DNA of 64,000 bases from a virus. Numbering within the stretch: the first letter of the stretch is position 1; each line of letters starts with the position of its first letter. The stretch lies in IMG/VR virus record IMGVR_UViG_3300050190_000082, positions 1 to 64,000 of that record. The stretch is one strand, 5' to 3'. Below the pieces are notes generated by a model that saw only the letters and a program-made list of their open reading frames with translations, was not told where the DNA came from and did no database searches. A program made the position numbers and the translations under genes. Shown piece after piece: positions 1 to 64,000 of the stretch.

Positions 1-1
1 A

Positions 2-169
2 ATAAAATTAATATCATATAATGATCTATTGAGTATTCTTAACTCTTTAACTGAACAAATTTTATTTGTTATAGGTTTTACTTATTTAATTCCTTTCTTT
101 ATACTCACAGGAGTTTATATAGTTATAAATTTCTGTATAACTCTAACTTATGATGGAAAACAGAATTAA
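2..169 (+). CDS. C-terminal fragment of a membrane protein, possibly AgrB-like
   Basis: An open frame runs in from the left edge and stops at 167-169, giving about 55 residues. The middle is strongly hydrophobic (ILFVIGFTYLIPFFILTGVYI), consistent with one or two membrane segments, and the tail YDGKQN is short and polar. The next gene encodes an AgrD-like signal precursor. In Agr systems the AgrB membrane protease that matures the signal is usually encoded directly upstream, so AgrB is a reasonable guess. The fragment itself has no diagnostic motif, and a transporter or sensor-kinase tail is possible. Confidence 0.45.
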   Translation: MKLISYNDLLSILNSLTEQILFVIGFTYLIPFFILTGVYIVINFCITLTYDGKQN

Positions 170-230
170 AGTCTTTTATAATATACTTTATTTTGTTTAA
201 CATAATCAATAATTAAAGGAGGTGAAAATT

Positions 231-350
231 ATGAAAAACAAGTTATTCAAAGCAGTTATTTTAGGATTGGTTGTAATCACAGTAGTTGTAGCGGTAATGT
301 CTTCATGGGTAATCTGGCATCAACCAGAAACTCCAATTTGCATAGCATAG
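231..350 (+). CDS. Cyclic lactone autoinducer precursor (AgrD-like), 39 aa
   Basis: A perfect AAAGGAGGTG site precedes ATG 231. The 39-residue product has a basic start (MKNKLFK), a hydrophobic stretch (residues 9-23), then SSWVIWHQPETP and a short tail. This resembles clostridial AgrD-type precursors, in which an amphipathic leader is followed by a Cys/Ser-containing core and a conserved (Y/H)QPExP segment. In that family AgrB cleaves the precursor and closes a thiolactone or lactone ring; here Ser replaces Cys, which would give a lactone. The tail (CIA) is less charged than usual. It lies just after a membrane-protein end, as expected for agrB-agrD. No agrC/agrA-like gene follows, so the receptor is elsewhere or to the left. 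Confidence 0.6.
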   Translation: MKNKLFKAVILGLVVITVVVAVMSSWVIWHQPETPICIA

Positions 351-365
351 GCTATACATATCACA

Positions 366-395
366 GAGGGAGAGAGTATTTATTACTCCTCCCTC
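366..395 (+). terminator. Hairpin after the signal-peptide gene
   Basis: GAGGGAG (366-372) pairs with CTCCCTC (389-395) around a 16-nt loop, 15 bp after the stop of the AgrD-like gene. No T-run follows, so it may be a weak terminator or an mRNA-end stabiliser. Confidence 0.45.
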
Positions 396-424
396 AAAAC
401 ATAAATAATATTATTACAAAAAGC

Positions 425-453
425 TTGACATATTAATACAGATAAGATAATAT
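425..453 (+). promoter_or_regulatory. Sigma-A-type promoter for the HTH-MazF gene
   Basis: TTGACA at 425-430 is followed after 17 bp by TAATAT (448-453). It sits about 65 bp upstream of the HTH-MazF start codon. Confidence 0.55.
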
Positions 454-518
454 ATTACTTGTAGATAAGAAATTAACTAAATTATATTATACTTAATTTG
501 AAAGGCGGATGTATTAAT

Positions 519-1298
519 ATGTTCAATGCAAGAGGGAAATCAAATGAGGTAAAAGACTTTAAGAAGTTAGCAATCCTAGTTAAAAAAGCAATTGGGTATA
601 ACACTATCCCAGAATTTACAGATCTGGCAGGAATTCCAAACTCTACTAAACAAATAATTGATATTATTAATGGAAAAAGTGCTACATATCCAGAAGTTGG
701 GTTACTTCAAAAAATTGCTAATGGATCTCAACTTAGAGTCACATTTAATGAATTGAGAATTGCATGTGGATATAATTTAAATGACAGTGGAGTTGATCTA
801 AGAGGAGTAAACGTATTTAGAGGGTGGATATGTCGGTGTGACTATGGAAACGTCATAGACAGTGAGCAAGGTGGGATACGCCCCTCTCTCGTAATTCAGA
901 ACGACATGGGGAACTCACATGCACCAATAACAATGGTAATTCCTTTATCGAGCCGTTTAGGTAAAAATAATATGCCTACTCATATCAGAATTGGTCAAGA
1001 ATCTGGATTGCAATATGAATCAGAAATATTAGTAGAACAAATGAGAGTGGTATCAAAAAGTCGGTTAATGGTTGACGGTTTCATTCAGCCAATATGTGAG
1101 TGTCCCGAAGAAATTCTTAGAAGGGTCGAAATTGCAATTATGAAACAAACTGGGATGGTGGGTACAAGAGTAAACGAATCTGTTGTAGATAGATTTTTAG
1201 ATAAACTAAATGAATATGCTCATAAGGCAGAAGAAAGTTATAACAATCGTAATTATAATCAAAATACTAATCCACAAAGAGTAGCTTCATTTGCATAA
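519..1298 (+). CDS. HTH-MazF fusion: MazF/PemK-type endoribonuclease with an N-terminal helix-turn-helix-like domain
   Basis: ATG 519 is preceded by AAAGGCGG at a proper distance; a TTG at 498 in the same frame lies upstream of that site. Residues 1-95 look like an HTH regulator (IPEFTDLAGIPNSTKQIIDII). From about residue 100 the sequence is MazF-like: RGWICRCDYG, SEQGGIRPSLVIQND (115 on), PLSSR, MPTHIRI and EILVEQMRVVSKSRL (169 on), which cover the RNA-binding and catalytic loops of EndoA/MazF. MazF enzymes are sequence-specific mRNA interferases. The last 60 residues are polar and low in complexity. No separate mazE antitoxin adjoins, so the N-terminal domain may supply autoregulation or inhibition (inference). 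Confidence 0.8.
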   Translation: MFNARGKSNEVKDFKKLAILVKKAIGYNTIPEFTDLAGIPNSTKQIIDIINGKSATYPEVGLLQKIANGSQLRVTFNELRIACGYNLNDSGVDLRGVNVFRGWICRCDYGNVIDSEQGGIRPSLVIQNDMGNSHAPITMVIPLSSRLGKNNMPTHIRIGQESGLQYESEILVEQMRVVSKSRLMVDGFIQPICECPEEILRRVEIAIMKQTGMVGTRVNESVVDRFLDKLNEYAHKAEESYNNRNYNQNTNPQRVASFA

Positions 1299-1348
1299 AC
1301 TAAGACAAAATAAATATTGGATGTGGCAATATGATTGTAGGAAATAAT

Positions 1349-1380
1349 TGAACCAGTAGAGACTGAAACATACTGGTTCA
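1349..1380. repeat. 10-bp perfect inverted repeat after HTH-MazF
   Basis: TGAACCAGTA (1349-1358) and TACTGGTTCA (1371-1380) are exact reverse complements with a 12-nt loop. It lies 51 bp past the MazF stop without a T-run. It could be a weak terminator or an operator. Confidence 0.5.
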
Positions 1381-1502
1381 TATAACCTCATATAATATCT
1401 TGCTTAATCTATACTAGTATACATAAAAGTTACAGTATATTAAAACCTTTGACAGCACATTCTATATCCCCACACCATCTACACATCAATGTCTGAGTCC
1501 TG

Positions 1503-1566
1503 TGATATAATAGAGGGTAATACATAAAATCAATGTGTCTCCACAAAGGACATTCGTCCTATTACC
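1503..1566 (+). ncRNA. Candidate structured RNA behind an extended -10 box
   Basis: TG-A-TATAAT (1503-1511) is an extended -10. Directly downstream, GGTAAT (1516-1521) can pair with ATTACC (1561-1566), enclosing ACAT/ATGT (1522-1525 with 1533-1536) and AGGAC-ATTC-GTCCT (1547-1560). This gives a compact multibranch fold at the 5' end of the transcript. No known RNA family is recognised. Confidence 0.3.
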
Positions 1567-1753
1567 GCATGACTTTAGGCATATACTTATTTGTCAGAAA
1601 AGTATTATAATAAGATTAGTTAAATATAATATTTACAAAAAGCGAAAATAAAGTCGAAATTGAGTGGAATTATCCCTACGATATACAGTAAAATATCCTA
1701 AATATTTACTTGCGTAATCACGGTCTGTATTATAAAATAAAATCAAGCAAAGA

Positions 1754-1765
1754 GAACATTTGTTC
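1754..1765. promoter_or_regulatory. LexA/DinR-like box
   Basis: GAAC-ATTT-GTTC matches the Gram-positive SOS box core GAAC-N4-GTTC and extends to AGAACA/TGTTCT. It lies about 160 bp upstream of the gene at 1926. Only this full copy was noticed. Confidence 0.4.
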
Positions 1766-1925
1766 TTACATAATCAAATATATGTTCTTTATATTTATTT
1801 AAGGAGGTGGTGACAATCACACTAGAGTATATTAAGTCTGTCTTATAATTATCTTAGAATCCCAAGTAGCACTATTCGTAGCAATTTTAGAAGAAATTAG
1901 AATAAAAAACAGGAGGAGATATTAG

Positions 1926-2345
1926 ATGAGTGCAACTGTAAATGACAGGTCTGTGTGGGTTATAAAGGATCAAGAGGGATGTTTCGCCCATAAGGGTAGT
2001 ATCTTCAAGGTTGAGAAGATTAAATGGGCTTACATGGGCTTCAGGACGTTCTCAGAGGATGCTAGGGGGTATGTTACTAAGGTTCAAGCAAAGAAAGCAT
2101 TGGCCGATTTAAATAATAAGAAAATATTATCCGAGTTTGAAGAATTGTCTTTTCATTTAGAAGAATGTAATTTGAGTAAAATTATTCATCAATACATAAA
2201 ATTCAAAAAGACAAAGAAAAACAATGTAGTTCTTATTGAGAAGGAAGTCAAAGGTATTATCAATAAGAACATTTTACTAAAGCCACTAACAGTTGCCTTT
2301 GGACTAGGATTGAATGCGAATAAAGTATTGACTGAATCAATTTAA
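1926..2345 (+). CDS. Hypothetical protein, 139 aa
   Basis: A strong site (CAGGAGGAG) precedes ATG 1926. The protein is soluble and basic in its second half, with a KFKKTKKNN patch near residue 92; no family is recognised. The first 60 residues (SVWVIKDQEGCF, FRTFSEDARGYVTKVQAKKALADL) look like a compact alpha/beta domain. It stands alone between the long gap and a strong terminator, so it is probably its own transcription unit, perhaps under the LexA-like site upstream. Confidence 0.7.
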   Translation: MSATVNDRSVWVIKDQEGCFAHKGSIFKVEKIKWAYMGFRTFSEDARGYVTKVQAKKALADLNNKKILSEFEELSFHLEECNLSKIIHQYIKFKKTKKNNVVLIEKEVKGIINKNILLKPLTVAFGLGLNANKVLTESI

Positions 2346-2365
2346 AATAATACTAAATAGATGCT

Positions 2366-2400
2366 AAAAGCTACTCACTTAAAATTGTGAGTAGCTTTTT
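2366..2400 (+). terminator. Rho-independent terminator
   Basis: AAAAGCTACTCAC (2366-2378) pairs perfectly with GTGAGTAGCTTTT (2387-2399) around an 8-nt loop and ends in a T-run. It closes the 139-aa gene. Confidence 0.9.
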
Positions 2401-2412
2401 ATTATTTTATAT

Positions 2413-2441
2413 TTGATTTTGCTGTATTTTTATGATATAAT
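2413..2441 (+). promoter_or_regulatory. Extended -10 promoter for the first homing endonuclease
   Basis: TTGATT (2413-2418), a 17-bp spacer, then TATAAT (2436-2441) with TG one base upstream. It lies 50 bp before the ribosome binding site of the gene at 2493. Confidence 0.75.
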
Positions 2442-2492
2442 TATATTATAGTTATATATATAATTATAATATTTAAAAGGAGGATAGTAAGG

Positions 2493-4271
2493 ATGTTGAT
2501 AACCAAAACTGTAATAATTAAATGGAGTTCCAAAACTAATAAATGGTATAGAAATAAAGGGTATGTATTTACTAAATGGGGAGATGAGTTTGAAGTAAAT
2601 GTCGAGGATTTAACTGCTGGTTCTGGAATAGGCGTAAAAATAGAATGTGATGGGGAAGGGTGTACAACCCCTTTTCTTAAAAATATAAGATGGTGTGACT
2701 ATATAAAAAGTGGTCATAAAGGAGGTAAATATTATTGCCATAAATGTGCAGCAAATTTATTTGCCATTAAAAAGGGAGTAAAAACGAAACTGATGAATGG
2801 ATTGTCATTTTATCAATGGTGCTATAATAACCTATCTAAAGAAGAAGCTGATATAATATTATCTAGATGGGATTATAATAAGAATGTTGATAAAGACAAT
2901 AATATAATAACACCTAAAGATGTTAGCTTTAGCTCTGTAGGACCAGACAGAAAAGGCTACTGGTTTAAATGTTTAGATCACCCTGAACATAAGTCTGAGA
3001 GAAGAAGTATTAGCACTTATACAAGTGGCAAAAATGGGACTATTAATTGTAGTCAATGTAATACATTAGCAATGACTCATCCTGAATTTATAAAATATTT
3101 AGTAGATGAGAAAGATTTATACGAATATTCATCTGGGTCAAATAAAAGTATTATTCTAAAATGCCCCGAGTGTGGATTTGAAAAACCAATGCAAATTCCT
3201 AGATTATTAAATCAAGGGTTCGGATGTCCTAGATGTTCTGATGGGGTTAGTTATCCAGAAAAATTTATGTTTAATGTTTTGGAACAATTAAATGTAGATT
3301 TTAAAACACAATTAAATAAAACTGTATTTGATTGGTGCAATGGTTATAGATACGATTTCTATATCCCTATATTAAATTGCATAATAGAGACACACGGTAT
3401 CCAGCATTATGAGAGAAAACTAGATAAATGGATGTCATTACAAGAAACTCAGGAGAATGATAGATGTAAGGAGCGAATAGCTAAAGAAAATAGTATTGTT
3501 AATTATATAACGTTGGACTGTAGAGATTCCAAAATAGATTGGATTAAGAATAGCATAATGACCAGTAATTTGCCTTCTTTGTTAGGATTTAAAGAATTGG
3601 ACATAGATTGGCTAAAATGCCACGAATCTGCTTGTAATAGTTTAGTTAGGGTAGTTTGTGATTTGTGGAATAGTGGCATAAATAGTACACTTGAGGTAGC
3701 AAATAAATTAAAAATTAGCAGACCTACAGCTACAAGATATTTAAATAAAGGGGTCCAATTGGGGTGGTGTAATTATAACCCAGTTGAAGAGAGCGAAAAG
3801 AATCGTCTTAATAAAAAGCAATGTAAAGAAGTAATTTGTTTAAATACAAAAGAAAAATTTAATTCTTTAAAAGATGCCTGTGAAATGTATAATATTAAGA
3901 GTTCAAATATGACTTATTGTTGTAGCAATGATTATAAAGCTAAAACAGCAGGAATAGATCCTAATACAGGGAATGCTTTGGTGTGGATGTTTTACGATGA
4001 ATATGTATTAAAAAATAAAGTATTAGGTTGGTTTAATGATTATATGAATATATATGGTCATAATCATAAAGTAGTATGCTTAACTACTGGAGAAATATTT
4101 GAGTCTCAAACAGTTGCAGCAAAAGAATATAAACTAATAAATGGAGGTAATATAGGGTCTTGTTGTAATAAAAAAGCAAAGTCAGCAGGGAAGCATCCTG
4201 ATACGGGAGAACCACTAAGATGGATGCATTACGCAGAGTATGTAAGCAGTGAGATTAACCATATAATTTAA
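2493..4271 (+). CDS. Free-standing homing endonuclease, zinc-ribbon + EDxHD-type nuclease + NUMOD-like repeats
   Basis: 592 aa. The first 260 residues carry several CxxC pairs (CHKC, CSQC, CPEC, CPRC), suggesting stacked zinc ribbons. Then YPEKFMFNVLEQLNV, a YRYDFYIP strand and IIETHGIQHYE follow, matching the Vsr-like PD-(D/E)XK variant (EDxHD) of I-Bth0305I-type homing enzymes. Next is an HTH-like region (EVANKLKISRPTATRYL) and two similar C-terminal repeats (VICLNTKEKF..., VVCLTTGEIF..., each ending in W-M-x-Y-x-E-Y), typical of NUMOD-type DNA-binding units. It has its own promoter and terminator and belongs to no operon, as expected for an inserted selfish gene. A 615-aa paralogue lies at 56823-58670. 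Confidence 0.8.
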   Translation: MLITKTVIIKWSSKTNKWYRNKGYVFTKWGDEFEVNVEDLTAGSGIGVKIECDGEGCTTPFLKNIRWCDYIKSGHKGGKYYCHKCAANLFAIKKGVKTKLMNGLSFYQWCYNNLSKEEADIILSRWDYNKNVDKDNNIITPKDVSFSSVGPDRKGYWFKCLDHPEHKSERRSISTYTSGKNGTINCSQCNTLAMTHPEFIKYLVDEKDLYEYSSGSNKSIILKCPECGFEKPMQIPRLLNQGFGCPRCSDGVSYPEKFMFNVLEQLNVDFKTQLNKTVFDWCNGYRYDFYIPILNCIIETHGIQHYERKLDKWMSLQETQENDRCKERIAKENSIVNYITLDCRDSKIDWIKNSIMTSNLPSLLGFKELDIDWLKCHESACNSLVRVVCDLWNSGINSTLEVANKLKISRPTATRYLNKGVQLGWCNYNPVEESEKNRLNKKQCKEVICLNTKEKFNSLKDACEMYNIKSSNMTYCCSNDYKAKTAGIDPNTGNALVWMFYDEYVLKNKVLGWFNDYMNIYGHNHKVVCLTTGEIFESQTVAAKEYKLINGGNIGSCCNKKAKSAGKHPDTGEPLRWMHYAEYVSSEINHII

Positions 4272-4284
4272 TAATAATATTAGT

Positions 4285-4325
4285 AAACTATCTATACGAT
4301 CAAAAACGTATAGATAGTTTTATTA
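4285..4325 (+). terminator. Rho-independent terminator of the homing endonuclease gene
   Basis: AAACTATCTATACG (4285-4298) pairs perfectly with CGTATAGATAGTTT (4307-4320), followed by a T-rich stretch. Confidence 0.9.
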
Positions 4326-4340
4326 TTTATGTATAATTGC

Positions 4341-4369
4341 TTGATTTTTAACATATAATATTGTATAAT
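4341..4369 (+). promoter_or_regulatory. Promoter of the DGQHR / recombinase-fold operon
   Basis: TTGATT (4341-4346), a 17-bp spacer and TATAAT (4364-4369), 42 bp before ATG 4412. The -35 matches that of the homing endonuclease promoter at 2413. Confidence 0.75.
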
Positions 4370-4411
4370 TACAATTATATTAATGTTTATCATATGAAGG
4401 AGTGATATTTA

Positions 4412-5773
4412 ATGCTAAAAGAAAAATCAGTTGATCTCATTCAGGAACTTGATACGCTCATACAAAAGTACGCATCGAACGATAAGGTAAGGAATATAAT
4501 TGTTAACGAATTTACTAAAAGAAATATGAAGGGTAGCCTAGCTATTAGTATTCTTAATGAAAAAAGAGAATTATCTACACTAAATATTGATGAAGGGAAA
4601 GATTTAATTTTACTGTTTGTTTTTAATAAAGGGATGTTTTCTGCCTTAACTCATAAAGAAGATGATGAGTCACAACCATTAGGAGAAATAAGCGAAGGTT
4701 TAAAAATAACTCCTGAGAATTATTTTAATCCAATTGAGATTGAAAATATGAATGATTATAAGGAAGATAAAAAGTCAGATGCAAAGCGACAATATGTTTT
4801 CCATAATATGATTCAGGTTGCAGAGGGGTACTGGAAGGGAATTGTATCTGCTAAACAGTTAGCTACAATAGATGAGGGGAATGACATCATCTATTCATTT
4901 AAGACTCAGAGAGACCCCCACATTGATATCTATGGAATGAAAAGGATTCAACTTGATAAAAACAAAGTAGAAAAGATTGCAAATAGATTGCTTTCTGGGA
5001 CTCAATTTTCAGATGAGATAAAACTAAATCTGCTTCATGATGGTGAGGACCAAATATCCTATAATGATAAAAATGGAGATTTAACTATTATTTCAGGGAA
5101 TTTAAATATCTTTGATGGTTATCACAGAATGACTGCCAGTTCGATCTTTGTCACTAAATCGGAAAAGGCTATCTCCTTCAACTGGGGGCTAGTAATCACT
5201 AATTTCAGTGAGAAGAAAACTCAAGAATTTATGGTTCAAATCAATGAACAGAAACCTATGAGACAGGAACACATTAAGGCGTTAGATACCTCAAAATTGG
5301 GTAATATAGTGTCAGATGCAATTAGAGATATTGATACTAGTGAATTTGCACAAAATATTAAAGATTCTTCAGCAGAACTAAAGTTTTCAGGTCTGGTTCG
5401 CAAATCCCTACTGGCAACTAGTATAGAAGAATGCTACAAAGATAAATTAACTAACCGCCTTCAAGCAAAACCAATTGCAAGACATATTGCACAAGTTATG
5501 GATTATATTATAGGATTAAATCTTGAAGCGTTTATAGTCAATCCTGATCCAACTCACAGTTATATAGCACATAGTAATATGTTTGCAGGGTATGTTGCCT
5601 TGTCAGAAAGATTATATGATGTAAATGGTTGGGAAGATATATTGGAAGAAGTAATTGATAGAATTGATTTCAATGTAGAAAATGTATTTTGGAAAGATAT
5701 TGGGTTATTAGAAACTGATATGAAAAAATCAACGAGAAATAACCTTTACAAATTCTTTTATAAATTAGTATAA
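4412..5773 (+). CDS. DGQHR/ParB-like domain protein, YopQ-like candidate
   Basis: 453 aa. Around residue 235 it has IFDGYHRMTASSI, a variant of the DGQHR motif of DndB/ParB-like proteins, followed by NWGLVITNF and FMVQINEQKPMRQEHIKALD, the usual second part of this fold (asparagine- and QKP-containing helix). Proteins of this class bind DNA or nucleotides; activity cannot be assigned. It is first in an operon with a tyrosine-recombinase-fold protein 23 bp downstream. In SPbeta, yopQ lies immediately before yopR (mrpR), and this pair has the same arrangement, so a role in lysogeny control is plausible but inferred. It could instead be a DNA-modification accessory protein. Confidence 0.6.
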   Translation: MLKEKSVDLIQELDTLIQKYASNDKVRNIIVNEFTKRNMKGSLAISILNEKRELSTLNIDEGKDLILLFVFNKGMFSALTHKEDDESQPLGEISEGLKITPENYFNPIEIENMNDYKEDKKSDAKRQYVFHNMIQVAEGYWKGIVSAKQLATIDEGNDIIYSFKTQRDPHIDIYGMKRIQLDKNKVEKIANRLLSGTQFSDEIKLNLLHDGEDQISYNDKNGDLTIISGNLNIFDGYHRMTASSIFVTKSEKAISFNWGLVITNFSEKKTQEFMVQINEQKPMRQEHIKALDTSKLGNIVSDAIRDIDTSEFAQNIKDSSAELKFSGLVRKSLLATSIEECYKDKLTNRLQAKPIARHIAQVMDYIIGLNLEAFIVNPDPTHSYIAHSNMFAGYVALSERLYDVNGWEDILEEVIDRIDFNVENVFWKDIGLLETDMKKSTRNNLYKFFYKLV

Positions 5774-5796
5774 TTAATTATAGGGGGTATTTTAAA

Positions 5797-6837
5797 ATGG
5801 TTGAACAAAATGAATTACAAAGTGAAGAAGTGTCTTTTGAAGTTGATGCAGAATATAAGGAAGAATTTTTAGAAAAACAATTGAAATCTACTAGAAGTTT
5901 TTATTCTTATGTTCTTAAAAAAGCAGATGAGTTTGAAGTGCAGTTGGGTTTAAAAATCTACGACTTTTCAACAGACGATAGAGATGAGTTGCTAAAAGTT
6001 CAATACAAAAACAAAAATGTTTGGGCATTCCAAACTGTTCTAAGCCCCTTGAGAACGTATGTAGATTTTTGTATTGGTAAGAGTTTAGTTAGGCATAATC
6101 AAAATAGATTCTCTACGATTCTTCCAGCAGATTATAACCAATATACTAATGATCAAGCGAAAGAAAACTCTTATATTACACAATCTGAAAATAGAGAATT
6201 CCAAAAAGGGTTAATAAATTATCAGGATAAATTAATTATTGAATTATTGGGATTAGGTGTTAGAGGCCGAACTGAAAAAGGAAATACTTTAGAGGAATTA
6301 ATCAACTTAAAAGTGAGCGATATTAATTATGAGGAGAAGCAAATATATCTAACAAGTAACGATGGCGAATTAAGATATTTGGAAGTTGATGATTATACTT
6401 TAGACCTAATTAAGAAAACAATTGACAGAGGATTTTATCTATTTGGTAATGGATTGAAAGGAAAGCCTAATGAAGATGGTGTATATGAAAAGACTGATAA
6501 AGGATTTATTATAAATGAGACAGAATATGTTTTCAGAACTCCTGGAAAGAAGAAATTTGGCAAAACAGATTATCAACTATTTGCTAATCGAGTTCAGAGG
6601 ATACAGGGATGGTTACAAAAACCATATTTAACTGTCAGTAATTTATACTTCTCGTCTATAATTTCATGGGCAAAAAAACTAAAAGAAGAAAAGGGCGAGC
6701 CATTAACTAGAGAAGATTATATTAGAATTAATGAGAAATTCCGATTTGGTGGATCAGTCTCAGAAAATCCAAAAGCAGGTGAGAAATATGTTTATAAAAC
6801 TCGTGAAATTGTTGAATCTTATTTAGATAAGGAGTAA
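5797..6837 (+). CDS. Tyrosine-recombinase-fold protein lacking a clear catalytic set; MrpR (YopR)-like repressor candidate
   Basis: 346 aa, ATG 5797 with AGGGGG upstream. Residues 30-95 look like a SAM-like core-binding domain. Around residues 145-180 the sequence LIIELLGLGVRG...LEELINLKVSDINYEEKQIYL mirrors the catalytic-domain entry of XerC/Int proteins (normally TGLRxSEL...LxxxDID). No HxxR box or family-typical active-site tyrosine context is visible further on. That pattern is known from YopR/MrpR, the SPbeta master repressor, which has an integrase fold but works as a DNA-binding repressor. Here it follows a DGQHR-type protein and precedes an XRE-like gene, as in SPbeta. Alternative: a divergent but active integrase. 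Confidence 0.6.
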   Translation: MVEQNELQSEEVSFEVDAEYKEEFLEKQLKSTRSFYSYVLKKADEFEVQLGLKIYDFSTDDRDELLKVQYKNKNVWAFQTVLSPLRTYVDFCIGKSLVRHNQNRFSTILPADYNQYTNDQAKENSYITQSENREFQKGLINYQDKLIIELLGLGVRGRTEKGNTLEELINLKVSDINYEEKQIYLTSNDGELRYLEVDDYTLDLIKKTIDRGFYLFGNGLKGKPNEDGVYEKTDKGFIINETEYVFRTPGKKKFGKTDYQLFANRVQRIQGWLQKPYLTVSNLYFSSIISWAKKLKEEKGEPLTREDYIRINEKFRFGGSVSENPKAGEKYVYKTREIVESYLDKE

Positions 6838-6840
6838 GTT

Positions 6841-7245
6841 ATGCAAAATACACTAATAGAGATGTGGAAAAAATATAACTTACTTGTGGAATTCAAATTA
6901 GGAATGAATAAAAAAGGATACTCTACAAGAGATTTGTATAGCATCCAAGTTCAAATTGTTTTATTAACAGAAATGATTCAGATTGAAAGTATGAACGTTT
7001 TAGGTAATTTATTGTTGAAAAAAAGTTATTTGAGATTGCTAAGATGTATTGATAGGGGCATTGAATATTTACCAGACATTGTAGATAATCCAGAAGGTTG
7101 GTGTTTAAATAAAATAGAGAATGATATAGAGTCATGGATAAATGAAGATACACTAATATTCACATGCAAAAATAATACAAATGTATTTAGTAAATTATCT
7201 AGGAATGATAACGGAAGAAAATATCAAGATGGCAAATGGCAATAG
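6841..7245 (+). CDS. Hypothetical protein, 134 aa
   Basis: It starts 3 bp after the recombinase-fold gene, using the AAGGAG at that gene's end, so it is translationally coupled. It is mostly alpha-helical, Leu/Ile-rich in the first 80 residues, with a polar C-terminal tail. No family is recognised. Its place between the putative repressor and the XRE-like gene suggests a role in the same control circuit. Confidence 0.7.
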   Translation: MQNTLIEMWKKYNLLVEFKLGMNKKGYSTRDLYSIQVQIVLLTEMIQIESMNVLGNLLLKKSYLRLLRCIDRGIEYLPDIVDNPEGWCLNKIENDIESWINEDTLIFTCKNNTNVFSKLSRNDNGRKYQDGKWQ

Positions 7246-7259
7246 AGAGGAGTGAAATT

Positions 7260-7664
7260 ATGAATTTTGGAGAAAAAATTACTTCATATAAAGAACGATT
7301 AAATCATAAAAACTTTCAAGATTTCGGAAGGGCTGCTAATTGCTCAGGCGACTGGCTGAATAACGCATCGAAAATGGAAGAAATTAAAGTTGTTGATATG
7401 CATAATCTAATAAATTTATGTGATTATCTTGGCATCACGATCAACCAATTAGTTGTCAACGATGAATATCTCTTAGATAGTGATAATGTAACTAAAAATG
7501 TCAGTAATTCAGATGATATAGGAGCATTACTAAATCAAATAGTATCTTATTTGAGTAATAACGAGGACTGTAAGCTCGATGGAGTATTGATGAATGATAA
7601 AGCAAAGGAAGTTTGCAAAGATAGCTTAGGCGTAGTTAGAATATTAACAAAACAACATTTATAA
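7260..7664 (+). CDS. XRE/Cro-like helix-turn-helix regulator
   Basis: GAGAGGAG sets the start at ATG 7260; an earlier ATG (7236) overlaps the previous gene and has no such site. The 134-aa product begins FGEKITSYKERLNHKNFQDFG and continues with a second helix pair (MHNLINLCDYLGITINQLV), the shape of an XRE/Cro N-terminal DNA-binding domain. The rest is acidic and helical and may dimerise. It is the fourth gene of the run starting at 4412. The expected role is transcriptional control of the element. Confidence 0.65.
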   Translation: MNFGEKITSYKERLNHKNFQDFGRAANCSGDWLNNASKMEEIKVVDMHNLINLCDYLGITINQLVVNDEYLLDSDNVTKNVSNSDDIGALLNQIVSYLSNNEDCKLDGVLMNDKAKEVCKDSLGVVRILTKQHL

Positions 7665-7676
7665 AAGGAGGGCAAT

Positions 7677-7871
7677 ATGTTGGATATCAATGAGGAAAGT
7701 GTGACAATTAAACGTTGTCACACAAATCATTGTCAAGTTTGCGGTAGAATGTATGAAGAAATTGAATTAGTATTTTTTATTCCCCTAGACAATAATCTTG
7801 TTTGTAGAAAGTGTGCTACAGAATCTGGATGTGAGTTTGAGCCAAGGATTTATGTTAAGGAACCAGATTAA
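7677..7871 (+). CDS. Small zinc-ribbon protein, 64 aa
   Basis: AAAGGAGG precedes ATG 7677. HCQVCGRMY and LVCRKCATES form two CxxC knuckles about 35 residues apart, so one zinc site is likely. Function unknown; last gene of the 4412-7871 run. Confidence 0.75.
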   Translation: MLDINEESVTIKRCHTNHCQVCGRMYEEIELVFFIPLDNNLVCRKCATESGCEFEPRIYVKEPD

Positions 7872-7892
7872 AATATTATTTATAATTTGTCC

Positions 7893-7921
7893 TTGACATT
7901 ATTTTCAAGTAATAGTATAAT
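7893..7921 (+). promoter_or_regulatory. Near-consensus sigma-A promoter
   Basis: TTGACA (7893-7898), a 17-bp spacer and TATAAT (7916-7921). It drives the 3D-domain gene at 8030 and probably the following small genes. Confidence 0.8.
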
Positions 7922-8029
7922 TAGATATAATATATTTGAGGATGTGATGATTATGGAATAAGAAAAAGTGATGTATAAAACGTCACATACATAAGACCAA
8001 AATAATAATATAGAAATGAGTTAAGGCAA

Positions 8030-8632
8030 ATGAGGAAGTTTAAATCTACTACTGTTCGCAAATTTGGGGTGATTGTTCTAATATTCACTTTGTTACTAAG
8101 TCAGGGTGGTATGGTTCTAAAGAATCACATTATCCCAAAAAAGAAAATTATAAAAGCAATCAATTCTAATATACTTGCAAAATTCAGAAGCCAATACATA
8201 GTAATACCACACAAAAAAATTATTGATGAAAAAGTAAAAATCATTAATATTGAAATGGCTAGAAAACCAAAAGCAATGGTATTTGTTATAACGGCATATG
8301 ACCTTTCAGTTGCCTCGTGTGGTAAATCCACGAGTGACCCTGCATATGGTATATCTCGTGGTGGATATGACTTAACAGGAAAGACATGGAGAACAGCAAG
8401 GAGTATTTCTGTTGACACAAATATTATACCTTTAGGAACAAGAGTATTAATTAAATTCAAGGATAAGAAATATAGTAAGTATGAAGGAGTGTATGTCGCA
8501 AATGATACTGGATCTGCTATAAAGGGAAGAAAAATAGATTTATTTCTTGGCGACTTTGGCTCAGAAAAGCCAAGTAAATCAGCAATTAATTTTGGAAAGG
8601 TATTGGCAGATGTAACAATTTTAAAAAATTAA
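8030..8632 (+). CDS. Secreted/anchored 3D-domain (YocH/MltA-type) cell-wall protein
   Basis: 200 aa. Residues 10-30 form a hydrophobic signal anchor (FGVIVLIFTLLLSQGGMVL). A basic linker follows, then a 3D domain from about residue 88: VFVITAYDLS, RSISVDTNIIPLGTRVLI, YVANDTGSAIKGRKIDLFLGD. The three conserved aspartates give the domain its name (SVD, ANDTG, IDLF). The fold is the double-psi barrel of MltA-like lytic transglycosylases, so peptidoglycan cleavage is likely. SPbeta YorM, as I recall it, has a similar domain. Its own promoter lies upstream. Possible roles are entry, lysis or wall remodelling. Confidence 0.8.
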   Translation: MRKFKSTTVRKFGVIVLIFTLLLSQGGMVLKNHIIPKKKIIKAINSNILAKFRSQYIVIPHKKIIDEKVKIINIEMARKPKAMVFVITAYDLSVASCGKSTSDPAYGISRGGYDLTGKTWRTARSISVDTNIIPLGTRVLIKFKDKKYSKYEGVYVANDTGSAIKGRKIDLFLGDFGSEKPSKSAINFGKVLADVTILKN

Positions 8633-8681
8633 TTATATTGTAACTAATAAATAATATATATTGAAAGGAAATGATAAATTA

Positions 8682-8855
8682 ATGGGGAAACAAGATTGTG
8701 TAATTATTCCATTCGAAGGATTCAAGGAGAAAATTCGTGTTCAGAAACAACTTGATAGTGAAATGATAAAGAAATATGGCAAAAACAGATACAAACTAAG
8801 TATTTTAGATAACTGCGTTATGGCAATTTGCCCTTCAGACACCATTTATTTTTAG
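8682..8855 (+). CDS. Hypothetical protein, 57 aa
   Basis: ATG 8682 lies after GAAAGGAAA; an in-frame TTG at 8661 overlaps that site and is unlikely. Small mixed protein (CVIIPFEGFKEKI... ending SDTIYF); no family recognised. Confidence 0.6.
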   Translation: MGKQDCVIIPFEGFKEKIRVQKQLDSEMIKKYGKNRYKLSILDNCVMAICPSDTIYF

Positions 8856-8907
8856 TAGTATTCCAATTAAATATAATATAATACATATAATATGAAGGAG
8901 TGTTTTG

Positions 8908-9228
8908 ATGAAGGTTATTGAGAGTAAAGAAACGATAGTAATAGAAGACAAATTAATAGCAGTAGCATGCAATAAATGTGGAGAGATTGTGGATTTTGAG
9001 CAATCACAACCTTACCAAAGTTTTGACATAACTTTTGGGTATGGACCAGATGATAATAAAAATCTTAGATTTGAGATATGCGATGAGTGTATCAAAGATA
9101 TTGTAAAAGGTTTTAAAATAGAACCTGAAGTAACAGTTAATGATGTTTCAGACTGGGAGTGGCCTATAGAAGAAACAGAAAACTTCACTCCAAATTCCAT
9201 TAGGGAGGAGAATACATATGAAGATTAG
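8908..9228 (+). CDS. Small zinc-ribbon protein, 106 aa
   Basis: GAAGGAG is followed by ATG 8908 (a TTG codon directly before is in frame). VACNKCGEIVDF and ICDECIKDIVKGF give two CxxC pairs about 43 residues apart with a beta-rich insert (SFDITFGYGPDD). This arrangement is common in small phage proteins of unknown role. It overlaps the next gene by 11 bp. Confidence 0.7.
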   Translation: MKVIESKETIVIEDKLIAVACNKCGEIVDFEQSQPYQSFDITFGYGPDDNKNLRFEICDECIKDIVKGFKIEPEVTVNDVSDWEWPIEETENFTPNSIREENTYED

Positions 9229-9511
9229 AATTACAGCAAATCAATCACCAATAGCAGGGGATGGAAATATTAGTAGTTTCATCGGAGGAGTTTATGAAGC
9301 AACACCTCATTTAAGTGGTAATGGTTACATGGTAGTTAACTTTGGAAGGACTGGGAGCATGACCATTTATCCAAGCGAATATGAGATTATTGATATTCAA
9401 CAAGAAGTTAAAGAATTTGTTAGTAAATATTATGAATATAACGCGAGTGCAGAAGATGTTAGTAATTTTATCTTAGAAAATAGAATAGGACTCTTAAATC
9501 TTCTAAAATAA
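9218..9511 (+). CDS. Hypothetical protein, 97 aa
   Basis: The start overlaps the preceding gene (AGGGAGGAG just before). The first 60 residues are beta-rich (small barrel-like); the C-terminus is helical (EVKEFVSKYYEYNASAEDVSNFI). No family recognised. Confidence 0.65.
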   Translation: MKIRITANQSPIAGDGNISSFIGGVYEATPHLSGNGYMVVNFGRTGSMTIYPSEYEIIDIQQEVKEFVSKYYEYNASAEDVSNFILENRIGLLNLLK

Positions 9512-9552
9512 GCATTTAAAATCGGATTTTTAAAGGGTGAGAATTTCAAGCT

Positions 9553-9582
9553 CTGGAAGTGGCTTGTAGTAAGGGTTTCAGA
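9553..9582 (+). repeat. Intergenic 30-bp element, copy A (SPBRE-like candidate)
   Basis: Copy A ends in AAGGGTTTCAGA (9571-9582). It matches copy C (52821-52850) at 23 of 30 positions and copy B (49614-49643) at 18 of 30, with no gaps. It lies between a gene stop and the next ribosome binding site, an operator-like position. Confidence 0.6.
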
Positions 9583-9630
9583 ATCGCAAAATACCATATA
9601 ATGAGAAAATTTAATGAAAAGGAGTAGTTT

Positions 9631-10047
9631 ATGACTAAACAAGATTTATTTAATAAGATAAGACAACATGTAATCACTAACTATCAAAAAATTAATTCAT
9701 CTGATATGATTTTAGGAGAAGCATATTATAATCGAAGATGCCACCTAAATTCAGTACAAAAGGTTAAGGAGGGTTTTGCAACTAAAGTATTTCTATGCTT
9801 TGCAATTGATAGAGAAGATAATTCTCAATGTGTACATTTTATTAATCAAACTAATGATGGTAAATATGTTGATAATACTTGGGGTTGGCTATATGAGCAA
9901 AGTGATTATTATTTAATCAGAGAGATTGATAGTAGTGAATACAGTAAAATTTGGGATATACTTGAGAACGCTAAAAAGTCATTGTTTAACGCATATGCAA
10001 CATGTTTTGATAAATATATATTAAGGATTAAATATAATATTATTTGA
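9631..10047 (+). CDS. Hypothetical protein, 138 aa
   Basis: AAAAGGAG precedes ATG 9631. Mixed alpha/beta protein with aromatic-rich middle (CVHFINQ, VDNTWGWLYEQSDYYLI); no family recognised. It follows repeat copy A, so that element may control it. Confidence 0.65.
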   Translation: MTKQDLFNKIRQHVITNYQKINSSDMILGEAYYNRRCHLNSVQKVKEGFATKVFLCFAIDREDNSQCVHFINQTNDGKYVDNTWGWLYEQSDYYLIREIDSSEYSKIWDILENAKKSLFNAYATCFDKYILRIKYNII

Positions 10048-10083
10048 CAAATCAAATGAGGATTTGAATGGAAAGGAGAAAAT

Positions 10084-10347
10084 ATGGACAAATTTATTAA
10101 AATCTTAGATGTTACACTAAAACTGATAGGAACTACTTTAGGAATTGGACTATGTGCATTTGTAGGAGGGATGATATCTTTAATAGTATTTATGTTCTTT
10201 ACATTATTGTTCATGAATACCCAACCTACCTTAATTGTTATTCCTTTCCCTATTAAAATTTGTATTAGCATATTCTTTCTTATATTTTGGGTTGTTAGTT
10301 CCATTCAGTTTTTCATGGACAATAAAAGAAAGGGGGAAACAAGATGA
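10084..10347 (+). CDS. Small membrane protein, 87 aa, two TM segments
   Basis: Two long hydrophobic stretches (about residues 12-42 and 50-75) separated by NTQPT, and a basic tail DNKRKGETR. No family recognised. It overlaps the next gene by 4 bp (ATGA). Confidence 0.7.
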   Translation: MDKFIKILDVTLKLIGTTLGIGLCAFVGGMISLIVFMFFTLLFMNTQPTLIVIPFPIKICISIFFLIFWVVSSIQFFMDNKRKGETR

Positions 10348-10583
10348 CCATATTTGTAAAGAGAGTAATTTATTGTAACGAATGTAGTTATGAAGTGCCT
10401 AACGATTACTACTTTGGAGCAAAAGATTGGATATTTACTAAAGATATAACAGAGGAAGGGTATCACTTTTGTAGTAATAAATGTTATGAATCTTTTATAG
10501 AAGATGAAAATAATGGTGAATTAATTTACATTAAGACATTAAATAGTAATGATGATGAATTTAGAAGAATAATGAATAAATAA
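10344..10583 (+). CDS. Small zinc-finger protein, 79 aa
   Basis: Coupled to the membrane-protein gene by an ATGA overlap. CNECSYEV and FCSNKCYESF supply a CxxC + CxxxC pair, as in FCS/TRASH-like fingers. Function unknown. Confidence 0.7.
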   Translation: MTIFVKRVIYCNECSYEVPNDYYFGAKDWIFTKDITEEGYHFCSNKCYESFIEDENNGELIYIKTLNSNDDEFRRIMNK

Positions 10584-10632
10584 CTGGAAATCCAAAATAA
10601 AATATATGATTTATTTAGAAAGGAGAAACAAA

Positions 10633-10851
10633 TTGATTATATTACAAACTATTATGGGTTTTATTATTATTTATTTGATGTTTTGCCTTTATGCTTCAAT
10701 GTCTACTAAATTTAATATTGAAACTGCAAAAGGATTTGAGCATTTTTGTATAGTTGTTGGAGATTTTGTATTGGCAGGATTGAGTATTATCTTAGTTTTA
10801 TATCTCTCATACAAAATAGGAGAAATAATAGTATTCGTTTATAAACATTAA
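10633..10851 (+). CDS. Small membrane protein, 72 aa, two TM segments
   Basis: AAAGGAGA (10619-10626) places the start at TTG 10633; the in-frame ATG 10606 lies upstream of that site. Two hydrophobic segments (about residues 3-23 and 38-62) are joined by a polar loop. No family recognised. Confidence 0.65.
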   Translation: MIILQTIMGFIIIYLMFCLYASMSTKFNIETAKGFEHFCIVVGDFVLAGLSIILVLYLSYKIGEIIVFVYKH

Positions 10852-10878
10852 ATACTAAATAATGTTAGGAGGAATAAA

Positions 10879-11523
10879 ATGAAGAAACTTAAATTCATTA
10901 CTATTCTAATTGTGACTTTATTCATTGCAAATAAAGTTTACACAAATTCTCACAGTTCTCCCCAAATTACACCAACACAACAACAGAATTTAGAAAGTTA
11001 CAATAAAGAACAAAATAGAATCGCTGAATTAGCAAAGATGCAAGACCCAACAATCATAAGGACAGAATTAAAAAAGGTAGGAAAAGTAATCTCATTGCAG
11101 GGAAAATATAATTATTTTAGTAAAATCACTAATACAGATTCAATTTTTCATAAGTTTACATTAAGGGAAATAACATTAGATTTTCGGTATGAGTTTAATA
11201 TGGGCATGGATCTTCAATACATAAATATTACAAAAATAGACAATGGTGTTGTATACATAAATATCCCTAAGAGTCAAATTAAACTTCAAAGCGTTACAAT
11301 GTGCCCTGAGAGCCAGATTGTTACAGGGAATAAGATGTTTTTAGTATCACAATTTAGTCCTACAGATGTTCAAACTATCATTGAACAGAGTCAGAATAAT
11401 GTCATTGATAAAATTAGCAAAGATAATAAGTTAGTTGATACTGCTAAAGTTAATATGCAAGATGTAGTTGAAGGATTGGTGAAACGGTTGGGGTATAAAG
11501 AAGTTATCTTTAATCAAATTTAA
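10879..11523 (+). CDS. Membrane-anchored protein, DUF4230-like
   Basis: 214 aa with one N-terminal anchor (residues 4-20), then a Gln/Ser-rich linker and a beta-rich domain (FRYEFNMGMDLQYINITKIDNGVVYINIPKSQI) resembling DUF4230 proteins, which have an N-terminal membrane segment and an extracytoplasmic beta domain. The role of that family is unknown. A helical tail ends VVEGLVKRLGYKEVIF. AGGAGG before ATG 10879 is ideal. Confidence 0.6.
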   Translation: MKKLKFITILIVTLFIANKVYTNSHSSPQITPTQQQNLESYNKEQNRIAELAKMQDPTIIRTELKKVGKVISLQGKYNYFSKITNTDSIFHKFTLREITLDFRYEFNMGMDLQYINITKIDNGVVYINIPKSQIKLQSVTMCPESQIVTGNKMFLVSQFSPTDVQTIIEQSQNNVIDKISKDNKLVDTAKVNMQDVVEGLVKRLGYKEVIFNQI

Positions 11524-11537
11524 GGAGGGATAGGTAA

Positions 11538-11702
11538 TTGGTGGCAATTGTTGAAAAGAGAGAAGAGATACAAGTTAAGGTATTGTTTGGCAGGGAAAAG
11601 TACATTTTGCTCAATCGTGAGGAACAATGGGAACTTGCCTTATCAGAAGGTTATACATTCAGTCCATTAAGAGGTAAATTTAGAAAGGCGGTAATAATAT
11701 GA
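11538..11702 (+). CDS. Hypothetical protein, 54 aa
   Basis: TTG 11538 (or GTG 11541) follows TAAGGAGGG at 11521-11529. Residues include VKVLFGREKYILLNREEQWELALSEG; a small DNA- or protein-binding protein is possible. Its stop overlaps the next ATG (ATGA, 11699-11702). Confidence 0.6.
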   Translation: MVAIVEKREEIQVKVLFGREKYILLNREEQWELALSEGYTFSPLRGKFRKAVII

Positions 11703-11890
11703 TTGAAACAGGAGCTTATATTTATCAACAATACATAGATAAAATAGTTAAGAGATATGATGAGGATTTTATTGAAGGCGAAAAAGTGCAACAATACCTT
11801 GAAACTCTTGAAAGATGGGAAAATAAGGCTAAGAGATTGTCTTTAGTTAAAAAAGAGAAGTTAATATTTGCATTGGAAGAATTGAGTTAA
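11699..11890 (+). CDS. Hypothetical helical protein, 63 aa
   Basis: Coupled to the 54-aa gene by an ATGA overlap. Charged and almost entirely helical (RYDEDFIEGEKVQQYLETL); perhaps a coiled-coil dimer. No family recognised. Confidence 0.65.
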   Translation: MIETGAYIYQQYIDKIVKRYDEDFIEGEKVQQYLETLERWENKAKRLSLVKKEKLIFALEELS

Positions 11891-11933
11891 CCAATTCAAA
11901 GAGTAATTTATTTGGAAGAAAGGGAATTATATT

Positions 11934-12152
11934 ATGATGTTTAGTACAAATACTCCATCACCGTTTACAGTTAAGGATTTAAAGAAACATTTAGAATATA
12001 TGGATGATAATATGATTATTCGCTTAGTTGGCACATTTGGAACAAATAAATTTTTAAGTCTTGTTGGTAGAGGGCATGATGAAGCGAGTTTCGCGTTTGA
12101 TGAAGAAGAATATTTTACAGGATGGGACTTTGAAAATAACTGTGAGAAATAG
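11934..12152 (+). CDS. Hypothetical protein, 72 aa
   Basis: AAAGGGA precedes tandem ATGs at 11934 and 11937. Acidic; the motif FTVKDLKKHLEYMDDNMIIRLV resembles small phage proteins of unknown role. Confidence 0.6.
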   Translation: MMFSTNTPSPFTVKDLKKHLEYMDDNMIIRLVGTFGTNKFLSLVGRGHDEASFAFDEEEYFTGWDFENNCEK

Positions 12153-12198
12153 AATCAAATCAAATACAAATTTAATAGGATAGAAAGGTGATATACAT

Positions 12199-12591
12199 AT
12201 GATTATCAATAAAAAAGTACAGTTAGTAACTGGTCAAGTGGAATATCAGACTATATGGGAACATGATTTTATGAGTGATGGAGAAACAGATTATGAGTAT
12301 AGAAAGTTTACTACAATTGGAGAATTACTAGAGTTAATAAGCGAGGAACAATTATGTGAGATTAAAAATGACTTAGACTGTGATCAAATAAGCGTTTCTG
12401 GAATTGTATTAAATGGCAGTGGCGATATGGCTAGATTTAGAGGAAGTATAGGAGAGAGAAAATTAGAAGGTTATATTACAGTTGATATTGACAACCAAGA
12501 CATAAATAAAAGGATTATTAATAATCTCGAAGCAATTAAAAAGATAGCTGAAAATACATTAAGTGAATATCCAATTGCTTATAGAGTTTAA
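12199..12591 (+). CDS. Hypothetical protein, 130 aa
   Basis: GAAAGGTG precedes ATG 12199. Acidic alpha/beta protein (FTTIGELLELISEEQL, then a beta segment and a C-terminal helix). No family recognised. Confidence 0.65.
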   Translation: MIINKKVQLVTGQVEYQTIWEHDFMSDGETDYEYRKFTTIGELLELISEEQLCEIKNDLDCDQISVSGIVLNGSGDMARFRGSIGERKLEGYITVDIDNQDINKRIINNLEAIKKIAENTLSEYPIAYRV

Positions 12592-12644
12592 ATAATACCC
12601 AATAAATTCATTCTTTCAATCTAAGTGTAGAAAAGGAGAAATAT

Positions 12645-12812
12645 ATGATAGATGAAGAGTTTGTTATCACCCATTTAGAGAATAGAATTAAGGATCTAAT
12701 AAAACAGAAAAACATATTAATAGAAAACGAATTGCTTTCTACTAGAAATTATTGGTCAATTTCAGGAATTATTAGTGGTTTACAAGAGGCTTTAGATTTA
12801 CTAACCATATGA
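12645..12812 (+). CDS. Hypothetical helical protein, 55 aa
   Basis: AAAAGGAG then ATG 12645. Two helices (FVITHLENRIKDLIKQKN, then SGIISGLQEALDLL), likely a small helical hairpin. No family recognised. Confidence 0.65.
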   Translation: MIDEEFVITHLENRIKDLIKQKNILIENELLSTRNYWSISGIISGLQEALDLLTI

Positions 12813-12848
12813 AAGACGAGTTTCAAAGGGAAAGGAAGGAAGAAAGAT

Positions 12849-13220
12849 ATGAGTTTAAATAATAAAAGTTGCAATATAAAAACAAAAGAATTAATCAATG
12901 GAGAAATTTTAGTATTAACTAATAGATATGGTGGGTCTGAATTTAGTATAGGTAGCCCTCATTTATTAATTAAAAAAGACAATAAATATGGAATAGGTGA
13001 AATATATTGTGGAAGCGAAGATAGTCCTCACCCATTAGAAACTAAATATAAGAGGGAATTTGAATGCAATTTATTGAGTAATTTTTATTGGTTTAATGAT
13101 CCTATACAATTTCTATGGTTAATGAAAATAGATCCTTATAAGTTGTCTAGTTTATTTGATTGGGATGAAGATTGTGATGTAGACGATTTTCAAGAAGAGG
13201 TTATTAAAAATTTTAAATAA
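12849..13220 (+). CDS. Hypothetical protein, 123 aa
   Basis: GGAAGGAAG precedes ATG 12849. Aromatic-rich second half (LLSNFYWFNDPIQFLWLMKIDPY) and an acidic tail. No family recognised. Confidence 0.65.
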   Translation: MSLNNKSCNIKTKELINGEILVLTNRYGGSEFSIGSPHLLIKKDNKYGIGEIYCGSEDSPHPLETKYKREFECNLLSNFYWFNDPIQFLWLMKIDPYKLSSLFDWDEDCDVDDFQEEVIKNFK

Positions 13221-13239
13221 ATAATAAAGGAGATTTTAA

Positions 13240-13833
13240 ATGAGTGTAGTAGTTGCGATTAAAGATAATGATAAAATATGGGTAGGGTGTGACAGTCAAG
13301 TTACTTCTGGAAATACAAAAGAAACATTAAAATTACAGAAGAAAATTTGGAGAGCTTCAGATGATGATCAATTAGTAATGGGAGTAGTTGGATATTTTAG
13401 AGATGCAAATATTTTGTCAACTACAGAAGGATTAATAGAAGAATTACCAAAGTTAAAAAATGAGGTTAACTTCAAATACATAGTTAGAAATGTAGTTCCT
13501 AAAATATTTTCTGAATTAGATGGTTTTGGAAGAATGAAATTATCTAATAATATCAAGTCTATCCAGTCCAATATAATACTTGCTTATAAAGATAACGCAT
13601 ATTGTATCGAAATGGATGGATGTGTAATGGAAATTGATGATATTTTAATTGATGGGTCTGGAGGTACATTAGGCTTAGGAGCCTGGAATGGGTTAAAGGA
13701 CAATAAAGAAATGAGTGTTAAGGATAAATTAGTTCAAGTGATTAAATCTGCTTGTGAGAGCAATTTATATGTCAATTACCCAATAATTATTATGAATACC
13801 AAAGATAAAGAAGTAGAAATAATCGAGAAGTAG
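13240..13833 (+). CDS. Ntn-hydrolase / proteasome-like (T1-family fold) protein
   Basis: 197 aa, ATG 13240 after AAAGGAG. MSVVVAIKDNDKIWVGCDSQVTSG, then LVMGVVGYFRDANIL, and later ILIDGSGGTLGLGAW follow the pattern of HslV/20S beta subunits (T-T-I-V-A..., G.D...T.G, G..G...A). After Met removal the N-terminal residue would be Ser, a permissible Ntn nucleophile in place of Thr. Proteins like this occur in phages, and their substrates are unknown. It stands alone among small genes, with no HslU-like ATPase nearby. A degenerate, non-catalytic version is possible. Confidence 0.65.
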   Translation: MSVVVAIKDNDKIWVGCDSQVTSGNTKETLKLQKKIWRASDDDQLVMGVVGYFRDANILSTTEGLIEELPKLKNEVNFKYIVRNVVPKIFSELDGFGRMKLSNNIKSIQSNIILAYKDNAYCIEMDGCVMEIDDILIDGSGGTLGLGAWNGLKDNKEMSVKDKLVQVIKSACESNLYVNYPIIIMNTKDKEVEIIEK

Positions 13834-13883
13834 TATAGTCACCAAATCAAAAATGCATTTCATATGGTAAAGGAGGAATAATT

Positions 13884-14051
13884 ATGATCACAGTTAGTTA
13901 TCTTGAATACTATAGTCAAGATGGTATAGAAAAATTCGTATTTTATACTTATAAAGAGTTCTTTCAATTTTGGAGTCACAATAGTAATCGAGGGAGCATT
14001 TCTTTGATTGGTCATACTGAGATGGAGATAAATAATCAATTCAAATTCTGA
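13884..14051 (+). CDS. Hypothetical protein, 55 aa
   Basis: AAAGGAGG then ATG 13884. Aromatic-rich (KFVFYTYKEFFQFWSHN). No family recognised. Confidence 0.65.
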   Translation: MITVSYLEYYSQDGIEKFVFYTYKEFFQFWSHNSNRGSISLIGHTEMEINNQFKF

Positions 14052-14080
14052 TTTTAAGCTATTAAGGAAGGAGAATAATA

Positions 14081-14353
14081 ATGGCAATAGTAGAATATAA
14101 AAAAGATGTTCCATTGAAAGATAAGGTGAAAATAAAGCAAGGGGATTTTATCTATTGCAAAGCTAATGGAGGAGGATGTAGCTTTTGGGGTATATACGGA
14201 ATGGGATGTGGCGTAGTTTCTTTAGATGGAGCAGGAAGTAGTTATATTCCTAGTGGAGTTGATCTTTATTTAGGAGAGATTTATAATTATTGGCTAATAG
14301 AAAAGAGAATACCCTGTGACAAGGCTAGAATAACTATAGACGAGATAGAGTAG
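14081..14353 (+). CDS. Hypothetical protein, 90 aa
   Basis: AGGAAGGAG precedes ATG 14081. Gly/Cys-rich centre (CKANGGGCSFWGIYGMGCGV); beta-rich; no family recognised. Confidence 0.65.
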   Translation: MAIVEYKKDVPLKDKVKIKQGDFIYCKANGGGCSFWGIYGMGCGVVSLDGAGSSYIPSGVDLYLGEIYNYWLIEKRIPCDKARITIDEIE

Positions 14354-14372
14354 AAAGGAAGGAGTAAATAAA

Positions 14373-14489
14373 ATGGATCAATGTCCTAATTGCAAAGAAT
14401 ATTGGGTATCATGCCCCTGTTGCAAAGAAAGTTTTTGTCCAGATTGCGGAATGATTGAATCGGAAGCAGAAGAAAACGAGGAAAAGTAA
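14373..14489 (+). CDS. Double zinc-knuckle microprotein, 38 aa
   Basis: AAAGGAAGGAG then ATG 14373. CPNC, CPCC and CPDC within 25 residues, then an acidic tail (ESEAEENEEK). Probably binds one or two zinc ions; function unknown. Confidence 0.7.
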   Translation: MDQCPNCKEYWVSCPCCKESFCPDCGMIESEAEENEEK

Positions 14490-14513
14490 TTAACAAATAA
14501 TATATAATATAGT

Positions 14514-14562
14514 TTGACATGACTTCTTGTATATGGTAGAATAAGATATAGCAAGAAGTCAT
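14514..14562 (+). promoter_or_regulatory. Promoter embedded in an 11-bp inverted repeat, upstream of DNA ligase
   Basis: TTGACA (14514-14519), 17 bp, TAGAAT (14537-14542). ATGACTTCTTG (14519-14529) and CAAGAAGTCAT (14552-14562) are perfect inverted copies flanking the -10 and the start point. The arrangement suits an operator; for transcription coming from upstream it could also fold as a terminator, since TTTTATT follows. Confidence 0.7.
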
Positions 14563-14589
14563 ATTTTATTAAGAAAGAAGGAGATACAT

Positions 14590-15873
14590 ATGGAAAAGGT
14601 ATTGGCAATCGTCCAACAAATTCAAAGCACTTCAGGGAGAAATGATAAGGAGTCAATTCTATCACAAAATAAGGACAATGAATTATTTAAAAGTGTAATG
14701 TATTTTATCTACAATCCATTTATCCTTACAGGTATTAGCAAAAAGAAGATTAGTAAGAAACTTAAACTTCCAACAGAACCTTCAACATTATCAATTATTG
14801 AGGTTATGGATTATCTTAAAACATATAATTCTGGTAGAGATGAAGATGTAACTTTAGTTCAACACTTTATTCATTCACAGCCTGAGGGATTAAGAGACTT
14901 TTATACTAAGATTGTTTCCAAGGATTTAAGTATAGGCTTAACAGAAGGGACATTAAATAAAGTATATGTCGACTTTATTCCTACATTCTCCGTTATGTTG
15001 GCTAAAAAATATGAAGATCATAAGAAGAAAATCAAAGGTGATTTTGTTATAACTGAGAAAATGGATGGGAATAGATGCGTAGTAATTAAGGATAATGGAG
15101 TTGTAAAATCTTTTACTAGGCAAGGAAAGCAGTATGAAGGACTTGAAGAAATTGAATCTGATATTGCAGATTTACTAGAGGACAATGTTGTTTTTGATGG
15201 AGAATTAATTGCGGATATGCAAGGTAGCACAATTGAAATCTATACAGAGACAACTAGTAAAGCAAGAAGTAAAGGTTCAAATAAAACAGGATTGATATAT
15301 CACATTTTTGATATGTTACCATTAGATGAATTTCAGGATGGAAAGTCTAAAACAAGTTGTGTTACACGTAAAAAATACTTATCTAGCGTGTTTGAGAATA
15401 ATAATTTGCCACATTGTAAAGAAGTTAAACCTCTATATATAGGAAGTAATTTATCAGAAGTAGAAAAGTGGATGAGTTGGGCTGGAGCTAATGAGCTAGA
15501 AGGAATCATGGTTAACTTAGATAAACCTTATATTTGCAAAAGAAGTGATTCAATTTTAAAAGTAAAAGTATTTAATGATGCTGATCTCAGGTGTTTAGAT
15601 GTTATTGAAGGGACTGGGAAAAATGTTGGGAAACTTGGTTCAATTACAATTCAATTCGAGCATGAAGGAAAAGCATATGAATGTAATTGTGGCTCAGGAT
15701 TCTCAGATGAGGAACGAGAAGCATACTGGAAGCAACCAGAATTGATAGTGGGTAAGATTGTGACAGTAGGTTATTTTGAAGTCTCTAAGAACGCTCAGGG
15801 AGATTATGGTTTACGTTTTCCAACTTGGAAGAGTATTATTAGACATGATAAAACTGAAATTAGTATGAATTAA
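14590..15873 (+). CDS. ATP-dependent DNA ligase
   Basis: 427 aa. The adenylation motif EKMDGNRC places the nucleophilic lysine at residue 157. Later motifs are FDGELIA (III-like), HIFDMLPL, LEGIMVN (IV) and ILKVKVF (V), followed by an OB-fold (LRCLDVIEGTGKN, VGKIVTVGYFEVS). The 140-residue N-terminal domain (SKDLSIGLTEGTLNKV) is the helical DNA-binding domain seen in larger ATP-dependent ligases. It seals nicks during phage replication; SPbeta likewise carries an ATP-dependent ligase (YoqV/LigB). It has its own promoter, flanked by an inverted repeat. Confidence 0.92.
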   Translation: MEKVLAIVQQIQSTSGRNDKESILSQNKDNELFKSVMYFIYNPFILTGISKKKISKKLKLPTEPSTLSIIEVMDYLKTYNSGRDEDVTLVQHFIHSQPEGLRDFYTKIVSKDLSIGLTEGTLNKVYVDFIPTFSVMLAKKYEDHKKKIKGDFVITEKMDGNRCVVIKDNGVVKSFTRQGKQYEGLEEIESDIADLLEDNVVFDGELIADMQGSTIEIYTETTSKARSKGSNKTGLIYHIFDMLPLDEFQDGKSKTSCVTRKKYLSSVFENNNLPHCKEVKPLYIGSNLSEVEKWMSWAGANELEGIMVNLDKPYICKRSDSILKVKVFNDADLRCLDVIEGTGKNVGKLGSITIQFEHEGKAYECNCGSGFSDEEREAYWKQPELIVGKIVTVGYFEVSKNAQGDYGLRFPTWKSIIRHDKTEISMN

Positions 15874-15887
15874 GGAGGAGTAGATAT

Positions 15888-16721
15888 TTGAATTTAATTA
15901 TAGAAACAGTAGAGAAAAGCTGTACTAAATGCGGAGAAATGCATCCAGCAACAGAAGAATACTTTTACAAAAATAAAATAACCAACAAGAAAAATGGTGT
16001 GCATTATAGATTATCTTCATGGTGTAAGAAATGTAGTATTAAACTCACTCAGAAGAATTATGATTTAGAAAGACGCAAGGTATTAAACTATGGATATTAC
16101 CACAATAATGAAGAATATAGGCTGAGACAAATTGCATATGCACAAACACCAGAGTATAGAGAAGGGCAGTCTGAGTGGAGAAAGAAAAATCCTGATAAAT
16201 TAAGAGTATATGGGTTTAGACATAGAAACCATGATATTACTAATAAAGAGTGGCAATCATGTTTAGATGTGTTTGGAAACAAATGTGCTTACTGCGGATT
16301 ATTAGCAGAAAATCATGTCACGAAAAGAAATGGGAAGAACATAATCATGAAACTTCACAGAGATCACGTAGATGATGAAGGATACAATGACTTGAGAAAT
16401 GCCATTCCTGCTTGTCAAAGTTGTAATACCAGTAAGCACGATGCTAGTTTAGATAATTGGTATAAGACTAGAGACTTTTATACTGAGGACAGATATAATT
16501 TTATTATATGGTGGACAACTGAAGGGTTTAAGTATTACATAGAAGATAAACCTCTATACAGAATAATAAGGGAAAGAAATAAAGAGGATACAAAATATCA
16601 TTATAATTTATGGAGTGTTGATGAAATGAGAAATACATTAAATATAATTTCAACTAAAGTTTCCAAGAAAGAGTTGATGGAAGATATTGAAGAATATTTA
16701 AAAACTATAATCGTCAAATAA
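15888..16721 (+). CDS. HNH endonuclease, homing type
   Basis: 277 aa from TTG 15888 (TAAGGAGGAG upstream). The N-terminal zinc finger (CTKCGE...WCKKC) is followed by basic helices. The HNH core is NKCAYCGLL, LHRDHVDDEG, LRNAIPACQSCNTSKH, with both Cys pairs and the H-N-H residues intact. It is very similar in layout to the protein at 30201-30968 (CAYCGL, FHKDHVDD, CRSCNSSKH). It lies 14 bp after DNA ligase and has no own promoter, as is usual for inserted free-standing HNH genes. Confidence 0.85.
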   Translation: MNLIIETVEKSCTKCGEMHPATEEYFYKNKITNKKNGVHYRLSSWCKKCSIKLTQKNYDLERRKVLNYGYYHNNEEYRLRQIAYAQTPEYREGQSEWRKKNPDKLRVYGFRHRNHDITNKEWQSCLDVFGNKCAYCGLLAENHVTKRNGKNIIMKLHRDHVDDEGYNDLRNAIPACQSCNTSKHDASLDNWYKTRDFYTEDRYNFIIWWTTEGFKYYIEDKPLYRIIRERNKEDTKYHYNLWSVDEMRNTLNIISTKVSKKELMEDIEEYLKTIIVK

Positions 16722-16757
16722 ACTTATGGTTTTATTCTATTACACGAAAGGAGATAT

Positions 16758-17144
16758 ATGGAGAATATAATATGTCATTTATGTGCTGGAAGTCCAGAAA
16801 TAGAATTATACAAAATTAACTTATCAGAAGATGAAAAGAATTATTTAAACAAGACATACTCTCCTATTAAAGTAGATATTTGTATAGGTTTAGAAATAGA
16901 GTCTTTAATAAAAAATGGCATTAGAACATATGGTTGTTGCTGTGGACATGGAAAATATAAACCAGAATGTTTGGTAGATATTAGTTGTAAGGATAAATTA
17001 AATAATATGGATTACGAATTACATGAATTCAGTGAAGGACATAGTAAAAAAGGAGTTATGGAAATATATTTAAAAACTAATGTACAATGTGAATTAAGAA
17101 AAGTATTAAAGAATAAAGTTTTTAGATATTTAGAAAGGGTTTAA
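16758..17144 (+). CDS. Hypothetical protein with GCCCGHG zinc motif, 128 aa
   Basis: CHLCAG near the N-terminus and IRTYGCCCGHGKYKPEC in the middle suggest metal binding. GCCCGHGK-type motifs recur in small Bacillota phage proteins of unknown function. It is preceded by the recurring TTTTATTCTAT...GAAAGGAG stretch. Confidence 0.7.
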   Translation: MENIICHLCAGSPEIELYKINLSEDEKNYLNKTYSPIKVDICIGLEIESLIKNGIRTYGCCCGHGKYKPECLVDISCKDKLNNMDYELHEFSEGHSKKGVMEIYLKTNVQCELRKVLKNKVFRYLERV

Positions 17145-17176
17145 AAAGAACATTTGAAGGGATAGGAGGTAAGTAA

Positions 17177-17521
17177 ATGTTAGTAGAGATCCATAGAGGG
17201 TTAAAATTAAAAGGATATTCTATCGTGCCAAAATACAAGCATTGGTATAGTAAGGGTAAAAAAGAAAGATGTCAAATTTCACTCCGTAGTGGAATACATA
17301 CTATTTGCGATGAAAAAGACATTGAATCAAATGTTGATAAATCGCTTAAAGAAGCGATGAATGATATTGGTTGGGGCGAAAATTTTGAAGGATGGTCAGA
17401 ATATGAATGGACATATGATTTAAGAATTACTTATATTAAAGATTTAAAAATGAAAGAAATTATTGAAAAACTAACTGGTGAACAATTCAAAAATGAATTT
17501 GGATTTAATAAAGGAGAATGA
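17177..17521 (+). CDS. Hypothetical protein, 114 aa
   Basis: ATAGGAGG then ATG 17177. Alpha/beta protein with an aromatic patch (WGENFEGWSEYEWTYDLRITY). No family recognised. Confidence 0.65.
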   Translation: MLVEIHRGLKLKGYSIVPKYKHWYSKGKKERCQISLRSGIHTICDEKDIESNVDKSLKEAMNDIGWGENFEGWSEYEWTYDLRITYIKDLKMKEIIEKLTGEQFKNEFGFNKGE

Positions 17522-17584
17522 TAATGAAAGAATTTTGATTAAATCCAAGTAAATGATATATTTTAATCTATAGAAAGGAGATTT

Positions 17585-17779
17585 ATGAAATATACAGATA
17601 TAGTTTTTAGTTGTAGAAAATGTGGTCACTTACTGTTTGTTGGTAATAGTCAAATAAACCCAAAAGAATTAATTTCGATTACTAAAGATGATTGTATTGG
17701 ATGTGGAGAAGAGGGATATGAAAACTGGATTCTAGTTAGAGAAGGAAATTTTGATAAAGAATATGGAAAGGAGAAATAA
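17585..17779 (+). CDS. Small zinc-ribbon protein, 64 aa
   Basis: FSCRKCGHLL and DCIGCGEEG give CxxC knuckles about 28 residues apart. The conserved pre-RBS stretch (17561-17580) precedes it. Function unknown. Confidence 0.7.
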   Translation: MKYTDIVFSCRKCGHLLFVGNSQINPKELISITKDDCIGCGEEGYENWILVREGNFDKEYGKEK

Positions 17780-17782
17780 TAT

Positions 17783-18109
17783 ATGATATGTTGTAGAAAG
17801 TGTGAGCATTACATAAAAGATGATCTAACTAGATTATCATTGTACCGTAAATTACGTCATGCTAGTGGCCATTGTATGGACTCTAATAATCCAGATTTTA
17901 ATGAATGGGCAAGGAATTTTGGTAGAGGAATTAAGAGATTGGATTCATACATAACTCCTAAGTGGTGTAGTAAAAGAAAGAATCCAAAAATAACAGCAGA
18001 TGATTATAGTGAGGAAGAAATTCATGAATTGGTTAAAGAAGAGTTAAACCATCGTAAGTTTCTTAGGTTTATGAAGCATATCAATATTAATGATATACAT
18101 TGGTATTAG
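17783..18109 (+). CDS. Cys-containing basic protein, 108 aa
   Basis: MICCRKCEHYI, then GHCMDSNNP and KWCSKRKNP provide a four-cysteine set, a likely zinc site; the C-terminus is helical and charged. It starts 3 bp after the preceding stop. No family recognised. Confidence 0.65.
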   Translation: MICCRKCEHYIKDDLTRLSLYRKLRHASGHCMDSNNPDFNEWARNFGRGIKRLDSYITPKWCSKRKNPKITADDYSEEEIHELVKEELNHRKFLRFMKHININDIHWY

Positions 18110-18142
18110 GATAAAACATGTCTTCAAAGAAAGGAGATTTAA

Positions 18143-18298
18143 ATGAAAGTAAAAGCAAAATTTACAGGAGTTAATTTAACTAAAGACAAAGAATATAATG
18201 TTATTTTTGAATATGATACTGTATATGAATTGACTTGTGATGAAGGAAAAGTATTTTGCAGAGACAAAGCATTTTTTGAAATTGTAAAGGAGAAATAA
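18143..18298 (+). CDS. Hypothetical protein, 51 aa
   Basis: GAAAGGAG then ATG 18143. Short beta-rich protein (VKAKFTGVNLTKDKEYNVIFEYD) like an SH3-type fold. It ends 1 bp before the next ATG, using its own tail AAAGGAG as the next ribosome site. Confidence 0.65.
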   Translation: MKVKAKFTGVNLTKDKEYNVIFEYDTVYELTCDEGKVFCRDKAFFEIVKEK

Positions 18299-18299
18299 A

Positions 18300-18875
18300 A
18301 TGGATACAAATAATGAATATAGAACAATGTGCATGGAATCACCTGAAATACAAACCAATTGGAATCCTTTAGTTGGAGATTTCATGCTTACTAAATCTTC
18401 ATATTGTGATGAAGGTAACAACAATTGTACAGAAAATAAACCATGTTCTCATTGTTTAGAGATGGGTAATGTATATGTTATATCAGGTAAATATGATTAT
18501 GATAAATCAGTTGGAGGTACTCATTGGTTCTTTGGTGGAGGAGCTTGTGTGAATGATGGAGGACATATTTGTAATGATACTCATTGTTCTATTATGTCAG
18601 AGAGTGGATTTTCAACAATACGTCCAAGTCCATTTAAATGTTCACCAGATGATATGTTGTGGATGCCTAGACAAGATCAAATTCAATCAATGTTTTTAAA
18701 TGGACTGACAAATCACTCCAAAACCAGACATTTTATAGAATGGTTAGACACCGAAGCTGAATACAATGCTTATACATATTCATTAGAAATGCTATGGTTA
18801 ATGTTTTATATGTGCGAGGTTCATAATAAACAGTGGAATCCAATGAGTAATATTAAGAAATGGGAGGATATTTAA
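18300..18875 (+). CDS. Hypothetical phage-type protein, 191 aa
   Basis: Cys-rich N-terminal half (CDEGNNNCTENKPCSHC) and a later WMPRQDQIQSMFLNG segment with a helical C-terminus (FIEWLDTEAEY). The W-P-R-Q-D-Q-x-Q pattern recurs in Bacillota phage proteins of unknown function. Coupled to the 51-aa gene. Confidence 0.65.
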   Translation: MDTNNEYRTMCMESPEIQTNWNPLVGDFMLTKSSYCDEGNNNCTENKPCSHCLEMGNVYVISGKYDYDKSVGGTHWFFGGGACVNDGGHICNDTHCSIMSESGFSTIRPSPFKCSPDDMLWMPRQDQIQSMFLNGLTNHSKTRHFIEWLDTEAEYNAYTYSLEMLWLMFYMCEVHNKQWNPMSNIKKWEDI

Positions 18876-18941
18876 GTATAATCCATTTACAAATGTGAAA
18901 TAATAATACTATTCCACAAATATAAAGAAGGTAGTATTATT

Positions 18942-19166
18942 ATGAAACGACTTCTAAATGGGTATGTTGAAACTTTCTATGTTCTAGGGAATAGAGCAGG
19001 TAATGCGTTTATAAATCACAGTAGTAGCAAAATTCTTATTACAGATCCTATGAAGTCTAGAAAATTTGAAAATCTTAAAGAAGCATTAGATTTTGCAGAA
19101 GAAAACAAAAATACCTATGAGCCTTTATTCCCACATCAAATTAAGGTTACAGTTGAGTTGATTTAG
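18942..19166 (+). CDS. Hypothetical protein, 74 aa
   Basis: GAAGGTAG precedes ATG 18942. Mixed alpha/beta (FYVLGNRAGNAFINHSS; FENLKEALDFAEEN). No family recognised. Confidence 0.6.
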   Translation: MKRLLNGYVETFYVLGNRAGNAFINHSSSKILITDPMKSRKFENLKEALDFAEENKNTYEPLFPHQIKVTVELI

Positions 19167-19175
19167 TTTTAGACG

Positions 19176-19216
19176 TATAGTGCCATATAATATTGTTTGG
19201 TTTATATTGCACTATA
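19176..19216. repeat. Inverted repeat TATAGTGC/GCACTATA
   Basis: TATAGTGC (19176-19183) and GCACTATA (19209-19216) are exact reverse complements, and AATAT/ATATT inside can extend the stem. It lies between two small genes and encloses a TATAAT-like box (19187-19191 area), so operator and hairpin are both possible. Confidence 0.5.
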
Positions 19217-19242
19217 AATACATAAAGAGAGGGAGTTAATAA

Positions 19243-19464
19243 ATGCCTAGAATAGTTACTATATTCAATCAAGAGATATCAGTCCCAGCGTGGCAACATT
19301 GTAATGACCAAGCGAGTGAAGGAACGAGAGGTAGTTACTATTGTAAGTTTTTAAAAGGTGAGAAAAATGAAAGAAGTTGTAGGTTATTTGAGAAAAGTTT
19401 ATTTGCTTCATATGAATGGGTTAATAAATGTGATGAGTGCTTAGAGAAGTCAAAATTAGACTAA
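19243..19464 (+). CDS. Hypothetical four-cysteine protein, 73 aa
   Basis: AGAGGGAG then ATG 19243. HCNDQASEG, YYCKFLKG, RSCRLFEKS and KCDECLEKS provide a spaced Cys set, a probable metal site. Function unknown. Confidence 0.65.
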   Translation: MPRIVTIFNQEISVPAWQHCNDQASEGTRGSYYCKFLKGEKNERSCRLFEKSLFASYEWVNKCDECLEKSKLD

Positions 19465-19529
19465 ATACATAATAGATTAAATTATGCATTTCTTGGCATT
19501 AAATAAAAAAAGAAAGAAGGAAAATTATA

Positions 19530-19877
19530 ATGTATAAAAAAGGTGTATCTTATCAATTTGATGTTAAAGGACTAGGAGAATTTAGGTTTATATTTTCAAG
19601 GAATTGTGATATTACTCCCGGTAAAGGAGGCAGGTATTATTTTGAATCATATTGGAATCCAGATAATTATGGATTAGTAGATTTCATTGTTGGTTATTAT
19701 GTTGATGATATTGAAGATGAAGTCAGACGATTGAAAGATGATTTGAGTTATTTTATTGACGGTGCTAGAACTTCTTGTCAATGTCGTATTGATTCTGGTC
19801 ATGATGATGAAGGAGTTTATGAAAGTATTCTTAATGATTATTTTGAGGAAGAATATGTTCCAACGGAGGATAAATAG
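19530..19877 (+). CDS. Hypothetical protein, 115 aa
   Basis: GAAGGAA precedes ATG 19530. Acidic, aromatic-rich (GRYYFESYWNPDNYGLVDFIVGYYVDD). No family recognised. Confidence 0.6.
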   Translation: MYKKGVSYQFDVKGLGEFRFIFSRNCDITPGKGGRYYFESYWNPDNYGLVDFIVGYYVDDIEDEVRRLKDDLSYFIDGARTSCQCRIDSGHDDEGVYESILNDYFEEEYVPTEDK

Positions 19878-19879
19878 TT

Positions 19880-20044
19880 ATGCAATGCTTTACATGTAAA
19901 ACGGAAATGGTCTGTGTGGACGATGTAAATGAAATTAGTGTCAGAATGGATTTTGTAAAGTGTCTTAAATGCAATTCGGAAGCTGAAATTTATTATAGCA
20001 ACAATGCTGAGTACATAAAAGAAGTAGTATGGAGAAGGGATTAA
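19880..20044 (+). CDS. Small zinc-ribbon protein, 54 aa
   Basis: ATG 19880, 2 bp after the previous stop, with GGAGG inside that gene's end. CFTCKTEMVC and KCLKCNSEAE form a typical two-knuckle ribbon. Function unknown. Confidence 0.65.
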   Translation: MQCFTCKTEMVCVDDVNEISVRMDFVKCLKCNSEAEIYYSNNAEYIKEVVWRRD

Positions 20045-20083
20045 AACTGATCTTTCATTTGTTTAAGAAAGGAAAGTGTAAAA

Positions 20084-20365
20084 ATGGAATTGGAATTTGT
20101 AAATGTTATTGATGTAATTCAACACGCAGTGGATAAAATATGCAAGCAAGAATATAAAAATGATAAAGATTGTCCACCTAGATTTATAGTAAGTCAATAT
20201 GATAAATCAAACGAGAAAGGAGAATTTATTGGACATGAAATTGTTTTAACTATTAAACATATGAATTCGAAGCGTACAAGAACTATTTTCCCTAAATTAG
20301 AATTTAAATATGGGTATGAACCATTAAAAGATGAAATGAAGTGGCTATATAATTCAACGATGTAA
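20084..20365 (+). CDS. Hypothetical protein, 93 aa
   Basis: GAAAGGAAAG then ATG 20084. Alpha/beta; FIVSQYDKSNEKGEFIGHEIVLTI is its beta core. No family recognised. Confidence 0.6.
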   Translation: MELEFVNVIDVIQHAVDKICKQEYKNDKDCPPRFIVSQYDKSNEKGEFIGHEIVLTIKHMNSKRTRTIFPKLEFKYGYEPLKDEMKWLYNSTM

Positions 20366-20411
20366 CACATCAAATTAACCTTTTAGCTGGTCAGGTGAAA
20401 GGAAGTACGAG

Positions 20412-20531
20412 ATGAAATCATGTAAAACATGTAAATGGAGCAATCCAGATACAAAATTACCTTGTGGTTATTGTGATAATTTTTCAGAGTGGAAAGACGT
20501 TGAGGAATTCAAGAAACAAATGAAGAACTGA
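20412..20531 (+). CDS. Zinc-knuckle microprotein, 39 aa
   Basis: GAAAGGAAG then ATG 20412. CKTCKWSNPDTKLPCGYCDNF is a compact Cys4 cluster, followed by a charged helix. The conserved pre-RBS stretch begins at its stop codon. Confidence 0.65.
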   Translation: MKSCKTCKWSNPDTKLPCGYCDNFSEWKDVEEFKKQMKN

Positions 20532-20556
20532 TTTTATGCTATAGAAAGGAGAAATA

Positions 20557-20805
20557 ATGTTGAAATATGTAGGAGAGTTTACTGCTGAAGTAGAGAATTG
20601 TGGTCAATTGCCTTTTAATGAAACTAATACTGAATTAGATGATATTTTTACGGTAGTCAATATTCTCACTGATTTAACGTACAGGAGAATAGAAGAGGCT
20701 ATTATTGAACTGGAGAAAAGCGAAAAGCCAAACTTAGGATATATTGAGTTGTATAAAAATATGAGAACTTATAAACGTATTTTAGATGGGTTTGAGGGCA
20801 TTTAA
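20557..20805 (+). CDS. Hypothetical protein, 82 aa
   Basis: ATAGAAAGGAG then ATG 20557. N-terminal beta segment, then helices (YRRIEEAIIELEKSEKPN). No family recognised. Confidence 0.6.
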   Translation: MLKYVGEFTAEVENCGQLPFNETNTELDDIFTVVNILTDLTYRRIEEAIIELEKSEKPNLGYIELYKNMRTYKRILDGFEGI

Positions 20806-20851
20806 AAAAGAGAATTTTATTGTAATATAATAAGAAAGAAGGAAAATAATA

Positions 20852-20989
20852 ATGGTTAAGAAGTGGTTCCCAGTTGTTTTATATATAATTGTTGCGTCTA
20901 TTATTGATTCATATATCCCTGTCAATTGTCATTACACATTTGGATTTATGGCTGGTATTTTTGTTATACCTGTTACAATTACAAAATAA
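20852..20989 (+). CDS. Small membrane protein, 45 aa
   Basis: AGAAGGAAA then ATG 20852. Two hydrophobic segments (PVVLYIIVASIID and FGFMAGIFVIPVTI). No family recognised. Confidence 0.6.
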   Translation: MVKKWFPVVLYIIVASIIDSYIPVNCHYTFGFMAGIFVIPVTITK

Positions 20990-21026
20990 AGGAGGAGTTT
21001 TATTCTGATACAAAGGGAGTTGAAGT

Positions 21027-21215
21027 ATGAGTTACGAATGGGTATATGAAATACTCAAAGACATTGATGATAGAGACTTTAAAAATTGTAAAAAAGATTG
21101 CTATAAAACGAATTGTAAATATATTAAAGAGTGCAGTTCGTACCATTATAAACATAGAGAAGAATTTGCATTGCAAGATTTATTGGAAGAAATTAAAAAG
21201 GGAGATAATCAATGA
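21027..21215 (+). CDS. Cys-rich hypothetical protein, 62 aa
   Basis: GGGAGTTGAAGT precedes ATG 21027. CKKDCYKTNCKYIKEC is a tight Cys cluster between charged helices. Its stop overlaps the next start (ATGA). Confidence 0.6.
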   Translation: MSYEWVYEILKDIDDRDFKNCKKDCYKTNCKYIKECSSYHYKHREEFALQDLLEEIKKGDNQ

Positions 21216-21358
21216 TTAGGAAAAATCAAATACTTTGTAAATTATGTTCAAAGATATTTTTTAAATCAAATAAAGTTAAAGATGTTAATAATAGAGAATA
21301 TGAAATTTGCCCTTATTGTGGGTCTAAATGGATTTCATATCTTACGTTTCCTAATTAG
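21212..21358 (+). CDS. Small zinc-ribbon protein, 48 aa
   Basis: Coupled by ATGA to the previous gene, with GGGAG upstream. LCKLCSKIFF and ICPYCGSKW form a classical ribbon. Function unknown. Confidence 0.65.
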   Translation: MIRKNQILCKLCSKIFFKSNKVKDVNNREYEICPYCGSKWISYLTFPN

Positions 21359-21402
21359 CATCAAACATAATTTTCAAGGGAATAGAAAGAAGGAGTACGA
21401 TT

Positions 21403-21582
21403 ATGGAGAATACATGGGATAATTTTCTACAGGAAATGAGAGAATGCGATATGGTTGAAGATGTAGATGATCCTAATGATAATTTATACGAACTTGAAGA
21501 AGTTCTGGAAAAGATTGAGTCATTGACCAGAAAGGCTCAAAAGCTTACTAAAAAAATACGGATTAAAAATAGAAAAAACTAA
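21403..21582 (+). CDS. Hypothetical coiled-coil protein, 59 aa
   Basis: GAAGGAG then ATG 21403. Acidic first half and a basic helical end (LYELEEVLEKIESLTRKAQ). No family recognised. Confidence 0.6.
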   Translation: MENTWDNFLQEMRECDMVEDVDDPNDNLYELEEVLEKIESLTRKAQKLTKKIRIKNRKN

Positions 21583-21590
21583 AATAAACC

Positions 21591-21619
21591 TTGCAATTTA
21601 TATACTAATGTAATATAAT
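21591..21619 (+). promoter_or_regulatory. Promoter of the methyltransferase-helicase pair
   Basis: TTGCAA (21591-21596), a 17-bp spacer and TATAAT (21614-21619), 39 bp before ATG 21658. Confidence 0.65.
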
Positions 21620-21657
21620 ATACTTACATTCACTAACATAGAAACGAGTTGATACAT

Positions 21658-22980
21658 ATGGCATATTCAGGCTATGCGGATTCCAAGCTCATGTACTATC
21701 CTACGGAATCTTTTGAAACACATCGCTTACTAGGTCTCCTTGGTAGAATAGATATTGATTACACAAAGAAAGGTTATCTAAAAGAATATGTCTTGTCTAA
21801 AGAAGAATACACAAAAATAGCTTGTAATGCACTAGACAACCAAGTCCCTATTGATTATTGTTATTACGATAGCTGGTTAAACGCAAAACAGTATGACAAT
21901 ATTAAGAAATACTGTGAATATACTATCGGGTTTGGAGATAAATTACCCATAGTAATCTCAGATTTGTGGGCTGGTGAAGGTAACTGGTTAGACAGTTTTA
22001 AGTCATTCATCCCCATAAAAAAGAATAGTAATGAATTTATTCTTGTTGCTAACGAATTAGAAGAGAATAGATATAATGTTATTAATAACAATCCTAATAT
22101 TAAAGACTCATATAATGAAGCATTTGAGGATCTTAAACAAATACCTAAGCAATCTATTTCTCTTATGCTTTTTAATCCTCCTTATGGCTCGACAAACGGT
22201 ACAAGGAATATCAAGTTCTACTTAAATATGCTACTTGAAAAACAATTTCTCTATAATCCAACAACATCAAAAGATTATAAATCTGCATATGTAGCATTTG
22301 TAATTCGCAAAGATGATTTTCTTGACTCCCTAGATTTATTATCTAAAAACTTTGATATTCTTAAAAATTCAATATACAAAACAAATCCAGAAGAATATGC
22401 TAAATTTAAGCAGTACATTTTTATTGCAAAACTAAAACGATTCCCCTATGACTTAACAAAAACAATGGATGCTATGGATTTTCAGAAGCAATATAATGAT
22501 GTAAAATCAATAATTGAATCTGAACCAGAATTCAATTTGAGAATGTACAATACATATCAACAAATAAATCTTCCATATATTGATTATGAAACTGCAAAAG
22601 AAAATAATAAATATATAGAAGAACCTGAAGTACATATTAGTAAAAATGATTCTATGTGGAAATGGATTAAAGGAATTACAGAATTAAAAGATTTAGGTGA
22701 AGAAAAGTTAGTTGTTCCTAAACCATTAAAATTAGGAGAAATAAGTAATCTCCTAGCATCAGGTAAAATTAATGGAGAAATATCATTAGACGGTAGAGGT
22801 AAACATATTGCAATTGGTGGTACTAAAAGTATTCAAAAGAAAGAAGTAACATCATATAAAGATGATAATGGGGATAAGATTACAGAAACTAAAATCATTA
22901 AGATGAGTCTGCCATATTTAAATATTTTATGTTCAGAGAATGGATTATTAACTATCAAGGAGTTAGGAGAGAGTGAATGA
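21658..22980 (+). CDS. SAM-dependent DNA methyltransferase (DUF6094-like), N6-adenine type
   Basis: 440 aa from ATG 21658; a TTG at 21649 is in frame but less likely. Motif I appears as ISDLWAGEGNWL (about residue 102) and motif IV as LMLFNPPYGSTNG (about 173), the NPPY signature of amino-methyltransferases. The N-terminus (AYSGYADSKLMYYPTESFETHRL) resembles DUF6094-type proteins from mobile elements. The C-terminal half is less familiar (MWKWIKGITELKDLG) and may recognise DNA or the partner helicase. It overlaps the helicase gene by 4 bp, so the two are made together. Roles may include protecting the element's DNA or a restriction-like or replication function. Confidence 0.75.
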   Translation: MAYSGYADSKLMYYPTESFETHRLLGLLGRIDIDYTKKGYLKEYVLSKEEYTKIACNALDNQVPIDYCYYDSWLNAKQYDNIKKYCEYTIGFGDKLPIVISDLWAGEGNWLDSFKSFIPIKKNSNEFILVANELEENRYNVINNNPNIKDSYNEAFEDLKQIPKQSISLMLFNPPYGSTNGTRNIKFYLNMLLEKQFLYNPTTSKDYKSAYVAFVIRKDDFLDSLDLLSKNFDILKNSIYKTNPEEYAKFKQYIFIAKLKRFPYDLTKTMDAMDFQKQYNDVKSIIESEPEFNLRMYNTYQQINLPYIDYETAKENNKYIEEPEVHISKNDSMWKWIKGITELKDLGEEKLVVPKPLKLGEISNLLASGKINGEISLDGRGKHIAIGGTKSIQKKEVTSYKDDNGDKITETKIIKMSLPYLNILCSENGLLTIKELGESE

Positions 22981-25514
22981 TACCATACCTAAGAACAACT
23001 GATAAAAACACGATTAATTGCAATTCTGATCTTGTGATTCTTGATAGTACAGAAGTGATATTAATTAGCTTATGTGATTTGAATATCAAGAACAGAAAAA
23101 TATGTGCTGATTTAATATCACATTCCTATCAAGTTTCACTAAGGGACAGAGAAGATATATTCTTTGAGCAGACATTATATGGTCATGAAAATCATTATAG
23201 ATATAAATCTGACAGAATGGATAATGATTTAACTCATACAATTATTTACAATACTAAAATTAATGATTATTGTATCAACTGGGGAAATGAAGACAAGAAT
23301 GTAATTATCACAAAATATCTTAGGAATATTCACTATTTACCCGTCAAAAGTGAAGTCGTTAGTATGATTCTTGATAAAGATGAAGATAGTAAGTATTATA
23401 GTTGTGTAAGCGAATGCACAGTCCATACTAATAATCCCTTGTATGCTGAATTGAAAGTTTATAAAATAAATGTTACTTACTTTAGAGAGAAACTAAATGC
23501 TCTAACATTAGAAGGATATCAAGATGATTTTGATTGGTCGCAGATAGAGGATATCGAGAATTACATATTCACATTTCTTGAGCCAATTAAAGAGCGATTG
23601 AAACAGACTGTAAAAATATTGTATGATCCAAACAATATCAATCAGAAAATGTTTGAAGGTAAAATGAAACCATATGATGGTCAAGTGCCAATTATTCAAT
23701 CTGCATTGGAAGTATTAAAAAGGAGTAGATTTGTATATTTAGCTGCTGAGATGGGAGTTGGGAAAACATTAATTGCAACTAAGGCAAACCATTGTCATTT
23801 ATATCAAAACAAGAAAAACTATGTAGCATTGATTGTAGCTCCTGCTATTACATTAACTCAATGGGAAGAAGAAATTAAGAATAGCATCTCTGATAAAGTG
23901 GATATTCACATAATCAAAAAGACATCTGAATTTATTAAAATTTACAATAAGAGCAAGATGAATTTTGATAAACCTACATACTTTCTTGTTGGGAAAGAAA
24001 CATTTAAACTTGATGCAAAAAGAGTATCTGGTGTAAATATTAAAACTAGGGAAATTAAGTATAAAAAAGAAGTACAAAAATATAGTTGGAATAGTATAGA
24101 AGAAGTCAAGGAGAAAATTACTATTGCATGTTGTCCTGACTGTGGTAAACCACTACAGAATGAATTAAGAAAAAAGGAAGATGTATTCTTTACTGAAGAA
24201 GATTTTAATGGCAATCCTAAGAAAAGTAATTATAAATGTGGACAATGTGGTGCTGTATTATGGCAGAGTGTTTATGATAAAACAAAGAAAACTAGTCTGA
24301 TTCATTTTATAAAGACTAAGAATTTACATTTTGATTCTGTAATTAATGATGAGATTCACGAATCTAATTCAAGTAATTCAATTATTGGGAATGCAACTAG
24401 AACATTGTTTAATTATGCTAAGAAGATAATTCTACTCTCAGGGACAAGTAATTCAGGATATAGTTCATCCTTCCACTCACTTTTTATGGGTTTAATGCCC
24501 AATAAACTTAAAGCAAATAATGTTTTAGATATTCAACAATTCATTAAAACTTATGGAACGTTAATGGCAGTTAGTAAAAAGAAAGATGGAGAATATTATC
24601 GTTCAGGTCGTAGTGAAATTAAGGATAGTGAATTTAAAGAGATTGAAGGAATTAATCCTATTGTCTTTGCAAAGTATCTTGTTGAGAATTACATATTTGC
24701 CACACTAGAAGACTTAGGAAAGGATCTGCCGGACTTAAATGAGTATTACGTCCCAATACATCAAAGCAATCAAATGGAAGGATTAGAAAGGCAATTATGG
24801 AATGATATTAAGTCTGCTAATGCTTTTAATGCCAAGATGTATGAAGATTCAATTGTAAAACATTATGTTAATAATCCATTCAAATGGGATGCTATACCGA
24901 TTGAAAAAGATGGATGTACTTATTCAGTTCAACCAGGATGTATAGATGATGTTATTTTACCTAAAGAACAGAAGTTATTAGGTATAATATTGCAAGAAGT
25001 TTCTGAAGGCAGAAAATGTTGTGTCTATGTTGATTTCAATAATGGTGGAGAATATATGCAAGGTAATACTATTTCTAAGAGGATTGAACTATTGCTGAAT
25101 AAAAATGGGATTAAAACATTTACATTGAAAACTTCGGTTGCTACATATGATAGAAAAGAATTATTAGAGAAAAAGAAAGATGATTTTCAAGTGCTGATAA
25201 CAAATGCAATTCTTGTAAAAGTAGGTATTAACCTTGTTTTTATTCCAACCTATATAAATTATATGCCTAGCTATCATGTTAATATTGTTAGTCAATCAAA
25301 TCGAAGAGGATATAGGGCCAACAGTACCTTGGAAAATAGGATTTATCATTTGTATTATGAAAATAGTTGTGAAAATCCCATCGTTAAGAGATACCAGAGG
25401 AAATTAGCTGAGTCTCAAGCTGTAGAAGGTAAATTTAATGTTTGTATTGAAGACGATGATAGTATTAGAACTGCCAGTAAGCTAGGAAAAAGAATAAGTG
25501 AAGAAGTTATATAA
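22977..25514 (+). CDS. SF2 (DEAD/SNF2-like) helicase with zinc-ribbon insertion
   Basis: 845 aa. Walker A is AAEMGVGKT (about residue 257); motif Ia is IVAPAITLTQWEEEI; motif II is NDEIHE (about 457); motif III is ILLSGTSNSG. A Cys4 zinc ribbon (CCPDCGKP...YKCGQCGAVLW) sits between motifs Ia and II. The C-terminal half has ISQSNRRGYR-like motif VI (SQSNRRGYRANS). The first 230 residues are of no recognised family. No nuclease motif is visible. Coupled to the methyltransferase by ATGA, suggesting a joint complex that modifies, remodels or restricts DNA; related pairs occur on mobile elements. Confidence 0.75.
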   Translation: MIPYLRTTDKNTINCNSDLVILDSTEVILISLCDLNIKNRKICADLISHSYQVSLRDREDIFFEQTLYGHENHYRYKSDRMDNDLTHTIIYNTKINDYCINWGNEDKNVIITKYLRNIHYLPVKSEVVSMILDKDEDSKYYSCVSECTVHTNNPLYAELKVYKINVTYFREKLNALTLEGYQDDFDWSQIEDIENYIFTFLEPIKERLKQTVKILYDPNNINQKMFEGKMKPYDGQVPIIQSALEVLKRSRFVYLAAEMGVGKTLIATKANHCHLYQNKKNYVALIVAPAITLTQWEEEIKNSISDKVDIHIIKKTSEFIKIYNKSKMNFDKPTYFLVGKETFKLDAKRVSGVNIKTREIKYKKEVQKYSWNSIEEVKEKITIACCPDCGKPLQNELRKKEDVFFTEEDFNGNPKKSNYKCGQCGAVLWQSVYDKTKKTSLIHFIKTKNLHFDSVINDEIHESNSSNSIIGNATRTLFNYAKKIILLSGTSNSGYSSSFHSLFMGLMPNKLKANNVLDIQQFIKTYGTLMAVSKKKDGEYYRSGRSEIKDSEFKEIEGINPIVFAKYLVENYIFATLEDLGKDLPDLNEYYVPIHQSNQMEGLERQLWNDIKSANAFNAKMYEDSIVKHYVNNPFKWDAIPIEKDGCTYSVQPGCIDDVILPKEQKLLGIILQEVSEGRKCCVYVDFNNGGEYMQGNTISKRIELLLNKNGIKTFTLKTSVATYDRKELLEKKKDDFQVLITNAILVKVGINLVFIPTYINYMPSYHVNIVSQSNRRGYRANSTLENRIYHLYYENSCENPIVKRYQRKLAESQAVEGKFNVCIEDDDSIRTASKLGKRISEEVI

Positions 25515-25529
25515 CTAATATATAATTTA

Positions 25530-25558
25530 TGTTGACTTTGTATCTTATCCGTTATATA
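25530..25558 (+). promoter_or_regulatory. Sigma-A promoter upstream of the lipoprotein gene
   Basis: TTGACT (25530-25535), 17 bp, TATAAT (25553-25558). Confidence 0.75.
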
Positions 25559-25608
25559 ATGTTATTATACATAAGAGACATTAAAAGATTGCTTTTAAAG
25601 GACTGGAG

Positions 25609-25920
25609 GTGAGACAAATTAAGAAAATTAGCTTAATAATCATGACTGTCATATTATCAGTAACTTTAACAGGCTGTGGAGCAGACATTGCAAATAACCC
25701 AAAAAAGTTTAAAATCATTGATGTTTCAGCAAATGACTATGGTGTTGTATTACTGTTGCTTGATGAAACAAATAATCGCTTAACTAAACAGACAGTATAT
25801 GATAATTATAAATTTGATGTAGATTTCAAAATTACAAATAAGGAGGAATTGATTGGAAAATATCTTTATAGTGATGCTTACTCAAGTTTTAAACAAGATA
25901 CAGTAATCAAATCTAAATAA
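25609..25920 (+). CDS. Small lipoprotein, 103 aa
   Basis: GTG 25609 after CTGGAGG. Basic start (RQIKK), hydrophobic core and lipobox LTGCG with the lipidated Cys at residue 23. The mature part is a small beta-rich domain. No family recognised. A surface lipoprotein from a lysogenic element may alter the host surface or block superinfection (inference). Confidence 0.75.
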   Translation: MRQIKKISLIIMTVILSVTLTGCGADIANNPKKFKIIDVSANDYGVVLLLLDETNNRLTKQTVYDNYKFDVDFKITNKEELIGKYLYSDAYSSFKQDTVIKSK

Positions 25921-25971
25921 AAAGTCAAATTTATAGTATTACCAAAATATAATAAAAGAGGGGGATTGAAA

Positions 25972-26616
25972 ATGTTCTACGATGAAGACGATAGAGAACC
26001 ATATTACAACCCAGAAGATTTTCTAGAGGAATATGAAGTAAATCTAAGAGATATTATCACCAAAGCAGTTAATGATAAAATTAAAAATACAATTGAAAAA
26101 CTACAATTAGCAGAAGATGAAAATAAGAGACTTGGTAAAGAGGTTGGAGAATTAAAACGTAATGTTTACAACACTGAAAGATTACATAAAGAACAACTGG
26201 ATAAAGCATTAAAAGAGAAAGAGTTAGAAGTCCAGAGGAATTTAAGTTGTGGTTTTACTCCTCATGATAAAGCTTGGTATATAGAATCAAAAGCAAAACA
26301 GACAAAATGCGAACAATGTAATGGAAATTATAATGTAGAAGTTGAAGTATTAGGTAAAAAGACAAAGGTAAGTTGCCCACATTGTTCTTATGGTAATCTA
26401 ACAACTTATACATATTCTGTAAAACAAGATACCGTATCTTCCATTTATTATAATTATCATAGAGAAGACAGAAATAAAAACTATGGAATTGTTCTAAACG
26501 TAGATAAGATATATTTGGATAGATATGATGGTTCTAAAGACCTAAAGAATTTATATAAGACTTTAGAAGAAGCTCAGACAGAATGTGATATTAAGAATAC
26601 AAAGGTAGTAGAATAA
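25972..26616 (+). CDS. Coiled-coil + zinc-ribbon protein, 214 aa
   Basis: GAGGGGGA places the start at ATG 25972. Residues 25-90 form a long charged coiled coil (IEKLQLAEDENKRL...). A ribbon follows (KCEQCNGNY...SCPHCSYGNL) with a beta-rich end. Resembles DnaJ-type or transcript-binding adaptors only loosely; function unknown. Confidence 0.7.
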   Translation: MFYDEDDREPYYNPEDFLEEYEVNLRDIITKAVNDKIKNTIEKLQLAEDENKRLGKEVGELKRNVYNTERLHKEQLDKALKEKELEVQRNLSCGFTPHDKAWYIESKAKQTKCEQCNGNYNVEVEVLGKKTKVSCPHCSYGNLTTYTYSVKQDTVSSIYYNYHREDRNKNYGIVLNVDKIYLDRYDGSKDLKNLYKTLEEAQTECDIKNTKVVE

Positions 26617-26652
26617 AAAATTGGTTTCAATTGCTTTGAAAGGAGAATGAAT

Positions 26653-27324
26653 TTGCCACCAGAGTTTGGAATTAGTAATACATATGTCACAGTAAAAGAT
26701 GGAAACGGAAACATTGTTATGGAAGGTACTATGGGAGATATGAAAACTCAAGAAATAAATATTGAGAAAGAGGGCAAAAGTAATATGCAAGATTTTAATA
26801 CCATATCGCGAGGGGATTTTAAAAGTGGCAAGTGTGTTGTTAATTGTAAAACTGAAGCATTAGCAGATGAATTTTTAGCATTATGCGAAGGAAATGGTTT
26901 TAAATGGTGTTCAGGAGAGAGATTATCTGGTTTAAATATGTGGAATAAATATGGTGCAGGTACATGCTATGCCAATTGTTATTCTGATGGTGCATCATAT
27001 GGAATGGAATTTTGCAACACAGATTATTTTAAAAACAATTCAATACCAATTGTAGAATTCACAGGATTTGAAACAAAACCAACTGATAAAGAAATTATTA
27101 AGAATGCTACTCTTACATTAAATGTTTCTCCTCCAACAGAAACAACTAAAGAATCCATAGAAGTAATTTATCATCGTAGTGAGACAATTGTATTGATTAA
27201 AACAGGTGGAAAACATTATAGAGGCGTTTCAAGATGTCATGTTGAAGATACATATAATAAAGAAGTGGGGTTTGGTATTGCATTGGAAAGAGCAAGAGAA
27301 AAACAGAAGGAAGGGAGATATTAA
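26653..27324 (+). CDS. Hypothetical protein, about 223 aa
   Basis: AAAGGAG at 26638-26645 favours TTG 26653; ATG 26647 in the same frame is nearer than usual to that site. The centre (CKTEALADEFLALCEGNGFKWCSGERLSG) resembles small phage domains that bind nucleic acid or ligands, and a second part begins near residue 140. Not recognised. Confidence 0.6.
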   Translation: MPPEFGISNTYVTVKDGNGNIVMEGTMGDMKTQEINIEKEGKSNMQDFNTISRGDFKSGKCVVNCKTEALADEFLALCEGNGFKWCSGERLSGLNMWNKYGAGTCYANCYSDGASYGMEFCNTDYFKNNSIPIVEFTGFETKPTDKEIIKNATLTLNVSPPTETTKESIEVIYHRSETIVLIKTGGKHYRGVSRCHVEDTYNKEVGFGIALERAREKQKEGRY

Positions 27325-27325
27325 T

Positions 27326-27610
27326 ATGACAACAGTGCAGTATAAAAAAGGACAAGAATTATTGGAATTAATTAAAATTACAGAGGGGTCATTAAATAGT
27401 CTTAAAGAAATTAAACCAAGAGAAAGATTGGACGGTAAATTTTATGAAGATAATTATTATAATCTTTATGTTGGTAAATATAGTGATGGCTCTTCCAAAG
27501 GAGGTAAACCTTTAAGTAGATATTATGGCAATGAAAGATTATTAGCGGTCATAATTCGAGAATTAGAGGTACAATTAAAAGAATTTAAGGATTTATTCGA
27601 CAAACTTTAA
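27326..27610 (+). CDS. Hypothetical protein, 94 aa
   Basis: AAGGGAG precedes ATG 27326. The same frame is open further left inside the previous gene but has no ribosome site there. Helical ends flank a Tyr/Gly-rich middle. No family recognised. Confidence 0.6.
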   Translation: MTTVQYKKGQELLELIKITEGSLNSLKEIKPRERLDGKFYEDNYYNLYVGKYSDGSSKGGKPLSRYYGNERLLAVIIRELEVQLKEFKDLFDKL

Positions 27611-27656
27611 AAGTTTCATTTTAACTAGTTAAATAAAAATAATAAGGAGATGTATT

Positions 27657-28070
27657 ATGAGTTGGGATTATAATTATAAATATGCCAAAGTAGAGGATTT
27701 AATGGGCAAGACTTTATCAAGCATTGAAAATAACGATAACGAGGAATTAATATTCCATACAAGTGACGGTAATACATATAAAATGTATCATAATCAAGAT
27801 TGTTGCGAGTGTGTCACTATTGAGGATATTTGTGGAGAGTTGGATGATTTAATAGGAAGCCCCCTTCTCATGGCAGAGGATGTATCTGATACGTCACAGC
27901 CACCAGAGGAAGAAGAAACAGATGATAATTATTTTGATGAAAGCTCTACTTGGACATTCTACAAATTTGCAACGATTAAAGGATATGTAACCATTCGTTG
28001 GTTTGGATCTTCAAATGGTTATTATTCTGAAGGTGTGGATTTTGAAATTTTAAGTAATGGAGGAGAGTAA
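27657..28070 (+). CDS. DUF7448-like phage protein, 137 aa
   Basis: [55 protein letters not shown] matches the pattern of DUF7448 proteins of phages (Y-H-x-Q-D-C-C-E-x-V motif). The acidic linker is followed by a beta domain ([22 protein letters not shown]). Function unknown. Confidence 0.7.
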
Positions 28071-28071
28071 A

Positions 28072-28497
28072 ATGAAGGTAGTAATTAATAAATGCTTTGG
28101 TGGATTTGGCTTATCTCTCAAAGGGCAAAAAAGATTAGGGGAATTGCAAGGGAAAGATATTTACTTTTATGAACAAACAAAATATGGTTTCGATGATGGA
28201 GTAGAAGAATATCAGAAAATTGTAGACTTAGATGATGACGGTACATTTTTTCATGCAGTAACAAAAGATTGTGGAGAACATATATCAAATGAAGAACTCA
28301 ATGAACTTTATTATAGTAATCATAACATTGAGAGAAATGATAAAAACCTAATTAAAGTTGTCGAAGAATTAGGTGAAGAGGCAAATGGTATGTGTGCAAA
28401 TTTAAAGGTTATAGAAATACCTGATGGTATTGAATGGGAAATTGATGATTATGACGGTATGGAGTCTGTTAAAGAATCACATAGGTCTTGGGGATAA
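28072..28497 (+). CDS. Conserved hypothetical phage protein, 141 aa
   Basis: GGAGGAG in the end of the previous gene sets ATG 28072. The opening VVINKCFGGFGLSLKG is a familiar start in small phage proteins of unknown function. The C-terminal VIEIPDGIEWEIDDYDGME is also typical of that group. Confidence 0.65.
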   Translation: MKVVINKCFGGFGLSLKGQKRLGELQGKDIYFYEQTKYGFDDGVEEYQKIVDLDDDGTFFHAVTKDCGEHISNEELNELYYSNHNIERNDKNLIKVVEELGEEANGMCANLKVIEIPDGIEWEIDDYDGMESVKESHRSWG

Positions 28498-28560
28498 TTA
28501 TTAGAATAAAACTATTCTTTTAATTCGTTAGATATAATATATAATAAAGGAGAAATTTAA

Positions 28561-29862
28561 TTGGAATTAATTTATAAAACTGAAAAAGGGAAACTAATTC
28601 ATGGGGATAATATTGAAGTCATGAATAAACTCAAAGATAATTCAGTACATAGTTGCATATCAGATTTTCCTTATGACTTATCTTTCATGGGTAAGAAGTG
28701 GGACACGACAGGTAATTTTTACGAATGGTGCAAAGAAAGGGCAGTCCCATTGTTTAGAATCATTAAGCCGGGTGGATATGTTTGTATCTTTGGTCATCCA
28801 AAAACAAATCATAGAATGAAGTCAGCTTTTGAAGATGCAGGGTTTAATATCGTAGAAGAAATTGATTGGGTTTATGGAACTGGATTCCCTAAGAATCAGG
28901 ATATAGGTAAATTATTTGATAAGAATGCAGGTGTTGATCGAAAAGTTGTTGGAATTGATGAAACAAAATTAAGACCAAACAGAAAATCAGAAATTGAAGG
29001 AGCAGATAGAGTTTTAGCAGGAGGTTTTAAATCAGATAATGGAGCTTCAATAACTGAACCATCAACAGAACAAGCAAAAGCGTGGAATGGATGGAAAACA
29101 GCAGGATTAAAACCAGCACATGAACCTATCGCAGTATTCCAAAAGCCACTTGAAGGAACATACATAAATAATATTAGTACATATGGCGTAGGTGGTATGA
29201 ATATTGATGCTTGTAGAGTTCCAACTTCACAAGCAGACAAGGATACAATAAATGCTAAATCTTCAAAAAAACCTACAACAAACTACTCAGATAAAGATGA
29301 TAAAATTTATGGTGCTTACGCAGAAGATAAATCAATGCCAGCAAATGAAATAGGCAGATTCCCTTCTAATATGATTTTTGATTCATCTATGGGAGAGGTG
29401 TTAGATAATCAGAGTGGGGAAAGAGCATGTGGTAGCGGAAATGGTAATGCAAAAGTAGGAGAAAGTTCAAATGGTGTAATTGCACCTTTGAGAAGAGGAA
29501 CACTAACTCCAAGGAATGATACAGGAGGTGCAAGTAGATTCTTTTTAAATATAAATGCAGATGATTTTGTCCCATTCTTGTATTGTGCAAAACCAACTAA
29601 AAAAGAAAAAGGAGAAGGTAATACTCATGTAACAGTTAAACCTAAATCATTAATTAAATGGCTTATAAAATTAGTTACCCCTATTGGTGGCAGAACAATT
29701 GATATTACAGCAGGAAGTGGAACTCATGGTGTTGCTTGCGAGGAATTAAATAGGGATGAAGATTATAATCTAAAATGGGTTGATTTAGAAATGACGAACA
29801 CAGAAAAAGATCCTTATTGTAATATTGCAATGAATAGAATTAAAGAAGCAATTAATACATAA
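28561..29862 (+). CDS. DNA methyltransferase, N4-cytosine/N6-adenine class
   Basis: 433 aa from TTG 28561 (AAAGGAGA upstream). KLIHGDNIEVMNKL opens the SAM fold; SDFPYDLSFMGKKWD is motif IV with DFPY in place of DPPY. HVTVKPKSLIKWLIKLVTPIGGRTIDITAGSGTHG near the end supplies motif X and motif I (D-x-T-A-G-S-G), the circular order of beta-class enzymes. A Gly/Ser-rich middle (residues 150-320) probably recognises the target. No restriction endonuclease adjoins, so it is likely an orphan methylase protecting the element from host restriction. Confidence 0.85.
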   Translation: MELIYKTEKGKLIHGDNIEVMNKLKDNSVHSCISDFPYDLSFMGKKWDTTGNFYEWCKERAVPLFRIIKPGGYVCIFGHPKTNHRMKSAFEDAGFNIVEEIDWVYGTGFPKNQDIGKLFDKNAGVDRKVVGIDETKLRPNRKSEIEGADRVLAGGFKSDNGASITEPSTEQAKAWNGWKTAGLKPAHEPIAVFQKPLEGTYINNISTYGVGGMNIDACRVPTSQADKDTINAKSSKKPTTNYSDKDDKIYGAYAEDKSMPANEIGRFPSNMIFDSSMGEVLDNQSGERACGSGNGNAKVGESSNGVIAPLRRGTLTPRNDTGGASRFFLNINADDFVPFLYCAKPTKKEKGEGNTHVTVKPKSLIKWLIKLVTPIGGRTIDITAGSGTHGVACEELNRDEDYNLKWVDLEMTNTEKDPYCNIAMNRIKEAINT

Positions 29863-29892
29863 ATTACAAGTTATTCATAAAATCTACCTTCC

Positions 29893-29922
29893 AAATGCTC
29901 CCGAATACTCCTATATGCTCCG
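29893..29922. repeat. Three tandem 10-bp units (AWATGCTCCN-like)
   Basis: aaatgctccc, gaatactcct and atatgctccg follow each other without gaps between the methylase gene and the 29981 gene. A similar array is at 31911-31950. One unit per helical turn suggests protein binding on one face. Confidence 0.55.
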
Positions 29923-29980
29923 TTTTCCTAGCTCATAAAACCGTTCAAATGATTATTTTATTCTATTAGAAAGGAGAGTG

Positions 29981-30175
29981 ATGAAAATGAAAGTAATGTA
30001 CAATGGCAAACTTGTTAATGCAAAAAGATTCAAAGATTTAACTGAAGACCAAGTTAGGTATTCCACTGCAAATTATGATGCTTGGGAGGGAGAAGAAATA
30101 TTTGTAGAACCATCCGAAGGATTAACTGAATGGATTTATATGTATGACCATGAAGTAGAAATAATTTCAGAATAA
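29981..30175 (+). CDS. Hypothetical protein, 64 aa
   Basis: TTAGAAAGGAG precedes ATG 29981 (ATG 29987 also possible). Small acidic beta/alpha protein (EIFVEPSEGLTEWIYMYDHEVEII). It follows the 10-bp tandem array. Confidence 0.6.
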   Translation: MKMKVMYNGKLVNAKRFKDLTEDQVRYSTANYDAWEGEEIFVEPSEGLTEWIYMYDHEVEIISE

Positions 30176-30200
30176 ATTTAAGATAAGTAAGGAGTAAATT

Positions 30201-30968
30201 TTGACAAGGGAAGAAAGAAAACAATATAATTATAATCTAACTCACAAGATTATTGATGGAATATTACATAAGAAATGCAACCATCATTTTGAACATTTCC
30301 CTGAAGAGGATGATTGGTTCCCATGTACAGATAAGTATTTCTACAATAATACTACTAAAAGCATTAATACAGATGGTTTACATCCAGAATGTAGACTTTG
30401 TACAATAAAGAAGAGTGAGAAATGGAAAAGAGAACAGAGCGATGATTACAATAAGGAAAAGAAAAGGAAACTCAGAGCATTAGGCAAAGAGAATATCCGT
30501 ACTAATAAAAATGGGATTAAAGAGTCGGAGAAGGCAATTCGTGAGGTAAGACAAAAGAATGGTAAACAATTAGCATGGCAAAGAGCAAATGCTGATAAAT
30601 TCAAAGGATATCGAGAGAAGAGAGAGTTAACCAAAAAGCATGTTATCTCTACAAGGGAGTGGTTAAATTGCAAAAGTTATTTTAATAATTGCTGTGCTTA
30701 TTGCGGATTAAAATTAGAAGATCACTTCATAACTAGATTAGGTATTGTAAAGAATAGTGATTTTCACAAAGACCATGTAGATGATAAAGGAGCAAACGAC
30801 TTGAGTAATTGTTTACCTGCATGTAGGTCTTGCAACAGTTCTAAACACACTTCTAGTCTTGATGAATGGTACAATGAAAATAACTCAGCATATACAGAAT
30901 TAAGATATAATAAATTACATAAATGGTTAAGCGAAGATTATCGAGAGTTTATAAAAAGGGTGCTTTAA
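30201..30968 (+). CDS. HNH endonuclease, homing type, related to the 15888 gene
   Basis: 255 aa from TTG 30201. A Cys/His N-terminal finger (CNHHF...CRLCTI) and a very basic helical region precede the HNH core: NCCAYCGLKLEDH, FHKDHVDDKGANDLSNCLPACRSCNSSKH. Core spacing and the final W-Y segment match the 15888 protein, so the two are paralogues that probably recognise different sites. It is free-standing, without an own promoter. Confidence 0.85.
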   Translation: MTREERKQYNYNLTHKIIDGILHKKCNHHFEHFPEEDDWFPCTDKYFYNNTTKSINTDGLHPECRLCTIKKSEKWKREQSDDYNKEKKRKLRALGKENIRTNKNGIKESEKAIREVRQKNGKQLAWQRANADKFKGYREKRELTKKHVISTREWLNCKSYFNNCCAYCGLKLEDHFITRLGIVKNSDFHKDHVDDKGANDLSNCLPACRSCNSSKHTSSLDEWYNENNSAYTELRYNKLHKWLSEDYREFIKRVL

Positions 30969-31012
30969 ATAAGAAGTTTTAATCTATAAATAATAGGAAG
31001 GAGGATAATGAT

Positions 31013-31429
31013 GTGATTAATAAATACTTTAAAAGGATTAATAAAGACGGAAAGGTACGAGGTTATTTGAACATGGAATTTTCCGATATAAAATATTCTG
31101 ATGATTTTATAAATGAAAATAATGATTATGTTGAAATTTGTAATGAAGAATATAACGAGATAAAGAAATTCCATATAAATATAAAACAGTCTAAAAATAA
31201 AGGAGTTAAAAATTTGAATAAAAAATCAATACTCTTAGACAATGGTAAATATGAAGTTATCTTTGATCAAACTGATGATGGTAAGTGTGAATTCCATGCT
31301 CTAAGATATGGTAAAGAATGGAGAAGTCTTACAGGAGATAATTTAGTATTGTGCATGTTCCAGAGGATTCAAAATTTAGAAGAGAGATTAAAAGATAATG
31401 GATTTGGAGTGAAACCAACAAATATATAA
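31013..31429 (+). CDS. Hypothetical protein, 138 aa
   Basis: GGAAGGAGG then GTG 31013, the GTG lying inside ATGTGA, so an out-of-frame ATG-TGA start-stop overlaps the true start. The N-terminal half is charged; the C-terminal half (LLDNGKYEVIFDQTDDGKCEFHALRYGKEWRSLTGDN) is a compact beta domain. No family recognised. Confidence 0.6.
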   Translation: MINKYFKRINKDGKVRGYLNMEFSDIKYSDDFINENNDYVEICNEEYNEIKKFHINIKQSKNKGVKNLNKKSILLDNGKYEVIFDQTDDGKCEFHALRYGKEWRSLTGDNLVLCMFQRIQNLEERLKDNGFGVKPTNI

Positions 31430-31469
31430 GTATTAATCATTTAGAAATAAAAGAAAGAAGGAAATAAAA

Positions 31470-31889
31470 ATGCAAGAAAAAGATTTAAATATTACAGAAG
31501 TTAGAGGGGCAAAAGCAAACATATCTGATTTAAAGGTTTTTGGTAATGGAGATACTTTCGCTTTATTATGTAAAGCAAGCTCACAAGATCAAGGTTGGAT
31601 GAAAAGCACAAAGGTATGTAATTTGTTTAATGGTTGTATTGTTCAAGTTAGCACACAGCAAAAGAATCCAGACGGTAGTTATGTTGTTGCGGAGGCTTTA
31701 ACATTTGTCCCTGACGTAAATATGCGTGGAGAAAAAGATAATAGGTATTTTTCTGAAACAGTAGAAAGTCAAAATAGAAGGATTAAGGGGAATGAACAGG
31801 TAGTTACACAGAATATATCTGTAAATCTGGATAATATAAATGTAAATGATTTTATTGAGGAATTAAGTAGTTTGAGTAAAATAAAATGA
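31470..31889 (+). CDS. Hypothetical phage protein, 139 aa
   Basis: GAAAGAAGG precedes ATG 31470. The core FALLCKASSQDQGWMKSTKVCN...SYVVAEALTFVPDVNM is beta-rich and resembles small phage proteins of unknown role found near replication genes. The helical tail ends FIEELSSLSKIK. Confidence 0.6.
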   Translation: MQEKDLNITEVRGAKANISDLKVFGNGDTFALLCKASSQDQGWMKSTKVCNLFNGCIVQVSTQQKNPDGSYVVAEALTFVPDVNMRGEKDNRYFSETVESQNRRIKGNEQVVTQNISVNLDNINVNDFIEELSSLSKIK

Positions 31890-31910
31890 AATCAGATAAA
31901 ATAACCTCTC

Positions 31911-31950
31911 TCATACTTCCATATGCTCGTTAATGCTTCCATTTACTAAC
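31911..31950. repeat. Four tandem 10-bp units related to those at 29893
   Basis: tcatacttcc, atatgctcgt, taatgcttcc and atttactaac. Motif and 10-bp period match the 29893 array, and flanks also match (ATAAAAT before; ATTAGAAAGGA after), so the whole ~100-bp upstream region is duplicated. Confidence 0.5.
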
Positions 31951-32003
31951 ACATAAACCAATTAAAAGTCCATTTTTAATTGAATTAGAAAGGAAGAATA
32001 TAT

Positions 32004-32180
32004 ATGCAAAAAGTAAGATTTTTACAAGACTTTGGTGCATTTGCGAAGGATTCATTTCGAGTAATTCTAGGAGAAGACGAATTATTTTATCAAGTGCAAA
32101 CCGATTTACATAGCTGTCTATCGACATTATTTCATAAAAGCAACAATGGTGTGATATTTCAGGTGGTAGAAAGGAGTTAA
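32004..32180 (+). CDS. Hypothetical protein, 58 aa
   Basis: AGAAAGGAAG then ATG 32004. FLQDFGAFAKDSFRVILGEDELFYQVQ; beta-rich. It ends just before the next gene, whose ribosome site (AAAGGAG) lies in its tail. Confidence 0.6.
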   Translation: MQKVRFLQDFGAFAKDSFRVILGEDELFYQVQTDLHSCLSTLFHKSNNGVIFQVVERS

Positions 32181-32184
32181 CTAT

Positions 32185-32373
32185 ATGAATGCTAAAGACT
32201 TAAAAATTGGTGACATTATAGATGCTTATATAGAAGACGAAAAGACACAGAGAGTTATGATAATTGAAGTTGGGGAAGAATTAGTCTATGGGATTAGTAG
32301 TGATAATGAGGAATTTGCTATTGAGCCACGAAGTGAAGTTGAGAGAGTTATAGTTAATATTAATGATCTTTAA
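32185..32373 (+). CDS. Hypothetical protein, 62 aa
   Basis: ATG 32185, 4 bp after the previous stop. The start DLKIGDIIDAYIEDEKTQRVMIIEV is SH3-like. No family recognised. Confidence 0.6.
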   Translation: MNAKDLKIGDIIDAYIEDEKTQRVMIIEVGEELVYGISSDNEEFAIEPRSEVERVIVNINDL

Positions 32374-32400
32374 CTAATGTTTGGATGATATATAATATAT

Positions 32401-32429
32401 TTGACTTATGTATAAACAAGTAGTATAAT
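32401..32429 (+). promoter_or_regulatory. Main promoter of the replication module
   Basis: TTGACT (32401-32406), 17 bp, TATAAT (32424-32429). It stands before a 160-nt leader and the SSB-like gene; the genes to 45626 follow in one direction. Confidence 0.8.
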
Positions 32430-32435
32430 GGGCAT

Positions 32436-32543
32436 ATGGAGTTAGGAAATAAATATTTAAAGAAAGGAAGTTTTGGTATTAAGAATACAGGAAACTGTTG
32501 GAGACCAGTCAAGTTGAATAAATCACCCCCTCAATATTTTTAG
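32436..32543 (+). CDS. Leader ORF, 35 aa, near the transcript start
   Basis: ATG 32436 lies only about 7 bp after the -10 box, so it would be at or near the 5' end of the mRNA (leaderless). The product includes KGSFGIKNTGNCWRPVKLNK. No homology is recognised. It may be a leader peptide regulating the module, or chance. Confidence 0.35.
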   Translation: MELGNKYLKKGSFGIKNTGNCWRPVKLNKSPPQYF

Positions 32544-32593
32544 CCTACACTAATTATAAATAATAAAAATATTGAAAGAAGGAATTAATACAT

Positions 32594-33781
32594 ATGAGCA
32601 AGAAAGAAGATAAAAAACCACTAAAAAAGGGTCAATCATTATTTCAACTAATCGGAGAAGCTAAGATTACAGATTTCACATTCAAGATGGATGAGAGTTC
32701 TAAGAAGTCAGATTGGATTTACAATGTACTAAATCTTGGTGTTGATTGTGGAGCAGGGAATGTAGTTTACGCAGACTTAATGGGTGGATTTGGATCTGAG
32801 AGAGATAACATCCTTTATGTACATGGAAAGAAAGAAAATGATAAGGGTAAACATGTTGATGACTATGATAATAGATACACAATTGCATGGGAAGATCGGT
32901 TTGATGAAGAGATTCTTGAAACTATCGGAAATCAATGTTTCTTAACTATTGGACTTGAGAAAGATGATAAAGGCAAGACATTTGCTAAGAAATTCTTATC
33001 TCCATATGATGCAATTGAATATGTTAAAGAGCATCTTGAAAATGGAATGGTTATCAATGTTAAAGGTGTTTTTAAATACACTACATATAATGACTCTATT
33101 CAAGTCAAAAAAGAAATTAATAGTATCTTCTTATCAAAGGTAGATGATGTTTCTAAGTATAAAGCAACATTTACACAAGCTATTCTTCTTGATAAAGATA
33201 GTGTTGGTAAATTGGATAAGGAGAAAGCAATCTATCCTATTTATGCAAGAGTTGTTGACTACACAAAAGAATATAATGGTAAAGAAGTAAAGCAAAATAT
33301 TACATTCAGTAAAACATTCGAATTAGAAGTAGATAAAGAGAAACCTGAGAATACTAAAAAGTTTATTGATAAGGTGTTAAAGGTTAAAAAAGATATCACA
33401 GAAGTTACTATTGAAGGGGATATTGTTGAGGGTCAATCCTTAGTAAATATTACCGAAGCTGATATTCCAGAAGATATCATGGAACTTATTGAAATGGGAG
33501 CTTATACTATGGAAGAAGCAGTAGACAAACTTGCTGTAGGTGGAAGTAAAGAGAAGAAAATGGTAATTCGTAAACCTGCTATTAAGATGGTCGGAAAGGA
33601 AGATGAAAAGAAACCAGTAATTCTTAAAACAGAAGGCGCATACACAGAGGATGATTTATTCTTTGACTTTATGATTGTTGCTGATGAGGAAGAAGAGGAA
33701 GAAGAAACACCTGAAAATACTGAGGAAGAAACAAAAGATGAAGATGACTTATCATGGATGGACGCACTAGACGAAGAGTAG
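32594..33781 (+). CDS. Probable single-stranded-DNA-binding protein with acidic tail
   Basis: 395 aa. The body is beta-rich with two OB-like halves (about 15-150 and 150-300), e.g. IYNVLNLGVDCGAGNVVYADLMGG and TFTQAILLDKDS. The C-terminus is a long acidic run (EEEEEE...) ending DEDDLSWMDALDEE, the form of tail that phage SSBs use to bring in partners. A related end (DEDDLKWLEGLLD) occurs on the nuclease at 38892. It is first in the replication operon, as such proteins are in SPbeta-like phages. No sequence family is directly recognised, so the assignment rests on tail, context and predicted structure. Confidence 0.6.
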   Translation: MSKKEDKKPLKKGQSLFQLIGEAKITDFTFKMDESSKKSDWIYNVLNLGVDCGAGNVVYADLMGGFGSERDNILYVHGKKENDKGKHVDDYDNRYTIAWEDRFDEEILETIGNQCFLTIGLEKDDKGKTFAKKFLSPYDAIEYVKEHLENGMVINVKGVFKYTTYNDSIQVKKEINSIFLSKVDDVSKYKATFTQAILLDKDSVGKLDKEKAIYPIYARVVDYTKEYNGKEVKQNITFSKTFELEVDKEKPENTKKFIDKVLKVKKDITEVTIEGDIVEGQSLVNITEADIPEDIMELIEMGAYTMEEAVDKLAVGGSKEKKMVIRKPAIKMVGKEDEKKPVILKTEGAYTEDDLFFDFMIVADEEEEEEETPENTEEETKDEDDLSWMDALDEE

Positions 33782-33790
33782 GATTTAAAT

Positions 33791-33821
33791 ACTTTGGAGA
33801 GGGATATACCTTCTCCAAAGT
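33791..33821 (+). terminator. Hairpin after the SSB-like gene
   Basis: ACTTTGGAGA (33791-33800) pairs with TCTCCAAAGT (33812-33821). No T-run follows. It probably stabilises or attenuates, giving more SSB than downstream proteins. Confidence 0.55.
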
Positions 33822-33856
33822 GATATATAATATAATAATTGAAAGAAGGAATTTAA

Positions 33857-34993
33857 TTGTCAGGAAGAAAATTCGGTAAGAAAAATGTAATCAAGGTAGA
33901 CCCTTTAGCTTATAATTTAGGACTCATTGGAGAAAGTGGTATTGGTAAAACTACTCTCGCAAAAGAAGTATGTGAAAAACTTGTTGGTGAAAATGGTTAT
34001 ATGATTTTTAATATCGGAAAAGAGGATGGTATTGATGCCATCGCAGGAGCTATTTATGAAGACATTCCAGATTGGGATGCTTTTGAAGAAGTTACAGACG
34101 ATATTTTAGAGAATAAACTTACAGATTATAAGGATTTAAAAGTTATTATCTATGATACATTAGATGAATTATTCGAAATCGCTGAACCTGAAGTAATTCG
34201 TTTACATAATCGTGAAAATCCAGAAAAACCAACTCAATCAATTAAGGCTACTTTTGGTGGATATATGGCAGGAGAAGATAAGGCTGCTGAGATTATCCTA
34301 ACTAGAATGTGGGAACTTAAAAAGATTGGAGTTAGTATGTTTATCATTGGTCACACAAAAAAGAGGACAATGACAGACGTTGCTACAGGACTTGAATATG
34401 ATATGTTGACTACTAATATGTCACATAGGTATTTTAGTGCATTAAAGACAAAATTACATGTACTAGGAGTAGGTTCTATTGATAGGGAAATTACACAAAC
34501 TAAAACAGGAAGAAAAGTAGGTAAGGGCAAAGATAAAAAGGACGAAATCAAAGGGTCTATTGAAAATGAAACAAGGAAGATTACATTCAGAGATGATAAT
34601 TTCAACATAGATTCTAAATCAAGATTTTCTGAAATCGTTGATTCAATTGCTTTTAGTGCAGATGAATTTATCAGGGCAGTAGAAGAAGCTATTAAAATTG
34701 AGCATGATAAACAATCAGGTACTAAATCAATCGAAGATACTAAGGTAGAACAAGCAGAAGAAAAAGAAAAGATTGATGAAAAGAATGCAACTGAGAAGAA
34801 AGAGGAATTTGAATCAAAAGAAGTAGATCAACTTATTGCAATGATTACTAGTTTTGTTAAGGCTAACAAGACTAATCCACAATTATTAAAACCATTGCTC
34901 CTAAAAAGCAAAGAGTTAGGATATGTGAATCCTACAAAAGTAGATAACTTGAAAGATGCAAATATCTTATTCGATTTAATTGACGGTAAATAA
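33857..34993 (+). CDS. RecA-like P-loop ATPase, Sak4/YorG-type
   Basis: 378 aa from TTG 33857 (GAAGAAGGA upstream). Walker A GESGIGKTT (24-32), Walker B KVIIYDTLDE (94-103), and MFIIGHTKKR as the sensor strand. This is the layout of phage Sak4-like single-strand annealing and recombination ATPases, which work with SSB. After residue 250 comes a long charged linker and a helical C-terminal domain (ITSFVKANKTNPQLLKPLLLKSKELGY). It sits between SSB and DnaB as SPbeta yorG does (from memory). Confidence 0.75.
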   Translation: MSGRKFGKKNVIKVDPLAYNLGLIGESGIGKTTLAKEVCEKLVGENGYMIFNIGKEDGIDAIAGAIYEDIPDWDAFEEVTDDILENKLTDYKDLKVIIYDTLDELFEIAEPEVIRLHNRENPEKPTQSIKATFGGYMAGEDKAAEIILTRMWELKKIGVSMFIIGHTKKRTMTDVATGLEYDMLTTNMSHRYFSALKTKLHVLGVGSIDREITQTKTGRKVGKGKDKKDEIKGSIENETRKITFRDDNFNIDSKSRFSEIVDSIAFSADEFIRAVEEAIKIEHDKQSGTKSIEDTKVEQAEEKEKIDEKNATEKKEEFESKEVDQLIAMITSFVKANKTNPQLLKPLLLKSKELGYVNPTKVDNLKDANILFDLIDGK

Positions 34994-35003
34994 ATTATAG
35001 TTA

Positions 35004-35030
35004 TTAGGGAGGGAGTATATTCCTCCCTAA
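35004..35030 (+). terminator. Hairpin after the Sak4-like gene
   Basis: TTAGGGAGG (35004-35012) pairs with CCTCCCTAA (35022-35030). No T-run; likely partial terminator or mRNA stabiliser within the operon. Confidence 0.55.
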
Positions 35031-35049
35031 ACTTTACAGAGGTGATAGT

Positions 35050-35502
35050 ATGTCTAAACCAAGGAAAGACCAAGACTGGTGCGACCTTTATGAATATGTA
35101 AAAAAGGAAATTATGGGATATTCTGAAGACTTAAAATTACCTAGCTATATGATATTGAGGTTAAAAGGTCTTAGTGAAGGTAAATTTCTTGCTAATAAAA
35201 AGGTTACACCTATGGCTAGTTATGATTTTACGACAATTTTATACACATTTAAAGCATATAGACAAAACATTATAGGTGGATTTAGAGCAAATAATACGAA
35301 ATTTACAGGAGAACAACACAAATTCAATTATGCTTTAGTTATTATCGAAAGCAATATTAATGATATGGTTATTAGATTGAAAAACGCAAAGTCAGCAAAG
35401 GACAAAGCAAAAAATATAGAGATGGATAATATCTTTCATGAAGGTGCTGAATACAAAACAAAGACTAAAGAAACCAGCAATGCATTAAAGGATCTATGGT
35501 AA
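35050..35502 (+). CDS. Small helical replication-module protein, 150 aa (yorH position)
   Basis: AGAGGTG precedes ATG 35050. Mostly helical and basic. It holds the slot between the Sak4-like ATPase and DnaB where SPbeta has yorH. Possible helicase loader or structural adaptor, but no motif shows this. Confidence 0.6.
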   Translation: MSKPRKDQDWCDLYEYVKKEIMGYSEDLKLPSYMILRLKGLSEGKFLANKKVTPMASYDFTTILYTFKAYRQNIIGGFRANNTKFTGEQHKFNYALVIIESNINDMVIRLKNAKSAKDKAKNIEMDNIFHEGAEYKTKTKETSNALKDLW

Positions 35503-35509
35503 AAGGTAG

Positions 35510-37030
35510 GTGACAACTATTACAGAAAGTAAGACGAAGACTACAAAGAAACTTACAGCATTTGAAGAAGAAACGATAAAAACTACTAAAGTGATTATGA
35601 CTTATAAACTAGCATGTGAAGCCAATATTGTTTCAATATGTTGGTCAATGCCAGAAATGTATTATACATATGATAAATTAAACAATAAATTATTTAATAG
35701 TAATTGTTGGAAGGTCTACTTTCAAATAGGTTATGACATCGTAATTAAGGAAAAGAAGCAAGTGCTTGATGATATTACTGTTGGGTTGTATCTTGAAAAG
35801 CATTTAAAACTCAAAGAGCAGTATGAAAAATACAAAGGTTATGAGACAATTGATAACGCAAAAGCATATGTAAAGACGGATAATATGGATGGATATATCA
35901 ATGAACTTTATAAATGGAATGCTGTGTTAGATTTATTGAAGAGAAAGTTTGCAATTTCCGATAGAATTAAAGACTTTGTGGATATGACATCGGAAGAAAT
36001 ATATGATGAATTTGAAGCAGTATTAAATCATGTGTTTGTTAATGTAGAGGGTAATGACTTCACCTATGACATTGCAGATGGTCTAGATGAGTTAATTGAG
36101 GAATTAGATCAAGGAACTGCAATAGGACTTCCATTACATAATGCACCAATTTTAAACAAAGAAATAGGCGGTAATCTTGAAGGGAATATTACTTTAGTTG
36201 GAGGTCTTAGTGGGGCAGGAAAGACAGCTATGAGTAGGACATTAATTATTCCAAGCATTATAGAGCATAAAGAAAAAATCGTAATCATGATAAACGAGGA
36301 AGGCAAAAAGAAATGGCAGAGGGAAATGCTAGTTTACATAGCCAATAATGTTTTTAAAGAAGATTTACAAAAATATGTTGTAAGAGACGGTAAATACAAA
36401 AAGGAAACCAAGGAATTATTACAAAAATGTTCTGAGTGGTTAAGACAATACAAAAATAATATTATTCTAAAACCATTCACTCAATATACTACTGCTAAAG
36501 CAATTAAGACAATTAAAAAATACTCCAGTATGGGTGTTAAATACTTTATTCTTGACACTTATAAAGCAGATGCAAACACTTCAAGTACAGAGGCATTTTG
36601 GTTCAGTATGCAACAGAATATGGTTGAGATAAACGATGTTATCAAAGCAGAAGCAAAAAATGTACATATTTGGATTACATTTCAGTTAAGTAAGGGTAGT
36701 TCTAAGCAGAGATATTATGATCAAGATAATATTGGTATGGCTAAAAATATTGTAGACGTGGCTTCAACTTGTCTTATGATTAGAAAGATATTTGATGATG
36801 AGTTAGAAGGTGGCAAAAGAGAGTTAGACGTTTACAAAAAAGAAAAAAGGCAAGGTAATATAGAATCACAAATACCTGTAAAATTAAAGAAAGGTAAGAA
36901 TTATCAGTTGATATTCATCGTTAAGAATCGTGAAGGTAGTACAAATGATTATCAGATAGTCGTGGAGCACGACCTTTCAAGAAATACATATAAAGAAATC
37001 GGTTATACTGTTGTCCCAGTAGACTTCTAG
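35510..37030 (+). CDS. Replicative DNA helicase, DnaB-type
   Basis: 506 aa from GTG 35510 (AAAAGGTAG just before). The N-terminal helical domain (residues 20-180) is followed by a RecA-like motor: Walker A GGLSGAGKTA (about 230-239), VIMINEEGKKKWQREM, Walker B KYFILDTYKAD and HIWITFQLSKGS, then LMIRKIFDDE and the family's C-terminal KNREGSTNDYQIVVEHD. Unwinds the fork for the phage polymerase. SPbeta YorI is of this type. The next gene is an HNH-AP2 insertion, after which primase follows. Confidence 0.85.
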   Translation: MTTITESKTKTTKKLTAFEEETIKTTKVIMTYKLACEANIVSICWSMPEMYYTYDKLNNKLFNSNCWKVYFQIGYDIVIKEKKQVLDDITVGLYLEKHLKLKEQYEKYKGYETIDNAKAYVKTDNMDGYINELYKWNAVLDLLKRKFAISDRIKDFVDMTSEEIYDEFEAVLNHVFVNVEGNDFTYDIADGLDELIEELDQGTAIGLPLHNAPILNKEIGGNLEGNITLVGGLSGAGKTAMSRTLIIPSIIEHKEKIVIMINEEGKKKWQREMLVYIANNVFKEDLQKYVVRDGKYKKETKELLQKCSEWLRQYKNNIILKPFTQYTTAKAIKTIKKYSSMGVKYFILDTYKADANTSSTEAFWFSMQQNMVEINDVIKAEAKNVHIWITFQLSKGSSKQRYYDQDNIGMAKNIVDVASTCLMIRKIFDDELEGGKRELDVYKKEKRQGNIESQIPVKLKKGKNYQLIFIVKNREGSTNDYQIVVEHDLSRNTYKEIGYTVVPVDF

Positions 37031-37051
37031 AGAAAGGAGATTTATAAATAT

Positions 37052-37840
37052 ATGAAAAGAGTAAAAGATTTGACTGGTAATGTCTATGGGAAACTAACCG
37101 TAATTAAATTATCTCATATCAATAAAAAATATGAAAAATGTTGGACTGTTCAATGTGACTGCGAAGATAAAACAGAGTTTAGTTTAAGAGGAAGTAGTTT
37201 AACAAGTGGAAGAACTAAATCTTGTGGATGTTTAACTAGGAAAGCTACGTCAGAAAGACAATTAAAATTAAATATATATGATCTTACAGGGGAATATGGA
37301 ATTGGATATACCACAAAAGGGGAAGAATTTTACTTCGATTTAGAAGACTATGATAAAATTAAAGAATATTGTTGGTATATTGATAAGACAGGATATGTAA
37401 GAACAAATAGGGTTACTCCTAATTTAAAATTTCATACGCTTATATTAAATGAAAGATTAGTTGATCATATTGATGGGATAACAAATAATAATAGAAAATA
37501 CAATTTGAGATCAGCTAATGAAATGCAAAATGCACAAAATGCTCGATTGCGAACAGATAATACCTCTGGGGTAAAAGGTGTTAAATGGTTTAAACCAACT
37601 TCAATATGGATGGCACAAATTAATTATAATAATACAAGATATCACTTAGGTTATTTTGAATTTATTGAAGATGCAAAAAAAGTTAGGGAAATATCTGAGT
37701 TATATTTATTTGCTGAATATTCAAGGAGGTATAAAGAACTAAATATAATATATAAAGATATTAATCTTGACGATTTTGTAAAAAAATATATTCCTAAGAT
37801 ATATAACTTAAAAAAAGATAAAATTGATGTAGCGTTATGA
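37052..37840 (+). CDS. HNH-AP2 homing endonuclease inserted between helicase and primase
   Basis: 262 aa. The N-terminal third is a Cys-containing finger (VQCDCEDK...KSCGCLTR). The HNH_3-type centre is FHTLILNERLVDHIDGITNNNRKYNLRSANEMQNAQN, and the C-terminal AP2 DNA-binding domain is NTSGVKGVKWFKPTSIWMAQI...YHLGYFEFIEDA. Its stop overlaps the primase start (ATGA at 37837-37840), so insertion has kept translational coupling. It is similar in architecture to the protein at 53796. Confidence 0.85.
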   Translation: MKRVKDLTGNVYGKLTVIKLSHINKKYEKCWTVQCDCEDKTEFSLRGSSLTSGRTKSCGCLTRKATSERQLKLNIYDLTGEYGIGYTTKGEEFYFDLEDYDKIKEYCWYIDKTGYVRTNRVTPNLKFHTLILNERLVDHIDGITNNNRKYNLRSANEMQNAQNARLRTDNTSGVKGVKWFKPTSIWMAQINYNNTRYHLGYFEFIEDAKKVREISELYLFAEYSRRYKELNIIYKDINLDDFVKKYIPKIYNLKKDKIDVAL

Positions 37841-38919
37841 CTATTATTGAAATCAAAAATCACATATTAGAAAATGAAAAAATTGAATTTATTCTCAAAG
37901 AGATAAAATGTCATGATATTAAATATCATAAAAAGGGATATTATACTTTCTCAAATTCAGATGGTGACAATAAAAATGCAGTAATTTTATACAATGATGA
38001 GAGTCTTAAATGTATTAATTACACAAGAAATATGAATGATAATAAATGTTCGGATTTGATCACTTTGGTCGGTTTTAATATGAATTTATCCTTTATAGAT
38101 TCTTTAAAATTCTTACATAAAATTTTGAAATTAGATTTCAAATTCCAAACAAAAAATATAGAAATAAATAAAAAAGATCCTTTAGAAATATTTAAGAAAA
38201 TAAAGAGAAAAAGACATACAATAAGTGAAGATATTGAAATATATGACGATAGTATTATTAAGGAATACATACAACTACCTCATATAGATTGGATACGTGA
38301 GGATGGCATTATGCCATTTACTTGCAACAAATTTAAGATAGGTTATAGTGCTGATAGAAAGAGAATAATTATTCCTCATCGGTGGTGGTGTGGTGATGAA
38401 AATGATTTCGTTGGCATTATGGGAAGGACTACAATTAAGGAATGGAAATTGCTTGACATACCTAAATATTTACCACTCAAAGCGTTCCCTAAAAGTATGA
38501 ACATATATGGTCTGCAAGAAAACTATCAGACAATACAAGAAGCAGGATATTGTGTCGTTTACGAAGCTGAAAAATCGACACTCAAGCGTCATAGCAGGAA
38601 TGATGGCACTGGAGTTGCAGTATGTTGTCATGACGTTTCTGATGAGCAAGTAAAGATACTGATTGGGTTAAATGTTGACGTAGTTATTGCTTTTGACAAG
38701 GGTATTTCAATAGAGCATATAAGAAGTACGTGTGATCGTTTTTATGGAGTCAGGACTGTTTATTACATATTTGATAAATATGACATACTTGAGGACAAAA
38801 TGAGTCCTGCGGATGCTACTAACAAAATTTTTAACTATCTGTTAAAATATAAAACACTATATGATGAGAAAGAAAGAAGGAAACATTTAGAATGGCTAGA
38901 AAAACTGGAGAAGAATTAG
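37837..38919 (+). CDS. DNA primase, DnaG/TOPRIM type (YorJ-like)
   Basis: 360 aa. The N-terminal part (CHDIKYHKKGYYTFSNSDG...CINYTRN) corresponds to the CHC2 finger region but lacks a full Cys set. Residues 125-235 form the RNA-polymerase-basic domain, with KRIIIPHRWW and DFVGIMGRTT. The TOPRIM core has CVVYEAEKSTLKRH (about 239 on) and VVIAFDKG (about 283). Makes primers for the fork. The final residues (HLEWLEKLEKN) resemble the tail motif of the SSB-like protein and the nuclease. Its end overlaps the nuclease start by 28 bp. Confidence 0.75.
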   Translation: MTIIEIKNHILENEKIEFILKEIKCHDIKYHKKGYYTFSNSDGDNKNAVILYNDESLKCINYTRNMNDNKCSDLITLVGFNMNLSFIDSLKFLHKILKLDFKFQTKNIEINKKDPLEIFKKIKRKRHTISEDIEIYDDSIIKEYIQLPHIDWIREDGIMPFTCNKFKIGYSADRKRIIIPHRWWCGDENDFVGIMGRTTIKEWKLLDIPKYLPLKAFPKSMNIYGLQENYQTIQEAGYCVVYEAEKSTLKRHSRNDGTGVAVCCHDVSDEQVKILIGLNVDVVIAFDKGISIEHIRSTCDRFYGVRTVYYIFDKYDILEDKMSPADATNKIFNYLLKYKTLYDEKERRKHLEWLEKLEKN

Positions 38920-40034
38920 AAGCGATTAAGAAGAAACTTAATGTCAGTAAACTTTGGAGTTGGAGTAGATACAATAACTACAAAAACAGTTCCTATGAAT
39001 ATTACCTTAAATACATAGCAAAAGTTAAAGAAGACAGAGATGATGCGATTTATGGTGTCAGTGGGAACGCGTGTCATACTATTTTAGAGAACTTTTATTC
39101 TAAGCAAATTAAGTATGATGATATGTTACAAGCATATGAAGACGCATTATTTACATTCAATTCAGGTGAATTGAAATATGATAGAACAAATGAAGAAAAG
39201 AATAATAATATAGCAAAAAAATATGAAAGTTCTATTAGACATTTCTTCAGTAATCATGATATAATAAATAAGAAAGTAGAGATAGAAAAATTCATTACAA
39301 TAAAGATTAACAAATTTGTTTTCCAGGGATATATTGACTTTATACATAAAGAAGATGGTTGTTTTATTATCACAGACTGGAAAACATCTAGTATTTACAC
39401 TGGAAAGAAGATTAATAAGGAGAAAGGACAGTTAGTTCTATATGCAGAAGGAATTAAACAACTAGGAGTCCCTTTAGAAAAGATAAAGATTAGATGGGAT
39501 TTTCTTAAATATGTGACGGTAGAGGTTTTACAAGCTAACGGTAAAATTACTGAGAGGAATATTGCTAGAAATATAATTGGTACTAGTCTGGTTTCAAATG
39601 CTAAGATGTGGTTAAAGAAAGAGAAATGTTACTCTGAAGAAGAAATTGATTCATATTTAGAATTATTGTCTATGACAAATGATTTATCTTGTCTTCCAGA
39701 CAATGTACAGTCTAAATATAAAGTTAAAGATTGCTTTGTATATATTCCTTTTACACAAGATGAAATTGACAATTTGAAAGCAGATATCGTTGATACTATC
39801 GTTGAAATTAGTAAAAAAGAGAGTGAATACCTTAAAACAAAGGATGAAAACGTATGGTGGGAGGAAATTAGTGATGCAGAATCATACTTCTTTGCAAACC
39901 TAAGTGGGTATAGTAGTTTCTTACATAAGCCCTATGCGGAATATTTAAATAAAAGAATGTCATTTAATAATTCTCAAGATAGTAAGGTAGATGATGAGGA
40001 TGACTTAAAATGGCTAGAAGGATTACTAGATTAG
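38892..40034 (+). CDS. PD-(D/E)XK nuclease, RecB/Cas4-like
   Basis: 380 aa, ATG 38892 with AGAAGGAAA upstream. Motifs: SWSRYNNYKNSSYEYYLKY (motif near N-term), GNACHTILENFY, FQGYIDFI...FIITDWKTSS (catalytic D...DxK, about 147 and 162-164) and KGQLVLYAEGIKQL. This set is typical of RecB/AddB-type exonucleases. The C-terminal tail VDDEDDLKWLEGLLD matches the SSB-like tail. In SPbeta the comparable slot before dnaE is occupied, as I recall, by a RecJ-type exonuclease (yorK), so this nuclease may take its place. Confidence 0.82.
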   Translation: MARKTGEELEAIKKKLNVSKLWSWSRYNNYKNSSYEYYLKYIAKVKEDRDDAIYGVSGNACHTILENFYSKQIKYDDMLQAYEDALFTFNSGELKYDRTNEEKNNNIAKKYESSIRHFFSNHDIINKKVEIEKFITIKINKFVFQGYIDFIHKEDGCFIITDWKTSSIYTGKKINKEKGQLVLYAEGIKQLGVPLEKIKIRWDFLKYVTVEVLQANGKITERNIARNIIGTSLVSNAKMWLKKEKCYSEEEIDSYLELLSMTNDLSCLPDNVQSKYKVKDCFVYIPFTQDEIDNLKADIVDTIVEISKKESEYLKTKDENVWWEEISDAESYFFANLSGYSSFLHKPYAEYLNKRMSFNNSQDSKVDDEDDLKWLEGLLD

Positions 40035-40045
40035 GAGGACTTATT

Positions 40046-43000
40046 TTGGATAATTTTACAGTTTATCACCTTCATGACGATACAAGTAATTGCAATGGTT
40101 ATGCAGATTCATGCTCTAATTATAAGGAATATATAAAATTGGCTAAAAAACAGAGCATGAAGTCAATTGCATTCTCCAATCACGGAGGAATGTACGATTG
40201 GATGAAGAAAAAACAGGATTGTGATAAAGCAGGGATTAAATATATACATGGTATTGAAGCGTATCTATGTACTAAATTTGAATCAGATGAAAGAGGATAC
40301 CATATTGGATTATATGCTAAAAACTATGAAGGGGTATTGGAGTTAAATTCATTAAATTCTAAATCTACATCCAAAGGCAAACTAGATGATAAAACTGATA
40401 GACGTATGTATTATAATCCTAGAATATCTCTTGAAGAATTAATGAATACAAGCGAGAATATTATTGTTACAACTGCTTGTTTAGCTTCGATCTTATGGAG
40501 AAAAAAAAATGACGAGGATGATTATGTACTGACGTTCCTTGAATGGATGTCTAAGAATAGTCATAGATGTTTTTTAGAGATCCAATATCACATTCATATA
40601 CAACAAGTTGAATATAATATGTTATTATGGAATTGGAGCAAACAATATAATATACCTCTAATTGCAGGTACGGATACACATTCATCTTCAAAATACAAAG
40701 CTGAATGCAGAAAAATTCTTCAAATATCAAAGGATAGTTTTTATGGAGATGAAGATGCGTTTGATTTAACGTGGAAGACCTTCGATGAATTAGTTGAATG
40801 TTTTAAAACCCAAAATGCATTACCAGAAGATGTGTGGATGTGTGCTATAGAAAATACAAACAAACTCGCTGATATGGTAGAGGAGTTTAAATTAGATAAA
40901 TCATTCAAATACCCTAATCTATATGGTGATAATGCAATAGATGTTTGGAAGAAATCTATTGGAAAGAAACTACAATATAAAGTTGTCAATAAAATAATTG
41001 ATGTTAAACGTATTGGGGAGTATAAATTAAAGATAAAAGAAGAATTCTCTGCTATGAAGAAACAAAACATGGAAAGTTTCATGATGTTTATGGCAGAGCT
41101 GGTTGATTATTGTAATAAAAATGATATTCCGTATGGTTTTTGTCGTGGTTCTGTTGGTGGTAGTGAAATTGCCTTTATTACAGATATTACTGATGTAGAT
41201 CCTCTAAGGTGGAATACTGTATTCTCAAGGTTCTGTAATGCAGAAAGGGTTTCTCTTGCGGATATTGACATAGATTTTGCGCCAGAAGACCGTGTAAAAG
41301 TTTATGAATTTATCATCAATAGATTTACACCTGAGAAAACCGCATATATATCATCGTTTTTAACATTGAAAGATAGAGGAACTATTGACGCATTAGCTAA
41401 AGGTTTAAAATATGAAGACTTAGATGAAGTAATGGGTATTAAAAATCAATTTGATAAGCTGTTTGATGAGTATTCTAAGATTATTCAAGAGGAGGTTAAC
41501 TTAGAAGAATTAGAAGAGGTGGATTCTAAGTCTGTTGACTTTGACTATCACGATGTTTATTGTAACAGAATAAGAAATATTAAGTCTTTAACTAGAGCAA
41601 ATAATTTAAAGAAGGAATTTCAAAATCTTAAAGATAGTAATAAGGATTTATTTTATTACTTTGATGGATTAAAAGGAACTATTATTGCAAAGGGCACTCA
41701 CCCAGCAGGTATTATTGGATCGCCTATTACACTTGCCGATAACTTAGGTGTTTATTACAAGAATGGAGATGAGTCTCAACCTGTATCAATATGTGCTATG
41801 AAAGCAGTAGACTCAGTGAACTTTGTTAAATTTGATATTCTAGGACTAAAAGCTGTTGGTATTATGAAAGATATATACAAATATATTAATTCTAATTATC
41901 TAAAAGCTCATGAAATTGATTGGAACGATAATAATGTTTGGGACAATATGGTTACATCAAGTGTTGGAGTCTTCCAATTTGAAGGTGATTATGCTTACTC
42001 GTTACTTAAAGACTTCAAACCGCGCTTTATTAATGATATGTCTTTGGTAAACGCTGCACTGCGTCCATCTGGAAAATCGTACAGGGATAGACTGATTAGA
42101 AAAGAACTTAATGTAAATCCTTCAGAACAATTAGATACTTTATTGCAAGATAATTATGGTTATCTGGTTTATCAGGAAGACACTATTAAATTCTTAACTG
42201 ATATTTGTGGTTTTAGTGGGTCTTTAGCAGACACTACAAGAAGAGCAATTGGAAAAAAAGATATTGTCTTACTTACTGAGCAACTACCAAAGATACTTGA
42301 AGGATATTGTAATAAGTCTAATAAACCAAGAGAAGAAGCAGAAGAAGAGGTAAAACAATTCCTTCAAATCATTGATGATAGTTCGGAATATCAATTTGGA
42401 TATAATCATTCCACGGGTTACAGTATGAATGGGTACGCAGAGACTAGACTAAGAACCTACTACCCTTTAGAATTTGTTACAGCATACTTAAATAGATCAG
42501 AAAACACTGAGGATACCAATAGAGGTATAGCACTTGCACAACAATTAAATATTAAGATTAATCCTATTTCATTTGGAAAATCAGTTGCAGAATATACATA
42601 TGATAAAAAAGAAAACAGTATCTACAAAGGTATTGCATCAATTAAATTTCTTAATGAACAAGTCCCAACTGAATTATATGCTTTAGCACAACAAAAGGAT
42701 TATGTAGATTTTATTGATTTACTGAGCGATATAAAAACCACTTGTGTAAATACTAGACAACTTAAAATTCTAACAGGATTGAATTTCTTTAGAAAGTTTG
42801 GTAAAAATAAAAAACTTCTACACATTATAGAATTATTTGACAAACTTGCTTCATGTAAACAAATTAACTTCAAGAATATTTCCAAACTTAATATTAATGA
42901 AAAAATGTTGCAAAAATATAGTAATAAAACAACGGAAACATTGTACAAAGAACTAGATATGATGGGATATATCAGAGAAGTAATTCAAACTTTTGAAGAT

Positions 43001-43342
43001 AAGCCATTATCAATCAAAGAACAGGTAAAATTTGAGATGGAGTTCCTAGAATACACAGAATACATAAATGAAAGTGCAGGAGAAGGATTTTATATTATCA
43101 CCAAATTTGAAACATACAAAGATAAAACTAAACCATATATAACTATGAGACAAGTAAAAACAGGGATAGATATGAAGACAAAAATTAAAGATGGTAAGAT
43201 TTATGTAGAAAATCCATTCAAACTGTATGATGTTTTAAAAGTAAACTCGTTTAAGACGCAATACAAAACTAAGAACGTAGGGGGTAAATGGATGAAATCA
43301 AATGAACTAGAAGAAATCCTTGTAGGTTATGAAGTATATTAA
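40046..43342 (+). CDS. dnaE: DNA polymerase III alpha subunit, DnaE type
   Basis: TTAGGAGG (40032-40039) fixes TTG 40046 as start; an ATG at 40010 in frame overlaps the nuclease gene. 1098 aa. A PHP domain opens the protein (YHLHDDTSNCNGYADSC, IAFSNHGGMYDW, YIHGIEAYL). The polymerase core has FCRGSVGGSEIAF (about 366) and SLADIDIDFAPEDR (about 405), supplying the catalytic aspartates. HSTGYSMNGYAETRLRTYYPLEF is the usual finger motif. The C-terminal part has a helix-hairpin region and a short OB-like end, without the long tau-binding tail of host enzymes. SPbeta YorL is likewise a DnaE-type polymerase. Replicates the element independently of host PolC. Confidence 0.93.
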   Translation: MDNFTVYHLHDDTSNCNGYADSCSNYKEYIKLAKKQSMKSIAFSNHGGMYDWMKKKQDCDKAGIKYIHGIEAYLCTKFESDERGYHIGLYAKNYEGVLELNSLNSKSTSKGKLDDKTDRRMYYNPRISLEELMNTSENIIVTTACLASILWRKKNDEDDYVLTFLEWMSKNSHRCFLEIQYHIHIQQVEYNMLLWNWSKQYNIPLIAGTDTHSSSKYKAECRKILQISKDSFYGDEDAFDLTWKTFDELVECFKTQNALPEDVWMCAIENTNKLADMVEEFKLDKSFKYPNLYGDNAIDVWKKSIGKKLQYKVVNKIIDVKRIGEYKLKIKEEFSAMKKQNMESFMMFMAELVDYCNKNDIPYGFCRGSVGGSEIAFITDITDVDPLRWNTVFSRFCNAERVSLADIDIDFAPEDRVKVYEFIINRFTPEKTAYISSFLTLKDRGTIDALAKGLKYEDLDEVMGIKNQFDKLFDEYSKIIQEEVNLEELEEVDSKSVDFDYHDVYCNRIRNIKSLTRANNLKKEFQNLKDSNKDLFYYFDGLKGTIIAKGTHPAGIIGSPITLADNLGVYYKNGDESQPVSICAMKAVDSVNFVKFDILGLKAVGIMKDIYKYINSNYLKAHEIDWNDNNVWDNMVTSSVGVFQFEGDYAYSLLKDFKPRFINDMSLVNAALRPSGKSYRDRLIRKELNVNPSEQLDTLLQDNYGYLVYQEDTIKFLTDICGFSGSLADTTRRAIGKKDIVLLTEQLPKILEGYCNKSNKPREEAEEEVKQFLQIIDDSSEYQFGYNHSTGYSMNGYAETRLRTYYPLEFVTAYLNRSENTEDTNRGIALAQQLNIKINPISFGKSVAEYTYDKKENSIYKGIASIKFLNEQVPTELYALAQQKDYVDFIDLLSDIKTTCVNTRQLKILTGLNFFRKFGKNKKLLHIIELFDKLASCKQINFKNISKLNINEKMLQKYSNKTTETLYKELDMMGYIREVIQTFEDKPLSIKEQVKFEMEFLEYTEYINESAGEGFYIITKFETYKDKTKPYITMRQVKTGIDMKTKIKDGKIYVENPFKLYDVLKVNSFKTQYKTKNVGGKWMKSNELEEILVGYEVY

Positions 43343-43370
43343 ATATGTATATTAGAAAGTAGGCGAAACA

Positions 43371-45626
43371 TTGAAAGATAAAAATATAGTGGAGTTTCAA
43401 GGTACTGTAGTGGCTAACCCATACAATACTGAAGATTTCAAAATATATGGGTTAAATGTTGATTACATTAAGTTCCCTAATATTAAGACGAATAAATATG
43501 GCAATGTGAGTCTTATTGGTAATCTACCAGACCTTGAAGATGGTGTTGAGTTTAGTATAAAAGCGGAAGAAACAAACGGTAAGAATGGAATCTCTTATAA
43601 GTTTATTAATATCAAACGAGATAGGCCCAAAACAGAAGCATCAACTAGATTATTCTTACAAAGTATATTAGATAGTAATAGTCATGTTGATGAAGTTATG
43701 CGTGAATATCCAGACATTATTGATAGAGTTATTAATAATCGTCTGGATGATATTGATTTAAAGAAGTTATATAATATTGGCGAATTTCGTTTTGAAGTTA
43801 TTAAACGTAAAATCATTGAAAACTTTGCACTTGCAGAACTCGTTAGTGAGTTTAAAGGATTCATAGAATTCAAAGTATTAAAGATTCTTTATGATAAATA
43901 TGGTTGTATTGAGAAGATATTAGAAAAATTACAAGATAACCCATATATGTGCTTGTGCGGTCTGTCAAGGATTGCTTTTAAAACAGCAGATAAGATACTC
44001 CTAGAGTTTAATAAAGAGTGCATTAACATGAAAGAGAAAGGAGAAAAACCACCTATTGATTTCACTTTTGATCTAGTAACTTCGAGTCAAAGACAGAAAT
44101 CAGCTATTATGTTTTTACTAGGAGAGAATGAGAATGATGGCAATACTAAGATTGATATAAAAACACTTAGAAAACAATCTGAGGCAATAGCTAATAAATG
44201 TATTGAACACTTTGTTGATATTATTAAAAATGATGAGGACATACACTTTGACAAAGATACTCATACTGTTGCATTAGAAGAAACATATGAAACTGAAGAG
44301 TATATTGCTAATAAAATTTTACAAGGTTTGAAGGTAGAGAATAAATGGGATATAGACACGGAGAAATACAAAGTCAATTCTGAAGTAACCCTTACAGATC
44401 AACAGTATCAAGTTCTTCCTATGGTATGTAATTCAAATATATGTATTCTAAATGGTTTCGCCGGATCAGGCAAAAGTCAAACAACTAAATCAATTATAGA
44501 TATGTTAAAAGCTAATAATAAATCATTTATCTTATTAGCTCCTACAGGAAGGGCTGCTAAGGTACTCTCTGAGTTCACGAATGAACCTGCATCTACAATA
44601 CATCGTGGATTAGCTTATATACCTCCAGAATGGGGTTACAATGAAAAATATCCATTGCATTACGATGTAGCATTGGTAGATGAATTTTCTATGTGTGATG
44701 TATTCCTTATGAAACATTTACTTGAAGCAATTAACTTTGATAAAACAAAATTATTAATGATTGGAGATAGTTCACAAATTCCTTCTGTTGGAGCAGGAAA
44801 CGCTTTTTTTGACTTAATAAACTCAAAGTTAATTCCAATTGTTTCACTCACACAGATATTCAGATATGGAGAAGGAGGAGTTCTAACAGTAGCAACAAAA
44901 ACAAGAAATAGTGAAAAGTTTTTATGTGACTCACAAAAACCACAAATATTTGGAGAAGACAAAGGATATGTATTTATACCAACACAACAAGAAAAACTTA
45001 TAAACAATGTAACTAGTTTGTATAAAAAACTATTAGGTTCAGGTACTTTAAAAGAGGATATAATGATATTATCTTCTTATAATGTAGGTGAATATGGTAC
45101 TATTAATATAAATAAACACCTTCAACCTATATCTAATCCCAATGTTCTAAGGGGTGGAATAAATATTCAACTTGGAGATACTAAATTTTATGAAAATGAT
45201 CTAGTAATACAAACTATGAATAATTATAAAGCGAAAAAGTATGATGATGGATGGGCAGATGAAGAAGAAAAAATATTCATTGCAAATGGAGAAATAGGTA
45301 AAATAGTCAAGATAGAGTATGGCAAAGTAATTATACAGTTCGATGAGTTAGTTATTTATACTAAAAGTGATTTGTTAAATGTCAAATTATCATATAGTAT
45401 TAGCACTTTTAAGGCTCAAGGGGGTCAAGCAAAAATAGTCATTCTTATCACTCCTAAAGCACATACATTTATGCTTAATAGTAATTTAATCTACGTAGGT
45501 CAAACTAGATCAAAACAAAAAGTATTTCACTTTGGAGAAATAGAAACAGTTAATAGAGCAATCAAAAAGAAAGCTGACTTCAACAGAAAAACATACCTAA
45601 AAGAATTAGTTACAAATAATATATAA
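43371..45626 (+). CDS. RecD2-like SF1 helicase
   Basis: 751 aa from TTG 43371 (AAAGTAGG upstream). Walker A GFAGSGKS (about 362-369), LLAPTGRAAKVL (Ia), LVDEFSM (II, about 436), LLMIGDSSQIPSVGAGN (III), LTQIFRYGEGG (IV) and a UvrD-like C-terminal segment STFKAQGGQAKIVIL...LIYVGQTRSKQKVFHFG (motifs V-VI). The N-terminal 340 residues include a helix-hairpin-helix region, as in RecD2. Likely 5'-3' helicase for fork repair or recombination. It ends the replication operon. Confidence 0.85.
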   Translation: MKDKNIVEFQGTVVANPYNTEDFKIYGLNVDYIKFPNIKTNKYGNVSLIGNLPDLEDGVEFSIKAEETNGKNGISYKFINIKRDRPKTEASTRLFLQSILDSNSHVDEVMREYPDIIDRVINNRLDDIDLKKLYNIGEFRFEVIKRKIIENFALAELVSEFKGFIEFKVLKILYDKYGCIEKILEKLQDNPYMCLCGLSRIAFKTADKILLEFNKECINMKEKGEKPPIDFTFDLVTSSQRQKSAIMFLLGENENDGNTKIDIKTLRKQSEAIANKCIEHFVDIIKNDEDIHFDKDTHTVALEETYETEEYIANKILQGLKVENKWDIDTEKYKVNSEVTLTDQQYQVLPMVCNSNICILNGFAGSGKSQTTKSIIDMLKANNKSFILLAPTGRAAKVLSEFTNEPASTIHRGLAYIPPEWGYNEKYPLHYDVALVDEFSMCDVFLMKHLLEAINFDKTKLLMIGDSSQIPSVGAGNAFFDLINSKLIPIVSLTQIFRYGEGGVLTVATKTRNSEKFLCDSQKPQIFGEDKGYVFIPTQQEKLINNVTSLYKKLLGSGTLKEDIMILSSYNVGEYGTININKHLQPISNPNVLRGGINIQLGDTKFYENDLVIQTMNNYKAKKYDDGWADEEEKIFIANGEIGKIVKIEYGKVIIQFDELVIYTKSDLLNVKLSYSISTFKAQGGQAKIVILITPKAHTFMLNSNLIYVGQTRSKQKVFHFGEIETVNRAIKKKADFNRKTYLKELVTNNI

Positions 45627-45631
45627 TATAT

Positions 45632-45660
45632 TTGACTTATTATATCCAACATGCTACAAT
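45632..45660 (+). promoter_or_regulatory. Extended -10 promoter upstream of the nrdD region
   Basis: TTGACT (45632-45637), 17 bp, TACAAT (45655-45660) with TG one base before. It drives the small genes and probably nrdD-nrdG-dut. Confidence 0.75.
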
Positions 45661-45721
45661 AGTATACATAAGGATTCCATCCACAAAAACAAATTCTAAA
45701 CGAAAAGAGGTGGATTATCAT

Positions 45722-45769
45722 GTGAATTTACATATTCTCAAATTATACATAAAGGTGGTGATAATGTGA
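45722..45769 (+). CDS. Leader peptide, 15 aa, coupled to the next gene
   Basis: AGAGGTGG then GTG 45722 encodes NLHILKLYIKVVIM and stops at TGA 45767-45769, which overlaps the next gene's GTG (45766). It may serve translational coupling before the nrdD operon. Weak evidence because of its length. Confidence 0.35.
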   Translation: MNLHILKLYIKVVIM

Positions 45770-45930
45770 TATATGACCGTGAATGGCAAGAGTGTAGTAA
45801 AGAGGAGTACAATTTTCGGGATAGAATCAATTTTCGGTATGAAGTATGCGAAGCAAATGATGAAGTTACATATTTTAAGAGGAAAGTTAAAGTAATTACA
45901 TTCTACAATGATAAGGAGCGTGGAGAATAA
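45766..45930 (+). CDS. Hypothetical protein, 54 aa
   Basis: AAAGGTGG then GTG 45766. Charged, Phe/Tyr-rich (EEYNFRDRINFRYEVCEAND). No family recognised. Confidence 0.6.
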   Translation: MIYDREWQECSKEEYNFRDRINFRYEVCEANDEVTYFKRKVKVITFYNDKERGE

Positions 45931-45931
45931 G

Positions 45932-46150
45932 TTGGCCGACCTGTCCATGTGTAAGAATATCAATAATAACTGTCCTAAAGCAAATTCTTGTCATAGATTC
46001 TTAGCAGAGAAAAGTGAAGAACAGATATTTATGAAATTCCATAATATATGCAAGGAATCAAACAATTACAAGTGGTATTGGGAAGAGAAACAAGAGATAA
46101 CTGTAAAAGTAGAAGAACCAATTATTAAGGAAGAAAGTGATACTAATTAA
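45932..46150 (+). CDS. Cys-rich hypothetical protein, 72 aa
   Basis: GTGGAG precedes TTG 45932, 1 bp after the previous stop. MCKNINNNCPKANSCHRF is a Cys cluster of the sort seen in small phage metal-binding proteins; the rest is helical with an acidic tail. Confidence 0.6.
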   Translation: MADLSMCKNINNNCPKANSCHRFLAEKSEEQIFMKFHNICKESNNYKWYWEEKQEITVKVEEPIIKEESDTN

Positions 46151-46325
46151 GATTATGGTTGAGTGTATCCATGAATGTGAAGGGTATATTTTAGGAGAAA
46201 AATATAAAATGATCAGTTGTTCAGGACAATATATTGAGGTTGAAAATTCTACAGGTTTTAGAGAGATTATGTCAGATAAATATTTTAGTGGTGCAGGTAA
46301 AAGATTGAGTAAAAATAATAAATAA
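46137..46325 (+). CDS. Hypothetical protein, 62 aa
   Basis: GTG 46137 (AAGGAAG upstream) or ATG 46155. CIHECEGYILGEKYKMISCSGQYIEVENSTG; SH3-like beta protein. Overlaps the preceding gene. Confidence 0.55.
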   Translation: MILIKIMVECIHECEGYILGEKYKMISCSGQYIEVENSTGFREIMSDKYFSGAGKRLSKNNK

Positions 46326-46347
46326 TATAAAAGAATGGAGATAATAC

Positions 46348-48570
46348 ATGAATAATGTTACAAAAAGAGATGGCAGAATTATCACATTTAATAAGGATAA
46401 GATCACTAACGCAATTAAATTAGCAATGGTTAGGACAGAAAAGGGTATTGATGAAGCATTAGCTGTTGAAATATCAGAAAAAGTAAATAAAATGGACAAA
46501 AAAGAGATGAATGTTGAAGAAATTCAAGATTTAGTAGAACTTAAACTAATGGCAAGCTCAAGGAAAGATGTAGCAAAGGAGTTTATTACATATAGAAATA
46601 AAAGAAGTGAAGTAAGACAAAAAAATACAGAGTTAAATAAGAAGATTGAGAAAATTTTACTCTGTAATAATATTCAAAACTCTAATGCAAATGTTGATGA
46701 ATATTCTTTTGGTGGAAGAAAGTTTGAAAGTGCAGGATTATTACATAAAGATTTTGCAATGAATAATTTACTTAGAAGTGATGTTGCTGAAGCGTTTAAG
46801 GAAAATAGGATTTACATCCATGACTTTGATTCTTATGATATTGGAATGCATAATTGTTTATATATTGATATGGGTAAACTATTAAATGATGGATTTACAA
46901 CTAGAAATGGTGATGTAAGAGGAGCAAATTCAATCGGTAGTGCCATGCAATTAGTAGCAGTTATTTTTCAATGTCAATCGCAGATCCAGTTCGGGGGTGT
47001 AGGTAGTATTCACTTAGATATTGACCTAGCTCCTTTTGTAGCTAAATCTTTTAAAAAATTATTCTGCAAAGGATTGTTTTACTTCGATAGTATTAAAGAC
47101 CCAAAGGAATATATTGTTGCTAGTGAATTAGAAGTTAAATTAGATAATGTAAAATATTTGCAATATAAGTTTCCTAAAGCAACAAATTATGCTTTATTAG
47201 AATTAGATAAAGATGGGTTACAATCTGCTCAAGCAATGTTTCATAATCTAAACACTCTAGAATCTCGTCCAGGTTCACAATTACCTTTTACATCAGTTAA
47301 CTATGGTAGGGATATTACAACAGAAGGAAGGATGGTTTCTGAGTGGCTGTTGAAGGCTAGTATTGATGGTATTGGTAAATATCACACCACAAGTATTTTC
47401 CCTATCAGTATTTTTCAATATAAGAAAGGGACTAATGATGTTGTAGGGACTCCTAATTATGATATAAAAAGATTAGCAATTAAATCAATGTGTAAGAGGA
47501 TTTATCCTAACTGGGTTAATGGTGATTTCAGTAGCAATATTGAAGATGAAAATGATCCAAATACCTTCATGAGTACAATGGGTTGCCGAACTTCCATAGG
47601 GGATGATGTTCATGGATTAGGGTTTTCTAAACTTGGAAGAGGAAATATTTCACCTGTCACAATTGATTTGCCAAAGTTAGGGATTAAACATGGTATTTGT
47701 TTAGGTAATGAATTAGATTTAAAAGGATTCTGGGAAGAATTAGATGAAGTATTAAAACTTACTGTGCAAGCACTAGTCGATAGGTTTTATCATATCTGTA
47801 ATCAATCGGTTAAGTCTGCACCATTCATGTACAAAAATGGAACAGTCGCAGATTCAGAAAGTGCTTTGAAAAATGGTGTATATGAGTCAATGAAACATGG
47901 GACTAATGCAATAGGATATATCGGAGTTGCAGAAATGTGTCAAGCAATGTTTGGAAAGAATCATGCCGAATCTGAAGAAGTAAAGGAATTTGCATTAGAA
48001 GTAATTGTACATATGTGGGAACACGCAAAACAGGCTAATATTGATCACAATTTAAACTTTAGCCTTTATGCAACCCCAGCAGAAAACCTTTGTAAAACAA
48101 TGATGGTAGGACTTAAAGAGGAATTTGGTGTCATTCCTAATGTCACAGAAAAGGATTATCTTACAAATTCTCATCATGTTCCAGTATGGCAGGAAATTTC
48201 AATCTTTGATAAGTTAAAAGTAGAAGCTCCATTCTGTAAATATCCTACTGGTGGTTGCATTACATATGTTGAGTTAGATAGTTCAATTATTCATAATGAA
48301 GAAGCAGTAGAAAAGATTATTGACTATGCAATGGCATTAGATATTCCTTATATGGCATTTAACTTTCCAATTGATTCTTGCTTAGATTGTGGATACCAAA
48401 GTGAATTTAATAATGCTTGCCCTATTTGTATGAGTGAGAATATCCAACAACTACGAAGGGTTACAGGATATCTAAGCACAGACTTTAGAAACTTTAATGA
48501 AGGGAAGAAGCAAGAAATAAATGATAGGGTAAAGCATTCATTGTTTACAGACTTTACAAAAGGTGAATAA
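46348..48570 (+). CDS. nrdD: Anaerobic (class III) ribonucleoside-triphosphate reductase
   Basis: 740 aa. An ATP-cone opens it (VTKRDGRIITFNKDKITNAI, residues 4-90). The catalytic barrel has LESRPGSQLPFTSVNYG and MGCRTSIGDD (about 412). A zinc site near the end is CLDCGYQSEFNNACPIC (about 677). The glycyl-radical loop is RRVTGYLSTDF with the radical Gly at residue 707, followed by the conserved K-x-E-I-x-x-R-V-K-H tail. It reduces NTPs to dNTPs without oxygen, using formate as reductant in known members. Followed directly by its activase gene. Supports an anaerobic host. Confidence 0.95.
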   Translation: MNNVTKRDGRIITFNKDKITNAIKLAMVRTEKGIDEALAVEISEKVNKMDKKEMNVEEIQDLVELKLMASSRKDVAKEFITYRNKRSEVRQKNTELNKKIEKILLCNNIQNSNANVDEYSFGGRKFESAGLLHKDFAMNNLLRSDVAEAFKENRIYIHDFDSYDIGMHNCLYIDMGKLLNDGFTTRNGDVRGANSIGSAMQLVAVIFQCQSQIQFGGVGSIHLDIDLAPFVAKSFKKLFCKGLFYFDSIKDPKEYIVASELEVKLDNVKYLQYKFPKATNYALLELDKDGLQSAQAMFHNLNTLESRPGSQLPFTSVNYGRDITTEGRMVSEWLLKASIDGIGKYHTTSIFPISIFQYKKGTNDVVGTPNYDIKRLAIKSMCKRIYPNWVNGDFSSNIEDENDPNTFMSTMGCRTSIGDDVHGLGFSKLGRGNISPVTIDLPKLGIKHGICLGNELDLKGFWEELDEVLKLTVQALVDRFYHICNQSVKSAPFMYKNGTVADSESALKNGVYESMKHGTNAIGYIGVAEMCQAMFGKNHAESEEVKEFALEVIVHMWEHAKQANIDHNLNFSLYATPAENLCKTMMVGLKEEFGVIPNVTEKDYLTNSHHVPVWQEISIFDKLKVEAPFCKYPTGGCITYVELDSSIIHNEEAVEKIIDYAMALDIPYMAFNFPIDSCLDCGYQSEFNNACPICMSENIQQLRRVTGYLSTDFRNFNEGKKQEINDRVKHSLFTDFTKGE

Positions 48571-49077
48571 ATGCATATAAGTGGACTTGTAAATGAAAGT
48601 TTAGTGGATGGAATAGGGATTAGGACAACCATTTTCATTAGTGGTTGTCGCCACTTCTGTAAAGGATGTCAGAATCCAGAGACACATAATTTTAAGAGAG
48701 GAGTTGAATTTGACGAAGAATTACAATGGAAAGTAATAGACGATATAAGGAATAATCCTCTTATCCAAGGTATTACATTATCGGGTGGAGACCCTATGTT
48801 CTCTGCAAAAGAATTAGTAGAGTTTGTTGAATTTGCTAAAAGTGAACTTAATAATATAAACATATGGTGCTACACTGGATTCACATATGAAATGATTAGA
48901 AGTGGCAATGACGTAGATATGATTGATTTACTTAAACTATGTAATGTTTTGGTTGATGGAAAATTTATATTAGAACAAAAAGATATTACATTATCATTTA
49001 GAGGTAGTGGGAATCAAAGAATTATTGATGTTAAAGAAAGTTTAAAGCAAGGTATTGTTATTAAGTTAATGGATTAA
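48571..49077 (+). CDS. nrdG: Anaerobic ribonucleotide reductase activase (radical SAM)
   Basis: 168 aa, starting on the base after the nrdD stop codon. SGCRHFCKGC has the CxxxCxxC cluster (C26, C30, C33) that binds the 4Fe-4S centre and SAM. GITLSGGDPMF and the C-terminal FRGSGNQRIIDV are typical of NrdG. It generates the glycyl radical on NrdD. Confidence 0.95.
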   Translation: MHISGLVNESLVDGIGIRTTIFISGCRHFCKGCQNPETHNFKRGVEFDEELQWKVIDDIRNNPLIQGITLSGGDPMFSAKELVEFVEFAKSELNNINIWCYTGFTYEMIRSGNDVDMIDLLKLCNVLVDGKFILEQKDITLSFRGSGNQRIIDVKESLKQGIVIKLMD

Positions 49078-49101
49078 ATATAATAAAAGGAGTTTAGATA
49101 A

Positions 49102-49530
49102 ATGAACATTAAAATTAAATACTTCAGTAATGAAATCGAGAAAGTATCAAAAATTACTAATGGTGATTGGATTGATTTACGTTCTGCAATCAATCGTGTT
49201 ATTCCAAAAGGAGAATTTGCTTTAATTCCTCTAGGTGTTGGTATGATACTTCCTGAAGGATATGAGGCTCATATTGTTCCACGCTCAAGTACATATAAAA
49301 ACTTTGGAGTTATTCAAACTAATCATATGGGAGTAGTAGATGAATCATACAAAGGAGACCGAGATCAGTGGTTTTTCCCTGCATTTGCACTAAGAGATAC
49401 TGTAATTAAACTAAATGATAGGATTTGTCAGTTTAGGATTGAAAAGAAAATGCCAGAAGTAGAGTTTGAAGAAGTAGAATCTCTTGAAGATGTAAATCGT
49501 GGTGGATTTGGGAGTACAGGGGAAAATTAA
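49102..49530 (+). CDS. dut: dUTP diphosphatase (dUTPase)
   Basis: 142 aa, AAAAGGAG upstream. All five trimeric-dUTPase motifs are visible: WIDLRSA (I), [11 protein letters not shown] (II), [10 protein letters not shown] (III), RICQFRIEK (IV) and RGGFGSTG (V, P-loop-like tail). Removes dUTP and supplies dUMP for thymidylate synthesis. Follows nrdDG. Confidence 0.94.
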
Positions 49531-49573
49531 GATCAATATTCCTTTAAAAGTAATATTTTAATGGAAAAGAAAT

Positions 49574-49616
49574 TAGGGCTTTATAATTTAAGTATAAAAT
49601 CAGATATAAAGCCCTA
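49574..49616 (+). terminator. Hairpin after dut
   Basis: TAGGGCTTTAT (49574-49584) pairs with ATAAAGCCCTA (49606-49616), 22-nt loop, no T-run. It overlaps the beginning of repeat copy B, so terminator and control element are fused. Confidence 0.65.
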
Positions 49617-49643
49617 CAACCGTTGGTGCATAAGGGTTTCAGA
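49614..49643 (+). repeat. Intergenic 30-bp element, copy B
   Basis: CTACAA at the left (49614-49619) and AAGGGTTTCAGA at the right (49632-49643), same spacing as copy C. Lies in the 255-bp gap after dut. Confidence 0.6.
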
Positions 49644-49785
49644 GGTTGATTATTAAAATATCCTAAAACACTAGCAAAATGGCTATTTTAAGGTAAATAC
49701 CCATAATAGATTAAAACTTATCTTTTATTCTATAGTAAATCCAACAACAGGAAGGAGGTGACAGAAAAGAAAGGAGAAGAACATA

Positions 49786-49929
49786 ATGGACATATTAATT
49801 AAGTGGTTAACAAAACAAATAAACATTCCTAAAAATTTACATAATGAAAACACCTATATGTGGAGTAAAGGATATAGAAAAGCTTGCTCAGATATTTTAG
49901 AGTTTATAAATAAAATTGAAAATAAGTAA
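49786..49929 (+). CDS. Hypothetical helical protein, 47 aa
   Basis: AAAGGAG then ATG 49786. WLTKQINIPKNLHNENTYMWSKGYRKACSDIL; helical. No family recognised. Confidence 0.6.
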   Translation: MDILIKWLTKQINIPKNLHNENTYMWSKGYRKACSDILEFINKIENK

Positions 49930-49980
49930 GTTCAAATTTTAAAAGAAATTTTAAAGGCAATTAAGAAAGGAATGATAAAA

Positions 49981-50205
49981 ATGAAATTACTCTGTGTTAA
50001 TACAGTAATTATGTCGGTAAGTGGAGAACAGTCATTTACCAAAGGGAAAGAATATAAAAGTTATAAATCTACTCGTAAGGTTGATTATGATATTGAAAAA
50101 GTTATCTGTGCAAAGAATGATCATGGAGAAAGTCATATTATTAAAAATGAACAAAATTCTAGTTTAGATGATTTCTATTATCATAATTTTAAGGAGATAA
50201 AGTAA
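49981..50205 (+). CDS. Hypothetical protein, 74 aa
   Basis: GAAAGGA then ATG 49981 (ATG 49972 in frame is too close to that site). SH3-like start (LLCVNTVIMSVSGEQSFTKGKEYKSY). No family recognised. Confidence 0.6.
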   Translation: MKLLCVNTVIMSVSGEQSFTKGKEYKSYKSTRKVDYDIEKVICAKNDHGESHIIKNEQNSSLDDFYYHNFKEIK

Positions 50206-50229
50206 TAATCTTGGAAATAGAAAGGATGT

Positions 50230-50409
50230 ATTAATATAGAAGATAGACTGGTTACGTTCACAGAGGCTCTATTCGCAAAGAAACTTGGGTTTAAAATTTA
50301 CGGTGTCACTGATAAGGGAACGCCAACAAATTGGAATCCAGAAACTCAAAATATGGTTTCTTGGTACGCAGTAGAAAAAGGCAAATGGTATATCAAAGGT
50401 GGTGAATAA
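50230..50409 (+). CDS. Hypothetical protein, 59 aa, apparent ATT start
   Basis: The frame is open from 50221 to TAA 50407, with no ATG/GTG/TTG near GAAAGGA (50220-50226). ATT 50230 or ATA 50236 would have usable spacing. The protein (LFAKKLGFKIYGVTDKGTPTNWNP...SWYAVEKGKWYI) looks genuine. No family recognised. Confidence 0.5.
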   Translation: MNIEDRLVTFTEALFAKKLGFKIYGVTDKGTPTNWNPETQNMVSWYAVEKGKWYIKGGE

Positions 50410-50490
50410 TAAAAAAGTATTAGGTAAGTATAAATCTAGCTTAGAATAAATAACCATTCAAACCGAAATTTTATTTGGGGGAAGGAGGAC

Positions 50491-50533
50491 GGACAGAAAA
50501 GACCGTGGTGTTCAAATACGGTCTTTTCTGTCC
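50491..50533 (+). ncRNA. Strong 16-bp hairpin behind a consensus ribosome-binding sequence
   Basis: GGACAGAAAAGACCGT (50491-50506) pairs perfectly with ACGGTCTTTTCTGTCC (50518-50533) around an 11-nt loop. GGAAGGAGGAC directly precedes it without a start codon. No T-run follows. Purpose unknown: terminator, processing site or structured RNA. It lies in a 243-bp gap (50410-50652) with no other clear content. Confidence 0.5.
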
Positions 50534-50652
50534 AAAACAGGATAATCTATTTCAGATGTCTTACTTGATAGCGATATTAGTATATCCTATTTAGAACTTT
50601 ATATACAAAGGTAAACAGAACATTTATAAAAAAATATAAGGGAGGAGTAAAA

Positions 50653-50847
50653 ATGATAATAAATAAAATGTTTACAGAGGAACAATATCAAACCTATGCA
50701 AATTTTTTAAATAAAATGGGGCAGGAGAGTCTCCTAGATTATTCTACATATGATGAATCTGAAAACTGGCTAAAAGAAAGTAATATTACTATTGCTATTC
50801 AAAATGCAATGGATGAAAGATTTTCAGTAGAGAATATAGAGCAATAA
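50653..50847 (+). CDS. Hypothetical protein, 64 aa
   Basis: GGGAGGAG then ATG 50653. Helical and acidic (TEEQYQTYANFLNKMGQESLLDY). No family recognised. Confidence 0.6.
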   Translation: MIINKMFTEEQYQTYANFLNKMGQESLLDYSTYDESENWLKESNITIAIQNAMDERFSVENIEQ

Positions 50848-50929
50848 TTCCCTAATATTTGAAAAGAAATGCTAAATTATGTGCCTGAATAAAAAACACA
50901 TTTTATCGTATAGAAAGGAGTAGATAAAA

Positions 50930-51028
50930 ATTACTTTATTTGACACTTTTTGTTTTTGGTTAATTTTGTCTTCTATATATGGGTTACTACTTGCCGTTGG
51001 TATTAAAATGAAAAAGAGAAGTATATGA
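50930..51028 (+). CDS. Small membrane peptide, 32 aa, apparent ATT start
   Basis: AAAGGAG (50914-50920) sits 9 bp before ATT 50930. The frame reads FCFWLILSSIYGLLLAVGIKM and a basic tail, one membrane segment, and its stop overlaps the next ATG (ATGA at 51025). No usual start codon lies near the ribosome site. Confidence 0.5.
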   Translation: MTLFDTFCFWLILSSIYGLLLAVGIKMKKRSI

Positions 51029-51342
51029 TAAATAATTATAAAGTAATTACCCTATGTGGGAGTACAAAGTTTAAAGATGAATTCCTAAAAGCACAAAAAG
51101 AATTAACTCTTCAAGGAAATATTGTTATCTCAGTAGGATTATTTGGTCATGCTGATGGAGATTATAAAACAGTTCTTACAGAAGAAATAAAAGTAATGTT
51201 AGATGATATGCACAAAAGAAAAATAGATATGGCAGATGAGATTTATGTAATTAATAAGAATGGATATGTAGGCAGTAATGCAAAAAGTGAAATAGAATAT
51301 GCAGAACATACAGGTAAAGTGATTAAATACTTGGAGGAGTAA
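51025..51342 (+). CDS. Nucleoside 2-deoxyribosyltransferase-like protein
   Basis: 105 aa. VITLCGSTKFKDEFLKAQKELTLQGNIVISVGLFGH and MLDDMHKRKIDMADEIYVINKNGYVGSNAKSEIEYA follow the Rossmann-like deoxyribosyltransferase fold found in many Bacillota and phages. The active-site Glu would be in the SEIEYA segment. A role in nucleoside exchange or salvage fits the nearby dNTP genes, but the biochemical activity of this short subgroup is unproven. Confidence 0.75.
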   Translation: MINNYKVITLCGSTKFKDEFLKAQKELTLQGNIVISVGLFGHADGDYKTVLTEEIKVMLDDMHKRKIDMADEIYVINKNGYVGSNAKSEIEYAEHTGKVIKYLEE

Positions 51343-51346
51343 ATAA

Positions 51347-51523
51347 ATGATTATTATCAGTGGAACAAAAGAAGAATTATTAAAATTTACAGGTGAATTT
51401 ATTCCATCTGAATGTCCTAGAGATACAAAAACCATGAGTAAAGAAAAATGTTATATTTATCAAAATTGTGAAGAATGTGCATTAGATAACGAGAAAAGAT
51501 TCATTTATAAAATTATAGAGTAG
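51347..51523 (+). CDS. Cys-containing hypothetical protein, 58 aa
   Basis: TTGGAGGAG then ATG 51347. ECPRDTKTM, KCYIYQNCEECALDNEK supply a Cys set. Function unknown. Confidence 0.6.
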   Translation: MIIISGTKEELLKFTGEFIPSECPRDTKTMSKEKCYIYQNCEECALDNEKRFIYKIIE

Positions 51524-51533
51524 GAGGAAATAT

Positions 51534-51749
51534 ATTGGATTTATCACAGTGGTTAGTAGTTATTTATTTTGTTCCTTTATTATATCAATAATATATTTTA
51601 CAATGCTTAAAGTTGAAGATTTGTTTAAAGTTGAGAAATCATACTCCAAAGATAAACATTCATATTTAAAATGTATTGGTCTTTCCTTTATCCCCATCTT
51701 AAATATAGCAATCGCTTTGAAACTTAGTTGGAAACAAATTGTAGGTTAA
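51534..51749 (+). CDS. Small membrane protein, 71 aa, apparent ATT start
   Basis: TAGGAGG (51521-51527) is 6 bp before ATT 51534, in frame with the whole protein; TTG 51535 would give only 18 codons in another frame, and GTG 51549 has no ribosome site. Two hydrophobic segments (SYLFCSFIISIIYF; LSFIPILNIAIAL). No family recognised. Confidence 0.5.
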   Translation: MGFITVVSSYLFCSFIISIIYFTMLKVEDLFKVEKSYSKDKHSYLKCIGLSFIPILNIAIALKLSWKQIVG

Positions 51750-51773
51750 ATTTTAAATTGAGGAGATTAAAAT

Positions 51774-52118
51774 ATGAAAATTTATATTGATCACAATAAG
51801 AAAATTGACCATTCACCCTGCTATGATTGTGAAACGGGAGGAGGTAGCATAAGTAGTGGAAGAGATGAAAAAGGGGAATATACTGAAACAACTACTTGTC
51901 ATGATGATTGCATAAAACTTAAATCATATTATATGAATATCAAAGAAGATTCAAGTATATATTGTAATACCTTACATATCCCTAAACGATATAAAATTGA
52001 TTTTGATAAGGTTACTAATTTAGAAGATATCTTACTAATATTAAAATCACTAAATATTACAATATCTGAGGAGTCAATCATAGGAATTGAACACTTAGTT
52101 AAAGAAATTACATATTGA
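51774..52118 (+). CDS. Cys-rich hypothetical protein, 114 aa
   Basis: TGAGGAG then ATG 51774. HSPCYDCETGGGSI and TTTCHDDCIKL form a metal-binding N-terminal part; the rest is helical. Function unknown. Confidence 0.65.
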   Translation: MKIYIDHNKKIDHSPCYDCETGGGSISSGRDEKGEYTETTTCHDDCIKLKSYYMNIKEDSSIYCNTLHIPKRYKIDFDKVTNLEDILLILKSLNITISEESIIGIEHLVKEITY

Positions 52119-52130
52119 AAGGAGTAAAAA

Positions 52131-52283
52131 ATGAGCTGGTTGAAGAAATTATTCTGTCGTCATGATTTTATTTGGGACGGGAAACATGTACATTTTATTC
52201 TTGAAGGAACAAAAACATATTACGTATGTACCAAATGTGGAAAAGAAAAGCAAGTTTGGTTAGGTAAAACTGGCAAAAAGTAA
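52131..52283 (+). CDS. Small zinc-ribbon protein, 50 aa
   Basis: GAAAGGAG then ATG 52131. FCRHDFIWDG and YYVCTKCGKEKQVW resemble one-ribbon phage proteins (C-x-H plus CxxC). Function unknown. Confidence 0.65.
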   Translation: MSWLKKLFCRHDFIWDGKHVHFILEGTKTYYVCTKCGKEKQVWLGKTGKK

Positions 52284-52306
52284 ATAAAATATTAGGAGGA
52301 ATACAT

Positions 52307-52795
52307 ATGAATATAGAATTTTTAACAGGTAAAATGCTAGGTAAAGAAATTAAGATAGAAACATTTGATAAGGATGGTAATCTTGGCATACTTATTGATA
52401 ATTTAAAGGTTGATTCTGTAGAAATCATTAAAACAATGTGGGCAGGGTACAATATAAAAGTCAATGAAAATATCAACCTCTATTTTGATTCGTTAGAACC
52501 ATGTGATTATAATGACTTGGAATATAATAAGCACTGTCTTTGCCTATTTAGGGATGATGTTGAATTAGTAAACGTCTATTTACCAGAAGGAGACAGTTGG
52601 AATGAGATGAATCCTACTATTCAAGAGATGGCAGACGAAATTAATACTAAAATAATAGATACTAAAATTAACTTATGCAATTTTTGCATCTTCTGTCCAG
52701 CAGAATGTTTAGCAAAAGAAGAAGATGTTAAATATGGTGATGGTTATGGACTAGATAATATTTATAAATGTAAGACGTATGTCGAGGCTTGGTAA
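52307..52795 (+). CDS. Hypothetical protein, 162 aa
   Basis: TAGGAGG then ATG 52307. Beta-rich first 110 residues, then LCNFCIFCPAEC, a tight Cys cluster. No family recognised. Confidence 0.6.
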   Translation: MNIEFLTGKMLGKEIKIETFDKDGNLGILIDNLKVDSVEIIKTMWAGYNIKVNENINLYFDSLEPCDYNDLEYNKHCLCLFRDDVELVNVYLPEGDSWNEMNPTIQEMADEINTKIIDTKINLCNFCIFCPAECLAKEEDVKYGDGYGLDNIYKCKTYVEAW

Positions 52796-52820
52796 TAGAA
52801 ATTAATGAAAATTTATGATT

Positions 52821-52850
52821 CTACAAGTCGCTGATAGCAAGGGTTTGAGA
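52821..52850 (+). repeat. Intergenic 30-bp element, copy C
   Basis: CTACAAGTCGCTGATAGC (52821-52838) then AAGGGTTTGAGA (52839-52850). It shares 23 of 30 bases with copy A and lies in the gap after the 162-aa gene. Confidence 0.6.
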
Positions 52851-52907
52851 ACTGTATAGGCACATATTCATAGTAAGGTTGAGTTTAAATATGATGAGGG
52901 TAGAATT

Positions 52908-52961
52908 ATGTCAGATGATATTTTAAAAGGCTTAGAGCAAGCATTTAGGAGGATAAAATGA
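52908..52961 (+). CDS. Possible 17-aa peptide
   Basis: GAGGG then ATG 52908 encodes SDDILKGLEQAFRRIK; its stop overlaps the next start (ATGA), and its tail supplies the next ribosome site. May be a coupling peptide or chance. Confidence 0.35.
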   Translation: MSDDILKGLEQAFRRIK

Positions 52962-53203
52962 ATAAAAGACAAAATAAAAAGAAGATTAAATATGTCATAG
53001 ACAATATCCAAAAAGTTAATCTTGATGAAGGTGAATTCTTGGTTTTTCAATATGATAAGGAAAAATATCGTTTCCAAGACATTGCCGAGATGGCAGAATA
53101 TATTAAAAAAGGTCTTACTACTAAAGTTATTTTTCTACCAAGTGATTTTAAAATGAAGAAGGTAAAAGATAGGACTGAGGTTGCAGGATTTTTACAGTAT
53201 TGA
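52958..53203 (+). CDS. Hypothetical protein, 81 aa
   Basis: TAGGAGG then ATG 52958. Basic start, then NIQKVNLDEGEFLVFQYDKEKYRFQDI; no family recognised. Confidence 0.65.
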   Translation: MNKRQNKKKIKYVIDNIQKVNLDEGEFLVFQYDKEKYRFQDIAEMAEYIKKGLTTKVIFLPSDFKMKKVKDRTEVAGFLQY

Positions 53204-53215
53204 GAAAGATAAATC

Positions 53216-53244
53216 TTGACTTTACAAGTAATAAATAATATAAT
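53216..53244 (+). promoter_or_regulatory. Sigma-A promoter
   Basis: TTGACT (53216-53221), 17 bp, TATAAT (53239-53244). It drives the 53286-56674 run. Confidence 0.78.
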
Positions 53245-53285
53245 ATATGTATACATATTAATGAATTTGGGAAGGAGGTTGAGTT

Positions 53286-53777
53286 GTGGGAAAGAGTTTA
53301 TTGAGTAAAACGAGTAAACCAAAGAAAGTAAATAAATATTCAGAAGTTAGCACAACTAAAAATGAATATAAGTTCAATTTGAAAGATAAGGTTGTTTATT
53401 TAGGTTTGGTTGACGAATATAAAGGGTTAGAGTGCATTATCATTAAAAAGAGTAGGAGGAAGATAATAGAGTATTATAAGGTGAAATTTGAGGATGGTGA
53501 AGAATTAGGAGATGTTGCAGGTGGCTTCCTAAGAACCAAAGAAGAATATGAGGATTTATTATTAGATCAAGAAAATAATAGCAATGAAGAAGATAGTACA
53601 AGTAATATGTCTGATGTAGAACTAAAGATTATTGAGTCTGGTTTAATTGCTATGAAGAACAAAAAATCCTGTATGTGCCAAATTTTATTTTATCAAAGAA
53701 GTTGTGAACAATGCCATTATGAAAATGTGTGTATATACTGGAAAAAAGGGATGTATGACAAGGTTAAATTTGACTAG
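53286..53777 (+). CDS. SH3/KOW-like protein with C-terminal Cys cluster, 163 aa
   Basis: GGAAGGAGG then GTG 53286. FNLKDKVVYLGLVDEYKGLECIIIKKSRRKIIEYYKVKFEDGEEL resembles a KOW/SH3 beta barrel; the end (CMCQILFYQRSCEQCHYENVC) can bind metal. Function unknown. Confidence 0.65.
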   Translation: MGKSLLSKTSKPKKVNKYSEVSTTKNEYKFNLKDKVVYLGLVDEYKGLECIIIKKSRRKIIEYYKVKFEDGEELGDVAGGFLRTKEEYEDLLLDQENNSNEEDSTSNMSDVELKIIESGLIAMKNKKSCMCQILFYQRSCEQCHYENVCIYWKKGMYDKVKFD

Positions 53778-53795
53778 AAGGGAGATATAATATAA

Positions 53796-54440
53796 TTGTC
53801 TATTAAACGCCCGTGTAGTGTTGAAAACTGTGTGTTACCTATAAAAGCTATGGGATATTGCGTCAAGCATTACACACAAATGAAAAGGCATGGAAAAATC
53901 TTAGAATATACAAGATTTGATAGTAATCAAATAATTATATTGGAAGATTTTATTGAAATAATTATTTTTCACAAAGACAAAAAATATACTGCAATAGTAT
54001 CAATGGATAAATTAGAATTAATCAAAAACCACAAGTGGAGGGTATATAAAAATTATGTACTAACAACTATTAATAATAAAAATATATATCTACATAGATT
54101 GTTGTTGAATATAGTAGACCCAAATGTAAAAGTTGATCACATTAATCATAATGGTTTAGATAATCTCAATGAGAATATAAGAGTATGTACTCAACGTGAA
54201 AATTTAATGAACACTTCAAAAAGAAAAGAAAACACATCAACTGTGATTGGGGTTGTATGGGATAAAGAAAGAAACAAGTGGAGGTCGCAAATGAGAATTA
54301 ATGGTAAGGTAACTAATTTAGGAAGATACGATAAATTTAAAGACGCTGTAAAAATAAGATTAGAAGCAGAAATAAAATATTTTCAGGAATTTGCACCACA
54401 AAAAAATTTATTTGAAGAATATGGAGTTGGTAATAAATGA
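53796..54440 (+). CDS. HNH-AP2 homing endonuclease
   Basis: 214 aa from TTG 53796. N-terminal zinc finger (CSVENCVLPIKAMGYCVKHY), HNH_3 core (IYLHRLLLNIVDPNVKVDHINHNGLDNLNENIRVC) and AP2 domain (STVIGVVWDKERNKWRSQMRINGKVTNLGRYDKF). Same architecture as the gene at 37052, except for the finger. Its stop overlaps the next start (ATGA at 54437). Confidence 0.85.
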   Translation: MSIKRPCSVENCVLPIKAMGYCVKHYTQMKRHGKILEYTRFDSNQIIILEDFIEIIIFHKDKKYTAIVSMDKLELIKNHKWRVYKNYVLTTINNKNIYLHRLLLNIVDPNVKVDHINHNGLDNLNENIRVCTQRENLMNTSKRKENTSTVIGVVWDKERNKWRSQMRINGKVTNLGRYDKFKDAVKIRLEAEIKYFQEFAPQKNLFEEYGVGNK

Positions 54441-55057
54441 TTAAGACTGAAAATATCTCAGTTATGAATTTTGAAAATGCCTTTCGTGGTATGCGCAATC
54501 CTCTTGCGAGTTGGGAACAGTCAGATAGTTATTGGGATGATTATGATAGGGAATATATCATAGGAGAAAAAGATTTAGCACTTGCGTTAAAACTCATTAA
54601 AGCAGGTTCAGACCACTCAAAATTCATGCGTCAGATATTAATATCTATGGACATTACCGCACCTCTGTATTGGTTTAAAGAGTTTGATACTTATAAGGTG
54701 AGTACAGTAGCTAACTCAACAAGTACAATGCACACACTACATAAAACAAAAATTACTCCTGAATTATTTTCCGTAGAAGGATTAGACGAAAGAAATTTTA
54801 TTCACTTTGATGATTATTGTTATTATTTAGAACTTCTAAGATGCCAATATCTCGAAACAAAAGATAAGGATATATGGATTCAGTTGATTCAAATGTTACC
54901 TTCTTCATTCAACCAAACTAGAACAGTAACATTTAATTATGCAGTAGCAAGTAATATTTATCCTTCTAGAGAGTTTCATAAACTTAGTGAGTGGCGTGAT
55001 TTTTGTAAGGTTATTAATTCATTACCATATAGTAATTTAATTACAGGAAAGGAGTAA
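54437..55057 (+). CDS. ThyX-like protein (possible flavin-dependent thymidylate synthase relative)
   Basis: 206 aa. NPLASWEQSDS...HSKFMRQILISMDITAPLYWFKEFDTYKVSTVANSTSTMH recalls the substrate-binding region of ThyX (R-H-R...S-x-N-E...) but the canonical RHR motif is not exact. This subfamily is frequent in Bacillota phages. Position next to a dNMP kinase and near dUTPase supports thymidylate synthesis. Activity uncertain. Confidence 0.5.
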   Translation: MIKTENISVMNFENAFRGMRNPLASWEQSDSYWDDYDREYIIGEKDLALALKLIKAGSDHSKFMRQILISMDITAPLYWFKEFDTYKVSTVANSTSTMHTLHKTKITPELFSVEGLDERNFIHFDDYCYYLELLRCQYLETKDKDIWIQLIQMLPSSFNQTRTVTFNYAVASNIYPSREFHKLSEWRDFCKVINSLPYSNLITGKE

Positions 55058-55060
55058 ATA

Positions 55061-55612
55061 ATGAATAAAGTTAAAATTATAGGATTCTCGGCTAAAGCCC
55101 GTCATGGTAAAGACTCAAGTTGCTTAATACTAAAAAGAAAACTAGAAGAACAAGGCAATAAAGTATTAATCCTAGCTAACGCAAATTATGTAAAATATCT
55201 TGTTGCTACTTATTTTGGAGGGACATATGAAAGGACTCCAGAGAATCGCACTTTATGGCAAAAGTTTGGGACTGAAAAAGTTAGGACTATACAACCTGAT
55301 TTTTGGGTAAATACTCTTATTGACTTTGCAAAGGTATTTGGTCAAGACTACGATTATTTTTTATTGAGTGATTGTAGATTTTCTAATGAATTTGAAAAGT
55401 GGATGATTAAAGGGTTTGATGTTACTACTGTCAGAGTTGAAAGATTAGGATTTGAAAATGATTTAACTCCTGAACAAAGATCACATATTTCAGAAACAGC
55501 ATTAGATAATTACAACTTCGATTATTACATAAAAGCAGAAAATGGATTAAATAAGTTAGAGATTGAGATTGATAAATTTATTATCTGGATGAAGGAGAGT
55601 GCTGATTATTAA
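55061..55612 (+). CDS. Deoxynucleoside monophosphate kinase-like protein
   Basis: 183 aa. P-loop IGFSAKARHGKDS at the N-terminus (GxxxxxGKDS form of phage dNMP kinases), RTLWQKFGTEKVR, YFLLSDCRFSNEFEKW and VRVERLGFENDLTPEQRSHISETAL with lid and base-binding residues. Converts dNMP to dNDP for replication. Follows the ThyX-like gene by 3 bp. Confidence 0.82.
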   Translation: MNKVKIIGFSAKARHGKDSSCLILKRKLEEQGNKVLILANANYVKYLVATYFGGTYERTPENRTLWQKFGTEKVRTIQPDFWVNTLIDFAKVFGQDYDYFLLSDCRFSNEFEKWMIKGFDVTTVRVERLGFENDLTPEQRSHISETALDNYNFDYYIKAENGLNKLEIEIDKFIIWMKESADY

Positions 55613-56192
55613 GCCAAAATTGTTTCTTGATTTTGATAATACAATTGTAAACGCTACTCAAAAATTCTGCTCTTGCTACAATGAAATATATAAACATCAT
55701 CCTGATTTTGTTTATGCAGAATGGAAACTAGTAGACAAATGGAGTTTTTGTGATCAATGCCCCTTAGTAACTAGTGTTGAAGACATATTTAAAATGAGAA
55801 TGTTCTTTGATGATTTACCTTTTATCAATGAGAATACATATGAAGTCTTAAAAGAAGTTAATGAGAAATATCAAATCATATTAGTTTCAATCGGTAGTCA
55901 TGGTAATATAGCTTTAAAATCAAATTGGGTTCATGAGTATTTACCATTTATTAAGGAGTGTATATTTCTTGTTAATGATGGTTGCACAATGGATAAAAGT
56001 CTAGTAGATATGAGCATAAGAGATAATGAATATCACCCAATATTTATAGATGATGTTGTTTCAAATCTTGATAGTTCTAATGCTAAATATAAGGTGGCGT
56101 TTGGAGATATTCATGAATGGAACAGGAATTGGGATGGAGATAGGTGCATGAACTGGACTGAGATTGGTAATTTGCTATTAAAAGATAGGTAA
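55605..56192 (+). CDS. HAD-family 5'(3')-deoxyribonucleotidase-like protein
   Basis: KPKLFLDFDNTIVNA contains the DxDxT motif I of HAD phosphatases; ILVSIGSHGN is motif II and PIFIDDVVSN motif IV. About 195 aa, as in 5'-nucleotidases of the NT5C group. AAGGAG (55592-55597) is 7 bp before ATT 55605; GTG 55599 is only 1 bp away, so ATT is plausible. It balances dNMP pools with the adjacent kinase, whose gene it overlaps. Confidence 0.8.
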   Translation: MIKPKLFLDFDNTIVNATQKFCSCYNEIYKHHPDFVYAEWKLVDKWSFCDQCPLVTSVEDIFKMRMFFDDLPFINENTYEVLKEVNEKYQIILVSIGSHGNIALKSNWVHEYLPFIKECIFLVNDGCTMDKSLVDMSIRDNEYHPIFIDDVVSNLDSSNAKYKVAFGDIHEWNRNWDGDRCMNWTEIGNLLLKDR

Positions 56193-56233
56193 ACCAAATA
56201 TAATAATAATATAATAATAAAGGAGATTAAAAT

Positions 56234-56674
56234 ATGACAGTAGTGGATTATAATATTTCTCCATGCAAAAAATGTGAACGATTTGCTTCATCGTGTGATT
56301 TCCCTTGTCAACAATATTCTGATGCTGAATTAGAGCAGGATTTAGCAAAAAAGAATAGAGATATTGAATTAAGTTATGAGATAGAGAAAGAGACTGTTAA
56401 AGTTAATAACGATACAGATATTGAGAATTTTCTTGATTATTCTGTAGAAGATATAGAATGGTTTCAGATATTAAATGGCAAAAGAACATTTAATGAATTA
56501 TTTGATAAAAAAGCATTGTTAGAAATGATGTGGAAAAAGCATGAGAAATATTGTGAAGACAATGGTTTATGTCCTGAATGTAGAGGATTTATGGAGAAAT
56601 ATCCCTCTTATGAAGATGTTCGTGGAGCAAAAGGGTTAGTGGAGTATGAATATAAGTGTAGTAAGGGATGTTAG
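56234..56674 (+). CDS. Zinc-binding hypothetical protein, 146 aa
   Basis: AAAGGAG then ATG 56234. CKKCERFASSCDFPC and later LCPECRGFM...YKCSKGC give two Cys sets around a helical middle. Last gene of the 53286 run. Confidence 0.65.
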   Translation: MTVVDYNISPCKKCERFASSCDFPCQQYSDAELEQDLAKKNRDIELSYEIEKETVKVNNDTDIENFLDYSVEDIEWFQILNGKRTFNELFDKKALLEMMWKKHEKYCEDNGLCPECRGFMEKYPSYEDVRGAKGLVEYEYKCSKGC

Positions 56675-56690
56675 GACAGTAAGTATTTGT

Positions 56691-56728
56691 AATAGACTTT
56701 ATGCTCAATATAGAGTGTGAAGTCTATT
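56691..56728 (+). terminator. Hairpin closing the nucleotide-metabolism run
   Basis: AATAGACTT (56691-56699) pairs with AAGTCTATT (56720-56728); no long T-run. Confidence 0.5.
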
Positions 56729-56748
56729 AAACTATATATAATATTAAC

Positions 56749-56777
56749 TTGACTTTAGTATGGATTAGTAGTATAAT
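56749..56777 (+). promoter_or_regulatory. Promoter for the second EDxHD homing endonuclease
   Basis: TTGACT (56749-56754), 17 bp, TATAAT (56772-56777), 45 bp before ATG 56823. Confidence 0.78.
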
Positions 56778-56822
56778 ATAGGTAGTGGTAAGTATGTTTA
56801 TTTCGAGGGAGGTTTAGAATTT

Positions 56823-58670
56823 ATGTTGATTACTAAAGAAGTTGAAGTGGGATTAAAATCACAAACCATAAAATGGTATGAAGATAAAGGTTATGAGATA
56901 CCAAGAAGGATAGATAAGTATGGGAAGAACCGTGTTAAAAAGGGAACAAAAATTAAAGTGAAAGTAGAGGATCTAACTGATAGTTCAGATGTGCCAGTTA
57001 ATGTTCAATGCGATGGTTGCGGAGAATTATTAGAAGATATAAGATGGCATTCCTATAAAAAATGTGTAAAACAAGATGGTAAATATTATTGCCTTAAATG
57101 TGCAATGAGATTATATGGTTCGGTAAATCTAAAGAAAACCTTATTAGAGAAGAGTATATCTTTCTACCAATGGTGTTATACTAATCTTTCTAAAGAATTA
57201 GCAGATTATATATTATTGAGATGGGATTATGATTTAAACATTGATGAATATGGTAAAAATATAAGCCCTGAAGATGTTTGTATTTGTTCTTCTCTTTCTA
57301 AGGGAAAGGGATATTGGTTTAAATGTTTAGATCATCCTGAACATGATTCTGAACAGAAAAGTATCATAGATTTTACAAGAAGACAAAAAACAAGTCTTAA
57401 TTGTATTCAATGTAACATGATAGTAGTAACTCACCCTGAATTGGTAAAATATTTAGTAAATAAAGAGGACGCATATAAATACTCCATAGGATCAAATGTC
57501 AAAATACCAATGAAATGCCCTAATTGTGGATTTGAAAAAATGATGTCCCTTAATACCTTATTTAGAGGATTTGGCTGTTCGAGGTGCTCTGATGGCGTGA
57601 GTTATCCTGAGAAGTTTTTATTTTCAATGTTGGAGCAGTTAGATGTAATTTTCAAGGTTCAGTTAAGTAGTAAAACCTTTGAATGGTGCAAAACTTATAA
57701 ATATGACAATTATATAGATAATATGAGTTGTATAATAGAAACTCATGGAATCCAACACTATGAAGAAATCAAGGGGAGTTGGAAGATGACTTTAGCTGAA
57801 ATACAAGAAAATGATAAATCTAAAGAAAAGATCGCTAAAGAAAACGGAATAATGAGTTATATAATTTTGGATTGTAAGCACTCAAATACTAAATGGATTA
57901 AGAATAGTATAATAGAAAGTGATTTACCGAGGGTATTAGGGTTTAAAGAAGATGATGTAAATTGGCTTGAATGCCATGAATTAGCTTGCTCAAGTTTAGT
58001 TAAAATAGCGTGTGAACTCTGGAATAGTGAAATTAAAAACACAACATATATAGCAGATAAATTAAAAGTAGATAAACATACAATTGTAAAATATTTAAAG
58101 CAAGGCGTTGAATTAGGTTGGTGTGATTACGATCCAGATGAAGAAAAAAAGAAAAGAAGTATTTCAATGAAAGAATTAAACTCTAGAAAAATGATTTGTT
58201 TAACGACTAAAGAAGTATTTGATTCTCAAACAGAAGCTGAGCAAAAATATTCTATAATAAATATATCTGCATGTTTTGGCAAAGGAAGACAAAAATCAGC
58301 AGGAAGACATCCTGAAACGGGTGAGAAATTAGTATGGATGTTCTATGATGAATATTTAGTTAAATCACAAATTATAGGGTGGTGTGAAGAATATATAAAC
58401 AGTCACAATGGTAAAATAATCTGTCTGACTACAAATGAAATCTTTAATCAGCAATCTGAAGCATGTAATAAATACAACATATCTCCTTCGTGCATATCTA
58501 TGTGTTGTAGCAATAAATACAAGTCAGCAGGCAAACATCCAGATACAGGAGAATTATTGAAGTGGATGAATTATGGTGAATACATTAAAGCTCAAAAATC
58601 AGATTTACCTCCTGTGGATAACTTTCAAAGCACAACCAATAATAATAGTAAGATAAACCATTTTGTATAA
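56823..58670 (+). CDS. Free-standing homing endonuclease, paralogue of the 2493 gene
   Basis: 615 aa. It matches the 592-aa protein domain by domain: Cys pairs (CDGCGELL, YYCLKCAMR, CIQC, CPNCGFE, CSRC), FYQWCYTNLSKELADYILLRWDY, YPEKFLFSMLEQLDV, YKYDNYIDNMSCIIETHGIQHYE, an HTH (IADKLKVDKHTIVKYL) and two C-terminal repeats (MICLTTKEVF..., IICLTTNEIF...). YRYDFYI of the first copy is YKYDNYI here, so an active-site-region residue differs. It has its own promoter. The two copies bracket most of the window. Confidence 0.8.
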   Translation: MLITKEVEVGLKSQTIKWYEDKGYEIPRRIDKYGKNRVKKGTKIKVKVEDLTDSSDVPVNVQCDGCGELLEDIRWHSYKKCVKQDGKYYCLKCAMRLYGSVNLKKTLLEKSISFYQWCYTNLSKELADYILLRWDYDLNIDEYGKNISPEDVCICSSLSKGKGYWFKCLDHPEHDSEQKSIIDFTRRQKTSLNCIQCNMIVVTHPELVKYLVNKEDAYKYSIGSNVKIPMKCPNCGFEKMMSLNTLFRGFGCSRCSDGVSYPEKFLFSMLEQLDVIFKVQLSSKTFEWCKTYKYDNYIDNMSCIIETHGIQHYEEIKGSWKMTLAEIQENDKSKEKIAKENGIMSYIILDCKHSNTKWIKNSIIESDLPRVLGFKEDDVNWLECHELACSSLVKIACELWNSEIKNTTYIADKLKVDKHTIVKYLKQGVELGWCDYDPDEEKKKRSISMKELNSRKMICLTTKEVFDSQTEAEQKYSIINISACFGKGRQKSAGRHPETGEKLVWMFYDEYLVKSQIIGWCEEYINSHNGKIICLTTNEIFNQQSEACNKYNISPSCISMCCSNKYKSAGKHPDTGELLKWMNYGEYIKAQKSDLPPVDNFQSTTNNNSKINHFV

Positions 58671-58683
58671 GTGTCTTTTGTAT

Positions 58684-58785
58684 GTCTAAATTCTAGACTA
58701 CCCCTGTCTAAATTCTAGACTAGTCTAAATTATTGACTAGTCTTTTCTGTGGATAAGTAGCACTTACCTAGTCTAGAATTTAGAC
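58684..58785. other. Iteron-like repeats with a DnaA box: candidate replication origin
   Basis: The 15-mer GTCTAAATTCTAGAC occurs at 58684-58698 and 58706-58720, a degenerate copy at 58723-58737 and an exact inverted copy at 58771-58785. TGTGGATAA (58748-58756) is a perfect DnaA box in reverse. AGACTAGTC...GACTAGTCT (58719-58742) with a T-run can also terminate + strand transcription. Located just past the 3' end of the replication gene. Confidence 0.6.
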
Positions 58786-58796
58786 TACTTGACATT

Positions 58797-59189
58797 TCAG
58801 ACTTTCCTCTCTTCCATCATAATTTCAAATAGTTTTTCTCCACTTATAATTCCCTCTTTTACCATCTTTTCAATTTCTTCAGTCTCCTCACTACATAGAA
58901 AATAGAGTTTTTTAATCTTACCCAGACTACCTGATTTAGAAGTCCATATATAACCATTGTCATCGAGCCACTTCATACCCGATATGACACTCTGTTTTGA
59001 TAAGCCTGTACTAGAAATGAGTTGAGAGATGCTTATATAATCTCCAGTCTTCCCCCAGCCCCAAGTTTTTCTGATCATGAGTAAATAACATTTCAATGCT
59101 GACAAATTACTTATTCTAGGAATTAACTCATCAAATACAATATTTGGAACTTCCATAAAGTTTTTCTGTGGTCTAGGTAATCTAAACAT
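58797..59189 (-). CDS. Replication initiator/organiser, phage O-like winged helix
   Basis: 130 aa. FMEVPNIVFDELIPRISNLSALKCYLLMIRKTWGWGKTGDYISISQLISSTGLSKQSVISGMKWLDDNGYIW is the typical N-terminal winged helix of phage replication protein O and related plasmid initiators. The usual C-terminal helicase-loader part is missing; only a charged helical tail remains. Iteron-like repeats and a DnaA box lie just past its stop, which it may bind. A TATAAT-like box on its strand lies at 59274-59279. Confidence 0.75.
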   Translation of the reverse strand: MFRLPRPQKNFMEVPNIVFDELIPRISNLSALKCYLLMIRKTWGWGKTGDYISISQLISSTGLSKQSVISGMKWLDDNGYIWTSKSGSLGKIKKLYFLCSEETEEIEKMVKEGIISGEKLFEIMMEERKV

Positions 59190-59302
59190 ATTTCTTTCCC
59201 TCTTTCTAACATTTTGCTTTTAAAGGCAATAGCAATGCTAGTAGACAAGAAGCTAAATTTCTGATAAAATAACATTATAGAAATTCATCTCGTCTTCTAA
59301 TG

Positions 59303-59352
59303 CCATCTGCAAGTGTCAAGTTTTGCCGACACAACGCTTGCAGATGGTTTTT
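59303..59352 (+). terminator. Strong terminator upstream of the replication gene
   Basis: CCATCTGCAAG (59303-59313) pairs with CTTGCAGATGG (59337-59347), with an inner GTGTC/GACAC, followed by TTTTT. On the + strand it could end a transcript antisense to the rep leader. Confidence 0.75.
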
Positions 59353-59384
59353 GCATATACTTTATTAAATTTTGGACAAATTAA

Positions 59385-59428
59385 AAAGTTAGTAGCAAAA
59401 TGTATTTCTACACGCAACTACTAACTTT
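59385..59428. repeat. 11-bp perfect inverted repeat
   Basis: AAAGTTAGTAG (59385-59395) and CTACTAACTTT (59418-59428), 22-nt spacer. Hairpin or protein-binding site. Confidence 0.6.
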
Positions 59429-59463
59429 GACAAAACTTACTAAATTATTATCTAGATATAGAC

Positions 59464-59580
59464 TTGATTTTATCTCTATATATAGTATAATCATTCTTAT
59501 AAGAAGTCCAAGCATTTGTTGTTGAAGAACATTTGCTAGATCAAAACCACTAAGTCCTTGCAAGACTAGTGGTTTTACTT
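59464..59580 (+). ncRNA. Candidate small RNA: promoter plus terminator, about 80 nt
   Basis: TTGATT (59464-59469), 16 bp, TATAAT (59486-59491). A terminator-like hairpin AAAACCACTA...TAGTGGTTTT (59543-59576) with an extended stem (GTC/GAC after one bulge) ends in a T-rich tail. No ORF with ribosome site lies between. Likely a regulatory RNA of the plasmid. Confidence 0.55.
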
Positions 59581-59679
59581 ATTTTATTGGGTTGATAATA
59601 TATATTCTACATCTCGACACTATTCTCCTTCAATAGAAGAAATGATTCACTAAATATTAGTATACCTTATTTTCCCCCT

Positions 59680-59712
59680 TGTGGATAGACTTATATAGAA
59701 ACTTTATACACA
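59680..59712. promoter_or_regulatory. Pair of DnaA-like boxes
   Basis: TGTGGATAG (59680-59688; one mismatch to TGTGGATAA) and TTATACACA (59704-59712; fits TTATNCACA) lie in opposite directions 15 bp apart. Confidence 0.45.
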
Positions 59713-59731
59713 GGCATATTACGAGAAATAA

Positions 59732-59770
59732 GCCCAGTCGATCATACTATATGTATGCTTTCGACTGGGC
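59732..59770 (-). terminator. Terminator of the parA operon
   Basis: GCCCAGTCGA (59732-59741) pairs with TCGACTGGGC (59761-59770), with an inner CATAC/GTATG stem. It follows the minus-strand par operon by 15 bp and may work both ways. Confidence 0.8.
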
Positions 59771-59785
59771 CTTTGCATTTTATCA

Positions 59786-60259
59786 CTACTTCCCTGCTTT
59801 GTTTTCCTTAAAATCTATATCTTCCATAAAACTATTTAACATAAATCTAACAAATGCACTTTCATTTTCAAATTTCTTACTCATTTCTTGTACAAATGTC
59901 TTTTGTTTTTTTGTAACATTTGCAACTAATCTTGACGAAAATTTTTCATTCTTAATCGGTATCTGTACACTATATTTCATAGGTGTTTGAATAGTATTTA
60001 TTGGGGTTTCTAGTGTAGTAGTTAGTGCACTACTCTGTTCACTTGTTAAGGTATTACTTGGTATACTATCTTTGTCTGTATTAAAGACATTTTCCTTGAC
60101 GCTACTTTGTTGTGTTACATTTACACTTTCATCCTTACTATCTTGGATAGTCTCACGTACAACATCTTTAATAGTATCTACTTCTGTATCTAATACAATG
60201 ATCTGTTCAGTATCCTTCTTTTTACCAAATCCTACTCCCTGAACAAGTTTCTTACTCAT
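59786..60259 (-). CDS. Partition centromere-binding protein, ribbon-helix-helix type
   Basis: 157 aa. The start overlaps the parA stop (60256-60259). The first 95 residues are polar and flexible, rich in Thr/Ser/Asp. The C-terminal domain SSRLVANVTKKQKTFVQEMSKKFENESAFVRFMLNSFMED has the beta strand and two helices of an RHH DNA-binding protein. This is the usual partner of a short ParA (ParG/omega-like role). A possible centromere-like site lies within the gene (60019-60031). Confidence 0.75.
   Translation of the reverse strand: MSKKLVQGVGFGKKKDTEQIIVLDTEVDTIKDVVRETIQDSKDESVNVTQQSSVKENVFNTDKDSIPSNTLTSEQSSALTTTLETPINTIQTPMKYSVQIPIKNEKFSSRLVANVTKKQKTFVQEMSKKFENESAFVRFMLNSFMEDIDFKENKAGK
60019..60031. 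promoter_or_regulatory. Candidate par site inside the RHH gene
   Basis: TAGTTAGTGCACT here is identical to 61088-61100 upstream of parA; TAGTGTA lies beside both. Confidence 0.35.
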
Positions 60260-61041
60260 AATGCTAAAACCTCCTCTGTAAAGCTTATATAGTCCATTAC
60301 AGCATCATTAGTAGGTGAATATATAATTGGTGGTTGTCCAACATATTGAGCTTCACCTATCCTTACACTTCTTCTGATTGCAGTTTTAAAAACATGAATA
60401 TTTCTTTGCTCACAAAACTTCTGAATCTCTTGTGAAACATTACTTGATAGATTTGTTCTTGCTTGAAATATTGTCATTAAAACCCCAAGAATATTTACAT
60501 TAGGATTATAATCATCCTTAACTATTTTCACAGTCTTTAATAAATCATTCAATCCAGATAATGCAAATTGTTCTGGAGGTGTAGGTATTATTATTCCATC
60601 AGTAGCCGACAAACAATTAATCGTAAGCCAACCCAACGAAGGAGGACAGTCAATAATTATAAAATCATAATTGTCTTTAATATCAGCAATAGCATTTTTC
60701 AACCAATGGGCAGGAGTATACTCTTCCCTATTGTGTTCAACTAACATATCAAAATTAGCTAAAGACAAATTGCTTGGTATTAGATCAACTTGATAATCCG
60801 TTTTTATAATTACATCTTTAATAGAATACTTGTCTACAAATACATCATAGATTGTTTTCTCTATGTCTTCAGGCTTGATCCCTATTGAAAGTGAGATATT
60901 TCCTTGAGGGTCAAAATCTATGATGAGAACCTTTTTCTTTTTCTTTGCTAAAGCTGTTGCTAGACAAACAACAGTTGTACTTTTACCGACTCCACCTTTC
61001 TGTAAACTCACGCATATGGTATTAGTCTTTACATTGCCCAT
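60256..61041 (-). CDS. parA: ParA-type partition ATPase
   Basis: ATG at 61041 is preceded by AAGGAG; an in-frame ATG at 61056 is upstream of that site. 261 aa. Deviant Walker A LQKGGVGKSTT (K15, K20), IIDFDPQGNIS, DYDFIIIDCPPSLGWLTIN (Walker B) and PTPPEQFALSGL are the hallmarks of Soj/ParA. There is no N-terminal HTH, so it is the short plasmid type Ib or Soj-like. The ATPase moves plasmid copies over the nucleoid with the RHH partner encoded directly after. Confidence 0.92.
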   Translation of the reverse strand: MGNVKTNTICVSLQKGGVGKSTTVVCLATALAKKKKKVLIIDFDPQGNISLSIGIKPEDIEKTIYDVFVDKYSIKDVIIKTDYQVDLIPSNLSLANFDMLVEHNREEYTPAHWLKNAIADIKDNYDFIIIDCPPSLGWLTINCLSATDGIIIPTPPEQFALSGLNDLLKTVKIVKDDYNPNVNILGVLMTIFQARTNLSSNVSQEIQKFCEQRNIHVFKTAIRRSVRIGEAQYVGQPPIIYSPTNDAVMDYISFTEEVLAL

Positions 61042-61068
61042 AATAATCTCCTTCATACTATTAAATAT

Positions 61069-61203
61069 AGTGTTAAATGCTTGCCATTAGTTAGTGCACT
61101 GTGTAGTGTACTGTTTAAACAATTGCTTATTATGCTGATTATACCATAGAGTAGTCATAAATTAAATACCCTTGCATATATAAGTGTTAAACAAGTGTTA
61201 AAC
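61069..61203. promoter_or_regulatory. Divergent par control region with direct repeats
   Basis: Between the ParA and ParM operons: two exactly adjacent copies of AAGTGTTAAAC (61182-61192, 61193-61203), a shorter AGTGTTAAA (61069-61077), and TAGTTAGTGCACT (61088-61100) followed by TAGTGTACT. These are candidate operators/centromeres, the tandem pair for ParR and the other for the ParA-linked RHH protein. Confidence 0.5.
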
Positions 61204-61224
61204 AAAACTAGGGAGGGATTATCC

Positions 61225-62121
61225 ATGTTGTTTTTTGATTGCGGTAATTCATACATTAAAGCAAGAAATTCTATAGGGAGGGAATTAATAAATTTATCTG
61301 TGGTAGGAAAAATTCAAGACACCTTCACAGAAAAAGAACTATTCCAAATAGACAATAAATACATTGGTGAAGATGCAATTTTGCATGGTTATGCACAAGA
61401 TTATTCATTAGATGAGATCAAAACAGAACAATCCACATTTAAAACTCTCACAAAATATGCTTTATGCAAGTACAAAGATGAAACTAAAATAGTTTTCTTA
61501 TTCCCTTTTGAATCATATTTTACAGAAAAGAAGCAAATAATAGAAATGTTCTCACGAAATATGGATATTGAATATAAAATCGGCAATACAACTTATACTC
61601 ATAGATTTAGACCTACTTTAATCAAAAGTCTCCCTCAAGGGTATTCTGCTGGAATGGATTATTTTCTTGATGACAAAGGCAAAATTAAAGAAGAAATCCC
61701 GAATATAACTCTAATAATTGATATAGGAATGGGTACTTGTAATCTGATTTATTTACTCAGGGGAGAAATAGTTAGAGAAATGAGTCATACAACTAAAAAT
61801 GGAATGCATCAGATTTACAAAAGAGCATTAAATGGTAGAAAGATTTATGAAGTTGACTTGTACAATGGTTATGATTCAGTAGCACCTTTGTATGATGACT
61901 TAGCAACATTAATAAAATCGGATATATCAACTTATTATGAAATTAAAAAAATAGATAAAATAGTTGTTGTAGGTGGAGGTGGAACTGCTATTTATAATTT
62001 CTTACCTTGGACGAATAAAGTCTCACATAAAGGGCAAATGACAAATATTAGAGGAGCTGAAAAGGTGGTGAAAAATTTATCATGGGGGAATTTAGAGCAT
62101 TCAGGGATGATAATGTCTTAA
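61225..62121 (+). CDS. parM: ParM-type actin-like plasmid segregation ATPase
   Basis: AGGGAGG places the start at ATG 61225; an in-frame ATG at 61195 lies within the repeat region. 298 aa. Actin-fold motifs: FFDCGNSYIKA (phosphate 1), LIIDIGMGTCNLIYL (phosphate 2), KIVVVGGGGTAIY (adenosine). Proteins of this kind form filaments that push plasmid copies apart with ParR bound at parC. Overlaps the ParR-like gene by 40 bp. Confidence 0.85.
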   Translation: MLFFDCGNSYIKARNSIGRELINLSVVGKIQDTFTEKELFQIDNKYIGEDAILHGYAQDYSLDEIKTEQSTFKTLTKYALCKYKDETKIVFLFPFESYFTEKKQIIEMFSRNMDIEYKIGNTTYTHRFRPTLIKSLPQGYSAGMDYFLDDKGKIKEEIPNITLIIDIGMGTCNLIYLLRGEIVREMSHTTKNGMHQIYKRALNGRKIYEVDLYNGYDSVAPLYDDLATLIKSDISTYYEIKKIDKIVVVGGGGTAIYNFLPWTNKVSHKGQMTNIRGAEKVVKNLSWGNLEHSGMIMS

Positions 62122-62312
62122 AACCTTTATTAGATGCAATTCCTAAGAAAAAAATGAGTAAAGTAATTAGGAGAGCATTATATGATTATTTTTTCAAAGG
62201 GAAAGATATAGTTATGGCAGAGGATGAAGATAGTTATATAGAAGAAATTAAACAAGTTGAAATTAAAATAGAACCTGTGAGAGAGATTAAATTTGATATG
62301 TTTGAAGATTAG
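62082..62312 (+). CDS. ParR-like adaptor, ribbon-helix-helix
   Basis: 76 aa. RAFRDDNVLKPLLDAIPKKKMSKVIRRALYDYF is an RHH-like N-terminal domain, and the acidic tail is like ParR/AlfB C-termini that bind the actin filament. It overlaps the end of parM, with AAGGTGG about 13 bp upstream. Would bind the tandem repeats before parM. Confidence 0.65.
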   Translation: MGEFRAFRDDNVLKPLLDAIPKKKMSKVIRRALYDYFFKGKDIVMAEDEDSYIEEIKQVEIKIEPVREIKFDMFED

Positions 62313-62336
62313 TCCTGATTTCTCAGGGCTTTTTCT
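62311..62336 (+). terminator. Terminator of the parM operon
   Basis: AGTCCTGA (62311-62318) pairs with TCAGGGCT (62323-62330, one G-U), followed by TTTTCTTTT. Confidence 0.85.
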
Positions 62337-62612
62337 TTTACCCTTTTACCAATACCCAAGATTATGTGCCATTGCAATTGCTAAGAAACTATATGAAATT
62401 GTGAGTATAGCTATTATTGTGAGATTGTTTTTGGTGTTTGCAGTCATTTGTTTATTCTCCTACTATTTTATTATTGATATTATTATGTCCTTTATTTTTG
62501 TATATATTGAGTTATTCTATTGGAATAAATTGGGGTGAATAATACAGGAATATGTACAATCTGCACTCTAATACTATTAACCATAGCCACAAACTAGTAA
62601 AGGGGTGAAAAC
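62337..62612. other. Gap after the parM operon
   Basis: An open frame here reads a hydrophobic peptide (YEIVSIAIIVRLFLVFAVICLF...) to 62538, but it has no ribosome site and begins across the terminator, so it is not called as a gene. No other structure seen. Confidence 0.4.
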
Positions 62613-62846
62613 ATGATTACCGATAAACTCAACAAATCAGAGATCAAAGTTTTAGAAGTTTTAAAGGAGCATTTTACAGATACCGATTCTGCTACTAAAA
62701 TTTCAGTCTTAGCTGATATGACAGGATTAAGTTATTATTCCATTCGGAACATAGTGAAATCTCTTTATATCGCTGGTTTATGTTCTAAGGGCAGAAGGGA
62801 CGGAAATGGTGAAACATATTATTATGTTGATCAGAAATTAGTTTAA
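62613..62846 (+). CDS. Winged-helix DNA-binding protein, 77 aa
   Basis: AAAGGGGTG precedes ATG 62613. LNKSEIKVLEVLKEHFTDTDSATKISVLADMTGLSYYSIRNIVKSLYIAGLC is a MarR/Rrf2-size winged helix with a short wing (DGNGETYYYV). Small regulator. Confidence 0.7.
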   Translation: MITDKLNKSEIKVLEVLKEHFTDTDSATKISVLADMTGLSYYSIRNIVKSLYIAGLCSKGRRDGNGETYYYVDQKLV

Positions 62847-62858
62847 GGAGTTGATGTT

Positions 62859-63068
62859 ATGACTGATTTTATCAAGCCAGAATGTAAAATCATATGTAAT
62901 GAAGGGAAAGATGTCTATTATCTCATTAAAACTGTTGTGAAAAGTTTAAAGGAAGCAGGGTTTAAGGACAGAGCAAAAGATTTTGCAAGTAAAGTGGATA
63001 GTATGGAATATGACGATATTTTGAAATTGTGTTTAGAAAATGTTGAGTTTTGTTTTGTATATAGGTAG
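62859..63068 (+). CDS. Hypothetical protein, 69 aa
   Basis: TAAGGAG then ATG 62859. Helical (YYLIKTVVKSLKEAGFKDRAKDFASKV); typical small phage protein. Confidence 0.6.
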   Translation: MTDFIKPECKIICNEGKDVYYLIKTVVKSLKEAGFKDRAKDFASKVDSMEYDDILKLCLENVEFCFVYR

Positions 63069-63103
63069 GGGGATTTGGGATTAAATTTAAGGAGGAATTA
63101 TTA

Positions 63104-63370
63104 ATGAATTTAACATTTAGAATTATAGATTATGGTTATAAATTTTCATTGCCAAACACTTTTACAATTACTGATAGGGAATATTGGGGTGAGGTATCAT
63201 TTGATTATGAACCAACAAAAAGAGATGTTATTGAAGCATTAGTAGATAAAGGATTTTTTAAACCAAGAATAAATCAAGACCAAATTGAAGTTATTGATTG
63301 CAATGATGGATATGAATTGTTTGATAATCATTTGGATGGATTACCTTATTGCAAATTAGAAATTGTTTAA
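63104..63370 (+). CDS. Hypothetical protein, 88 aa
   Basis: TAAGGAGG then ATG 63104. Mixed fold (FTITDREYWGEVSFDYEPTKRDVIEALVDKGFF). No family recognised. Confidence 0.65.
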   Translation: MNLTFRIIDYGYKFSLPNTFTITDREYWGEVSFDYEPTKRDVIEALVDKGFFKPRINQDQIEVIDCNDGYELFDNHLDGLPYCKLEIV

Positions 63371-63383
63371 GGAGGAATTGATA

Positions 63384-63653
63384 ATGGAAGCAGTTTTCAC
63401 AAGATTTGACAATGAGGACAATTGGGTTCAGGGTGAATGTGGTGGATTTAGTTTTGATGCAAAATTGTACAATAATCCTTCAAGATTTGGTATTGATGGT
63501 GGGAGAATCAGTAAGTTATGTATTCAAAATCAGTATGGAATGATGGCTAACTGGGATAGAGGATGGGATATTGAACCGAGTGAGGAGTTTATGGAAGAAT
63601 ATGAAGCTATTGTAGATTTGTTGGAGAATAGTGATGTTAGGGATTTTGGGTAG
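63384..63653 (+). CDS. Hypothetical protein, 89 aa
   Basis: TTAAGGAGG (63367-63375) fixes ATG 63384; the frame also has an ATG at 63363 upstream of it. DNEDNWVQGECGGFSFDAKLYNNPS and GWDIEPSEEFMEEYEAIVDLL resemble small phage proteins of unknown role. Confidence 0.65.
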   Translation: MEAVFTRFDNEDNWVQGECGGFSFDAKLYNNPSRFGIDGGRISKLCIQNQYGMMANWDRGWDIEPSEEFMEEYEAIVDLLENSDVRDFG

Positions 63654-63699
63654 GATTTGGGTTAGTGGTTGATTATTAAAATTAAGGAGGATGATTGAA

Positions 63700-63789
63700 A
63701 TGAGTAAACGTTTTTGGGGATGGTCATTTCTAATAACTTCGAGTTTAGCTGTAGTTTGTGTAGTTATTGAGATCAGTAAATTTTTCTAA
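63700..63789 (+). CDS. Small membrane peptide, 29 aa
   Basis: TTAAGGAGG then ATG 63700. FWGWSFLITSSLAVVCVVIEI is one membrane segment. It has the same ribosome-site style as the next gene. Confidence 0.5.
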   Translation: MSKRFWGWSFLITSSLAVVCVVIEISKFF

Positions 63790-63814
63790 TTAATGAAGGA
63801 GGATGATTTTTATT

Positions 63815-64000
63815 ATGAAGAAAACAATTGTATATTCGCTAGGTGTTATTTCAGTAATCGAATTTGGAAGGTTTTTAATGGTTTCATCTAATGTATGGTT
63901 AGGGTGTGTTGGAATTGTTGTTTCACTAACTGGAATAGGGTTGACTGGATTATTCATTTACAAAAGGACACCAATATTGATAAATGAATTTAAAAGACTA
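63815..64000 (+). CDS. Membrane protein, N-terminal part (runs off the window)
   Basis: GAAGGAGG then ATG 63815; 62 codons remain open at the edge. Two or more hydrophobic segments (VYSLGVISVIEF; LGCVGIVVSLTGIGLTGLFIY). No family recognised. Confidence 0.6.
   Translation, partial: MKKTIVYSLGVISVIEFGRFLMVSSNVWLGCVGIVVSLTGIGLTGLFIYKRTPILINEFKRL

What the first reader, a model, noticed from the sequence alone, without database searches (positions are those of the whole stretch)
4412..7871. Possible SPbeta-type lysogeny-control block (YopQ-YopR/MrpR-like plus XRE)
Seen: a DGQHR-type protein, then a tyrosine-recombinase-fold protein without an evident HxxR box or active-site tyrosine, then a small protein and an XRE-like gene, all under one promoter. 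Known: in SPbeta, yopQ precedes yopR, and YopR (MrpR) is an integrase-fold master repressor. Inference: this is the lysogeny switch of the element, possibly on an extrachromosomal prophage.
Basis: partly seen in the sequence, partly recalled or inferred. Interest (0 to 1): 0.72.

Follow-up and report, generated by a model that had tools for sequence, protein, structure and literature searches.

The report
Integrase-turned-repressor switch in an anaerobe's phage
A large bacterial virus carries the two-gene repressor pair (a disabled DNA-recombinase plus its partner) that keeps the Bacillus virus SPbeta dormant, but in a deeply diverged form that lacks SPbeta's known chemical communication genes and comes with two new companion genes.

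Summary
The window is the first 64 kb of a 153,759-bp IMG/VR virus record distantly related to SPbeta. The 453-aa protein is a YopQ (SroE) homologue: phrog_5732 E 5e-56; SPbeta yopQ is a tblastn hit. The 346-aa protein is a YopR/MrpR/SroF homologue: Pfam MrpR_N_CB is above cut-off. Its AlphaFold model (pLDDT 87) matches phi3T SroF bound to DNA and MrpR far better than any active recombinase. K, His, Arg II and His/Trp of the recombinase site are missing, and there is no HxxR. The order YopQ, MrpR, 134-aa, XRE, behind one promoter, is kept in seven related contigs. Differences from SPbeta: no sroA-D genes and no AimR were found; a clade-specific RGRTEKGNT insertion sits at the Arg I loop; SPBRE is absent. 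Instead about 18 copies of another ~20-bp box occur, many just upstream of -35 elements; split-half tests support the box, but its binder is unknown. A gene for an HTH-MazF fusion lies 3-4 kb upstream in six contigs. ParA and ParM genes fit extrachromosomal maintenance but do not prove it. Verdict: a new, arbitrium-free variant of the SPbeta repressor module. Repression and lysogeny remain inferred.

The parts
4285..4320 (+). Intrinsic terminator that separates the cassette from the homing-endonuclease gene upstream
   Evidence: 14-pair stem, loop 8, T-rich tail
4341..4369 (+). Promoter of the cassette (TTGATT-17-TATAAT); no high-scoring box (best 4.8 bits)
   Evidence: a promoter-like sequence at the same place in L007, L027, L028, L029, L031, L033
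4412..5773 (+). YopQ/SroE homologue, 453 aa, DGYHR (DGQHR/DndB-type)
   Evidence: phrog_5732 4.7e-56; SPbeta yopQ tblastn 3e-11, E3 7e-21
5797..6837 (+). YopR/MrpR/SroF homologue, 346 aa, inactive tyrosine-recombinase fold
   Evidence: PF22822 3.8e-10; PDB 8a0a 1.2e-7; model pLDDT 87 matches 9rd5 SroF-DNA; active site lost
6259..6297 (+). Codons 155-167, VRGRTEKGNTLEE: clade-specific insertion at the Arg I loop
   Evidence: RGRTEKGNT invariant in the window clade, absent from all other MrpR homologues aligned
6841..7245 (+). 134-aa protein of unknown family, coupled to MrpR
   Evidence: 51-62% identity in 6 relatives; no phage, PDB or confident fold match
7236..7664 (+). XRE/Cro-CI-like HTH protein, 142 aa (start may be ATG 7263)
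   Evidence: HTH_26 0.011 here, 3.3e-5 in relatives; 45-55% identity in the clade
7677..7871 (+). Small Cys-rich protein, end of the operon; poorly conserved position
   Evidence: found again only in L032 (62%)
7871..7891 (-). Box copy, inverted, directly upstream of the next operon's promoter (-35 at 7893)
   Evidence: promoter 12/12 consensus
8639..8659 (+). Box copy upstream of gene 8661
   Evidence: 21.0 bits
14492..14512 (+). Box copy upstream of the -35 of the DNA ligase gene
25510..25530 (+). Box copy upstream of -35, gene 25609
45611..45631 (+). Box copy upstream of -35, gene 45908 and the anaerobic ribonucleotide reductase region
53223..53243 (+). Box copy between -35 and -10, gene 53286
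56726..56746 (+). Box copy upstream of -35 of the second homing endonuclease; same arrangement in L007 contig at 44380
498..1298 (+). HTH-MazF fusion, 266 aa (likely start ATG 519), possible functional partner of the switch
   Evidence: PF02452 2.8e-21; MazF structures 4e-17; present in 6 of 7 relatives' contigs that reach far enough

Best explanation
The block is a diverged SPbeta-type repressor cassette. From one promoter it makes YopQ/SroE and MrpR/SroF together with two coupled proteins (134 aa and XRE-like). MrpR, a tyrosine-recombinase fold that can no longer cut DNA, with YopQ, binds repeated sites at early promoters and keeps the lytic genes off; a conserved ~20-bp box near these promoters is the candidate site. 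The prophage is probably held as an extrachromosomal element by ParA and ParM. The 134-aa and XRE proteins probably tune or relieve repression, in place of the sroA-D and arbitrium genes of SPbeta. Shown here: homology, predicted fold, loss of the active site in the alignment, conserved gene order, box enrichment. Inferred: DNA binding, repression, lysogeny, the role of the small genes.
For: Homology of both proteins to the SPbeta pair in the same order. Profile of 26 homologues hits SroF and MrpR at 1e-71 and 4e-70, against 2e-8 for the best recombinase (most of the profile is E3/FADO-type, so the window-only figures are the stricter test). AlphaFold model top hits: 9rd5 SroF on DNA (TM 0.67/0.72), MrpR, SroF-Sar; recombinases 2e-5 or worse. 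Active site: R156, E167 and Y331 present; K, H, Arg II and H/W replaced by D189, S281, F285, V321; Arg II is F or T throughout the clade. Four-gene order kept in seven related contigs. The record shares terminase, YomM, YonN, YonO, YorL, YosS and more with SPbeta. Box: 6 of 9 strong intergenic promoters have TATATAAT within 22 nt upstream of -35 against 0.09 expected; halves of the genome predict each other, 11 v 0 and 8 v 1 over 14 bits for forward v reversed motif; the same search recovers SPBRE in SPbeta. Literature: YopR is the master repressor (PMC8612738; PMC10516654).
Against: No experiment. Pairwise identity to MrpR is only about 25% and Pfam MrpR_C_cat is below its cut-off (21.9 v 27). 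SPBRE is absent and nothing shows that MrpR binds the box; the box could be a promoter UP-type element or the site of the XRE protein or the 73-aa HTH protein. The cassette's own promoter has no good box. No host genome with the prophage was found and no terminal repeat shows circularity.
Confidence: 0.8

Rival explanations
1. The pair is homologous to the SPbeta repressors but serves a virulent phage: it times early genes or blocks superinfection and no lysogeny exists.
For: MrpR homologues sit in many large phages whose lifestyle was not tested here; no integrase of the SprA type and no host genome with the prophage were found.
Against: ParA and ParM, YomM homologue, circular extrachromosomal records with MrpR homologues in B. 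velezensis, B. amyloliquefaciens and Thermoanaerobacterium; the neighbouring tyroviruses are temperate with ParM and T4SS-like genes (PMC9703825).
Confidence: 0.13
2. The 346-aa protein is an active tyrosine recombinase (integration or dimer resolution) and the block is a recombination module.
For: R156, E167 and Y331 align with catalytic positions; weak Pfam Phage_integrase (0.083) and XerA model matches.
Against: Lys, His, Arg II and His/Trp are missing; Arg II position is F or T throughout the clade; best matches are the inactive repressors. A separate YomM-type recombinase is in the record.
Confidence: 0.03
3. The XRE protein (or the 73-aa HTH protein at record 111252) is the true repressor that reads the box; YopQ-MrpR has a side role.
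For: XRE is co-oriented, overlapping and conserved; the box core TAATAT-ATA-ATATTA is nearly palindromic, as for dimeric HTH proteins; the box differs from SPBRE.
Against: MrpR and YopQ are more conserved than XRE in the clade; loss of YopR alone abolishes lysogeny in SPbeta (PMC8612738); the XRE copy here scores poorly as HTH.
Confidence: 0.15

Closest known systems
SPbeta yopMNOPQR = sroABCDEF (SPbeta phages repressor operon), YopR = MrpR = SroF
   Same: YopQ then YopR homologues, adjacent, one strand, one promoter; recombinase fold with lost active site; repeated intergenic element at promoters
   Different: no YopM, N, O, P genes upstream and no AimR found; 134-aa and XRE genes downstream; Arg I-loop insertion; MrpR residues K169 and R258 not kept; SPBRE not found; 25% identity
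phi3T SroF (PDB 9rd5, SroF on DNA; 9rgl, SroF with antirepressor Sar)
   Same: closest solved fold
   Different: no sequence match of the 134-aa or XRE protein to a chain of 9rgl was seen
Geobacillus virus E3 and Psychrobacillus phage Perkons yopP-yopQ-yopR triads
   Same: YopQ-MrpR order; E3 is the closest named relative (30% for MrpR)
   Different: integrase gene directly upstream there, absent here; no 134-aa/XRE pair there
Tyroviruses (Thrax1-5 and kin; PMC9703825)
   Same: temperate large phages near E3 with tyrosine recombinases, ParM and T4SS-like genes, proposed plasmid prophage stage
   Different: Bacillus hosts; that paper does not describe an MrpR-type repressor in the passages read (the word repressor does not occur in it)
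Clostridioides phage LIBA6276
   Same: closest replication gene (DNA polymerase III, 57%) and a DGQHR protein
   Different: its DGQHR gene lies next to dnaE; no MrpR hit in that record

Membership tests
MrpR/YopR/SroF repressor family | MrpR N-terminal core-binding domain (PF22822) | tested here: met
   40.7 bits, cut-off 27
MrpR/YopR/SroF repressor family | MrpR C-terminal domain (PF22823) | tested here: inconclusive
   21.9 bits, E 1.6e-4, below cut-off 27
MrpR/YopR/SroF repressor family | Fold: CB plus CAT domains, nearest to MrpR/SroF | tested here: met
   top 7 Foldseek hits all MrpR/SroF
MrpR/YopR/SroF repressor family | Loss of recombinase active site | tested here: met
   4 of 7 residues gone, no HxxR; the three that remain are not the same three kept in MrpR
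MrpR/YopR/SroF repressor family | Binds SPBRE | tested here: not met
   SPBRE matrix best score 15.8, no better than shuffles; binding itself not testable. This concerns the SPbeta site, not the family as such
MrpR/YopR/SroF repressor family | Needed for lysogeny | not testable with these tools
   needs genetics
YopQ/SroE family | Full-length match to phrog_5732 | tested here: met
   residues 7-449, 4.7e-56; SPbeta yopQ and E3 YopQ hit by tblastn
YopQ/SroE family | Adjacent to yopR | tested here: met
   23 nt apart; also in clade
SPbeta six-gene sro operon | sroA-D (yopM, N, O, P) upstream | tested here: not met
   no YopM, N, O or P hit in the record
SPbeta six-gene sro operon | Arbitrium (AimR) nearby | tested here: not met
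   no AimR hit in G000, or in held G001, G002, G004
Active tyrosine recombinase | R-K-HxxR-H/W-Y | tested here: not met
Phage-plasmid | Partition genes | tested here: met
   ParA AAA_31 1.8e-58; actin-like ParM
Phage-plasmid | Circular extrachromosomal replicon | tested here: inconclusive
   no terminal repeat in the record; record may be a fragment

The most novel reading that the evidence does not exclude
An arbitrium-free SroE-SroF switch in which a phage-encoded HTH-MazF RNase and the coupled 134-aa and XRE proteins replace the pheromone and host MazEF circuit of SPbeta/phi3T in setting lysis or lysogeny.
Probability: 0.2. Interest if true: 0.72.

Novelty: new variant of a known kind. Interest (0 to 1): 0.5.

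Why it matters
It extends a repressor type known mainly from B. subtilis SPbeta phages, a recombinase turned transcription factor, to a deep branch in phages with an anaerobic-type reductase. It shows that YopQ and MrpR form a core that persists without the arbitrium genes. It offers a natural comparison for how SroF reads DNA (Arg I-loop insertion, other box) and a candidate lysogeny control for ParM-bearing phages that may live as plasmids.

Tried and rejected
SPBRE search in this record: negative. Distant profile search with the 11-protein alignment could not run. Genome-contig scans for the MrpR and YopQ homologues found no relative. Box pattern with 2 mismatches across relatives was little better than its reversed control outside G000 and G001, so the box is not claimed for the whole clade; G002 and G004 show another AT-rich element (TAAAATAAATA) at the same place. 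Fold of the 134-aa protein was poor (pLDDT 69) and gave no match. No Rfam family in the first 12 kb. Reading the cassette as a recombination module was rejected on the active site. The internal promoter before MrpR was rejected as not conserved. ParM and the T4SS-like ATPase brought no close plasmid.

Full report
What it is in. The window is bases 1-64000 of a 153,759-bp IMG/VR virus record, 30.6% G+C, without terminal repeats. It shares with SPbeta a terminase (36%), YomM (52%), YonN (59%), YosS (68%), YonO, YorL, YonJ, YorJ, YorM, YorS and others. It encodes an anaerobic ribonucleotide reductase, and its DNA polymerase III is nearest to Clostridioides phage LIBA6276 (57%), so an anaerobic, Clostridia-type host is likely (inference).

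The observation. The ORFs are as stated. A terminator (4285-4320) and a promoter (4341-4369) precede them. Six relatives have a promoter-like sequence at the same place, and the internal -35/-10 match before the MrpR gene is not conserved. The block is therefore most simply one operon. Promoter scans as such are no better than chance in this AT-rich DNA (55 found, 51 expected); the argument rests on position and conservation.

YopQ and MrpR. The 453-aa protein matches phrog_5732 over its length (4.7e-56) and SPbeta yopQ and E3 by tblastn. The 346-aa protein passes the Pfam MrpR N-domain cut-off, hits the MrpR structures by sequence (1e-7) and phrog_5830 (1.6e-43). Its AlphaFold model (pLDDT 87) has as best PDB matches phi3T SroF on DNA, YopR/MrpR and the SroF-Sar complex; active recombinases follow at 2e-5 and worse. 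By alignment to MrpR, catalytic Arg I is R156, the acidic residue E167 and the tyrosine Y331, but Lys is D189, His S281, Arg II F285 and His/Trp V321 (residue roles from PMC10516654). The alignment is at about 25% identity, so single positions near the C-terminus are uncertain. G136 of MrpR, the c2 site, is kept as G154; the SPBc2 record itself carries the c2 E, as expected.

A clade of its own. Searches of viral contigs gave seven further contigs, with MrpR at 55-66% identity. All keep YopQ, MrpR, 134-aa, XRE and a 139-aa gene upstream. Their MrpR proteins share an insertion RGRTEKGNT at the Arg I loop that no other aligned homologue has, and form a separate long branch (support 94/94; the join with the very long L017 branch is not to be trusted). 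The homing endonuclease gene at 2493-4271 is an insert: absent at this site in four contigs, present in L031, L032 and L033.

What is missing. No SprA, AimR, YopM, YopN, YopO, YopP or YosL hit was found in this record, and none in the held relatives G001, G002, G004. [quoted passage not shown] That SroE as well as SroF represses and SroD assists is my recollection of work not held here; PMC10769878 names the sro operon and a parallel study.

Candidate sites. From SPbeta promoters I recovered SPBRE as ACAAATACAAATAATATGTATA; it is not in this record. A search seeded from promoter-upstream sequences, then an unseeded one, gave about A[CT]WA[AC]TAATA[AT]ATAATAT. The unseeded score is only slightly above the RBS motif (22.8 v 22.2 bits) and below SPBRE in the control (32.1), so the box is weaker evidence than SPBRE was. 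Independent support: six of nine strong intergenic promoters carry TATATAAT within 22 nt of -35 (0.09 expected), and matrices from one half of the record find copies in the other half and in G001 but not reversed (11 v 0, 8 v 1, 10 v 2 over 14 bits). Copies lie by promoters of ligase, reductase-region and other early-looking genes, inverted before the next operon (7871-7891), within the -35/-10 spacer at 53223, and between divergent genes at record 113489; such varied placement fits an operator better than an UP element (inference). Copies next to ribosome-binding sites (such as 8639, 46310) may partly be chance. The cassette promoter scores only 4.8 bits, so autoregulation as in SPbeta is not supported. 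G002 and G004 have a different element, TAAAATAAATA, at the same place. The binder is not known.

Extrachromosomal life. ParA (60256-61056) and an actin-like ParM (61195-62121) are present; ParM is 79% identical in G001. MrpR homologues occur on circular extrachromosomal records: plaBV1 with AimR, pMU3262 next to ParM, and a FADO-like 162-kb record. Tyroviruses, near E3, are temperate with ParM and T4SS-like genes (PMC9703825). This makes a plasmid prophage likely but not shown; the YomM-like recombinase leaves integration open.

MazF. An HTH-MazF fusion gene lies upstream in the window and in the six related contigs whose sequence reaches far enough (in L007 the contig begins too close), each with its own promoter-like sequence. 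The arginine of SEQGGxRP and the following Ser/Thr of the catalytic pair are kept. Given the MazEF link of phi3T (PMC10769878), a role in the decision is attractive but untested; the two more distant contigs L056 and L058 also have a MazF upstream of YopQ.

Verdict. A new variant of the SPbeta repressor module, most likely the lysogeny switch of this element.

Noticed in passing
498-1298: HTH-MazF fusion with conserved catalytic residues and its own promoter-like sequence, near the repressor cassette in all clade contigs that reach far enough; L031 and L032 have a second MazF gene.
   Followed up: partly
2493-4271 and 56823-58670: Two homing endonucleases 51% identical, with DNA repeats at a constant offset of 54,354 bases; the first interrupts the u139-YopQ interval only in some relatives.
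   Followed up: partly
60256-62121: Divergent ParA and actin-like ParM genes, a plasmid partition module.
   Followed up: partly
L002 1102-3483: 793-aa T4SS-coupling/VirB4-like ATPase after small membrane proteins and before a short protein similar to the SPbeta tape-measure lytic domain; plasmid-like module as in tyroviruses (45% in G001).
   Followed up: partly
L002 4386-5750: Second DGQHR/DndB-type protein (454 aa, phrog_5732 6.6e-38), paralogue of the YopQ homologue.
   Followed up: partly
L006 1417-3987: Distant YonO-type single-subunit RNA polymerase homologue (22% over 796 aa).
   Followed up: no
L004 10786-11880: YomM-type tyrosine recombinase (52%); like YomM and YopP it has HxFK in place of HxLR.
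   Followed up: partly
L053 5866-9280: One contig with both an E3-type yopP-yopQ-mrpR triad and a second FADO-type MrpR gene.
   Followed up: no
L002 7522-8997: Secreted protein with cell-wall-binding CWB2 repeats and BspA-type leucine-rich repeats, a likely cargo gene.
   Followed up: no
L018 4980-5992: MrpR homologue of Mammaliicoccus phage phi36 is annotated as two adjacent ORFs, possibly a frameshifted gene.
   Followed up: no
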